A stretch of 39,554 nucleotides of DNA from a virus. The position numbers were made by a program, and so were the translations under genes. Below, one piece after another: positions 1 through 39,554 of the stretch. The stretch is taken from the IMG/VR virus record IMGVR_UViG_3300027710_000062, positions 1-39,554 of that record, one strand, 5' to 3'. The notes beneath the pieces are model-generated. The model worked only from the letters and a program-made list of their open reading frames with translations, was not told where the DNA came from and did no database searches. Position 1 is the first letter of the stretch; the number at the start of each line of letters is the position of its first letter.

Positions 1-40
1 AAATAATACGGCACTGAAACTACATAATAAGGAGAATGCA

Positions 41-262
41 ATGACAGAGAATGAAGAAAAAAGCATTATGGATATGTCAGAAACATATTGCTACACATAC
101 GAAGTAACAGTGGTAGTACAGATTATTGCACCAAACAAAGAGATTGCAGACGAACGCCTTAATACAGACGGCGGATATGTTAGTAAGCGAGAAGTTAAGT
201 TTTTAGATTCAATTTTTCTATACAAAAATAATAAAGAAGAAACAGAAAAAACAGACAAGTAA
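41..262 (+). CDS. Small hypothetical protein, 73 aa
   Basis: A well-formed ribosome binding site (AAGGAG at 30-35) sits six bases before the ATG, which supports translation. The protein begins with an acidic stretch, has a predicted beta-like middle (residues about 18-60, containing a VTVVVQIIA run) and ends in a charged Lys/Glu/Thr tail. It has no cysteine pair, signal peptide or membrane segment that I can see, and I do not recognise its family. It lies 24 bases before the glycosyltransferase gene on the same strand, so the two are probably co-transcribed. What controls them lies left of the window. Confidence 0.75.
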   Translation: MTENEEKSIMDMSETYCYTYEVTVVVQIIAPNKEIADERLNTDGGYVSKREVKFLDSIFLYKNNKEETEKTDK

Positions 263-286
263 CACTCAGTGATAGGTAGATAATCA

Positions 287-1351
287 GTGAAGATAGCAGT
301 ATATACAATCGCTCTTAACGAGCGTCAGTTTGTTGATACATGGTTTGAAACAGCAAAAGATGCAGACTATCTTTTAATCGCTGACACTGGCTCTACCGAC
401 GGAACCGTTGAGCGTGCCCGAGAACTCGGTATCAATGTTGTAGATGTTCGTGTAGCACCGTGGCGCTTTGATGACTCGCGCAATGCCGCACTAGCTGCGC
501 TTCCAATTGATATTGACATGTGTATCTCTCTAGATATGGATGAAGTTATTAAACCGGGATGGCGTCCTTTGCTAGAAGCTGCATGGGAGCGTGGCGTTAA
601 TCGTCCTCGCTACAAGCACATCTGGTCTTGGAATGAAGATGGAACTCCAGGTTTGGAATTTAGCTACGACCATATTCACGCACGCAAAGGTTTTCGCTGG
701 CGTCACCCTGTACACGAGTGTCTGTACTCTTACAGCATTGAAGAAAAACAAGAGTGGATTGAGGGATTAGAAACTCACCACCACCCAGACCCAACTAAGT
801 CTCGTGCTCAGTATCTTCCACTGCTTGCACTTTCTGTAAAAGAAGACCCATATAACGACCGCAATGCTTTTTATTATGGCCGTGAGTTGTACTTCTATGG
901 ACGCTATATGGAAGCTGCACAAGAGCTTAAGCGACACTTAGAGCTACCAACAGCACACTGGGCACCAGAGCGTGCTGCATCAATGCGATTTATTGGTAAG
1001 TCACTGCCAGCAGAAGCAGAGATTTGGTTTCGTAAAGCAATCGACCAAGCTCCTGGACGTCGTGAGCCATATGTAGACCTTGCAAAGCTTTACTACGAGC
1101 GCAAAGACTGGCAGAGGTGTTTAGAGGCTTCAGAGGCTGCTCTAGCCATCGTAGAAAAACCCTTAGAGTACTTGTGTGAAGCAGAAGCTTGGGGAGCTGC
1201 GCCACATGACTACGCTGCTATTGCTGCGTATTGGTTAGGTCAATATGAACTTGCTTTGGCTCATGCAACCAATGCAATTGAGATTGAGCCAGATAACGAA
1301 CGTATGCTTAAGAACTTAGAGTTTTGCGAGAAGGCTTTGAAGGCTTCTTAG
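287..1351 (+). CDS. GT2-family glycosyltransferase with C-terminal TPR-like repeats, 354 aa
   Basis: The N-terminal half looks like a GT-A fold glycosyltransferase: residues 1-12 (MKIAVYTIALNE) give the first strand, ADTGSTDGT (33-41) is the nucleotide-binding loop, and SLDMDE near residue 85 is the DXD-type metal/nucleotide-sugar motif. From about residue 190 the protein turns into helical pairs with TPR character (for example the EIWFRKAIDQAPGRREPYVD region and the final ALAHATNAIEIEPDN unit). This GT2-plus-TPR layout is common in bacteria and phages. The acceptor cannot be read from sequence; sugars on virion proteins, host surface glycans or modified DNA are all possible. The start is GTG with a weak upstream AGGTAG. 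Its last 44 bases overlap the convergent WhiB gene. Confidence 0.85.
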   Translation: MKIAVYTIALNERQFVDTWFETAKDADYLLIADTGSTDGTVERARELGINVVDVRVAPWRFDDSRNAALAALPIDIDMCISLDMDEVIKPGWRPLLEAAWERGVNRPRYKHIWSWNEDGTPGLEFSYDHIHARKGFRWRHPVHECLYSYSIEEKQEWIEGLETHHHPDPTKSRAQYLPLLALSVKEDPYNDRNAFYYGRELYFYGRYMEAAQELKRHLELPTAHWAPERAASMRFIGKSLPAEAEIWFRKAIDQAPGRREPYVDLAKLYYERKDWQRCLEASEAALAIVEKPLEYLCEAEAWGAAPHDYAAIAAYWLGQYELALAHATNAIEIEPDNERMLKNLEFCEKALKAS

Positions 1352-1850
1352 CCTTCTTAGCTTTTCTTTCTTTTTCTTTAAGTTTCTTTTCTAGCTTCTC
1401 TAGACGCTCAAGGTTGTAAAGTTCAACCGCGTTAAAGCTTGTGCGACTTCTCCATGAGAACGAACACACATCGCAAGTAATAATTTTTGCAACAGTCCAA
1501 CGACCACCGCCAGGAACTTCTACAGAGCTTGTTTGTAGTTTTGATGGACGAGCCGAGCAGTATGGACAATTTGGGAATCTGCGACGACGCGCTTCCTCTC
1601 CTTTGTATGAAACCGAGAGTGCTCGACGGATTTCAACCTCATCTTTGCCTCCCCAAATACCCCAGATTTGACGATGCTCTAGGGCCCACTGAAGGCACTG
1701 ACGGCGCACTGGGCAACCAAAGCAAAGGTTTTTAGCGTCGTATTTTTCCTTAGGCTCTTTTGAGAAAAACCAATCTCTAGACTCTCGGAACTCTGGCTTA
1801 GCGCAGAGTGAGTCTTTTTGCCAGTTTAAGTTAGTCGCAGGTTTCCACAC
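1308..1850 (-). CDS. WhiB-family protein with extra C4 zinc-ribbon and Lys-rich tail, 180 aa
   Basis: Residues 10-70 carry the WhiB signature. Cys16, Cys43, Cys46 and Cys52 form the C...CX2CX5C set that binds a [4Fe-4S] cluster in this family, followed by the turn GIWGG (64-68). WhiB-like proteins are sigma-factor-binding transcription factors of Actinobacteria; phage copies can redirect host transcription. Unusually, a second cysteine quartet follows (Cys95, Cys98, Cys126, Cys129), a classical zinc-ribbon spacing, and the protein ends in a highly basic stretch (about residues 152-176). The only in-frame start after the upstream stop is GTG at 1850, with a poor ribosome binding site. The 3' end overlaps the convergent glycosyltransferase gene by 44 bases. 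Confidence 0.88.
   Translation of the reverse strand: MWKPATNLNWQKDSLCAKPEFRESRDWFFSKEPKEKYDAKNLCFGCPVRRQCLQWALEHRQIWGIWGGKDEVEIRRALSVSYKGEEARRRRFPNCPYCSARPSKLQTSSVEVPGGGRWTVAKIITCDVCSFSWRSRTSFNAVELYNLERLEKLEKKLKEKERKAKKAKKPSKPSRKTLSS
1339..1380 (+). terminator. Rho-independent terminator of the rightward genes
   Basis: GAAGGCT (1339-1345) and AGCCTTC (1350-1356) form a perfect 7-bp stem with a TCTT loop. It is followed by a long T-rich stretch (1357-1380, CTTTTCTTTCTTTTTCTTT type). The stem contains the TAG stop codon of the glycosyltransferase gene. The same bases read on the minus strand encode the lysine-rich tail of the convergent WhiB protein. The T tract is interrupted by C and G, so efficiency is uncertain. 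Confidence 0.55.
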
Positions 1851-1885
1851 ACAACTATGTTACCAAATTGTTATAAAAATAGTGC

Positions 1886-1908
1886 ACTAAACAACTAAAA
1901 AACTAAAT
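1886..1908 (-). repeat. Three tandem TTTAGTT-type units upstream of the first WhiB gene
   Basis: Read on the minus strand this stretch is TTTAGTT, TTTTAGTT, GTTTAGT: three copies of one unit at about 8-base spacing. It begins at the stop codon of the upstream gene and lies 36-58 bases before the WhiB GTG. A 16-base part (1886-1901) recurs exactly, in the opposite orientation, in the gap at 3866-3881. A binding site for a regulator or an AT-rich promoter element are possible; no function is demonstrated. Confidence 0.4.
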
Positions 1909-2238
1909 TTCTATCCAAGTAATTAAAATGGTGTTTTCTACAGAATCTCCATACTCTGTCTCTCCATTTTCATCACAGGCCCAGTACTCTTTTTCATCTA
2001 TAATAACGCCAGCCCAACCAATGTCGGTCGAGCTTGACTCTATTAACTTAAATCCATCTGATAGAGAGTCAGCAACGCCATCTCTTTGTAGGCTTGATGC
2101 CAGACCTCTGCGGACAAGTTCGTTATCCATATCGACATGACCTTCAGTAAAATAAATTATTTCTGAATCTGTCTTAGGCTCATAGCCATCCCCGTGCCAT
2201 TGTTGCCACAAAGATTCGCCAACTCTTACATCTTTCAA
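1903..2238 (-). CDS. Hypothetical protein, 111 aa
   Basis: I do not recognise this family. The protein is acidic, with a central region around VDMDNELVRRGLASSLQRDGV and a C-terminal part predicted as beta strands (GWAGVIIDEKEYWACDE). A single cysteine is present and no membrane segment. Translation starts at TTG (2238), which overlaps the upstream stop codon as TTGA; a purine-rich ribosome binding site (GGAAGAAGAG) precedes it. The four-base overlap indicates translational coupling to the 102-residue upstream gene. Confidence 0.75.
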   Translation of the reverse strand: MKDVRVGESLWQQWHGDGYEPKTDSEIIYFTEGHVDMDNELVRRGLASSLQRDGVADSLSDGFKLIESSSTDIGWAGVIIDEKEYWACDENGETEYGDSVENTILITWIEI

Positions 2239-2543
2239 AGCTCTTCTTCCTCCTCTAGACCAGTTTCGTAATGCTCATCTATAGGAGTTAACAGATGCTT
2301 TCCAGCAGGGTAAAAGACCACCTGAGGGTCCATAAGTTCAAAGATTCCAGAGACAGTAATTTCTCCACATTTAGAGCAGACTTCTACGTTCCCTGTATTA
2401 AGTTTTTGAGGCACATCTACGCCTTTAAGACGCATAAGAATGTTCCCAGTATCGTCAACACTTTCAGGTTCCCACCGAGCGTGCTCTTTTATCCAACATG
2501 CTTCGCATACTGGCATAGGGGACATAATCTGTCTCGCACTCAT
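2235..2543 (-). CDS. Hypothetical zinc-ribbon-like protein, 102 aa
   Basis: Two CX2C pairs (Cys13/Cys16 and Cys56/Cys59) about 40 residues apart suggest a zinc-binding ribbon. The C-terminus ends in a run of glutamates. The ATG at 2543 is preceded by only a weak purine stretch (GGTAGA). The gene lies between the second WhiB gene and the 111-residue gene, to which it is coupled by a four-base overlap. Small zinc proteins of this kind are frequent in actinophages, but I cannot assign a role. Confidence 0.75.
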   Translation of the reverse strand: MSARQIMSPMPVCEACWIKEHARWEPESVDDTGNILMRLKGVDVPQKLNTGNVEVCSKCGEITVSGIFELMDPQVVFYPAGKHLLTPIDEHYETGLEEEEEL

Positions 2544-2559
2544 ATATACAGTCTACCGC

Positions 2560-2841
2560 TTAGCTTAAGACCGCATTTGTCACTTTTATGTTACGAATCT
2601 TTCTAAGTTTCTGGCGTTCACGCGGAGTAAGACCACCCCACATACCGTGAGTTTCATTATTAATGCCCCACTCAGCACACTCAACTCTATGCTGACAACC
2701 CATGCAAATTTTCTTTGCTTCTTGATAATTGCCGCTAATAGTTTTTGAGTCTAAGTCGTCGTAGTCTTTTTCATAAAACAAATTGACGTCGACAGACGAG
2801 CACTCAGCGTTTTCAAAATCGCTTGGGGATTTACTTCTCAT
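2560..2841 (-). CDS. WhiB-family transcriptional regulator, 93 aa
   Basis: The protein is a compact WhiB-like factor: Cys14, then Cys46-X2-Cys49-X5-Cys55, then GMWGG (66-70) and a basic C-terminal helix (TPRERQKLRKIRNIK). In the family the four cysteines hold a [4Fe-4S] cluster and the glycine turn contacts the principal sigma factor; the basic end binds DNA. I chose ATG 2841, which gives an 11-base overlap with the upstream gene and a normal WhiB length. A longer reading frame starts at 2937, but it would overlap the upstream gene by over 100 bases and adds no conserved sequence. Two WhiB genes about 700 bases apart make this a small regulatory block. Confidence 0.9.
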   Translation of the reverse strand: MRSKSPSDFENAECSSVDVNLFYEKDYDDLDSKTISGNYQEAKKICMGCQHRVECAEWGINNETHGMWGGLTPRERQKLRKIRNIKVTNAVLS

Positions 2842-3178
2842 GCAGAATCTTCGAGACTTCGTAGCCGCAGCCTGCATATCCTGCAATATCAATCCAAGTA
2901 TCTGGTTGGAATCCATAATCTGAGACAAAACGTGCAAGCTTCATACCAATCATTGCCATAGCAACATCTTCAGTAGTGAACTCACGCTGGAAGATTACTG
3001 ACCAAATCTTTGCAATGTTGGTGAAGTTTTCTTCTGGACCACCGTATTGTTTATTTCGGTCTCCATTAATGATGCGAGCAGCCTCGCGAAGGGCTTCAAC
3101 TCTTATAGGGGTGTCGTCATTAGGTTTGGCTGTTGTTGCCTGCTCTGTGTATAGAGGCTTCTGTTCATTATCTGACAT
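2831..3178 (-). CDS. Phage protein, DUF6378-like, 115 aa
   Basis: The central segment (REAARIINGDRNKQYGGPEE, about residues 30-50) followed by a helical region with KIWSVIF and MAMIGMKLAR matches the pattern of the DUF6378 phage family, whose members appear near nucleotide-metabolism and replication genes; the biochemical role is unknown to me. I chose ATG 3178 over the in-frame TTG 3193 because it gives an 11-base overlap with the upstream gene, the same overlap as with the downstream WhiB gene, suggesting an operon of coupled genes. Confidence 0.8.
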   Translation of the reverse strand: MSDNEQKPLYTEQATTAKPNDDTPIRVEALREAARIINGDRNKQYGGPEENFTNIAKIWSVIFQREFTTEDVAMAMIGMKLARFVSDYGFQPDTWIDIAGYAGCGYEVSKILHEK

Positions 3179-3413
3179 CTTTAATTCTCGCAATCACTTC
3201 GGCTGTGTATTGATGGTTATCTGATTGATTTATATTTTCTGAGACTATAAGTTCGTAATTGATACTGTGCCGCAAAGGTTCTTCATACTCTTCGTCAAAC
3301 TCGTATTCATCGTCCTCTGACCTCAAGAATTTGGAGATAGCCACATCGGCTGCACTTGTCAGCTCTTCGTAACTATCTCCAACTACATGGAACTTGAGGG
3401 TTGTTGTTCTCAT
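3168..3413 (-). CDS. Hypothetical small acidic protein, 81 aa
   Basis: The N-terminus (TTTLKFHVVGDSYEELTSAA) has an alternating pattern suggesting a beta strand then helix, followed by a very acidic middle (residues about 32-46) and another strand-rich end. Overall it resembles a small alpha/beta fold, but I cannot name the family. The ATG overlaps the stop of the 141-residue gene by four bases (ATGA), so the two are coupled. Confidence 0.7.
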   Translation of the reverse strand: MRTTTLKFHVVGDSYEELTSAADVAISKFLRSEDDEYEFDEEYEEPLRHSINYELIVSENINQSDNHQYTAEVIARIKDVR

Positions 3414-3835
3414 GTCAAAATAAGTTTTTCCAACTTAACTGGTGGATAGTGCGCTCCCTCAAGTTGGGGCGCTTTACCGTCGGTCATCTTTACAATGACA
3501 TCTCCGTATCGAACTCCAACTACAACACCACGACGTCCATTGTGAAGCATTCCAAGCTCTCCATCAAAGGCGTCAGCCTTGACACGAACTTGTTCAGTTA
3601 CTTTAATATCACCTGGACGAACAGGTACCCAGTTTTCGTTTTTATTCTCTTTAATTACGATGTGACCTAATGCCAACTTTGAGAACATCTCAATTGTTTG
3701 ATTTTTAAACTCTGGTGTTAGGTTATCAATCGAGTCAAAAAGTTCAACTAGTTTCATAGTTGCGTCACCGACTGGCTTTCGTACTTTTGCTGCTTGGAGC
3801 TGGGACTTAACCCAATCCATATCTAACTCTGCCAT
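3410..3835 (-). CDS. Hypothetical protein with KOW/SH3-like C-terminal half, 141 aa
   Basis: The first about 60 residues are helical. The second half (about 70-140) is strand-rich, with GELGMLHNGRRGVVVGVRYG followed by VIVKMTDG, a pattern resembling a KOW or SH3-like barrel. No catalytic motif is visible. A good ribosome binding site (AAAGGAG) precedes the ATG, but it is partly buried in a small hairpin (3839-3853). This is the first gene after the glycosyltransferase at 3887-4906. Confidence 0.75.
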   Translation of the reverse strand: MAELDMDWVKSQLQAAKVRKPVGDATMKLVELFDSIDNLTPEFKNQTIEMFSKLALGHIVIKENKNENWVPVRPGDIKVTEQVRVKADAFDGELGMLHNGRRGVVVGVRYGDVIVKMTDGKAPQLEGAHYPPVKLEKLILT

Positions 3836-3838
3836 TAT

Positions 3839-3853
3839 GACTCCTTTCGAGTC
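3839..3853 (-). promoter_or_regulatory. Small hairpin overlapping a ribosome binding site
   Basis: On the minus strand GACTC-GAAAG-GAGTC forms a 5-bp stem with a 5-base loop. The Shine-Dalgarno bases AAAGGAG of the 141-residue gene lie half in the loop and half in the 3' arm, four bases before the ATG. The hairpin could modulate translation, but a 5-bp stem is short and may be incidental. Confidence 0.3.
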
Positions 3854-3865
3854 TGATTCTAGTAC

Positions 3866-3881
3866 TTTTTAGTTGTTTAGT
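3866..3881 (+). repeat. Second copy of the TTTTTAGTTGTTTAGT element
   Basis: These 16 bases are identical to the minus-strand sequence of 1886-1901 upstream of the first WhiB gene, in opposite orientation. They lie in the 51-base gap between the GT-B glycosyltransferase gene and the 141-residue gene. The element is AT-rich, so coincidence is not excluded, but both copies fall between genes. Confidence 0.35.
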
Positions 3882-3886
3882 AAAGA

Positions 3887-4906
3887 TTAAACGGTTACTT
3901 TTATAGTTTGTAATAGACCGTCTATAGTTTCTTGCCAACTTGGGATTGCGCGAAGATATGATTCTTTCTGAGCCACTGCTAAATTAAATCTTTCATCCTC
4001 TGTCATTTCTTCAATCGAGCTAGCCAAGTGAGTCCACTCCTGACCAATTAAGGAACTACTGCGCCAGTCAGTTACTACTGGAACGCCCACAGAAAGACTC
4101 TGAGCAAGTACAGGAGACCACCAAGGTTCGTTACCTCGGTAGACAGTGACAAGAGTTCCTACAGACTTCTTAATCCGCTCTAGGGTTATGCTTTCTTTTT
4201 CCCAGCGGGAGGCTCTTGAAGAAATTACATCATATTTTAAAGTAGCCGTAACGTTAAGAGACCACTTGGTACCTACAGAGTCGCAAGTCCAATACTCCTT
4301 GAGAATATGAAACTGCGGCTCTACATAAGGTGCTCTTAAAATTTGAGCATCAAGATTTACTGCAACCAATTTCTCAGCGGAGATGTTTGGTATTGATTGC
4401 ACAACTGCCAAAGGATTAGACCAAGGGAAGCTCGGGAAATAAGTAGTAGGCCATTCTTGAGTATAAAGAAACTCATTGAACTCGTAGACATCGGCTTTGA
4501 CTTCTGGATTTCCTACAAGATGTGAATAACTTTTCCTTCTCTGATAAAACTCTTTTGTTAAATCAGCTACGTTTAAAGATACTGATTTTAGAGAAGCTTG
4601 AAGTTTATAAGGCTCTGGGGCATCAATAAAAAGAGCAAGGTTTCCAATCTTCCTTGCTTTATTAGCAATAGAAAATGCAGGGTATACCTTGTTAGCAGAA
4701 AGACTTGTAGGCGGAGCAATACCAACAATAACTTGGTCATACTCGCTTAACTCTTCTACTGTGAGATGAACCGAAGGCTCTACTACCGATACATCAGCTC
4801 CACCATCTTGAAAGGCTTTTGCAAGAAGCGCAGAGAACGTGGGGGTTCTCAATGCTGTCTTTGTGGAAGCCTGCTGAGCAGTGCATCCAGTTATAAGTAT
4901 TTTCAT
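3887..4906 (-). CDS. Probable GT-B-fold glycosyltransferase, 339 aa
   Basis: The N-terminus MKILITGCTAQQ resembles the first strand and glycine loop of a Rossmann-like domain. The C-terminal third has the organisation of a GT-B donor-binding domain: GTLVTVYRGNEPWWSPVLAQ followed by SLSVGVPVVTDWRSSSLIG, resembling the segment in GT1/GT4-like enzymes where a conserved acidic/glycine region contacts the nucleotide-sugar. Usual EX7E residues are not clear, so the family is not fixed. A good ribosome binding site (AGGAAGGT) precedes the ATG. With the GT2 enzyme at 287-1351 the phage has two sugar-transfer genes flanking the WhiB block. The acceptor is unknown. Confidence 0.6.
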   Translation of the reverse strand: MKILITGCTAQQASTKTALRTPTFSALLAKAFQDGGADVSVVEPSVHLTVEELSEYDQVIVGIAPPTSLSANKVYPAFSIANKARKIGNLALFIDAPEPYKLQASLKSVSLNVADLTKEFYQRRKSYSHLVGNPEVKADVYEFNEFLYTQEWPTTYFPSFPWSNPLAVVQSIPNISAEKLVAVNLDAQILRAPYVEPQFHILKEYWTCDSVGTKWSLNVTATLKYDVISSRASRWEKESITLERIKKSVGTLVTVYRGNEPWWSPVLAQSLSVGVPVVTDWRSSSLIGQEWTHLASSIEEMTEDERFNLAVAQKESYLRAIPSWQETIDGLLQTIKVTV

Positions 4907-4945
4907 TGTTATACCTTCCTAAAGTTTTTGACCTCTAACTAGAAA

Positions 4946-4972
4946 GCCACCCAACAAAAAGCGTTGGGTGGC
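4946..4972 (-). terminator. Rho-independent terminator after the replication operon
   Basis: GCCACCCAAC (4946-4955) and GTTGGGTGGC (4963-4972) form a perfect 10-bp GC-rich stem with a 7-base loop. On the minus strand it is followed by TTTCT. It sits 25 bases beyond the stop of the ssDNA-binding-like gene and before the glycosyltransferase gene, so it should end transcription of the recombination/replication genes. Confidence 0.75.
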
Positions 4973-4997
4973 AATCCAGTTGAAATCCAGACCGTTA

Positions 4998-5513
4998 TTA
5001 GAACGGTGCTGAAGGGGCTGCACTTGGCGCTGGCGCTGGTGCAGGTGCTGGCGCTGGTGCAGGAGCAGGTGCTGCTGCTTGCGCTGGTGCAGATGCAGTT
5101 GTTGCTGCAGATGCTGGATAGTAGTTCTTGATTTCGTTTGACTTGTTGCCGTTGTAGGTGCGTGTGCCAAGCTGACCACGGAACTTACGACCAACCATTG
5201 CCTGCTCAATCTGAGCATTGCTTGGTGCACGGTCAAAGAAGTCACGGTTAAGACCAAGAGCAGCCATCTTACGGAAGAAGATGCCCAGAGCAGTTGAGTT
5301 GTCTGGAGAAACAACAAGGTTATCCCAAACGAGACGCTTGTTGAATGCACCGCCTTCAACCTGTGCCTTAAGAGAGAACATAGTCTTTCCAGACTGCGTT
5401 ACCTTTGCGGTTCCTTCAAGGACTACTAAATCGTAATCGCCGTCAGGTAGTGGTTCATAGGATGCGGACTCGCCAGCATCCTTAATGAGGTCTGCCCAAT
5501 TTAGACTGCTCAT
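4998..5513 (-). CDS. ssDNA-binding-like phage protein with Ala-Pro tail, 171 aa
   Basis: Residues 1-130 fit a phage single-stranded-DNA-binding or DUF669-like fold: a short acidic helix, then GDYDLVVLEGTAKVTQSGK, FSLKAQVEGG and a C-terminal VGRKFRGQLGTRTYNG strand. After residue about 133 the protein becomes an Ala/Pro repeat (AP repeated about eight times) and ends SAAPSAPF. Flexible tails are common in SSBs, although here the acidic tip usual for bacterial SSB is missing. The start codon overlaps the stop of the Sak4-like ATPase by four bases. The role is inferred mainly from fold pattern and position beside recombination genes. Confidence 0.65.
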   Translation of the reverse strand: MSSLNWADLIKDAGESASYEPLPDGDYDLVVLEGTAKVTQSGKTMFSLKAQVEGGAFNKRLVWDNLVVSPDNSTALGIFFRKMAALGLNRDFFDRAPSNAQIEQAMVGRKFRGQLGTRTYNGNKSNEIKNYYPASAATTASAPAQAAAPAPAPAPAPAPAPAPSAAPSAPF

Positions 5514-6292
5514 GCTGTTGCCTCTTTCTCTTTCTTAGTTGTGGATTTTTCGGCCTGCTTTGGTCCGAAGATTGTGTCAAGCATTACCTCGATGGAAAGC
5601 TTGTCTTGTTCGACGATTGCTCCAAGACGACCTTGGACTCGCTCGCCTGCTTCGTACTCATTAGTTCGCTCAACGTACATGCGTCGAACTTTGTAAGGAG
5701 GTTGAAGTGGGTCTGGATTAGGGAACTGCTCGATAGTCAACGCACCAAGAATGTCGTAGAAATATGGTGCTTGAATTGCAAGTTGTCCCTGCAGGTACGG
5801 ACGGTGCTTACCATCCTGAGTCACTCGAGACATTGCTGTTAGAACAACAGCCTCTAGTGGATTAGTTGGGTGCATAGTTAGGTCGCGTAGGTCGCGTAGA
5901 AGACCACCCATGTGACGAAGTAGTTCGCCCCACTGTTGCATCTTCATCTGCTCGCTACCTGCGATGCTATCCATACACTTAACCTGCAACTCTGAAATAG
6001 AGTCAATGATTAGTGATTTGAAATGGTGCTTACCTAGTTGTAGCCATTGGTAAGCCTTGACTACTGTGTCATAGTCGCGTACTTGTACAACGACAGTATC
6101 CCAAGTTCCATCTGCAATAGGTGGTTCCTCGCGCAGTGGGTCCCAGTACTTAACGACGATAGGGAGGAAGCGGTGTCCACCTTCAACGTCGAGCATCAAG
6201 CGTGGGTATGGGGCTGTTACAGCAAAGCTGGATTTACCAACTTTAGACTCACCGTAAACCATTGCGGTCAATGACCGTTGGATTTCACTCAT
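5510..6292 (-). CDS. Sak4-like RecA-fold ATPase (phage recombination), 260 aa
   Basis: A Walker A motif GESKVGKS is at residues 14-21 right after a first strand (RSLTAMVY). A Walker B-like SLIIDSIS lies near residues 93-100, and an SRVTQDGKHRPYLQG segment probably corresponds to the RecA L1/L2 region. The size and the short RecA core match the phage AAA_24/Sak4 family, which binds ssDNA and assists annealing together with an SSB. The partner SSB-like gene is directly downstream (four-base overlap) and the PD-(D/E)XK nuclease three bases upstream. The C-terminus is a basic tail. Family assignment is by motif and context. Confidence 0.8.
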   Translation of the reverse strand: MSEIQRSLTAMVYGESKVGKSSFAVTAPYPRLMLDVEGGHRFLPIVVKYWDPLREEPPIADGTWDTVVVQVRDYDTVVKAYQWLQLGKHHFKSLIIDSISELQVKCMDSIAGSEQMKMQQWGELLRHMGGLLRDLRDLTMHPTNPLEAVVLTAMSRVTQDGKHRPYLQGQLAIQAPYFYDILGALTIEQFPNPDPLQPPYKVRRMYVERTNEYEAGERVQGRLGAIVEQDKLSIEVMLDTIFGPKQAEKSTTKKEKEATA

Positions 6293-6295
6293 GTG

Positions 6296-7222
6296 TCACT
6301 CGTTTCCTTTCTTCTCTTCGCCGTAGTAAGCATATGGGTCAGCCTCTACGAACATTTCGCTTATTGCCTGCTCTGCAGCACTTCCGTCATCAACGAGAGT
6401 ACATACCGAGTAGAACTTGCACTTCCACTTACAATCCCGAGATGGGCTTGGGTATGCGTGGAAGCTTGGTTGTTCACCCTTGTCAAGAGCTGTACGAACT
6501 CGCATGAGGTCAGTAACAGTTCCGTGCAAACGGTCCCAGAAGGAGCGCAGGGTAAAAATATTGTGTCGAACTTCAATTTGGTCATAGAACGGTGGCTTTG
6601 CAGCAGCACTACGACGAACCTTCTTCAACATTGTGAAGATTCCTCCGTCAGAGCGTTCTCCGTTCTTGTCCTTGCTTTGCTCTAGAACCATGTAAGTAAG
6701 AATCTGTTCGTTCATTGGAGCAAGGTTTGCAAAGTCTGAAAGTGAACCACCAACAGTTTTAAAGTCACGGAACATACGCACACCGTCAGCCTTGCGACGA
6801 ACACGCATATCTAACTTACCTTGCAGTTCAACTTCTCCGTTAAACATTGGCATGACGATTGTCTCTTCAGTAGAAATCATCTCAAGGTCAGCATCAATGC
6901 CTTCCTCTTCGTTCCACTGCAGATATCCATCAAGCATGATGTGACCAAGTTCAGCTTCTTTTTCAAGTTCAGATACATCGCGAAAATCCTGTAGAAGAAG
7001 TTCTTTTTCTGTATTCACAAGGTTTGCGTGTGCCTGCAGAAGCGGAGTTCCATTGGCGTAGTAATCATCAAGAGCAGCGTGGATACGAGTACCTAGTGCA
7101 AGAGCACCTGTGCTGTCTTTGTACTTTGGCTGTAGACGTCGATAGTAGGTTAACCACCAGCGACGGCGACAGTCTTTGAATGTTTGAATCTCTGAGTTGG
7201 AAAGACGTATTACATCACTCAT
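6296..7222 (-). CDS. PD-(D/E)XK nuclease with Fe-S cluster cysteines (RecB/Cas4-like), 308 aa
   Basis: The PDDEXK_1 layout is clear: LSNSEIQTFKDCRRRWWL (residues 7-24) is the N-terminal helix with Cys18; His48 is in GTRIHAALDDYY; Asp138 is in GKLD; FRDFKT gives Asp153 and Lys155; and Gln173 with Tyr177 forms the trailing QX3Y motif. Cys264, Cys268 and Cys274 near the C-terminus complete a four-cysteine set with Cys18, as in AddB/Cas4 nucleases that bind [4Fe-4S]. The enzyme is expected to resect DNA ends for the adjacent Sak4-like annealing system. No cas genes or repeats are present, so a CRISPR role is not supported. It is coupled to the helicase gene by a four-base overlap. Confidence 0.85.
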   Translation of the reverse strand: MSDVIRLSNSEIQTFKDCRRRWWLTYYRRLQPKYKDSTGALALGTRIHAALDDYYANGTPLLQAHANLVNTEKELLLQDFRDVSELEKEAELGHIMLDGYLQWNEEEGIDADLEMISTEETIVMPMFNGEVELQGKLDMRVRRKADGVRMFRDFKTVGGSLSDFANLAPMNEQILTYMVLEQSKDKNGERSDGGIFTMLKKVRRSAAAKPPFYDQIEVRHNIFTLRSFWDRLHGTVTDLMRVRTALDKGEQPSFHAYPSPSRDCKWKCKFYSVCTLVDDGSAAEQAISEMFVEADPYAYYGEEKKGNE

Positions 7223-9018
7223 AGTTTGCCTGCCTTATCATCTTTAAGAAGATTGAGTAGCTGGTCCTTGTCACGAACAATCTGCTCAAAGTTATCTGCC
7301 TTGGTTTCAAGGACTTGTAAAACGCGTTCTTCAATGGTGCCTTCTGTTACATAATCCGTGATAATGATTGAATCGTGAATCTCTGACCCAATGCGGTGCA
7401 CACGGTCCAACGCTTGCTTGTGGTCAACAAGTGACCAAGGGCGTTGAAGCATAATCAAACGACGAGCAGCAGTCAAAGTAACTCCAACTCCTCCCGCCTG
7501 TGCTGTAAACAAAATCCACTTTATCTTCCCTGACTGGAAGTCGTCAATAGCCTTCTGTCGCTCATCTTCATCCTGAGCGCCAGTGATTAGGCCATGGTCA
7601 ATCTTTGCCTTAGTCATTGCAGCACTAAGAAGTTCAATCAACTGTCGTGACACGGCGCAGACTGCAACCGAGTCATCACCAAAGTCACCATGTGAAATAT
7701 CATCCATTAGTTGGTCAACCTTACAAGAAGGCTCTGACAAAATAGCTTTTGGCTCGCCAGTGGTTTCATTGACAGTGATTTCTGCGTAAGCATTTGCAAA
7801 CTGCACAAGACGAGTTGTCTGAGTCAAGATAGATGGGGCAGTAAGCGCTTCCCCATTTTCGAGTTCGGCAATCATTGTGTCGCGCATTTGCTCATAAGCC
7901 TTCTTTTGCTTTGTTGACATCTCAACATCGCGACGCTCATTCATAACTTCAGGAAGCCAAGGAAGCACAACTTTCTTGAGCATACGACGCATGTGTGGAT
8001 TAATTCCCTTGTAGAACTCATCTTGCATGTGAGGCTTAACGCCAATAACCAACATGCCACCAAATGCATTAAGCATCGTGTCAATCATGCGGTCAATCCA
8101 CTTAGTCTTTGATGGCCAGTCCTTAGGAGAGAGCCAGTGAAGAATCGCCCACAGGTCTACAACATTGTTAGCAATAGGGGTTCCTGTAAGTGCAAAACGA
8201 ATCTGTGCATCGCCAGAGGCAGACCAAAGAGCACGGGTCTGCTTAGACTTTGGCTCCTTAGAGCGGTGAATCTCATCGGCAATTACAGCCTTAAAATCAA
8301 TCTTATTTAATTCACGCTGGTGAACTTCACAGCGGGTCTCAGAGACTCCATCATCGTGACCTCCACACTCAGAGCAACGGGTAAGGGCAACTGAGCCGTA
8401 TGGAGCCAAGCGAGAGTGAGCACGAAGCGACTCCCAGTTGATGACATAAACATCTGCCTCAGTCTCAAATTGCTTCTTGCGCTGGGCAGCAGTTCCCTTG
8501 ATTACTTGAACGGTGACTCCCGGCCACCACATCTTAAATTCACGAGCCCAGTTCTTCTTTAGAGTGTTTGGGCAAACTACAAGAGCAGGGAAAACATCCT
8601 CGCCATTGTCCTGAATACGCTTGAGTCCACGGATAGCCTGAGCGGTCTTTCCTAAGCCTGGCTCGTCGGCTAGAAGGGCCTTCTTAGCGGTCGCAAGGAA
8701 GGCTACGCCAGCTCTTTGGTGTGGGAATAGGTCTTCATCCCCATCGGCTGTCTCAAGCTCTCTAAGGGCCATAGAGGGGCTAATACGGGTGTTTATTTCG
8801 TTCTCTGCCCAAGCGGTAAGTTCTGGGCCAATAATCAAATCTTCACGGAATGTAGAGCGTAGAGCAAGGCAACTAGACCATGCCAAAGGTAACTTCCATA
8901 CTTGGTCTGTCTGAGACCATGAGGAGCCGGGGAGACCTTTACATAGCTCTTTATAACGCCATTCAGCGTTGATAAGGATGTGGGTTTTCTCGCTATCGAG
9001 GTCCACTGATACTGGCAC
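7219..9018 (-). CDS. SNF2-type superfamily 2 DNA helicase/translocase, 599 aa
   Basis: All helicase landmarks are visible: Walker A DEPGLGKT (118-125), DEIH (248-251), TGTP (278-281), and motif VI QALDRVHRIG (535-544) after GGVGVTLTAA (509-518). The motif order and RVHRIG are SNF2-like. An insertion between motifs Ia and II carries Cys215, Cys218, Cys230 and His233, probably a small zinc finger. Residues 1-95 form an N-terminal domain that could hold HARP-like DNA contacts, typical of annealing helicases, but this is uncertain. Start is GTG 9018 with an AGTAGGT ribosome binding site. It leads the helicase-nuclease-Sak4-SSB group. Confidence 0.9.
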   Translation of the reverse strand: MPVSVDLDSEKTHILINAEWRYKELCKGLPGSSWSQTDQVWKLPLAWSSCLALRSTFREDLIIGPELTAWAENEINTRISPSMALRELETADGDEDLFPHQRAGVAFLATAKKALLADEPGLGKTAQAIRGLKRIQDNGEDVFPALVVCPNTLKKNWAREFKMWWPGVTVQVIKGTAAQRKKQFETEADVYVINWESLRAHSRLAPYGSVALTRCSECGGHDDGVSETRCEVHQRELNKIDFKAVIADEIHRSKEPKSKQTRALWSASGDAQIRFALTGTPIANNVVDLWAILHWLSPKDWPSKTKWIDRMIDTMLNAFGGMLVIGVKPHMQDEFYKGINPHMRRMLKKVVLPWLPEVMNERRDVEMSTKQKKAYEQMRDTMIAELENGEALTAPSILTQTTRLVQFANAYAEITVNETTGEPKAILSEPSCKVDQLMDDISHGDFGDDSVAVCAVSRQLIELLSAAMTKAKIDHGLITGAQDEDERQKAIDDFQSGKIKWILFTAQAGGVGVTLTAARRLIMLQRPWSLVDHKQALDRVHRIGSEIHDSIIITDYVTEGTIEERVLQVLETKADNFEQIVRDKDQLLNLLKDDKAGKL

Positions 9019-9086
9019 TTAATTACCTACTTTCGTCGCTATGTAGAAATACTAACACGATTTAATGAAAAACTACAAGTTTCTTG
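9019..9086 (-). promoter_or_regulatory. Gap with weak hairpin and possible promoter before the helicase gene
   Basis: On the minus strand ACAAG-AAA-CTTGT (9075-9087) makes a 5-bp hairpin followed by AGTTTTT, resembling a weak terminator after the RuvC-like gene. Just downstream, TTGTAG (9073-9078) and TAGTAT (9049-9054) are 18 bases apart and could be -35 and -10 boxes. The matches are poor, so both calls are tentative. It is one of the few gaps long enough for a promoter in the replication block. Confidence 0.25.
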
Positions 9087-9569
9087 TTAGTTACTTTCTT
9101 TATCCAAGAGTACACGAGGAATCCACTTTTGTCTAACTAAAGCCATTAGAGCGTGTCGCAGGGCATCATTTGCGTGCCCTTCCCCACCCTTATGCCAAAC
9201 CCCAATGGTCTGGAGGGCTTTGTTTGGAAACATATTTTTGGCGTCCGCTGGAGTCTGAAACACAATCTTGTCGACTGGATAACCACCCTCTCGGCAGAGA
9301 TGCTTGAGAACACCAATCTGCTCAAGGGAGTATGGAGCCTGAGAATTACGGACTGTCTGAGCATTAATAGTAAATCTCTCACACACGACGATAAAAGTGT
9401 CGTACTGCTTCCAGCCAGTCATGCAAGTTGTAACTGCTTGAGCAAACTCTTCTGGCTGAGGCTCCATAGATAAAAGCCTTTGAGGTAGTTCATCTGGGTT
9501 ACCAGACCATTCAACTAACCCAACACCAGTTGCTTTGCCGGGGTCTACTGAAAGAACAACAATGCTCAT
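9087..9569 (-). CDS. RuvC-like Holliday junction resolvase, 160 aa
   Basis: The RNase H-like fold is marked by LSVDPGKATGVGLVEW with Asp9, then VVCERF with Glu64, then GEGHANDALRHAL with His132 and Asp135. This D-E-H/D-D pattern, including HXXDA near the C-terminus, matches the RuvC family active site. Length is close to bacterial RuvC. In phages such enzymes resolve branched replication or recombination intermediates before packaging. The gene starts 19 bases after the DNA polymerase stop and is therefore likely co-transcribed with it. Confidence 0.85.
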   Translation of the reverse strand: MSIVVLSVDPGKATGVGLVEWSGNPDELPQRLLSMEPQPEEFAQAVTTCMTGWKQYDTFIVVCERFTINAQTVRNSQAPYSLEQIGVLKHLCREGGYPVDKIVFQTPADAKNMFPNKALQTIGVWHKGGEGHANDALRHALMALVRQKWIPRVLLDKESN

Positions 9570-9588
9570 GCCTCTACCGTCCTATTCA

Positions 9589-11415
9589 TTATTGGTACTT
9601 CTGTCCCCAGTTTTCTAGTGGACCATCAACATCTGCTGTTAGAGGTACTGCCCAACCTTCTCGAGTTGTCATGCACTCTCTAACAATTCTTTTAATCTCT
9701 TCTGCTTCAGAGCGTGGTGCTTGTAAAACAATTTCGTCGTGTACTGGGACAATTAGGTAATCAGTTAAATCTGCAGCATCAAGTTTAATAAGATTGCTCT
9801 TAAAGATTTCAGCAGCGCCACCTTGGATTAGATAGTTAACAAGAGTGTAGGTACGGTCATCATCGCAAGGAATACGGCGACCAGTCCATGTGTAAACATA
9901 GCCCTGACCTTCTTCGCGGAAACGACGTTGACCAATGTTGTCAATCTGTTTTTGAAAAGCAATCATGCCGGGGTAGTTAGAGTCAAAGGAGTCAGAAACT
10001 TCTTTCATCTGATGCTCTGGCACGCCAGCGGTAAGTGCTTGTTTTGCGACTCCCGCTCCGTAAAGACGACCATAGACAACACCCTTGATAAGGTTACGAC
10101 GCTTATCGGATTTTTGCATGGTTGGGTCTGCATAAACTTGGCGACCAATTTCGGTAAACGGGTCAGAGCCCTCAGCGTCTGCGCGATTGAAAAGCGTGAT
10201 GAGGTTTTCATCACCAGATAGTGAAGCGAACATACGGAACTCAACTTGGTCGAGGTCGGATGTAATCATCACATGGTCGCTGTCTTTCGGGATAAACGCA
10301 CGACGAACTGTGGCGTCGCCCTTTGGAAGAGTTTGCAACGCTGGGTCAGTAATAGACATACGAGATGTGCGGGCACCAAGAGTCTTTACAGATGGGTGTA
10401 CAAAACCGTCAACATGCTTATTCATAAAGTTTAAGAAGTAAGTGTTAGCTAACTTGTCAGCCTTACGCTGTTGTAGAACAGTCTCTGAAAGATTCTTTAC
10501 CTCAGCATTGCCAGTAATAATTAGTTGCTTAAGTTGGTCTGCGCTCGCTGACTTTTGGCCTGATGGAGTGAACTCTGTAATCTCCGCGCCAATACTTTCA
10601 AGAATCTTTACAAGTTGAACGTTACTAGTAATAGACATTCCGTATTGGTTATATGCCCACAGCTTTACCTTTTCGGTGTAGTCAAGCAACTCTTCGTATT
10701 TTTTCTTTGAGTACTCAACATCTACACGAGCACCGTTAATTTCCATACGAGTAACAATCTTGCGTGTAGCCATTTCAAGTTCATAAGCTTTGTGATACGG
10801 ACCTTCAGGTCCGCACTTTTCCCAATACATCTCCCACAGACGCATTGTGATAACTGTGTCGAGGGCACCGTAAGACCAGTAAGGTTCAAAAGATGTTGGG
10901 ACAGTTCCCCAAGTCCAACCGTTTGTTGCAAGGCTTTCATCAAGCTTGCTTTGCAAGTGTGCAGCCATCGGGTCAATATGTGTAGATGCAAGACTCTTCA
11001 ATGCACCAGAGCCAAGAGGGTCAACAATGTGAGCCATAATCATTGTGTCGTGTGCACGTTCCCAAGGCATCTGCCAACGAGATTTGATTGCAAACCAACG
11101 AGCTTCGAATGCAATGTTGTGGCACACAATCGGGCCATCAAAACGTTCCATGGCTTCGTAAAAGACGCCATTCCATTCATCCCAAGGAATAGACCAGCCA
11201 GTCATACCATCGCCTACCTGAACAAGACGAAGGTCACCATGCCAAGGAGAGAGTGCATCAGCACGAGGATTACCTAGACGCTCACCAGTTTCGGTGTCGA
11301 TTGCAATTGCATTGTGAGGGCGTCGTTCACCAAGCCAACGCAAGAATTCTTGAGCGGTCTCTACATTGTTTACAAGGTGCAGTTGTACACCTGATAAATC
11401 GCGTCTTTGAGTCAT
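9589..11415 (-). CDS. polA: Family A DNA polymerase with proofreading domain, 608 aa
   Basis: The 3'-5' exonuclease occupies about residues 35-195: AIDTETG gives Asp40 and Glu42, CHNIAFE places Glu104 where Asp is usual in motif II, and YGALD gives Tyr182 and Asp186. Polymerase motif A is SDLDQVEFR (Asp387, Glu392), motif B is RNLIKGVVYGRLYG (Arg440, Lys444, Tyr448, Tyr452), motif C is VHDE (His559, Asp560, Glu561). No 5'-3' exonuclease domain is present, so it is the phage-type short enzyme. Tyr448 aligns with E. coli Phe762, as in T7 polymerase. ATG 11415 is preceded by AAAAGGA. It is the likely replicative polymerase. Confidence 0.95.
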   Translation of the reverse strand: MTQRRDLSGVQLHLVNNVETAQEFLRWLGERRPHNAIAIDTETGERLGNPRADALSPWHGDLRLVQVGDGMTGWSIPWDEWNGVFYEAMERFDGPIVCHNIAFEARWFAIKSRWQMPWERAHDTMIMAHIVDPLGSGALKSLASTHIDPMAAHLQSKLDESLATNGWTWGTVPTSFEPYWSYGALDTVITMRLWEMYWEKCGPEGPYHKAYELEMATRKIVTRMEINGARVDVEYSKKKYEELLDYTEKVKLWAYNQYGMSITSNVQLVKILESIGAEITEFTPSGQKSASADQLKQLIITGNAEVKNLSETVLQQRKADKLANTYFLNFMNKHVDGFVHPSVKTLGARTSRMSITDPALQTLPKGDATVRRAFIPKDSDHVMITSDLDQVEFRMFASLSGDENLITLFNRADAEGSDPFTEIGRQVYADPTMQKSDKRRNLIKGVVYGRLYGAGVAKQALTAGVPEHQMKEVSDSFDSNYPGMIAFQKQIDNIGQRRFREEGQGYVYTWTGRRIPCDDDRTYTLVNYLIQGGAAEIFKSNLIKLDAADLTDYLIVPVHDEIVLQAPRSEAEEIKRIVRECMTTREGWAVPLTADVDGPLENWGQKYQ

Positions 11416-11451
11416 TTTTTCCTTTTCTAGGAGATGTTCACTGTATCGTAC

Positions 11452-11922
11452 TTATGGAATCATTTCCACTCTGTAGATAGTGTCAATTTTTTCATCCTGC
11501 TCTGCAGCCTGTTCTAGCAGCCTCTGAGCAACATTAGTTAAGTATCTTGCCCCACCTTGGTCGTACTTGTAAAGAGCATCCAAGACTGGAGTTGGGTCCT
11601 CACTTACCTGAGCCCAAGTACGGTCTTTTTCAGGGAAGATTATTGGAAGACTACGGTTTGGATAACACTCTTCGCAAGGTACTGCGTCTTCCTTAAGCTC
11701 ATCCACAGGCGCTTCGGTAAGCGCGTAGCGCTTAACTAGAGGGCAGGCAGCACCGTGATAAGTAATAGAGACGCCAACACGAGAAAGAATGTATGAGCCA
11801 TTCTCTGTCTTAAAAAGCTTAAACTCAATCCAACGTGTAGAACCGCGACGCCAAGAGGTTGATTCACCTAATAGACGACCATTGAATTGGAGGGTACGAG
11901 AACCGTCCTTAACTTCATACAT
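11452..11922 (-). CDS. Hypothetical phage protein next to DNA polymerase, 156 aa
   Basis: The first part is strand-rich (residues 1-60; MYEVKDGSRTLQFNGRLLGE, then STRWIEFKLFKTENGSYIL), with a later CEEC pair and a helical C-terminal half (about 105-150). I recognise the pattern as a recurrent actinophage protein near replication genes but know no function. The long open frame starts at 12003, but ATG 11922 is the likely start: it overlaps the upstream stop as TAATG, a normal coupling arrangement, and the extra N-terminus would be encoded within the upstream gene. Confidence 0.75.
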   Translation of the reverse strand: MYEVKDGSRTLQFNGRLLGESTSWRRGSTRWIEFKLFKTENGSYILSRVGVSITYHGAACPLVKRYALTEAPVDELKEDAVPCEECYPNRSLPIIFPEKDRTWAQVSEDPTPVLDALYKYDQGGARYLTNVAQRLLEQAAEQDEKIDTIYRVEMIP

Positions 11923-12290
11923 TAGTGGGTATGTCCATCCTCGTGAGTGTGGGTGTGGCTTTCTACAGGAGTCATGTCTCTGTAAAGTGCAATCTCTAGC
12001 CACTCAACAATTACACGAAGTGATTGCTCCATCTCTTTAAAATTATTAACTGGAACGTGATGATTAAAATGCTCTTCTTCGGGATAAACATACATATCAT
12101 TAGAGAGTTCTTTCATATATAAAATATAGTTAGAAACATGCTCAAGTAGCTGCTCATTAGTAAAGTTCTCTAATTCTGCTTTGTTAGAAATTGTAAGATG
12201 GGTACAGACTTTAGAACCATCTGCCATTTCGATTTCTTTACATAGAGCAGGCTCTTCGCCCGCTACATACTCTGGCTTATATGTAATCAT
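11922..12290 (-). CDS. Hypothetical protein with His-rich C-terminus, 122 aa
   Basis: The N-terminal 30 residues are strand-like with two cysteines (Cys17, Cys29). The middle is helical (about 38-66 and 84-106). The protein ends in a histidine-rich tail (ESHTHTHEDGHTH) that could bind metal ions. I do not recognise the family. It is coupled on both sides: ATGA overlap with the fibre gene upstream and TAATG with the next gene. Since it follows the fibre gene immediately it could be a fibre-related accessory protein, but this is only positional. Confidence 0.7.
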   Translation of the reverse strand: MITYKPEYVAGEEPALCKEIEMADGSKVCTHLTISNKAELENFTNEQLLEHVSNYILYMKELSNDMYVYPEEEHFNHHVPVNNFKEMEQSLRVIVEWLEIALYRDMTPVESHTHTHEDGHTH

Positions 12291-13954
12291 TTCGTCTCCG
12301 TCAATTTCTTAAGTTGTTCCTTGAGAGAGTCTATCTCATTTTGCTGGACTTTTACGATTTCTAGAACAAGAGAAGAAAGTAGACCGTAGTCAAGAGCAGC
12401 AGGTCTGTTTTTCTTGTCATAAGCTATTATTTCTTTTAAGCCAAGCTCTTCGACTTCTTCGGCAACATACCCGTAGTTCCAACCATCGGAACTACGTCGC
12501 AAATTTCTCTGAGCATTATTGTATTTGTATTTTTTAAATTGAAGACGAAAAAGTTTTTCCTTCAAATTTTCTACACTATAGTCTTCAATGCTGTTTTTAA
12601 ATCGCAATGAGGAAGAAGTCACTGATGCAGCGTGGGCGTGAGAACCGTCATTACCAATACCGTGTCCGTGACCAGACAAGGCAGTATCTAAAACACTGAC
12701 AGTGTGGGTATGACTTCCTCTAGCTACCGTAGAAACAGTAGTTCCCACTGCTCCTGGGTCAATCTGTACCCAAGTTACAGAGTTAACAGCTAGCTTTTGT
12801 TCTGTAACAGCTCTAAGGTCAATCTTAGCTGTGGTAACAGCTTCTCCAGCAAGTTTTGCAGTAGTAACTTCTCCGTTTCTTAGCTCACCTGTTCCAATGG
12901 AGTTATTAGCAATACTTCCCTGACCAATACTGTTTGCAAGGATGTGGTTTCTACTTCCACCTGCAGCTTGCCAACCAGAGCCAGCAATAATTCCTTGTGC
13001 AATTTGAACTGCTGAACCCACTGCTTCTGGTGCAAGTTCATTAAAACCAACACCGTTAAAAGCTATATCTCCTGTACCAATACTCTCTGCTTTAATATGA
13101 ACTTTTGGTGGATTATTTCCACCACTACCAGAGATTGAGCCAGCAGCAATAGCGTCACTGTCTGCAGCGTTAGTATCTAGTTCTGAAGAACCAACCGAGT
13201 TCAATGCAAGGTCACTCTCGTTGATACTTTCGCCTTCAATATTATTTTTTGGGCTGGTACCTTCTGAACCAGAAATTGCAAAGTTTAAAACAGAATCATT
13301 ATCTACAGCGTTTGTGTCTAATTCTGATGTTCCAATTGCATTTAGTGCAATGTCATCTTCGTTAAGACTTTGGCTCTCAACATTTTTCTTTGGACTAGTA
13401 CCTTCTGAACCAGAAACTGCAAAATCTGCAATAGAATCGTTATCCGCTGCGTCAGTTCCTAGCTCACTCTGACCTACAGCATTTAAACCGATAGCATTAA
13501 TGTCTACAGAACCAACGGAATAGTGCTCACTATCTATTGAGTAGTCAACATATTCAGTAGAGTCAACGGAGTTATCTCGCATCTCGTCATTGCCTACAGC
13601 ATTGCCACCAATAGCTGTTACATCTACAGAACCAATCCCGTAGTGTTCTGGGTCAATAGAGCGGTCTACATAGTTTTCAGAGTCAACTGCTTCTATATCA
13701 AGCTCTGAATTTCCAACAGAGTCTGGTGCAATTTTGTCAGCATTAATAGCATTATTATCAATACTTGAGTTCTTAATAGCAAGAAGTGCAATTTGGTCTG
13801 TACCGACAGCACGAGGCTGAATAGCAGCACGTTCTACAGCGTAGTTTCCAATTCTTGAAGGGTTAGGTTTCCCCTCAAGAAATCTAAGTCTACGTTGTAC
13901 CTCTGAAATGTTGCCAGTTATAGTTCTTTTACTGGATTTGCGTCTGCTCGCCAC
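12287..13954 (-). CDS. Tail fibre/spike with C-terminal S74 self-cleaving chaperone, 555 aa
   Basis: Residues 35-410 consist of short repeated turns of the type AIGTSELDTNAVDNDS and NFAISGSEGTSPKNN, typical of elongated trimeric fibres. Three HXH pairs follow (415/417, 429/431, 439/441); in T4 gp37 such pairs bind iron along the fibre axis. Residues 446-555 match the Peptidase_S74 intramolecular chaperone: SSSLRFKNSI with Ser448 and Lys453 at the five-residue spacing of the Ser-Lys dyad, GWNYGYVAEEVEE, then a C-terminal coiled coil. The chaperone normally trimerises the fibre and cuts itself off. Start is GTG 13954 with AAGGTGG upstream; the first 26 bases overlap the upstream gene. It is likely a host-recognition protein. 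Confidence 0.85.
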   Translation of the reverse strand: MASRRKSSKRTITGNISEVQRRLRFLEGKPNPSRIGNYAVERAAIQPRAVGTDQIALLAIKNSSIDNNAINADKIAPDSVGNSELDIEAVDSENYVDRSIDPEHYGIGSVDVTAIGGNAVGNDEMRDNSVDSTEYVDYSIDSEHYSVGSVDINAIGLNAVGQSELGTDAADNDSIADFAVSGSEGTSPKKNVESQSLNEDDIALNAIGTSELDTNAVDNDSVLNFAISGSEGTSPKNNIEGESINESDLALNSVGSSELDTNAADSDAIAAGSISGSGGNNPPKVHIKAESIGTGDIAFNGVGFNELAPEAVGSAVQIAQGIIAGSGWQAAGGSRNHILANSIGQGSIANNSIGTGELRNGEVTTAKLAGEAVTTAKIDLRAVTEQKLAVNSVTWVQIDPGAVGTTVSTVARGSHTHTVSVLDTALSGHGHGIGNDGSHAHAASVTSSSLRFKNSIEDYSVENLKEKLFRLQFKKYKYNNAQRNLRRSSDGWNYGYVAEEVEELGLKEIIAYDKKNRPAALDYGLLSSLVLEIVKVQQNEIDSLKEQLKKLTETK

Positions 13955-15962
13955 TTTTCTTGTCCACCTTCCAATCAGTTACTAGTTCTAGGTCTACTGT
14001 CTCAGGGAATGTTGGGCTATCTGGAACAGAGACTTTATATGAGTTAATTCTACGCAGTAGCACACCATCTCTAGCTGGGTCATCTGGCTCTTGGTCGCTT
14101 CCAATACGAGAGCGAACAAACTCATCATCAATAGCAATAATGCACCATTGTCCCGGTGCGTAACTTCCAACAACTGGGTCTAGGGAGCCATTAACACTAA
14201 TGCTGTAAGTTCCTATAGGTGGAAGAGACTCATACAAGTAATCACCAGCATAGTTATATAAAGCAATCTCATCATCTACTTTATCTAACTGCTCTGTCTG
14301 GTCGAGCAAAGGCCAACTTCTACCTCTTGGATTACTTAGATACTCTGGAGCAATTGCCGCTGAGTAGGGCTGGCTAGCATCATCTGTAATATCTTCAATA
14401 TTTCCTACAACAAAGAATCTGGTAGCTGCGTCTTCAGCACTTTCTTCAATACTAAAAGATGCAATATTTCCTGGATAAGTAAAGACAAGCTGGTCTGCGC
14501 CAAGCTCTTCTGGCGTGTAGTAAAGACCGCTTGATAGAGTTCCTGGTACATTGCTACTTAGCCACAGGGTTCTTACAAACTGAGCAGAGTCATAGTCATA
14601 GTCACAGTCAATTCGGTAATCAAAACCACCATTTACTGTGTTAGAAAACTCCTCTAAAACTTCTCCAACTGTTCTTTGCTCAAAGCCTCTGTAAATTTTT
14701 TTCTCTTGGTAGAACCCACTGAGCATTGTGTCAAATGGCTCGCTATAGGTGATTCCAATATCACCGTTAGAAGTAAAGCTTCCGTAGGTTCCATAAATTG
14801 CCTTTGAACCAAAAGTTGCAACTCCACCCTTTGCTGTTTCAGTTGGAACATCAAGAATTCCGCCAGAAGAGAAAGTAAAACTGTCAGCACTAGGGATTCC
14901 CGTGATAACAAATCTCCCATTGAAGGTTGTATCTAGACGACCAGTAAAGAAAGCATCTACGCCCTCTAAAACAACCGTCTGACCAATTACTGCACCATGC
15001 GGTCTATCTGTTGTAACTGTTGCTACATTCGAAATAAGACTTTTACTTTTAACGTTAAAAGATTTAATACCAGAAACTGCAGTCGAAGTTATATCTGGTC
15101 CGTTAAGGATATATTCAATTGTGGTCGGTGTAGGAACCCCTGATACAGCATGTATTCCATCTACGTTAGAACCTACTTCTAGTACTTCAATTTCTTGTCC
15201 AATAATTATGTCGTGAGGTTGGTCAGTAGTGAGAGTGACGACACCACCAGAACGCTTTTTTGAAATTATAGATGCTTGAAGTTCAATGCCTGGTTTGATT
15301 ACTTCATTTGCAAAACCAAGACCACCAAGGTCAGTTTGCATTCTATAAATTAAATCTCTAATAAAAGTATAATTGTCAACAAGACTTCTAACCGCTCCAC
15401 TGATTGAGTTACCACTGCCATTTGCAGATGTTGTAGAAAATCTAAAACTGTTAGCCGTCGGCACGGAGGAAACGGTATGTGTTCCATCAACTAGAGGGCT
15501 TGTGTAGGTAATCTTTACTTTTAAACCTGCTGTAAATCCATGAGGGGTCTCAGTTGTGACAGTAGCAATTCCATTACTTACTGAGTATGAGCTGATTCCA
15601 TAAAACTCGGAGCCATACTGAAGAGTTTGCCAAATGTTTCGGTGATAGAAGTAACTTGTGAACTCGGAGCCTTCTACAGATAGATTCTTACTAGCTACAT
15701 CATATGAGCGTGACCAAATAATGCCACCCCACACACAAATATTATTTCGCATGACATAAATACCTGTTCTACCAGGCATTGTTGCTTCATATAGGTCTAA
15801 ACCTTTTGTAGCCTCAATAAATGGAATACTTCCAGAAAAGCCACCAGCTCTACGGTTAACTCGCTCATAGGAGACACCTTTAAACGGTATTTCAGCAATA
15901 ACCTGATTTGAGAGTAGGTCAGTAAGGAAGTATCGATATACAACTTCTGTTTGTAGTGCCAT
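13929..15962 (-). CDS. Minor tail/baseplate protein with three FCCH-like modules, 677 aa
   Basis: The N-terminus (FLTDLLSNQVIAEIPFKGVS, then RTGIYVMRNNICVWGGIIWS) has the pattern of actinophage minor tail proteins that follow the distal tail protein and resemble the gp27-like tail hub. Three modules of about 55-65 residues occur at 125-178, 231-290 and 301-367, each of the form VTTxxPHG...GQxVxxxGV...G...ITGIPSADSFTF. The C-terminal part (about 400-677) carries more hub-like sequence and ends in a hydrophilic stretch. The gene lies directly downstream of the Dit-like gene, as expected for a tail tip component. Confidence 0.75.
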   Translation of the reverse strand: MALQTEVVYRYFLTDLLSNQVIAEIPFKGVSYERVNRRAGGFSGSIPFIEATKGLDLYEATMPGRTGIYVMRNNICVWGGIIWSRSYDVASKNLSVEGSEFTSYFYHRNIWQTLQYGSEFYGISSYSVSNGIATVTTETPHGFTAGLKVKITYTSPLVDGTHTVSSVPTANSFRFSTTSANGSGNSISGAVRSLVDNYTFIRDLIYRMQTDLGGLGFANEVIKPGIELQASIISKKRSGGVVTLTTDQPHDIIIGQEIEVLEVGSNVDGIHAVSGVPTPTTIEYILNGPDITSTAVSGIKSFNVKSKSLISNVATVTTDRPHGAVIGQTVVLEGVDAFFTGRLDTTFNGRFVITGIPSADSFTFSSGGILDVPTETAKGGVATFGSKAIYGTYGSFTSNGDIGITYSEPFDTMLSGFYQEKKIYRGFEQRTVGEVLEEFSNTVNGGFDYRIDCDYDYDSAQFVRTLWLSSNVPGTLSSGLYYTPEELGADQLVFTYPGNIASFSIEESAEDAATRFFVVGNIEDITDDASQPYSAAIAPEYLSNPRGRSWPLLDQTEQLDKVDDEIALYNYAGDYLYESLPPIGTYSISVNGSLDPVVGSYAPGQWCIIAIDDEFVRSRIGSDQEPDDPARDGVLLRRINSYKVSVPDSPTFPETVDLELVTDWKVDKKSGEQTQIQ
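14862..15590 (-). repeat. Three dispersed FCCH-like modules in the minor tail protein
   Basis: Protein-level repeats at 15590-15429, 15272-15093 and 15062-14862 share the core PHG/PHD...G...V and the closing IP/VPTXXXFXF/Y. They are separated by unrelated sequence, unlike the tandem array in the neighbouring gene, and are well diverged from each other. Confidence 0.65.
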
Positions 15963-15986
15963 CGTTCGTCCTGTTCGTATTGTCTC

Positions 15987-18323
15987 TTAGGCAAGCCACC
16001 CAGAGCGATAATAGACTCGTAGAGTCGCAGTGCTCTCTGGATTGCCGTTGTCTTCAAATTCTATCGTGTTCTCGCCTGGTGCGAGCTCGATAAAGTCAGC
16101 CAAAACATCAATTCTATTTCTAGCCCCGTCAACAACTCCGTTAAAGGCAACTTCTTTATCCTTAGTGTCAATCTCAAGGATGTCAGCGCTGAGCACTGCT
16201 GTAGGTTTGTCAACACCTTGATTAATTCCTGGGGTGAACTGTACGTCATTCTTTTTAATTGCTCTTCCAGAAGCAGCTGTTCTAGCAATTGTATCGGAAA
16301 CGCTTGCTACACCAGATGAGCCTTGGAAGGGAAGACTTCCAGCAACTGTTGCCAAACCTAGTGGAAATATACTTACTTGAGTGATATCTCCTGGCATGGA
16401 TACAAATGCTCCAGTAACATCAGCAAGCGGAACGTTTGATTCTGTTTTTACATATGTAAATGTATTATTTGTTGGTATTGACGTTACTTCATATACGCCA
16501 TTAAATGTTGAATCTATACCGCTTATAGTTACTTGCTCTCCTACAAAAGCACCGTGAGCATTTACAGTAGTAATTGTTGCTACGTTTCCAACAAGTTGGC
16601 GTGATTTAATTACGCGGGTACCAGAACGAACCGTTCCACTAAGAACAGTAATTGCAGAAATATTACTTGGAAATACCTTTGCAAAACTAAAAGTATTTGT
16701 TGATGGCAGCTGAGTGATTACATATGTACCATTAAAAGTACTATCTACGTTAGAAACAACTACAGACTCCCCTACAACATAACCGTGAGGCTCAGAGGTT
16801 GTTAACGTTGCAACGTTTGCTGTTAAAGATTTTGTAATAATAGATTTTTGAGTGGAACGAACTCTACGATAGCTAAACGTGTCGGAGGTTACTGAAGAAA
16901 TGGTGTATCCACCATCAAGAGATAAATCTACACCAGTTACGTTTACTGGTTCACCTTCTAAAAATCCGTGAGGAACTGTAGTTCTCAAGGTAACTACATC
17001 GTTAGTCATAGCTTTTCTATTAATAAATCTTGCATCAGTACGAGTTGCTGCATAGCTAAACTCGGTAGGTGATGGAATGGCTGTGATTGGGAATGTACCG
17101 TTAAAGTTGGTATCTACTCCTGTAATTGTTACCTGCTCACCTAAAATAAAGTTGTGAGCATCAGCTGTTGTTATAGTTGCGATGTTTGATATAAGGACTT
17201 TAGCTACAATAGTTCTTGGTGGTATACGAGTCTTTGAGTAAGTAAAAGTACTTGCTGTTGGGGTAGCAGCAATTGTGTAGGTTCCATCAAAAACAGAGTC
17301 AACACCATTAATAGTTATTTCTTGACCTGAAGAGAAACCATGTGCGGTGGTTGTCTCAAGAGTGGCAACACTGCTAGCTAGTGCTTTGTGAGCCACGTCT
17401 TTTAGGGTAGCTGCAGAAGTTTCAAATGAAAAAGTAGTACCTGTTGGTATAGATGTAATAAGTTGGTCACCATCAAAAGGAGCACCAATAGCAGAGATGT
17501 AAACACTATCTCCAACAGAAAAGTTGTGTTCAGTTGTAGTTGTTAGGGTTGCAATATCTTTAAGTGTTGCAACTTCAAAGATAAGCTGCTTATTAACTAC
17601 CTCGCGGGAAACACTACCCTTTAGAGGTTGAGTAAGAATGATTAGTTGGTCCGTTGTTCTGTTATATACCTGAGCAGGAGATGTAAGAGCGCCAGCAACT
17701 TCAATAATGCAAGGTACTCCGTAGTTTCCAATATTGTTTACAGTTGCAGAGCCTAGGTACCCTAGATTTGTATTTTTTACAGGAATTTCTACATAGTCGT
17801 ACCCATCTGGGCTTGCATCATTCCATGAGTATTTGATTGGGTCTGGCGCACGAAGACCGATAGAGAAGTTAGTTCTACCTCGTGTATTTATCGTTTCAAT
17901 ATTTACTCCGCCACTTAGACGGACAAAAGAAGAACGGATTGGGTTATTACCAGTCTTTAGCCATGCACCTTGGTACACAAGGTTTGTAGCGGCAACAAGT
18001 TTGTCACGAGCTGCTTCAACAAGGGATGGGTCAGGGACTAGGAAAGTTCCTTCAATAGACAAGTTACGAGCACGATACTTACCTTGAACATCATAGGAAC
18101 CATCTCCCCAACCACGTTCAATGTCTGGAACTTCTGCATCAGGGTGGGTCCACCAACCACTGATATCAGTGACTATCCAAGCAATACCGTCCTCATCTAC
18201 AGTGTTAAAAATAAACTCGCCAAGGATTATGTTTCCTTCAAGTTTTAATCTTTCAACTGGGCCGTTGCGATTATCGAGGAATGATAAACCTCTATTTACA
18301 TAATGTTCTTGTCTTGCATCCAT
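15987..18323 (-). CDS. Distal-tail-like (Dit) protein with six tandem FCCH-like modules, 778 aa
   Basis: Residues about 1-245 resemble the actinophage Dit/minor tail protein that directly follows the tape measure: GLSFLDNRNGPVERLKLEG, GWWTHPDAEVPDIERGWGDG, then SIEGTFLVPDPSLVEAARDK. Residues about 251-628 hold six tandem copies of a 58-62-residue beta module with core HGF...GEQVTISGVDSTFNGTY and end IPTNNTFTYXK. The last about 140 residues end in a jelly-roll-like domain (PGENTIEFED...TLRVYYRSGW), as in siphophage Dit proteins with split galectin-like domains. I prefer ATG 18323, with GAGGTG upstream, over GTG 18335; it starts one base after the tape-measure stop. Confidence 0.8.
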   Translation of the reverse strand: MDARQEHYVNRGLSFLDNRNGPVERLKLEGNIILGEFIFNTVDEDGIAWIVTDISGWWTHPDAEVPDIERGWGDGSYDVQGKYRARNLSIEGTFLVPDPSLVEAARDKLVAATNLVYQGAWLKTGNNPIRSSFVRLSGGVNIETINTRGRTNFSIGLRAPDPIKYSWNDASPDGYDYVEIPVKNTNLGYLGSATVNNIGNYGVPCIIEVAGALTSPAQVYNRTTDQLIILTQPLKGSVSREVVNKQLIFEVATLKDIATLTTTTEHNFSVGDSVYISAIGAPFDGDQLITSIPTGTTFSFETSAATLKDVAHKALASSVATLETTTAHGFSSGQEITINGVDSVFDGTYTIAATPTASTFTYSKTRIPPRTIVAKVLISNIATITTADAHNFILGEQVTITGVDTNFNGTFPITAIPSPTEFSYAATRTDARFINRKAMTNDVVTLRTTVPHGFLEGEPVNVTGVDLSLDGGYTISSVTSDTFSYRRVRSTQKSIITKSLTANVATLTTSEPHGYVVGESVVVSNVDSTFNGTYVITQLPSTNTFSFAKVFPSNISAITVLSGTVRSGTRVIKSRQLVGNVATITTVNAHGAFVGEQVTISGIDSTFNGVYEVTSIPTNNTFTYVKTESNVPLADVTGAFVSMPGDITQVSIFPLGLATVAGSLPFQGSSGVASVSDTIARTAASGRAIKKNDVQFTPGINQGVDKPTAVLSADILEIDTKDKEVAFNGVVDGARNRIDVLADFIELAPGENTIEFEDNGNPESTATLRVYYRSGWLA
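16440..17573 (-). repeat. Array of six FCCH-like modules inserted in the Dit-like gene
   Basis: Six copies of one module of about 60 residues fill 378 codons. Shared residues are (V/I)ATLTT, HGF or HNF, GE/GDXVXIXGV, F(N/D)GTYXI, and (S)IPTXXTFXY. Between modules 5 and 6 there is an extra stretch of about 20 residues. The DNA copies are too diverged for recent duplication, so the array is old or kept under protein-level selection. The module resembles the phage domain often labelled ubiquitin-activating E1 FCCH-like; it probably projects from the tail tip. Confidence 0.75.
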
Positions 18324-18324
18324 T

Positions 18325-21300
18325 TTATGCAGCACCTCGTCTCATTTGGTAAGCGAGCTGACGAGACACGAGATTCGCAAGTTCGCGCTCGTCCATACCA
18401 GCAGATGGGTAAACGTTAACGGTAACTGCTTTACCGCTTCCGCCACCAGTCATGTAATCAATCATTGCCTTATCGCGCTTTGAGAGTCCATTTGCATCAA
18501 GTGGCTCAACGCGCTCTGCTTGACCTGCTTCACCGATAAGAGCCATAGTTCCTCCTGCACGAGCAGGAATGATTCCACCCTCAGCAAGTTTAGGAATACG
18601 GATATCAACTTTAGGAACTTGGAAGGTACCAATCTTGAATCCACCAATAGTGAATCCCTTACCACCTACGTTTGAGTTCCACCAAGCCTTTGCCTGTTCC
18701 CAAGCAACGCGAAGGCCGCCTGCTATTCCATCCCACAGACCTTTAAGGTTGTTAGTAAATCTTGTTGGAATTCCCTTAACCCAGTTGAGGACGGTGTCAA
18801 GGCTCTTTTTAACTGCATCAAAAGCAATTGTAAGACCACCAGTAATAAAGTTCCAAAGGCCCTTCATATTATTGGTAAATCTTTCAGGGATTCCCTTAAT
18901 CCAAGGAAGTAAGGTATTTGAGAAGTAATCGGTTACAGCTTTCCAAGCTACCTTAACAGCGTCGCTTAAGAAGTTCCATACTTTTCCAGCAAACCCAAGA
19001 ACCTTACCTGGAAGTTCTCGGTAGAAGTTCCAAACTGTAGTAAACCAAGTAACAAGGAGACCCCACGCTGCTACGGCACCGTCTTTTAAAAAGTTCCAAA
19101 TCTTTCCAGCAAATTCCATAATCTTGCCCGGCAAAGCAGCAAACCATGGGAACACAGTTTCTGTAAAGAACTTAGATATTTCAGGCCAGAACTTAATAAT
19201 GAGGTATGGAAGCGGGAAGAGGATAGCTGCAAGGACTTCTAAAACAACTTTTCCAAAATCAACTAGACCAGGAATGAATGTTTCTGTAAACCATGTCTTA
19301 ATGTTGTTCCATGCATCACCAAGGAAGCTGGTCAAACCGCTCCACATGTCTGAGAAAATCTTGCCAAGCTTCGGAATAAGGTCTTTAAAGAACGCAACAA
19401 TTGAATCCCAGTTCTCGATAATGAGTGGGAGAAGAAGAAGGATAATTCCTAGTGGGCCACCGAACAGTGCGCCAAGACCACGACCTGCAGCACGCATACC
19501 AGCCCCAGCAACTCTACCTGCAGCGCCAAGACCACGCATAACTCCTGATTTAACCTTTGCTGCAGCAGTTGATTTTGTTAGTGCACCACGAAGAGTTGCG
19601 GATGCACCTCTAAGTCGGTCAAAGCCTGTCTTAGCACGGTCGCTGAAAGTCTTTAGACCACCAAGACTTGTTTGCTTTTTCTTATCAACGCCCATCTGAG
19701 TCTTAAGCTCAGCGCGAGTGTCTTTAGAGCCCTTACGAAGTTTTGCGAATGGGTCTTTCTTTCCGCCAAAAGTAAAGATGTTTTGGAATACACCCTTGAA
19801 TGCTCTTCCCAAGAACTGAGCACCACGAGTAAGTAAACCAATACCCTTAACAACACCAATAATTGGACCAACGAATAGCAAAATCTTTTGAACAACGGAG
19901 TTGCCAAAAATAGAATTAAGTACTTCAAATGCTTTCGTGAGAACACCGAAGAATGCCTCTATTGAACCGCTGTCGGTTAGTTTTTCTGTCAAAAGTGCAA
20001 ATTGCTCTAAGAATTTACCAAGACCAGTCGCAGCACCATCTTTGCCGCTTAACTTTTGACCAATACGACCTAAAGTATCAACTACATTATTTAGCGAATC
20101 AATAAATTGACCAGTTCCTGGAGCTGCACCAAGATTCAAAAGCTCGCCAACAATGTTGCCAATAAGGTCAAGAACTTTTGTAAAGTTTTCTGTAGACCTG
20201 TTTAAAAAGTCTTTTAAAGTTCCATCTTCTTTTCCAGCAGAAATAAAATCTTTAAATCCTTGAGCAGAGTCTTTTAGGTATCCAACTAAAATATCTGCGG
20301 CTCCGCCTTCTTCCATAATTACGGAGAAGATGTCTTTAAGTGCATCCCAGAAAATTCCGCCAGCTTCGCCTAAGCCACCAAGAACTTCTTTAATTCTACG
20401 GAATTTTTCGTCAAGCTTTCCTGACTCATTGTCAAGTCTCATGGTTTCAGCCCATGCACCGCTAGTTGCTTCAATCCAATCAACAAATGCATCAATTAGA
20501 GGTTCAGCAGCGTCAAGAACATTCAAGAAACCTTCATATAGGTTTCCTAGGGAGTCTCCAAGACTAATAATATTGTCGTCGTTATTCTTCCAAATTTTTT
20601 CCAGCAACTTGAGGTTACGCTCTTTTGTAATAACCTTAGAGATATTTACTGCAACAGTTCCTAAAGCCTTACCAGTTCCTTGAAGAAGCGGAGCAAGCCT
20701 TGGGAACAAATTGTCTACAAGATTTTGTATTGCAGTTTCTAGAAGAGGGAACAAATCTTTACCAGCAGCTGCTTTAAGCTTTTTAAACTCTCCTTGAATA
20801 CTCATTAAGTATTTAACAAACTTTTGAGCCTCGGGGGAGAGATTCTTCATTGCATCAGCAAATGCGTCAGCAGCGCCACCGCCACCCTTAGCCTCAGCTA
20901 AATCTTTTTGAGCCTCTCTTACAGCGGCTCGGGCATCAGAAAGCTGTCGGTCAATTTCTTTAAACGCTGCGCCACTTGCCATATCAGAACTAGATTTAGC
21001 AGCATCTTGTTTTGCTCGTTCTGCATCTTGAATTGCAAGAGCTGCATCAACACCAGCTTCTGCTTCAGCAATTTTGGCATCTTTGTATTCTTTTGTATCT
21101 TTAATAGCAACAGCATTAAGCTTTGCAACTTCTACAGTCTTTTTAGACTCTGCAGAAACAAGGTCTTTATTAGTGTCTATAGCCTTGCGAAGATTTAGTT
21201 CTGCCTCAGCAAAAGCAAGTTCTGCTTCTTGGCGGGCACGAGAGTTAGGTGGGAGGTCTTGTACGCGTTGCAATCCCTCGCGAGCTTTTTCAAATTCTAT

Positions 21301-22083
21301 GCGTGCTCTCTTTTCAGAAATAGCACCGCCCTCAACTTCAAATCGAAGCTGTTGTAGGGTTTCAATAGCGTCTTCACGCTCTTTTGTAAGTTCTTTTTGT
21401 ACCTTAATTGTGTTGAGCTGGGCATCGTTATATGCACGAACAGCAGCTTTTGAAGTACGAATTGCATCAAAAGCAGACCTTTGAGCATCTTCATCCGCTC
21501 TTATGATTGCTTGAATCTGGCCTGGACGGTCTTCATAGACACGAGTAAGAGCAAGATTTGCTTTCTTAAGTCTTTCATTAGCAGCAGCAATTGCTTTTGT
21601 TTGAGCAGCAGAGCCTTTTTGAAGTTTTAGTCCAGCTTTAAGAGCTTCACCAACACCGCTAAGAGCAAGTTTTAAAGTAGCAGCAGCTTGGGCAGCAGTG
21701 AATAATGCAGCACCAAGAATGACGATACCACCTTGAGCAGCAGCCCCCGCTAAAGCACCAACAACAACTAATCCGCTACCAACTGCACCTAAAGCGCCAG
21801 CAAGAGCAGTAAATGCAGGTGCTGCAAAGAATCCAGCCTGAGTTAAGCCGCGAAGTTTGACACGAGCTTTTTCTGCTTCTTTATCAAATTCTTTACCAAA
21901 AAGACCGACAAGTTTTTTCTTACCGCCGCCGCTATTAATTGCACGGCCCATGCCGTCCGATAAATCTTTACCAAACTTATCGCCCATCTCTTTACCAAGA
22001 CCATTAAAAGCATCCTCGATGTCTGGGCGAATACGGTTGGTGAGAGCGCGAACAACAACATACGCATCTCCTACTACTGCCAC
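18325..22083 (-). CDS. Tape measure protein, 1252 aa
   Basis: Length, composition and position mark this as the tape measure. Residues about 75-150 are a long hydrophobic Ala/Gly/Val/Leu region (for example LAGALGAVGSGLVVVGALAG), 165-405 are coiled-coil rich in Ala/Glu/Lys, and about 720-750 and 860-1000 contain further hydrophobic stretches. Residues about 1000-1150 carry a Trp-rich repeat of the form LPGKIMEFAGKIWNFLKDG and IPERFTNNMKGLWNFITGG, typical of actinophage tape measures. The C-terminal segment has the common ending with GGIIPARAGGTMALIGEAG. A strong GAGGAGGTGAG precedes GTG 22083. By the usual 0.15 nm per residue rule the tail would be about 190 nm long. Confidence 0.95.
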   Translation of the reverse strand: MAVVGDAYVVVRALTNRIRPDIEDAFNGLGKEMGDKFGKDLSDGMGRAINSGGGKKKLVGLFGKEFDKEAEKARVKLRGLTQAGFFAAPAFTALAGALGAVGSGLVVVGALAGAAAQGGIVILGAALFTAAQAAATLKLALSGVGEALKAGLKLQKGSAAQTKAIAAANERLKKANLALTRVYEDRPGQIQAIIRADEDAQRSAFDAIRTSKAAVRAYNDAQLNTIKVQKELTKEREDAIETLQQLRFEVEGGAISEKRARIEFEKAREGLQRVQDLPPNSRARQEAELAFAEAELNLRKAIDTNKDLVSAESKKTVEVAKLNAVAIKDTKEYKDAKIAEAEAGVDAALAIQDAERAKQDAAKSSSDMASGAAFKEIDRQLSDARAAVREAQKDLAEAKGGGGAADAFADAMKNLSPEAQKFVKYLMSIQGEFKKLKAAAGKDLFPLLETAIQNLVDNLFPRLAPLLQGTGKALGTVAVNISKVITKERNLKLLEKIWKNNDDNIISLGDSLGNLYEGFLNVLDAAEPLIDAFVDWIEATSGAWAETMRLDNESGKLDEKFRRIKEVLGGLGEAGGIFWDALKDIFSVIMEEGGAADILVGYLKDSAQGFKDFISAGKEDGTLKDFLNRSTENFTKVLDLIGNIVGELLNLGAAPGTGQFIDSLNNVVDTLGRIGQKLSGKDGAATGLGKFLEQFALLTEKLTDSGSIEAFFGVLTKAFEVLNSIFGNSVVQKILLFVGPIIGVVKGIGLLTRGAQFLGRAFKGVFQNIFTFGGKKDPFAKLRKGSKDTRAELKTQMGVDKKKQTSLGGLKTFSDRAKTGFDRLRGASATLRGALTKSTAAAKVKSGVMRGLGAAGRVAGAGMRAAGRGLGALFGGPLGIILLLLPLIIENWDSIVAFFKDLIPKLGKIFSDMWSGLTSFLGDAWNNIKTWFTETFIPGLVDFGKVVLEVLAAILFPLPYLIIKFWPEISKFFTETVFPWFAALPGKIMEFAGKIWNFLKDGAVAAWGLLVTWFTTVWNFYRELPGKVLGFAGKVWNFLSDAVKVAWKAVTDYFSNTLLPWIKGIPERFTNNMKGLWNFITGGLTIAFDAVKKSLDTVLNWVKGIPTRFTNNLKGLWDGIAGGLRVAWEQAKAWWNSNVGGKGFTIGGFKIGTFQVPKVDIRIPKLAEGGIIPARAGGTMALIGEAGQAERVEPLDANGLSKRDKAMIDYMTGGGSGKAVTVNVYPSAGMDERELANLVSRQLAYQMRRGAA

Positions 22084-22098
22084 GCTCTCACCTCCTCG

Positions 22099-22569
22099 TT
22101 AATTCAGTGGTGCATCAAGAACCTTGCCAAAAGGCAAAGGACTGTCTGCATCCATATCTGTTGCTGGTACAAATGGTTTTACAGGTTTTGTTACGTCTTC
22201 GGATGGGTCAAACGGAGTTAAGTCTCCATAAAAACCATCTTCAGGAAGAGTGCTTCCATCAGCTAAGTATCCGCTTGATGCGGTACCACCTGACTTAGGC
22301 GTTGCATACTTGTAAGGCTTGCCGTACAACGTTCTATAGACCACAGAACGTGATTCCGACCTTGCTTGCTGCTGTTCAGCAGTAGAAACAGACAGGTCTT
22401 CTTCGAAGTAGTAGTGCAAAACATCTACCATCTCTGAAGCCTCCATTTCTTTTAGTCGTAGCCCGCTCACAAGTGCCTTCCCATTAACGTAGGGCCAGAG
22501 GTCTACTGCCCACTCAATGAAGGCTCTGGCTGCTGCGTAGGGCGGCTTGAATACTCCTCTACGAGCCAT
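22099..22569 (-). CDS. Tail assembly chaperone, downstream (GT-like) frame, 156 aa
   Basis: This frame begins inside the previous gene and lies in the -1 frame relative to it. The first residues (about 1-60: RAFIEWAVDLWPYV, GLRLKEMEASEMVDVLHYYF) are helical; the rest is Pro/Asp-rich and flexible. In siphophages the region before the tape measure encodes G and a G-T fusion made by -1 frameshifting, which load onto the tape measure during tail assembly; this gene has exactly that position. It has its own ATG with a weak GGGTGA upstream, so independent initiation is an alternative. Confidence 0.7.
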   Translation of the reverse strand: MARRGVFKPPYAAARAFIEWAVDLWPYVNGKALVSGLRLKEMEASEMVDVLHYYFEEDLSVSTAEQQQARSESRSVVYRTLYGKPYKYATPKSGGTASSGYLADGSTLPEDGFYGDLTPFDPSEDVTKPVKPFVPATDMDADSPLPFGKVLDAPLN

Positions 22570-22577
22570 GAAGTGAT
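22503..22577 (-). other. -1 frame overlap of tail chaperones; candidate frameshift window
   Basis: The downstream frame has a stop (TGA) just above this window and the upstream frame stops with TAG at 22503, so a -1 shift must happen between them. I find no canonical X-XXY-YYZ heptamer such as GGGAAAG. The best local candidate is C-CCT (22542-22539), where the proline codon CCT could re-pair as CCC. Without a good slippery site, internal initiation at ATG 22569 remains plausible. Confidence 0.45.
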
Positions 22578-22853
22578 ATCACCCAAGGTCTCGACCGTGA
22601 CAATTTTGTCAGGATTTTGTAGAAGGGCATCGAACCGTGTGTAATCTTCTGGAAGAAGAGTTAGTTCAAAGAATCGGTTAATGGTCTTTGCAATACCAGC
22701 ACCATCCTCTGAGTCTGCGTTAGCCACAATGTCGAGAAGAGTCTTTCCCTGAATCGACGTGCGACACTTGAACTCTTCACCGTGTAGCTTGAAAGACAAC
22801 GGGGCGGTATTAACATCTCCACCTGCGCCAAAGTCCTTAAATCGGTTTGTCAT
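22503..22853 (-). CDS. Tail assembly chaperone, upstream (G-like) frame, 116 aa
   Basis: This small acidic protein (SFKLHGEEFKCRTSIQGKTL, then FFELTLLPEDYTRFDALLQN and GDITSWLVEEY) has the general pattern of siphophage tail assembly chaperones, including the final TSWLVEEY-type helix before the overlap. It sits between the tail completion genes and the tape measure gene, the canonical place. Start ATG 22853 has a modest TAGGAA upstream. Its C-terminal 25 codons overlap the downstream chaperone frame. Confidence 0.8.
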   Translation of the reverse strand: MTNRFKDFGAGGDVNTAPLSFKLHGEEFKCRTSIQGKTLLDIVANADSEDGAGIAKTINRFFELTLLPEDYTRFDALLQNPDKIVTVETLGDITSWLVEEYSSRPTQQPEPSLSGQ

Positions 22854-22912
22854 CTATATTCCTATCTTGTGTCTTTGACGCACTACGGATGTAGTGAATC
22901 ATCATTGCTATT

Positions 22913-23302
22913 TTACCGAATAATCCGACGCATGTTATCTGTAAGATAACGATTTGGACGGGTTCCGGGGTGTCTTACCATGTGCGTAAATACAGTCTGA
23001 CCCCTAGTTTGAAACTTAAGGAGTCCTCCTTTTTGTTTAGGCACAATTAAATGGGGCTTTGACCCCTCATGGTGCAGCCTTGCGTAAGACAAGTCTGAAC
23101 CAATTCTTACATATTGACCTCGGGGGTCAGCGTAATGACGTAGATGAATGGACGCTCTAAGTGCTCCAGTACGAACACCTACTTGGCGTTTAGCTGCTGC
23201 CTCAATTAAGCGGCCCTGTCTAATTAAATATCTACCAACTGGACCATCTTGACCTCGCTCAAGACGTTGCATTGCAGTCTCACGAAAAACTAATTTTGCC
23301 AT
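22913..23302 (-). CDS. HK97 gp10-like tail completion protein, 129 aa
   Basis: The central part matches the HK97-gp10 pattern: AAAKRQVGVRTGALRASIHL (about residues 35-54), then YVRIGSDLSYARLHHEGSKPH, where the YA-X2-HHEG element is characteristic. This basic protein normally acts at the head-tail interface or during tail completion. The ATG overlaps the upstream stop by one base (TAATG), giving tight coupling. Length fits the family. Confidence 0.8.
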   Translation of the reverse strand: MAKLVFRETAMQRLERGQDGPVGRYLIRQGRLIEAAAKRQVGVRTGALRASIHLRHYADPRGQYVRIGSDLSYARLHHEGSKPHLIVPKQKGGLLKFQTRGQTVFTHMVRHPGTRPNRYLTDNMRRIIR

Positions 23303-23808
23303 TATGGAATTGCCATTGTGATAGTTAAGCGAGTAGTTGTAAAACCACCTTCAGGTTGGTTTGCATCAAGGGTGGCAATTACACCAAGACCAGGGAAACC
23401 TTGCTCTCCCCATGTATCAAGGTCATTCACGCTTTCCATCAAAACCCATGCGTCAAGAGCGCATACATATGCTGCTTCTTGAATATCATCTGCATGAGGG
23501 GCAGCACCGTTAGCCTGTGTAATAGGTACGGCACGAGAGATTGAAATATTAAGTGTTGCACTTCGTGGGTCATTGCAACGGCGCGGTTCGTTTGCTTCGT
23601 CTCCAGGTGTACCGATATACATTTGAATCATAGAAACTACTACCTGCTCGCAGTCAACGGCTGGCACACCAAAGGTGTAATAGCGACGACCTGGCAAAGG
23701 CATGTTGTAGGAGTCATACACGTTGATAACGCGATTAAGTACTTCTTGTAAAAAGTTAGCTAGATTTTTAGCGTCATCATTTACGCCAGTTACATTGGCT
23801 ATTGGCAT
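23302..23808 (-). CDS. Probable tail terminator-type protein, 168 aa
   Basis: The protein starts with a helical region (AKNLANFLQEVLNRVINVYD), then strands including YYTFGVPAVDCEQVVVSMIQMYIG and a C-terminal TTTRLTITMAIP strand. Small alpha/beta proteins at this position between the connector and the gp10-like gene are usually tail terminators or neck proteins. The fold is inferred from position more than sequence. A good AGAGAGGT ribosome binding site supports ATG 23808. Confidence 0.6.
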   Translation of the reverse strand: MPIANVTGVNDDAKNLANFLQEVLNRVINVYDSYNMPLPGRRYYTFGVPAVDCEQVVVSMIQMYIGTPGDEANEPRRCNDPRSATLNISISRAVPITQANGAAPHADDIQEAAYVCALDAWVLMESVNDLDTWGEQGFPGLGVIATLDANQPEGGFTTTRLTITMAIP

Positions 23809-23829
23809 GTGTCATTTACCTCTCTTGTA

Positions 23830-24969
23830 CTACGCGATTGCAATCGGAGATTGCTTAGCTCCAAGTTGATAAATCACGTTTCCTGTTAGCAGGTTAATGA
23901 CCTCATCAACTTCAGGGTTTCCTAAACTTGGACGAGATGCATACAGGTCTACTGTGCCTGGGTCACGAGGACCAAGAACAGAAAGGATATCTGCATACGT
24001 TGCGCTTAGTCTGATTGTACCCTCTACAGAGTCGAAAGCAGCTGCGTTTTCTAATGTTTTAGTGATTGTGTTGGTGTAATTAGAAAGAACTGCGTAGATG
24101 TTCCATGAGTTGTCGTCCATAAGGAAATCTCCGCCAAACTCATTAAGATAATAAACTTGAGAACCACCAGAACCATCAAAGTAAAGGTCAAATGCAGAAA
24201 GCTCGAATGCTGGGCTATGTCCAGTAATACGACGAGCACGTCCTGTGTCTGGGGAGAATACTCGAGCGCGGGCACGAGCCTTGTCTGGGTTAGCTGTTCT
24301 TAGGAACAAGTCAACTGCGTAGATACCAGTTTTTAGTTCATCAATAAAGTCTTGATTGTCTAAAACTGTGTATGTCACTCCCTGTCGAGCAACAGAGGTA
24401 ACACGCTGAGGTAAGGCGCAGGTATCGTCATTTTCAAAAAGTTTAACTAGCTCAGTAGCAAGAATCCGTGCTGCTGCACGACCTGCTGATGGAGGAGGAG
24501 TTCCATATGTGTAAGTAACTTCTACATTTGATGAAGACCATTTAGCGTTAGGTGTTGCGTAAAGTGTGGAATGGTCAGAAAGGTAGTATGTTGATGGGTC
24601 AATAATTTCACCATCAATGTCTCTAACTGTATGAATTTCAACAACTTTGCGACCGCGAAGTCTTAGACGACTGTATGAAGAAGTTCCATCTCCTTGGTAG
24701 TCGCGGTGTGAATATCGGCCAAAACCACCATGTGGGATGTTCTCTACTTGGCCATTAATAAGAGTTGGGTTGTAGTTAAGACGTGAACCACCAGCACGAA
24801 GGTATGGGTCATAAGCGGACACATAACGCTCTGTAACAGTTGTAACACCGCTGAACTTACGTCCAGACAGTCCCCAAAGGATGTATGAAGCAGTTTTTAC
24901 AGCATCGTAGGCATAATCGGAGTCAGCATAAACACCAAGCTCTTCGACATCAGTCCAGAGATTGCTCAC
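23830..24969 (-). CDS. Head-tail connector/adaptor with C-terminal extension, 379 aa
   Basis: Residues 1-215 resemble an actinophage head-to-tail connector: an N-terminal helical part (DAVKTASYILWGLSGRKFSGV), a DYQGDGTSSYSRLRLRGRKV segment, VRDIDGEIIDPSTYYL, VTYTYGTPPPSAGRAAARILA and the LPQRVTSVARQGVTYTVLDN element typical of the adaptor family. The remaining about 160 residues look strand-rich and are not part of the usual adaptor, which is shorter. GTG 24969 has an AAGGTGA upstream. A terminator (24994-25046) separates it from the major tail protein, so expression is probably lower than for the capsid genes. Confidence 0.75.
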   Translation of the reverse strand: MSNLWTDVEELGVYADSDYAYDAVKTASYILWGLSGRKFSGVTTVTERYVSAYDPYLRAGGSRLNYNPTLINGQVENIPHGGFGRYSHRDYQGDGTSSYSRLRLRGRKVVEIHTVRDIDGEIIDPSTYYLSDHSTLYATPNAKWSSSNVEVTYTYGTPPPSAGRAAARILATELVKLFENDDTCALPQRVTSVARQGVTYTVLDNQDFIDELKTGIYAVDLFLRTANPDKARARARVFSPDTGRARRITGHSPAFELSAFDLYFDGSGGSQVYYLNEFGGDFLMDDNSWNIYAVLSNYTNTITKTLENAAAFDSVEGTIRLSATYADILSVLGPRDPGTVDLYASRPSLGNPEVDEVINLLTGNVIYQLGAKQSPIAIA

Positions 24970-24993
24970 TACGTCACCTTATCCTTCTAATAG

Positions 24994-25046
24994 AAAAGGC
25001 GGGCAGACGCCGAGTAGATAAATTACCTACGGCAACCTGCCCGCCT
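24994..25046 (-). terminator. Rho-independent terminator between major tail protein and connector
   Basis: AGGCGGGCAG (24997-25006) pairs with CTGCCCGCCT (25037-25046), a perfect 10-bp GC-rich stem. The loop contains a smaller hairpin (GTAG with CTAC, flanked by GCC with GGC). On the minus strand the stem runs into TTTT (24997-24994). It lies right after the major tail protein stop. Leaky termination here would lower expression of the downstream connector and tail genes. Confidence 0.8.
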
Positions 25047-25053
25047 CGACTAA

Positions 25054-26100
25054 TTACGCTGTTGGGTCCTCAGTTGACGCAATGATGAAGTCAATTGCGT
25101 TATCTGGGTTGTATGTGTCAGAACCAGGTACGTTGTATGTATCTGTTGAACCTTGTGAGTCAAAGTCAGATACTGCTAGGTAACCACGCTGACGAACTGC
25201 TGAACCTACTGGGCTAACTGCAGCTGATGCGATGTCATCGCCAGCCTTTGCGTAGCGGAAAGTAGTTGGAGTAGGAACAGCTGTGATTGTGTATGTGCCG
25301 TTTAGAGCAGTTTCCACACCAGAGATTGTTACTGACTGACCAACTTCGTATCCGTGGTTAGTTCCAGTTGTAAGAGTTACTGTGCCAGAAGTGCGAGCCT
25401 TGTTGTTGATGGTCTTTGTAGACTCATCGAACCAGCGGTAGAAGCCCTTAAGACCCTGTGGTGCCCATGAAGCGCGTGAGTAAGCGTATGGACGCTCAGT
25501 CGCGATTGGGAACTCCCAGCGGCCGTCTAGACCAGCGTTAAATTCAATGTTTCCAAGGCCGTAACCTTCGAATGTGTTAGCAAGAAGACCGTTCTCAATT
25601 ACGCGGTCACCTGACTGACGTAGCTTGACGTATGGGAATACCCAGTAGAAGTAAGGAAGGCTTGAAGCACGCTTTCCGTCCTTAACTGCGAATGACCAAA
25701 CCTCAACAGCTACACCGTTACCAGCTGGGTCATCGCCAACTGCAGGTGCTGCCCAACCAACAGACTTGTTCTCTGGTGATGCAAATGAGCCGAAGTTCTT
25801 GCGAAGTAGCAAACCACCTGACATAAGAGCTGTTAGCTCTGGGTCTGGGTCGCAAATTGCAATTTCCATTGTGATGCGCTTTAGAGTGTCAGGAGCCTTG
25901 TATGACACGCATACTGTTCCGTCTGCTGACTTCTCTGTGATTTCATCGCCCTCTTCATACTCTGGGGTGAATGATGTACGAAGGAAGGCAGATGTTGTGT
26001 AGCTGTCTCCTGCTCCGTTGAGTAGATTGCCAGCGGCGTCAAGTCGAGTGACTCGGATTGCAACGCCTTGGACGCTGGCTGCGTAGTCCTGTGTAGCCAT
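25054..26100 (-). CDS. Major tail tube protein with one FCCH-like module, 348 aa
   Basis: Residues 1-220 have the actinophage major tail protein pattern: a short N-terminal strand region, FTPEYEEGDEITEKSADGTV, then KRITMEIAICDPDPELTALMSGG and a long strand-rich region with a GNIEFNAGLDGRWEFPIATE segment. Residues about 231-288 are one copy of the FCCH-like module (GYEVGQSVTISGVETALNGT, ending VPTPTTFRYAKAG), related to those of the tail tip proteins. Such extra domains may decorate the tail tube surface. A good AAAGGAG ribosome binding site supports ATG 26100. Unusually, the gene precedes the connector genes. Confidence 0.85.
   Translation of the reverse strand: MATQDYAASVQGVAIRVTRLDAAGNLLNGAGDSYTTSAFLRTSFTPEYEEGDEITEKSADGTVCVSYKAPDTLKRITMEIAICDPDPELTALMSGGLLLRKNFGSFASPENKSVGWAAPAVGDDPAGNGVAVEVWSFAVKDGKRASSLPYFYWVFPYVKLRQSGDRVIENGLLANTFEGYGLGNIEFNAGLDGRWEFPIATERPYAYSRASWAPQGLKGFYRWFDESTKTINNKARTSGTVTLTTGTNHGYEVGQSVTISGVETALNGTYTITAVPTPTTFRYAKAGDDIASAAVSPVGSAVRQRGYLAVSDFDSQGSTDTYNVPGSDTYNPDNAIDFIIASTEDPTA
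25237..25410 (-). repeat. Single FCCH-like module in the major tail protein
   Basis: This 58-codon segment shares its core (VTLTT, NHGYEVGQSVTISGV, NGTYTITAVPTPTTF) with the modules in the two tail tip proteins. The closest visible match is to modules 2 and 6 of the Dit-like protein. The position late in the protein suggests a surface-exposed decoration. Confidence 0.7.
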
Positions 26101-26130
26101 TCCTGATGCTCCTTTGTTGGTTTCTTAGGC

Positions 26131-27021
26131 TTAGTCGCTAGGTAGTGTCACTCGCATGGCAAAAAGCATGCTTGGGTCTGCGTAGGCTGCCGCTGGGCGG
26201 AATGCCTTGATACGCATGTTGTTAATTGTAACATCTGCACCCTGAGCCAAGTTTTCATTTACAATCTCGACTTTGCCAAGATGTACCTGAACAGAACTAG
26301 TTGCATACATCCACTTGTTAGTTGCTGACGCTGTTGCGTTGGCATCTCCAATTGGACCGTTACCTGTATAACCAGAGCCAATAATGACGTCTGTACCTAA
26401 ACGAGTCATAGCCCGTCCAGAATTCTCTGTTTCGCCCTTTTTGTAAATAAGACGTGAGCCAAGGATTGATGCCATATCGCGAGTCATGTGAATGACACCG
26501 CTCTCACCAACAGGTGATGAGGCAATTGCCTGCTCAAGAATCATTAGAGCGTTTTCTGGCTTCTTTGCGCCAGACACTGGGACTGTTGCTGCACCACTCT
26601 TACGAAGGTACATGTTGCCTGCGGCATCAGTTTCTTCCTGAGCTGCAACGCCCTCCCAAAATTCAAACTCAAGTGCCTTCTGTGTTACACAGTCGAGTGC
26701 CTTTACTACTTGAGCAAAGCGGTCCTCGCCTGGAAGGCTAAATGTCGAATCAAAAATTTCTGCATCGATGTAGAACGGGACGTAGTACTGATAGTTTGCA
26801 TCAGCCTGATTGTCAGATAGTTCTCCAGCTGCGATTGTTTCGTCGTTTACTGTAAGTAGACGCACATATGAAGGCATGCTGTCATACTCGTAAGCAAACT
26901 TTCTTACCCAGCGCTCATCGCGCTCTCGTGCTGTGTGGTTCTGTACGTTAGCAACGCTCAGAATTCCGCAGGGGGCAGGAACTAACTCACCAGCGGGGAA
27001 AACCCCATTAAATGTAGCCAT
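26131..27021 (-). CDS. Virion structural protein of unknown position, 296 aa
   Basis: This protein lies between the major capsid gene and the major tail gene, so a high-copy virion role is likely. Visible features are an N-terminal region (MATFNGVFPAGELVPAPCG), EFEFWEGVAAQEE, GVIHMTRDMASILGSRLIYK and a strand-rich C-terminal half (VQVHLGKVEIVNENLAQGAD). Parts of this resemble HK97-like capsid architecture, such as a spine-helix-like stretch near ALMILEQAIA and a P-domain-like end, so a second capsid-type or pentamer protein is possible. I cannot confirm a named family. ATG 27021 has AGAGAGG upstream. Its start is enclosed by a long inverted repeat (26943-27066). Confidence 0.7.
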   Translation of the reverse strand: MATFNGVFPAGELVPAPCGILSVANVQNHTARERDERWVRKFAYEYDSMPSYVRLLTVNDETIAAGELSDNQADANYQYYVPFYIDAEIFDSTFSLPGEDRFAQVVKALDCVTQKALEFEFWEGVAAQEETDAAGNMYLRKSGAATVPVSGAKKPENALMILEQAIASSPVGESGVIHMTRDMASILGSRLIYKKGETENSGRAMTRLGTDVIIGSGYTGNGPIGDANATASATNKWMYATSSVQVHLGKVEIVNENLAQGADVTINNMRIKAFRPAAAYADPSMLFAMRVTLPSD

Positions 27022-27066
27022 TTCTTAATCTGCCTCTCTTTAGAATTCTGAGCGTTGCTTCGGTAC
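26943..27066. repeat. Long inverted repeat enclosing the start of the 296-residue gene
   Basis: GCAACGCTCAGAATTC (26951-26966) and GAATTCTGAGCGTTGC (27043-27058) are perfect reverse complements of 16 bases. After a 4-base mismatch loop on each side a further GTAC pairs with GTAC (26943-26946 and 27063-27066). The 76 bases between the 16-base arms contain the ribosome binding site, start codon and first codons of the gene. In the mRNA this forms a strong stem with the start region in the loop. Confidence 0.75.
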
Positions 27067-27084
27067 GTTAACTACTTAGTCGGC

Positions 27085-29220
27085 TTAGTACTCGACTGCT
27101 GCAGCTGTTGCTCCACCTGTTGTGTCGCGGAGAGCTGCTGCTACACCGTTAACAGAGATGGTTGATGTGATTGCAAGACCTTCGATACCAACCTTTGCGA
27201 TACCTTCGAATGTCTCGATGAACATCTTGTAGTCGTTAGTTCCGACTAGAGATGAGTCACGGATGATTCCAAGGTCCAAAGTTCCGCCATCTAGGAACAA
27301 GAATGTTCCCTCAGCGAATAGGTACCATGTGAAGCTGTCTGCGAACTCAAGAAGTGCAGATACACCCTGAGCGCCGTAGACGTTCTGGTCTAGTGAGTAT
27401 GAAACAACTACTCCACGAGCAGCTAGGTAGCCGTCGATTTCTGAGTAAGCGTTCAATGTCGAATCACCAGGCATGCTTAGAGCTAGGTCTGCAGCCATAG
27501 CGTCCTTAACCCATGAAGGGATAATAACGCGTAGTGGTGCATCAGCCTCTAGGCGATGACGTGAACGGTAAGCAGCAGCTGCGCGGCCAACCTGAACTAG
27601 GAAGTCGCGACCAAAACCGATTAGTGAAGAAGTTGTAACAGCTGTTGAAGCTGATGCAATCTTAGCTAGAAGGTTCTGCTCTGCCTCACGAGCGTGCTGG
27701 ATTAGACCAAGCTCGTTGTGGCGTGCGATTAGCTCTGGGTAAGCGCGTGTTGCTAGGTTACCGAACTGCATCTGTAGAGTTACAGCGTCAGTTGCGACGG
27801 TGTTCTCTCCAGCAGCTGTTACAGTCAAGCTAGCCTTTGTTGAAGGTGATGGAGTTGTAGCTGCATCATTTGCAGCAGTCCATACACCAACAGCGTCAGC
27901 ATAGTCTGAAAGAACTGGTGGGGTGATGAAGCGGATACCGCCACGGTCAGCCTGGAAACGAGGAAGAGCATCGCGCACTGGGCGTCCTGTTGTTCCGAAT
28001 CCAAAGATGTCGTAACGAACTTCAAATGGTGCAACGTGTCCACCAGCAGCCACAATGGCCTCTGGGGATGTTACATTGTTAATCTTTGCCCAGTTTGACT
28101 CAGCATCTGTTGTAAGAGTGCGGTCTTCTGGGAAAGAAGTGGTGATAGATGCAACGATGTGCTGCTCTCCATCTCCACCGTTGACACGACGTAGAGCGTG
28201 GATACGCTTTTCCATTGCTGATGCAACAGAATTCATGTCTTCTAGAGCGGAACCTGCGCTGTAGCCAGGAATGTCAGCACCTGCCGTGATTGCCACGGGA
28301 GCGGCTGATACCTGAGTAACAGGGCGGCGGTCCGCTGGGACCTCGGGAGTGAGGTCTGCGTTTGCAGCGGCGGTCACTGGTGCCTCCATTGTTTCCTGAG
28401 CTTCAGTTGTTGAAAGCTCAATTGTTGTGGTTTCTTTGTTTGATGCTTCTGCATCTTCTGCAACATCTGCTGCAGCATCGTCTTCAGCTACTGCTGAATC
28501 CTCTGCGGCCTCATCTGCTGCTGGTGCTTCTGCTTCTTCAGCAGGAGCGGCATCTGCTTCAACTTCGGCTACTGGAGCCTCGTCTTCTGCGGATGCAATT
28601 ACTGGTGCCTCGGCTACAGGAGCCTCAGCAGTCTCGGTTGTTACTTCAGTCGAGAGCTCGACGGTCTTGTCCGCCTCTGTTGACGCTTCGGTCATGTTCT
28701 TCTTCTCTTCCTCTGCCTTTTTCTCTTCCTCAGATTTCTCTTCGGCTGGAGCTTCTGCGGCAGGAACTTGAGCTTCTGCAGCGGGTGCTGCTTCTGCTAC
28801 GGGGGTTTCCTCTACCATTGGGGTTTCTTCTGCAGGAGTTTCTTCCTTCTTGTCTTCAACAGGCATTTCTGCTGTTTCAGCCATAGGCATCTTCTCTTCT
28901 TCTGCTGGTGTTTCTTCCATTGGTTTTTCGGAAGAGTCTTCTGAACCATCTTCCATTGATTTGCCGTCTTCGCCGTGCACGCGGGTAGCTGCTTCAGCGG
29001 CCCGCTGGGCGAGCTCCTGAATTGCGGCCTCGCGTGTCTTGAGCTCAGTACGAACTGAGTCAAGCATGTCGGCTAGCGACGTCATCGCATCAACTGTTTG
29101 CGGAGTAGGGTCCTCTTTCTCGACCGATTCGAATTCGCTGACGATTGACTTCTGAAGCTCGGCGACTTGTGCGTCGTCAAGTTCAGCTAGTGAATCCATC
29201 ATCTCTTTGATTCGGTCCAC
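27085..29220 (-). CDS. Major capsid protein with long acidic N-terminal (delta/scaffold) region, 711 aa
   Basis: The last about 400 residues have an HK97-like capsid pattern: YDIFGFGTTGRPVRDALPRF near 403-422, an N-arm/E-loop-like region, the spine helix ELIARHNELGLIQHAREAEQ (496-515), and a C-terminal strand region GIIRDSSLVGTNDYKMFIET. Residues 1-82 are helical and residues about 83-290 are a low-complexity Glu/Ala/Pro/Thr stretch. In HK97 an N-terminal delta domain of about 100 residues scaffolds assembly and is cleaved by the prohead protease; here the equivalent would be nearly 300 residues. GTG 29220 has AAGGAGG upstream. The protease gene is directly upstream. Confidence 0.85.
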   Translation of the reverse strand: MDRIKEMMDSLAELDDAQVAELQKSIVSEFESVEKEDPTPQTVDAMTSLADMLDSVRTELKTREAAIQELAQRAAEAATRVHGEDGKSMEDGSEDSSEKPMEETPAEEEKMPMAETAEMPVEDKKEETPAEETPMVEETPVAEAAPAAEAQVPAAEAPAEEKSEEEKKAEEEKKNMTEASTEADKTVELSTEVTTETAEAPVAEAPVIASAEDEAPVAEVEADAAPAEEAEAPAADEAAEDSAVAEDDAAADVAEDAEASNKETTTIELSTTEAQETMEAPVTAAANADLTPEVPADRRPVTQVSAAPVAITAGADIPGYSAGSALEDMNSVASAMEKRIHALRRVNGGDGEQHIVASITTSFPEDRTLTTDAESNWAKINNVTSPEAIVAAGGHVAPFEVRYDIFGFGTTGRPVRDALPRFQADRGGIRFITPPVLSDYADAVGVWTAANDAATTPSPSTKASLTVTAAGENTVATDAVTLQMQFGNLATRAYPELIARHNELGLIQHAREAEQNLLAKIASASTAVTTSSLIGFGRDFLVQVGRAAAAYRSRHRLEADAPLRVIIPSWVKDAMAADLALSMPGDSTLNAYSEIDGYLAARGVVVSYSLDQNVYGAQGVSALLEFADSFTWYLFAEGTFLFLDGGTLDLGIIRDSSLVGTNDYKMFIETFEGIAKVGIEGLAITSTISVNGVAAALRDTTGGATAAAVEY

Positions 29221-29382
29221 TGTCCCTCCTTGGGCAGTTAATTAGAACGGATTGTTCTATTCGCTGATTAGTCGAGGCCGAGGGACTCCGAGACGCACTA
29301 TGGCGTGGAGGCACTCCACCTGATTAAATGTTACAACCACCTGAAATAGGTGATTGTACGATTTTGAGACTTTTTCTGGTCC
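29221..29382. other. 162-base gap upstream of the capsid gene with three small hairpins
   Basis: This is the longest non-coding stretch here. It contains three inverted repeats: TAGAAC-5-GTTCTA (29243-29259), GTGGAG-3-CTCCAC (29305-29319) and ACAACCACCT-5-AGGTGATTGT (29333-29357, one G-U type mismatch). The last could end the upstream protease transcript, but no T tract follows on the minus strand. The first lies just upstream of the capsid ribosome binding site. A promoter would fit here but I see no convincing -10/-35 pair. Confidence 0.55.
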
Positions 29383-32300
29383 TTAGGTAAGGAGCCTTAG
29401 AAGCTTCGCCATCTTCGAGGAAATCTCTGACTGGTTGTAGTAATCAGCACCAGACATAAATCCCCTCAATTCTTCTGTTGCAATATCGGCATCTTCTTGG
29501 CCAATCTTGTCTTCAACCTTCTTAATCATGTCTTCCATAAGCTTTTGAAGAGCAGGAGGTACATCAGAGAAACGAATCTTTTCTGCGTCTGCACCGAAAG
29601 CAAATGGAAGGTTAGCAATAACCTTTCCAAGCTCTCCAGCGCTTGTACGGATGTTTTCTAAAGATTCAGGATTAAGCGCTTTTGCGTCCAATCTGTCAAT
29701 AATTCCAATCAAATTGTCTGCTGCTTCGACTGATGCCTTGTAGTTTCCAGCATTATCAAGGTTTTCAGCCTCTTCAACCTTCTCTATTACATCTTGTAAA
29801 CCAGAGGTTCCTAAATCTTGCTTTAGTCGAGCAAGAACCTGACGGAACTTTCCTTTAGCATCCCGAGGCTGTGTTTCAGGTGTGTACTTAGCATCGGTAT
29901 CAGCTTTTTTTGGCTGGTTTTTTGCTTCCTGCTTTAGTGCTTCGATTTCCTCTGGAGTGAGGTCTCTAATGACGTCTTCCACGACCGCAGCTACTAAAAC
30001 ATCTTTTTCAAAAAGTGCTTCTGAATTTGTAGATTTTGCTGCAAATTCGATTCGCTCACGCAAATCGGCAGCCATGTCATCAATTGTGAATTCTGAAGAA
30101 GCAACCTTCCAGTTTTCTGGGATTAGGTCCTTACGGTCTAGAGCACGAGCCTGCTTCATAATGTGCTTACGAACAGCAGCTCTTGAGCCTGGCTTTGCAC
30201 GGCCATATGCCTGTACAGCATTTTTTAGGTCTGACTCATTGCGGATTGGGAATGAACCATCCTTAAGAGCCTTGCCTTCTTCTGCTAACTTCTTACGGAC
30301 ACGACGGGAAACTACTGCTAGTTCCTTATCGGTGTCGTCCTCAATCATCTGAATCATGTAGTCAGAATCTTCATCTTTAGCCTTCTTGACTCGAGCAGCA
30401 AGTTCTGCTTGACGCTCTATCAAAAGCTCTGTGTGAAGTGTTGCAAACTTTGCCTTTGCGTCTAAAGCAGCTGCCATAAGTGGAGCCTTCTGAGCAAGTG
30501 CTAGGTCATCAATTTTTGCGTTAAGTTCTGCAAGTGGGTCATGCTTTAGCTGAGCCAATGTCGAAGCACCTGCTGCAACCAAAGCCATTACCTGACCTGA
30601 TGCAACACGGGCACGAGCAATTGGGAAACCTGGAACATTTACCTGACAAACTGCAACGAGCTCAAGGGCACCCTTAATTGGACGCCAGTCTCCTGACGGA
30701 GCAGAGGCACGAGCAGCACGGATTGCTTCTGGAGAAGTTCCTGGGCGTAGAGCACCAGATACCCAAATTCCATAAGCATCTTCTCCTGCGTGTACATCTG
30801 CAAATGCTGAAGCGGTGTCGTCATAGTGCTTGACTGCTTCTTGTGCAGAAGCCTCAAGACCTGCGTGACCGCCAGCCAAAGTTAGTTGACCAACTGGTAC
30901 ATCCTTGCCTTCAGAAGTACGAACTACACCAGTGTGGAAGTAGGAATACTTACTGCGGCTCTTAGGTGGACGAGTACCGAAAGCCATACCAATGTGGTCT
31001 ACATGCCATGCAGCGATGTGACCAAAGACCTTACCGTCATCAGTGATTGTGAGCGGTGTTGCCTTAGATAGCTTTGGGTTGTCGAACCATTCTGTTGGTG
31101 GCTCAAGTGGAATTGCGCCAGCGACCATGCCACAAGCAACAAGTGCTGAAGCATCAAGCGGGTTAACCCCATCTACATAAACGCCGTCTGGAATCTGCAC
31201 GTTTTCCTCCTGAGTTTCTGTGCCTTCTTCAATAATTTGAATAAAGCACTCTTGGAACGCTGGCTTTGGCACGATAGTGACGGCCATAATACGAGCGTTC
31301 TTGATGTTAATTCTACCTGACTCAATCTTCTTTGTATCTTCTGAATCGTCCCCTGTGGACTCTTCTACGACCTCTTCGTCAGCCTCGAACTTGTCCATAT
31401 CGGCTGACACTCCACGGATGAAACCATGGCGAACTAGACGCTCTGCCTCTTGACCAAACTGACCCTTATCGAAGACTCCGTAAGCATTTCCAATGCCTCC
31501 GTCGATACGTTCCATACTGGTAATTTGACCAACTACTACAGAACCATCGTGGCCCTGACCTGTCTTAATCTGCCAAAGCAGAGGAAGTGGTAGGTCACGC
31601 ATTGAGATAGCTCCGCCTTCGAAAATGCGGCCATCTCCAGTTTCTACTCCCTCTGGGATTACCAAAGGAATAGTGAATTTAGCACCGTGCTCTGTAGGGA
31701 CAACGCCATCGCGACCAATCATGCGAGAACGAGCAGCCTCTGCGCGAGCATGAAGAGTGAACTCTCCAATAATCTGTTCTTCTGTTTTGATTGTTTCAAT
31801 TGAAGAAACCATAGACTTCTTACGACCTGGGTTGTTCTTGTCTCCCGGCCACATGCCAGTCATCTCCTTGTGACGGAGAGCGCAGTAACCCTTTGAGCGA
31901 GGACCTAGATATTTAGCAAGGTTCTTGTGGCAACGGCTCCAGTCACCTGGAGTGTTCCAACGAATCTTTAATCCACCCTTACCAGTTGTCCAGTATTGGC
32001 GAAGTTTCTCAGCATTGCCTCTGTTGCGGTCAGCACCACCAGCAGCCATAAGTGCAGCAATAACAGCGTTATTTGATAGTGCAACTGCTGTTGATAAACG
32101 AGCAGATGCAACTACAACTCCACCATCAACCTGCTTTGTAACATCAGCAAGGTCTTCACTGCTAAGAACAATAACTGGAGGAGGTGTTGGGCTGTTTAGG
32201 TCAGCAAGAATTCTGTTGTCAAGATTCCACTTACCATCACGGCGAGTGAATGTGCTTGGCTGAGTGCTTGTCTTGCTTGCTGGAACAAGAGCTACAAGTT

Positions 32301-34227
32301 CCATTACTGCCTGAGGGTCATCCTCGGCAACAATAGCCATATAGATTGGAGCCACATCCGAGTTCTCTGGTGTGATTGCTTCTGCAGCAGCAGTGATTGC
32401 CGAAAAGTTGTATGGGTCCCACTTCTCATCTACATTCTTAACATTGTCTTTTGAATAAACTTCTTTACGAGACTTTTTACCCTCTACATCGGGGCGCTCT
32501 TTGTACCAACCGCCACGACCAGTGTATTCAGCAGCCTTCTTGGAAGTTCCGTACTGGGTATCAAGCCAATCACGAAGTAGAGGGTCGTTATAAGCGTTTG
32601 GAGACAGTGCAGGGTTCCAACTATTGTTTTTACGACTACCATCTGGATTTGTTCCAGCTCGGTAGTACTCGCCCATAACACTTTCAAGATTTGGAGGTGG
32701 TTCAGGTACAAACTCTGGTTCCTTGATTGGAGCCATCTCTGGAGATAGACGCTGGTTAGCTACCCATGCGCCCCAATCGTTAATCAAAAGATTAACTGCA
32801 GGAGCAGTTAAAGGTGGTAGACGTCCTGGAAGTTGTGCAAGAGGCTGGTCGATTGGGACACGAGGTTCACCAAGGATGCCTGAAAAATCTAGATTGTTCT
32901 GAGGGAAGTTACCCTGAGAAATAGGCTCGAATGTACTAATTTCTTGAGTTGTATTGCCGGGAACCTGAACAGTAGTTCCGTTATCAAGTTCAACGCTGAC
33001 ATTACCAGTGCTTGGGTCCTGTGCAGTGATTACACCTTGCCGTGAAGCATCTCCACCAATAACAACACGAGAACCGTTAACAGCAAATCGGCCCATCTTG
33101 TCTCGAACCTGAGTAGCAGCATTCTCTGAACGCTCTTCAGGTGTGTAGTTGCCATCTGTTTGCTGTGTGCTTGGAAGTGTTACAGATTCAGGGGCTGGTG
33201 TTGCAGCAAGAAGACCATCTTCATCCCAGTAGTCTTCGTCTGAGATTTGGTCTTCGCTTAATTGGTCTAGGAATCGATAGTCAAGTTCTGGAATGGCATT
33301 CTCAACCATTTCATTCTCATCAAAATTAAGTTTGTGCATAAAAATGCTATCCATTGGATTGCTATCAAGCATTGCTGCAATCTGAAGAGCAGATTCACTA
33401 TCCACTGGTAGGTGCATTTTATTTACTTTGTCGTAAGCATCGTCTAAGGCACGGTCATATGTATCAAAGTCATGCTCGACATTGCCCATATCTTCCCAGC
33501 AGCCGTCGTCCCAGAAGAAGCAACTTCCATCTTGGTCAACCTTGTATAGACGGTCAATACCTGAGCCATCAAGACGAATACGAATAAAGAAATCTGGTTC
33601 AATATCAATTGGTTGGAATGAGTTGTAGTCAATAGCTGCTTCGTTTGCTGTGTAAAGAGATGGATATAGACCAGCAGTAACACCAGCCTTTTTATTCTCA
33701 CGCTCTACAATTGCTGAGGCCCAACGCTCTGCAGCGTCTCCACCCCAAAGAGCCCAAGCGATACGTCCGTTACTTGGGTAGTTATCTTGTCCAGGCTTGT
33801 AGCCCTTACCCTTCTTGTCAACTTGGTGACGAGGGAAATACTTTGCAATGTGGCGAACCTTGCGAATTCCAATCTGTCCACCCTTAGCAAGAGTGCGAGC
33901 AGAGTTAAGACCTACAGGTGTTCCACCACGCTTCTCTTCTTTACGCCACTCAAGTCCACGCTTTGCTTCGGCAACTACTGCATCAGGAATTGTGTACATG
34001 CGGTCATTGTCAGAGAAAACTTTAATATCAAGGTCAGTCATTGCTGCATTAGCAAGTTCGTATGACTGGTTGTTTGGCTTCATGCCTTCTTTGTCCCAAG
34101 AGTACGCCAAAGCAAGGTCTGCCTCTGTTGAAACAGAAAGAACTTTATTAAGTCTCTCGTCTACAACAGCAGCAAGGCCATTTGAAGAAAAGAAGGCTCT
34201 ATCGCCACTTCTTCCTAAATAGTCCAT
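29383..34227 (-). CDS. Giant head protein with central HK97-type (S78) prohead protease, 1614 aa
   Basis: The protease core is residues about 850-1000: FTIPLVIPEGVETGDGRIFE, then GHDGS with His893 and RGVSADM with Ser941; the 48-residue spacing is close to that of His65/Ser115 in HK97 gp4. After it, residues 1010-1215 form a domain (TITDDGKVFGHIAAW, HYDDTASAFADVHAGEDAYG, SGDWRPIKGALELVAV) that recurs in actinophage capsid-maturation proteins. Residues 1322-1374 (DGSFPIRNESDLKNAV to LIPENWK) match a DUF6582-like domain. Residues about 95-180 carry YPSNGRIAWALWGGDA, and 755-795 a Cys/His segment (SRCHKNL to GYCALRHKEMTG). The N-terminal 840 residues are unusual. Self-processing is likely. ATG 34227. 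Confidence 0.8.
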   Translation of the reverse strand: MDYLGRSGDRAFFSSNGLAAVVDERLNKVLSVSTEADLALAYSWDKEGMKPNNQSYELANAAMTDLDIKVFSDNDRMYTIPDAVVAEAKRGLEWRKEEKRGGTPVGLNSARTLAKGGQIGIRKVRHIAKYFPRHQVDKKGKGYKPGQDNYPSNGRIAWALWGGDAAERWASAIVERENKKAGVTAGLYPSLYTANEAAIDYNSFQPIDIEPDFFIRIRLDGSGIDRLYKVDQDGSCFFWDDGCWEDMGNVEHDFDTYDRALDDAYDKVNKMHLPVDSESALQIAAMLDSNPMDSIFMHKLNFDENEMVENAIPELDYRFLDQLSEDQISDEDYWDEDGLLAATPAPESVTLPSTQQTDGNYTPEERSENAATQVRDKMGRFAVNGSRVVIGGDASRQGVITAQDPSTGNVSVELDNGTTVQVPGNTTQEISTFEPISQGNFPQNNLDFSGILGEPRVPIDQPLAQLPGRLPPLTAPAVNLLINDWGAWVANQRLSPEMAPIKEPEFVPEPPPNLESVMGEYYRAGTNPDGSRKNNSWNPALSPNAYNDPLLRDWLDTQYGTSKKAAEYTGRGGWYKERPDVEGKKSRKEVYSKDNVKNVDEKWDPYNFSAITAAAEAITPENSDVAPIYMAIVAEDDPQAVMELVALVPASKTSTQPSTFTRRDGKWNLDNRILADLNSPTPPPVIVLSSEDLADVTKQVDGGVVVASARLSTAVALSNNAVIAALMAAGGADRNRGNAEKLRQYWTTGKGGLKIRWNTPGDWSRCHKNLAKYLGPRSKGYCALRHKEMTGMWPGDKNNPGRKKSMVSSIETIKTEEQIIGEFTLHARAEAARSRMIGRDGVVPTEHGAKFTIPLVIPEGVETGDGRIFEGGAISMRDLPLPLLWQIKTGQGHDGSVVVGQITSMERIDGGIGNAYGVFDKGQFGQEAERLVRHGFIRGVSADMDKFEADEEVVEESTGDDSEDTKKIESGRINIKNARIMAVTIVPKPAFQECFIQIIEEGTETQEENVQIPDGVYVDGVNPLDASALVACGMVAGAIPLEPPTEWFDNPKLSKATPLTITDDGKVFGHIAAWHVDHIGMAFGTRPPKSRSKYSYFHTGVVRTSEGKDVPVGQLTLAGGHAGLEASAQEAVKHYDDTASAFADVHAGEDAYGIWVSGALRPGTSPEAIRAARASAPSGDWRPIKGALELVAVCQVNVPGFPIARARVASGQVMALVAAGASTLAQLKHDPLAELNAKIDDLALAQKAPLMAAALDAKAKFATLHTELLIERQAELAARVKKAKDEDSDYMIQMIEDDTDKELAVVSRRVRKKLAEEGKALKDGSFPIRNESDLKNAVQAYGRAKPGSRAAVRKHIMKQARALDRKDLIPENWKVASSEFTIDDMAADLRERIEFAAKSTNSEALFEKDVLVAAVVEDVIRDLTPEEIEALKQEAKNQPKKADTDAKYTPETQPRDAKGKFRQVLARLKQDLGTSGLQDVIEKVEEAENLDNAGNYKASVEAADNLIGIIDRLDAKALNPESLENIRTSAGELGKVIANLPFAFGADAEKIRFSDVPPALQKLMEDMIKKVEDKIGQEDADIATEELRGFMSGADYYNQSEISSKMAKLLRLLT

Positions 34228-34257
34228 TATTGCTCTCCGCTCTCTTGGTTCATCGTG

Positions 34258-34800
34258 TTAAACGTTTCTAGACTTTGGGAATGCTTTTTTAATGAAGGAG
34301 GCAGACGCTTCATACTCTGCTATTTTACCGAATAGTTCAGGGTCCTTCTTGTCATATTCAGCAAGGAATGAGTCAACCATCTCTGGTTCAATGACATACT
34401 CTTCTAAATCTTCAATGTCAGTTTCTTTATCTGGGAACATTGCCCAGTCGCCATCAACGCGGTAGTAAGTTTCGTCGGTTCCAAGAATTTCATAATTGAC
34501 AGCAATAATTTCTCCCTCATTGACCAACGCTGTAACAACAGCAATTCCGATGCGGGCAAACTCTTCTTCATCAATTTCGCTATTAGAAAGGAATCCTTCT
34601 TTACCTTCTGGAGCTTCCCAGTAACCATGAACAAGGATTACCTCTAAAGGCTTCTCCTCATTTTTATGGTCAGACCCATCAACGTGGACATACCCATAAT
34701 GAATACCCTCTTCATCTACTCGGGTATAGCGAAGCTCGCTATTGCCACTTACGGCAATTACTTCATCTACCTCTGCAAGAGGACTAAATTTTTCTGCCAT
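34258..34800 (-). CDS. Hypothetical acidic protein, 180 aa
   Basis: An unknown acidic alpha/beta protein, with strands in the first third (LRYTRVDEEGIHYGYVHVDG, VILVHGYWEAPEGK), a helical middle (DEEEFARIGIAVVTALVNEG) and a C-terminal helix (MVDSFLAEYDKKDPELFGKI) ending in a basic tip. No catalytic motif is visible. A strong AAAGGAGA ribosome binding site supports ATG 34800. It sits between the two giant head proteins, which suggests a structural, inhibitory or chaperone role, but no family is recognised. Confidence 0.75.
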   Translation of the reverse strand: MAEKFSPLAEVDEVIAVSGNSELRYTRVDEEGIHYGYVHVDGSDHKNEEKPLEVILVHGYWEAPEGKEGFLSNSEIDEEEFARIGIAVVTALVNEGEIIAVNYEILGTDETYYRVDGDWAMFPDKETDIEDLEEYVIEPEMVDSFLAEYDKKDPELFGKIAEYEASASFIKKAFPKSRNV

Positions 34801-34814
34801 TGTCTCTATCTCCT

Positions 34815-37800
34815 TTATCTTGTGAACTTAACTGTAAAACCAGCATTTATTAGGTCTTGATAGATTTTTCTCGTTGATGGAGTAGTAGGTTCAGCCATGT
34901 GAACTACCGCTACTTCTTCAAGAGTTGCTCCACCAAGAATTTGCATTTCAATATAGCTGTGACCGTCAACCAAATCTTTTAACTTAGTAGTGCCATCATA
35001 CCTGCCATATGCACCAATCCATGCCAGTGCCTTGTCATCGTCAGAGACATCTCCTGTCAGTGGAACTGGCTTGTAGTCAGAGAATAGCGAGTCTCCACCA
35101 GTAAATGTTGCTCGGTCTTTAACTTCTGGCTTCATCTCAAAGAAAATATCTCCGTACTGGAAATCACTTGGCGCTGAGATACGACCATCTGCATCTGCTG
35201 CACGAATGTGACCGTAGATTGGACGGAAACGCTTATCCATTGATGGATGCATACCTAGACCAGTCACTTCATAAGTAGCACGGCGGCCTGGGTCTAACAT
35301 TCCTCTTGATGTTTTAGTTTCAAATTGTGTTTTGAATCTGCCGCTAGCTAATAATTGAGCTAGGTATCCGCTTCTGAATGCTACGACTGGTACACCCTCG
35401 TCTCTAACCAAGTCTGTTACTAGTCTGTATCCAGCTTTTCTTGTGTCACCCATGCTAGAAAGTCCAGTTTTACGACTCTCTGTGTAACCATCTAGACGAC
35501 GTAGTGACTCGCGATACTTTGACAAATCTGAAGTACGAAGACCAAACTCCGAGGCATTTGCTTCTAGGAACCTATAGAAACTAGAACTGTCCATACCTTC
35601 TGGAATGTCCACGCCCATCGGAACGCCAAATTTTTTAGCTTCCTTCATACGCTTAGAAATTTCTTCAACAAGCTGTTCTTCAGTTAGACCTACAGGAAGT
35701 GGTAGTGGTCGATAAGACTCCGCACGAGGAGGAAGTTCATCTTTCTCGGTCTTAACAAACTCTTCTTCTTCTTCAGGGGTAGGGTCTTTAACATCTGGAA
35801 CAGATGTTCTTCTAGTAGTGGCTGCCCTTGCTTTTGGTGCAGGAACTGAAAGAGCTTTTTCAGAAACTAAACCATCTGAATCAGCAATCCATAGGCGCTT
35901 TGTTGGCATACGAACACCCTTGCCACCGCCATCGAACTCAACGCGAACATAGTCCGTATATACATACTCTGTTTTGTCTTTTCTAAGTACGCGGTGTTCT
36001 TTAAGAACATCAACAACGGTTCCCCATTGTCCTGTCTTTGAGTCGTAAACTCTATCTCCGTATTTAACTTCTTTAACACCATCAGCAGATGGGTGAGTCA
36101 TTTTTACAGAAGGTGTAGGTGTAGTGCCTGCAGTACTTCTTGCTTTAATAGCCTTACTACGACGCTCAATCTCACGGATTCTTGTTGAGATTGGGGTACC
36201 GCTTACTTCATAGCGAGTTAAACTATCAATTGCACGCTTAATAGTGTTGTCAAGAGCAGTAAATGAGTGCTTAGCAACGTATGGATTTGTATCCTTGATA
36301 ACCTTGCCATCAGCATCTAGTTCACGGTAGACAACAGAAAATGTATTGTCTTTATTCTTTTGAACAACTACTTCATAACGCTTCTCGACACCACGCTCGG
36401 TGCGATTAATTCCAGTAATACTGAATGTTCCATCACCGTTATTTACTGCTTCGTACTTGTCAAATAGTTTTTTAAGAATCTCATCTGGACTTTCGCTAGC
36501 ATCGCCTAGAAGGTCTTCAAGTTCCTCTTCATCTATATCGCTATCCTTGCGGACCATTTCTGGTGTAAGCCCTCTAGGTGTAGCTGAAGGTGTAGTTCCA
36601 TCCATTTCTTCTACAGTTGGGTCTACTGGTTCGGAAAGAGGTGCAGTAAGGTCAGATGCGGCTTTTTCAGATGGGTCTAATTCTTTTTTAGTTAGAGAAG
36701 ACTTTGACTCAGTAATTTTCTTAAGAACTGTTTCAGCAGCAGACTTTTCTTCTGGAGAAGAATCTGGTGAATCGATAATTGAGCGAAGAGTACTTTCTGC
36801 ATCACCATCACGAGTTGAAGCAGTCTTAGAGATTACGGATTTTGTACCTTCTGAAACAGGCTCTCTTACAGCTGGAGTAGATGTTGATTCCTCTGCTGCA
36901 GGAGCAGATTCTGACTTCTCAACTTCATACTTGCTAAGGATGTCATCACGACGAGCTTTAAGAGCTGTCTTGTATGTTTCTGAATCCTCGGGGTCATTAA
37001 TTGCAGCATTAACAATTGCATCAATATCAGCATCAGTTAGTGAGCCAAGCTTTGCTGCCTGCTCACGAAGTTCTTCGTCAGTAATCTTTCCAAAGACTGC
37101 AGCAGCCTCTGGGTTACGACCACGGTCACGGAGTGTGTCGATTGAAGTTACTTCTGGAGTAAAGGTTGATTTCTTATCTCCACCACGAGCGCGGAAGAAC
37201 ATTGAACCACCTGCATCAATACGGTAAACCTCACCGTCCTTGATAAGCATGTTGTCGAATGCGCCACCAACTGAGTCCCAATTGTTTAGCCATGCGTCGA
37301 CAATGAAACCTTCGCGAGCGCTCTTAGCAATATCATCTTCACCACGGCGAGAGCTAAAGTTATATTCAGCGCCTTCTACAAGTGGAGAGACAATGACTAG
37401 TTCGCCATCCTTATCAGCAAGGAATGAGCGACCATGCTTAATTCCTAGCTTCTCATAGAGTGCAGAAGCAAGAACTTCGTTGCGTGCATGCTCTTCGCTC
37501 TTTGGAGTTTTGACGTAATACTCTTTGCCATCTGGGGCACGCATAAACATTCCTGCGCTAGAGCCCTTTGTTGCACCGCTAGTTGGGGTGAACTCTTCCC
37601 AATCGGAAAGGTCGCCATCAAAATTAATAACTATGTCAGAAGGTGTAGCTGTTGGAGTTTCGACTACTTCTGCAGCAGGAGTTACCTCTGTTACTGAAGG
37701 AGTAGGGGTTGTTTCCTCTGCTGCAACTGCGGCTGGTTCATCAAGAGGCTTTGTTTCAGCACCCTCTACTAACTTGCCATTACGACGACGGACATCCCAG

Positions 37801-39554
37801 CTCTTCTTGTAAGCAAAATATGAGTAGGTACCTTCGCGGCCGTCTGTAACAGACTTCATTGTGACGTCAAGTCTGTCCTTCTTATCTGGAGTTGGCTTAA
37901 TATCGAGGATTTCAACCCAACCGCCATACTTAGAAACCATAAAGTCTCCAACCATCATCTCTGATGGACGAATCTTTCCTAGTGCAGTTGTGTTTTCATC
38001 GTCTTCAATCCACTCATTGCTGATGGTTCCGCCAAGAACTGATTCAAACTTAAGTTTAGAAAGTGGAGCTTCTGGTTTATCAGTTGCAGGAGTGATTTCA
38101 TCCACGGTAGGTGTAGATGGCTTAAGAGTTGCATCTTTAACAACTTCTTCAATAGAAAGAGTTTCTCTACCTCTAGCCATCTCAGCCAAAACATTAGCCA
38201 TTGCACGGTCTGCAGCAAAGCCTTGATATTCATCAAGCATTGCATCAAACTCAGCCTTACGCTCTCTATACTTCTCAGAGATTGCATCGTACTCAAAGAA
38301 CTTAGCTTCAGGGTCTTTTGCTGCCATATCGGTAAGCAAACCATCAAGAATCGCTGGAAGAACTTCAGCGTCAACTGCAGCATCATGCCAGTCTTTTCCT
38401 TCAATTCCGTAACGCTTAGCGACAGCCTTGAGGTTACGTTGTCCTCGAACAGCGATAACTTCTTCTGCAATTGAAAGAGTGTCGATAGATGATGGGTCCC
38501 ACTCGACACCAAGCTTCTTTGCTTGCTGCTCAAGAATCAAACCATCGAATGCAACGTTGTGTGCAACGAAGAGCGGGTTTGGTCCAAGGATGTCAAAGAT
38601 TTCCTTCATAACATCTGCAACTGGAGGTTGTGTGGCTAACCACGCATCAGAAATTGGGTTTCCTTCTGAGTCCTTAAGGATTGTTTTTGGGTCAGCATCT
38701 GTATAGAAACTTGCAAGAGGCTTATCTGGATTCATAAAGCGAATGATTGGTTCCCCAACCTGTTCGCCATCTTTCATCTTGTAAATAGCAATTTGAATTG
38801 GAGTTGGATTGTCGGAGAATCCGTCGCCAACTGTTTCAAAGTCAAGGAAGTAAACCTCTTCTTTTTTGATTAATTCTTTTAGCTTCTCGTAATCTCCGCC
38901 TGCTTCTGCAAGCATGCTCTTCATGCGCTCGCCTAAGAACATAGGAGAACGAGGAGCCTGTGGCTCCATTAGAGGAACAACTGAAGTTGTTTCTGTGTCA
39001 AGAGAAGGTGTAAACATCTTTCCAGATGCTGCTTTTGCTTCTTCGAAAGCCTTTGTGTCGTCAAGGAAACGCTTGATGTCCTCGTCTGAACCAACTGGAA
39101 TCCAACCACTAGGGCTAGCATCGGATGGCTCGACTCTACCTGTGTAGTCCTTAGCAAATGGACGGTCTAGTGCTGGAAGTTCTCCTGCAGCTGGGACATC
39201 TTTTTCGCCACGGATAAAGGTAATTGGAGTTGTCTTCTTCCAAGTCTTCTTTTGACTTTCGTGCCCAACGTAATGACCAGTAACTTCAATCATTCCGCCA
39301 GTACCCTTAGTGACACCTTCAACTACAAAGTATTCGCGCTCTGGGTCATCCTTAAATGCAATATCGCCAGCAACAAGCATGTCAGGGGTTCCACGGAAAA
39401 TACCAGCATGCATCTCTTCAGTTGGGGTTGGAAGAGATAGGTCAGTAATAGGGTCTTCTGTTGTAGAACCTTCTTTTGACTTAAGTAGTGAATCTTCAGG
39501 AGATATACCTGACTCTTCACTATCAGTCTCAGTGGTTGCAGGGTCTGTTGAAGG
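34815..39554 (-). CDS. Giant head-module polyprotein: DEDDh exonuclease, kinase-like and C-terminal effector-like domains (partial, 5' end outside)
   Basis: The frame stays open to the window edge, so the protein has at least 1579 residues; numbers here count from Met at 39413. A DEDDh exonuclease lies at about 186-360: DFE (Asp191, Glu193), AHNVAFD (Asp290) and HDAAVD (His343, Asp348). Residues 605-830 look like a HipA/PI4K-like kinase fold: glycine-rich GATKGSSAGMF, VKTPKS (Lys635), NNWDSVGGAFDN (Asp713, Asn721) and RIDAGGS (Asp733). Three SH3/KOW-like segments are at 12-68, 480-545 and 1116-1178. Residues 1305-1532 (FKTQFETKTSRG, RPIYGHI, YGDIFFEMKP, RATFTGGDSL) resemble a DUF3626 or ADP-ribosyltransferase-like domain. 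Acidic Pro/Thr-rich linkers join the domains. It probably travels in the head. Confidence 0.75.
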   Translation of the reverse strand, partial: PSTDPATTETDSEESGISPEDSLLKSKEGSTTEDPITDLSLPTPTEEMHAGIFRGTPDMLVAGDIAFKDDPEREYFVVEGVTKGTGGMIEVTGHYVGHESQKKTWKKTTPITFIRGEKDVPAAGELPALDRPFAKDYTGRVEPSDASPSGWIPVGSDEDIKRFLDDTKAFEEAKAASGKMFTPSLDTETTSVVPLMEPQAPRSPMFLGERMKSMLAEAGGDYEKLKELIKKEEVYFLDFETVGDGFSDNPTPIQIAIYKMKDGEQVGEPIIRFMNPDKPLASFYTDADPKTILKDSEGNPISDAWLATQPPVADVMKEIFDILGPNPLFVAHNVAFDGLILEQQAKKLGVEWDPSSIDTLSIAEEVIAVRGQRNLKAVAKRYGIEGKDWHDAAVDAEVLPAILDGLLTDMAAKDPEAKFFEYDAISEKYRERKAEFDAMLDEYQGFAADRAMANVLAEMARGRETLSIEEVVKDATLKPSTPTVDEITPATDKPEAPLSKLKFESVLGGTISNEWIEDDENTTALGKIRPSEMMVGDFMVSKYGGWVEILDIKPTPDKKDRLDVTMKSVTDGREGTYSYFAYKKSWDVRRRNGKLVEGAETKPLDEPAAVAAEETTPTPSVTEVTPAAEVVETPTATPSDIVINFDGDLSDWEEFTPTSGATKGSSAGMFMRAPDGKEYYVKTPKSEEHARNEVLASALYEKLGIKHGRSFLADKDGELVIVSPLVEGAEYNFSSRRGEDDIAKSAREGFIVDAWLNNWDSVGGAFDNMLIKDGEVYRIDAGGSMFFRARGGDKKSTFTPEVTSIDTLRDRGRNPEAAAVFGKITDEELREQAAKLGSLTDADIDAIVNAAINDPEDSETYKTALKARRDDILSKYEVEKSESAPAAEESTSTPAVREPVSEGTKSVISKTASTRDGDAESTLRSIIDSPDSSPEEKSAAETVLKKITESKSSLTKKELDPSEKAASDLTAPLSEPVDPTVEEMDGTTPSATPRGLTPEMVRKDSDIDEEELEDLLGDASESPDEILKKLFDKYEAVNNGDGTFSITGINRTERGVEKRYEVVVQKNKDNTFSVVYRELDADGKVIKDTNPYVAKHSFTALDNTIKRAIDSLTRYEVSGTPISTRIREIERRSKAIKARSTAGTTPTPSVKMTHPSADGVKEVKYGDRVYDSKTGQWGTVVDVLKEHRVLRKDKTEYVYTDYVRVEFDGGGKGVRMPTKRLWIADSDGLVSEKALSVPAPKARAATTRRTSVPDVKDPTPEEEEEFVKTEKDELPPRAESYRPLPLPVGLTEEQLVEEISKRMKEAKKFGVPMGVDIPEGMDSSSFYRFLEANASEFGLRTSDLSKYRESLRRLDGYTESRKTGLSSMGDTRKAGYRLVTDLVRDEGVPVVAFRSGYLAQLLASGRFKTQFETKTSRGMLDPGRRATYEVTGLGMHPSMDKRFRPIYGHIRAADADGRISAPSDFQYGDIFFEMKPEVKDRATFTGGDSLFSDYKPVPLTGDVSDDDKALAWIGAYGRYDGTTKLKDLVDGHSYIEMQILGGATLEEVAVVHMAEPTTPSTRKIYQDLINAGFTVKFTR

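Follow-up and report, generated by a model that had tools for sequence, protein, structure and literature searches.

A start-enclosing RNA stem conserved at a capsid gene junction of actinobacterial phages: a candidate translational attenuator

Across a large family of actinobacterial viruses, which includes cultured Microbacterium and Arthrobacter phages, a long RNA stem encloses the translation start of the gene that follows the major capsid gene. The stem, called the clamp here, was analysed in IMG/VR viral record IMGVR_UViG_3300027710_000062, whose 39,554 bases constitute the window, and in relatives drawn from IMG/VR and GenBank phages. Its pairing is kept through compensatory changes, beyond what shuffled and slid controls give. 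With some reserve, we favour the view that the clamp is a cis-acting translational attenuator, through which the pentamer capsid protein stays scarce relative to the hexamer protein.

A repeat search of positions 26800-27200 returned a single inverted repeat, with arms at 26943-26966 and 27043-27066 that are 24 nt each, 88% complementary and separated by 76 nt. It is the top inverted repeat with a span below 300 nt across the entire window, and the arm sequence has no second copy anywhere in it. The continuous stem is 18 bp long with one G-U pair (27042-27059 with 26950-26967); beyond it lie a 3x3 mismatch and then a GTAC/GTAC pair (Table 1). These results confirm the near-24-nt arms and the aligned GTAC pair of the preliminary description at 26943-27066. 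Its placement of the downstream arm in codons 19-26 is about right, the uninterrupted part being codons 19-24 and the GTAC extension reaching codon 27. The fold that it suggested for the minus (mRNA) strand of 26930-27085 has an energy of -61 kcal/mol, compared with -36.6 +/- 3.8 in 200 shuffles, none of which is as low (z -6.4). Among 24 gene starts tested, only that of the pentamer gene is spanned by such a stem (z 7.7 vs at most 2.2 for the others).

Table 1. Features of the clamp and its flanking genes in the window
Feature	Coordinates	Strand	Description
5' arm AGCAACGCTCAGAATTCT (mRNA strand)	27042..27059	-	intergenic and non-coding, from nt -38 to -21 relative to the start codon; covaries with the 3' arm
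5' arm outer extension	27060..27066	-	GTAC and 3 unpaired nt
3' arm GGAATTCTGAGCGTTGCT	26950..26967	-	codons 19-24 (G-I-L-S-V-A) of the pentamer gene; reduced synonymous diversity
3' arm outer extension	26943..26949	-	3 unpaired nt and GTAC; codons 25-27
Shine-Dalgarno region GAGAGGCAG	27030..27038	-	of the pentamer gene, within the loop; its GGCAG predicted paired
Anti-Shine-Dalgarno stretch CCTGCCCCCTGC	26968..26979	-	codons 15-18 (P-A-P-C), directly inside the 3' arm; CUGCC predicted to pair with GGCAG
Hexamer-forming major capsid protein gene, 711 aa	27085..29220	-	phrog_777 / NCBIfam MCP_Sipho
Pentamer (vertex) capsid protein gene, 296 aa (very probable assignment)	26131..27021	-	phrog_779, predicted HK97 fold

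The upstream protein matches phrog_777 (E 1e-83) and NCBIfam MCP_Sipho (E 2e-98), and its cultured relatives in A3Wally, Cece, Mimi and Atuin are annotated as 'major capsid hexamer protein'. The 296-residue downstream protein belongs to phrog_779, a family listed as unknown, and a comparison by sequence with solved structures gave chance matches only. Foldseek matches of its AlphaFold2 model (mean pLDDT 73) are confined to encapsulins and phage capsid proteins (best E 9e-10, probability 1.00), and the structural match to the HK97 capsid has a Z of about 12. The proteins that follow the hexamer protein in mycobacteriophages Badfish, Corofin and Bananafish are annotated as 'major capsid pentamer protein'; they are themselves phrog_779 members (E 1e-105 or better), and a profile comparison by hhalign aligns the window protein with the annotated pentamer proteins (98.7%, E 2e-16). 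Because it has this family and this profile alignment in common with them, the downstream neighbour is very probably, as judged from sequence comparison, the pentamer, or vertex, capsid protein. No virion structure containing a phrog_779 protein was found in the literature searched, and a search of 84,980 bacterial and archaeal genomes gave no relatives.

The hexamer gene ends 63 nt before the pentamer start. No intrinsic terminator was detected in 26500-29500, the junction shows no promoter pattern, and no T-run follows the 3' arm; therefore, the two genes probably share one mRNA. Other features of the window were recorded alongside. Over its first ~300 residues, the hexamer protein (27085-29220) has an acidic extension rich in Ala, Glu and Pro that may be an internal scaffold domain. 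Domains resembling a portal and a head maturation protease (phrog_859, phrog_18402) are combined in a 1614-residue protein (29383-34227). In a 1532-residue protein (34815-39413), the sole recognisable part is a DNA polymerase exonuclease-like domain close to the N-terminus. At 4937-4981, a 19-nt hairpin with 84% complementarity and a 7-nt loop lies between two minus-strand ORFs.

The clamp is a property of a whole clade. Of 119 distinct sequences around the pentamer-gene start, 79 have the stem, and these make up all of the clamp clade, in which protein identity falls to about 35%. In each, a stretch upstream of the ribosome-binding site pairs with the codons for G-[IL]-[LF]-S-[VP]-A; the 5' arm lies at about -45 to -13 and the 3' arm at about +45 to +92 at most, and the stem has a z of 4.6-12 against shuffled upstream regions in the 79 sequences. 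The arm sequences are wholly unlike across subclades: the window has AGCAACGCTCAGAATTCT, L006 GGCAACGCTTAGGA, L027 CGCCCAGAAGCCC, Microbacterium phages CCGAGCCACACTGAA and Arthrobacter phage Mimi GTAGCTGGACTCAGAA, and every one of them is matched by its partner arm. One further record, L267, is an otherwise normal member in which the 5' arm and the Shine-Dalgarno (SD) sequence are deleted exactly at the junction (1480-1510), and is possibly a deletion variant or a misassembly. The preliminary description took paired arms to be expected wherever related phages share the gene order. This holds inside the clade, where all 79 distinct sequences pair and L267 is an exception by deletion. Outside the clade, the cluster B mycobacteriophages and a sister clade share the gene order but have no clamp; a short-loop hairpin stands at their junction instead.

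Covariation was assessed in 52 dereplicated sequences aligned with MAFFT without structural guidance. From this alignment RNAalifold recovers the clamp stem alone, with 12 pairs and double changes at 8 of them; no other conserved structure or sequence was found by RNAalifold, nor was a conserved alternative pairing. When 18 pairs are counted, 88.3% of the cells are paired as opposed to 73.9% in shuffles (0 of 500 as high) and 31-41% when the partner is slid, and the covariation score is 0.448 vs 0.204 in shuffles. On the protein tree, at least 28 double changes from one Watson-Crick pair to another are inferred. The search for compensatory changes in related phages that had been proposed for this repeat thus gives a positive answer: the sequence of the stem varies, and its pairing is kept.

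The type of single change identifies the molecule under selection. Starting from a Watson-Crick pair in the core, 31 single changes lead to G-U and 4 to A-C (p 3e-6), and the raw mismatch counts in the core point in the same direction. Selection on DNA or on the other strand would tolerate G-U and A-C on the mRNA strand equally, which is not what is seen; the asymmetry indicates that the selected object is the RNA of the mRNA strand. Together with the covariation, it bears out the earlier proposal of an mRNA duplex, sited between the capsid gene and its neighbour, that holds the start region in its loop. Synonymous codon diversity is also lower in the arm codons, with a median ratio of 0.69 compared with 0.93 elsewhere in the gene (p 0.006), in agreement with the claim that the downstream arm is kept despite coding constraint.

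The dimensions of the loop are nearly constant. A gap of 68-88 nt (median 77) separates the core arms, the 5' arm ends a median of 20 nt before the start codon, and the median stem probability is 1.0. With this loop size and arm position, the loop just fits the region covered by a 30S subunit. Inside it, the SD is predicted to pair with the codons directly inside the 3' arm (Ala-Pro-Cys codons, e.g. GCTCCCTGC). Mean SD pairing across 52 relatives is 0.63 vs 0.39 in synonymous shuffles (p 1.6e-8), and in the window it is 0.83 vs 0.24; the anti-SD pairing is missing in the Microbacterium-type phages (L081-L084). The median cost of opening the ribosome footprint is 16.5 kcal/mol at the clamp pentamer gene, compared with 9.6 for the major tail protein gene that follows; a clamp-less sister clade has 11.3 at its pentamer gene. 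The hexamer start gives 14.4 kcal/mol, close to the pentamer value, and this figure is unreliable because hexamer starts were guessed at many loci.

Scrambling of the 5' arm has a small effect in the model: the unpaired fraction of the SD goes from 0.30 to 0.32, and the opening cost from 16.6 to 13.9 kcal/mol. The thermodynamic gain that the long stem brings to occlusion therefore appears to be modest, and its role may be fast and certain refolding rather than extra occlusion. Occlusion by the long arm itself was rejected, as the modelled SD pairs with codons inside the 3' arm and barely depends on the 5' arm. A further candidate was a small hairpin whose loop contains the hexamer stop codon, seen at 27075-27105 and at loci L006, L016, L152 and L234 with matching changes between members. 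As it is weak, occurs patchily and for the most part does not outdo shuffled sequences, it was discarded as a second conserved element.

An icosahedral capsid has 55-60 pentamer subunits and hundreds of hexamer subunits, and the ratio rises with a larger T number. For Rosebush, a cluster B phage, T = 9 (PMC7150772), which corresponds to 480 hexamer subunits to 55-60 pentamer subunits. A structure that hampers access to the pentamer start is the simplest explanation. In the capsid-operon mRNA, the arms would close a loop of ~77 nt that takes in the ribosome-binding site and the first pentamer codons; the codons inside the 3' arm would act as an anti-SD, and the stem would hold both sides together. 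With the SD mostly paired, ribosomes would load rarely on the pentamer gene, and the hexamer protein, encoded upstream on the same transcript, would be translated freely. As a result, pentamer synthesis from one mRNA would be lowered relative to hexamer synthesis, towards roughly 1:8 to 1:16. The first ribosome probably engages nascent RNA that still lacks the 3' arm, or loads during a rare opening, and an elongating ribosome would have to melt the stem. We infer the repression, its size, and stoichiometry as its reason.

The core 5' arm begins a median of 27 nt (10-41) after the hexamer stop codon, a distance that makes melting of the stem by a terminating ribosome unlikely in most members. 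Coupling through ribosomes that terminate on the hexamer gene was rejected on this ground. Translational control of the ratio, which the preliminary description had raised as one option, gains support from the identification of the neighbour as pentamer protein and from the anti-SD codon bias. It is the best reading of the junction, and the interpretation as a whole is partly supported; the sister clades that manage without a clamp count against it.

Other roles for the stem fit parts of the same evidence. If the duplex were an RNase III site, cleavage between the genes would destroy or separate the pentamer start, and the ratio would be set by mRNA cleavage and not by occlusion. A long, near-perfect duplex of variable sequence is a generic double-stranded RNA substrate, and several members reach 22-27 bp with small bulges. 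However, the stem is just 14-18 bp in the Microbacterium and Arthrobacter types, which is short for the enzyme, and stems of this length and of varying sequence neither require nor exclude processing. A cleavage site alone predicts neither the anti-SD codon bias nor a stem that always brackets the start; it could sit anywhere between the genes, like the short-loop hairpins of other phages. We regard an RNase III site as unlikely to be the explanation by itself. In the icaR mRNA of S. aureus, SD/anti-SD pairing both blocks ribosomes and makes an RNase III substrate (PMC3868564), so occlusion and RNase III cleavage are compatible and could act together. It is quite unlikely that the stem is a barrier to 3'-to-5' decay that shields the hexamer mRNA at its 3' end and raises hexamer output, with secondary effects on the pentamer. 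Other phages with the same gene pair do have a strong, stabiliser-like short-loop hairpin without a T-run, but a decay barrier needs no 3' arm in the codons of the next gene, no constant loop of 68-88 nt and no anti-SD bias.

A phage or host factor, such as excess capsid protein, might stabilise or open the stem, which would then be an autoregulatory or switchable operator; ribosomal-protein operons are the classic precedent. The loop is big enough for further structure, yet RNAalifold finds nothing conserved past the stem, and the wholesale replacement of the stem sequence between subclades argues against a sequence-specific binding site. An operator is accordingly very unlikely in our judgment. 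There remains a feature of the DNA with no RNA function, be it a recombination, packaging or replication site or the product of template-switch copying between the arms. Template switching creates and homogenises inverted repeats, and the window arms are near-perfect copies. Against this stand the strand asymmetry of 31 G-U to 4 A-C changes and the recurrence of every arm at one gene start and in the same codons across highly diverged phages, which leave a DNA-level feature with almost no credibility.

The same gene junction is structured in other phages. The sister clade (motif SAFGLLAVAKP, freshwater-type, e.g. DSL-LC01) has no clamp, with a z of about 0. In this clade, and in cluster B mycobacteriophages and Gordonia phages that have the same gene pair, a strong short-loop hairpin without a T-run lies between the genes. 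Junction hairpins of this kind, with 11-20 bp, occur in many other actinophages, at loci L269, L274, L276, L271, L272, L273 and those of the L034-L079 type; possible roles are processing, stabilisation of the mRNA or weak termination. Gordonia phage GMA2 (L270, about 4150-4320) has a start-enclosing clamp, in which TCGGCAGGTTGAGGA pairs with TCCTCAACCTGTCGA (z 5.0). Its sequence is unrelated to that of the clade, and the GMA2 pentamer protein is a distant member of phrog_779. No relatives of this protein were found in viral contigs, so the GMA2 clamp is known from one sequence. A general device of actinophages with separate hexamer and pentamer proteins, in which the RNA of the hexamer-pentamer junction takes at least two forms (clamp and short-loop hairpin) and sets stoichiometry through pentamer translation, is a tentative idea that we think somewhat doubtful.

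Phages that encode hexamer and pentamer proteins in separate genes need very unequal levels of the two, and the means by which one transcript achieves this are rarely known. As a candidate answer, the clamp bears a sharp evolutionary signature, and its occurrence in cultured Microbacterium and Arthrobacter phages makes it directly testable. The analysis would also give a function, predicted from sequence and structural modelling, to phrog_779. More broadly, a clamp that encloses a start codon is a simple, sequence-flexible design that may fix the output ratio of neighbouring genes.

No Rfam family matches the clamp at the curated gathering score; a sub-threshold match to mir-249 comes from the general form of a long hairpin. 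A search of the openly accessible literature gave no account of the element. The clamp appears to be a new conserved RNA element of a known type, the long-range mRNA structures that enclose a ribosome-binding site. Long-distance control operates in phages MS2 and Qbeta, in the leader of the maturation protein gene and in the Min Jou interaction at the replicase start. There, as proposed for the clamp, folding of a phage mRNA at a start limits a few-copy protein relative to the coat protein. In contrast, those are single-stranded RNA phages, and the Min Jou interaction ties replicase translation to that of the coat protein, whereas the clamp stem begins a median of 27 nt past the hexamer stop, a distance at which we would not expect its core to be melted by a terminating ribosome. 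In Staphylococcus aureus icaR, a distant stretch of the mRNA pairs with the SD region, so that fewer ribosomes load and RNase III is given a duplex substrate (PMC3868564). Long-range SD/anti-SD pairing within one mRNA is likewise predicted for the clamp. The icaR anti-SD, however, lies in the 3' UTR, hundreds of nt away, in a cellular repressor gene, whereas that of the clamp belongs to a phage capsid operon and lies in codons 15-18, beside a stem of 14-18 bp whose 5' arm precedes the ribosome-binding site.

Phage T4 has separate HK97-fold hexamer and pentamer proteins, gp23 and gp24 (PMC13185644). The division of hexon and penton between two HK97-fold proteins is common to T4 and the clamp phages, and the tests made detected no relatedness between the T4 capsid genes and the hexamer/pentamer pair. 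We know of no RNA element of the clamp type at T4 gene 24. The nearest likeness is to cluster B mycobacteriophages and their relatives, which have the same gene pair (phrog_777 and phrog_779) and a strong RNA structure between the two genes. In these phages the structure is a short-loop hairpin upstream of the ribosome-binding site, and not a clamp that encloses it.
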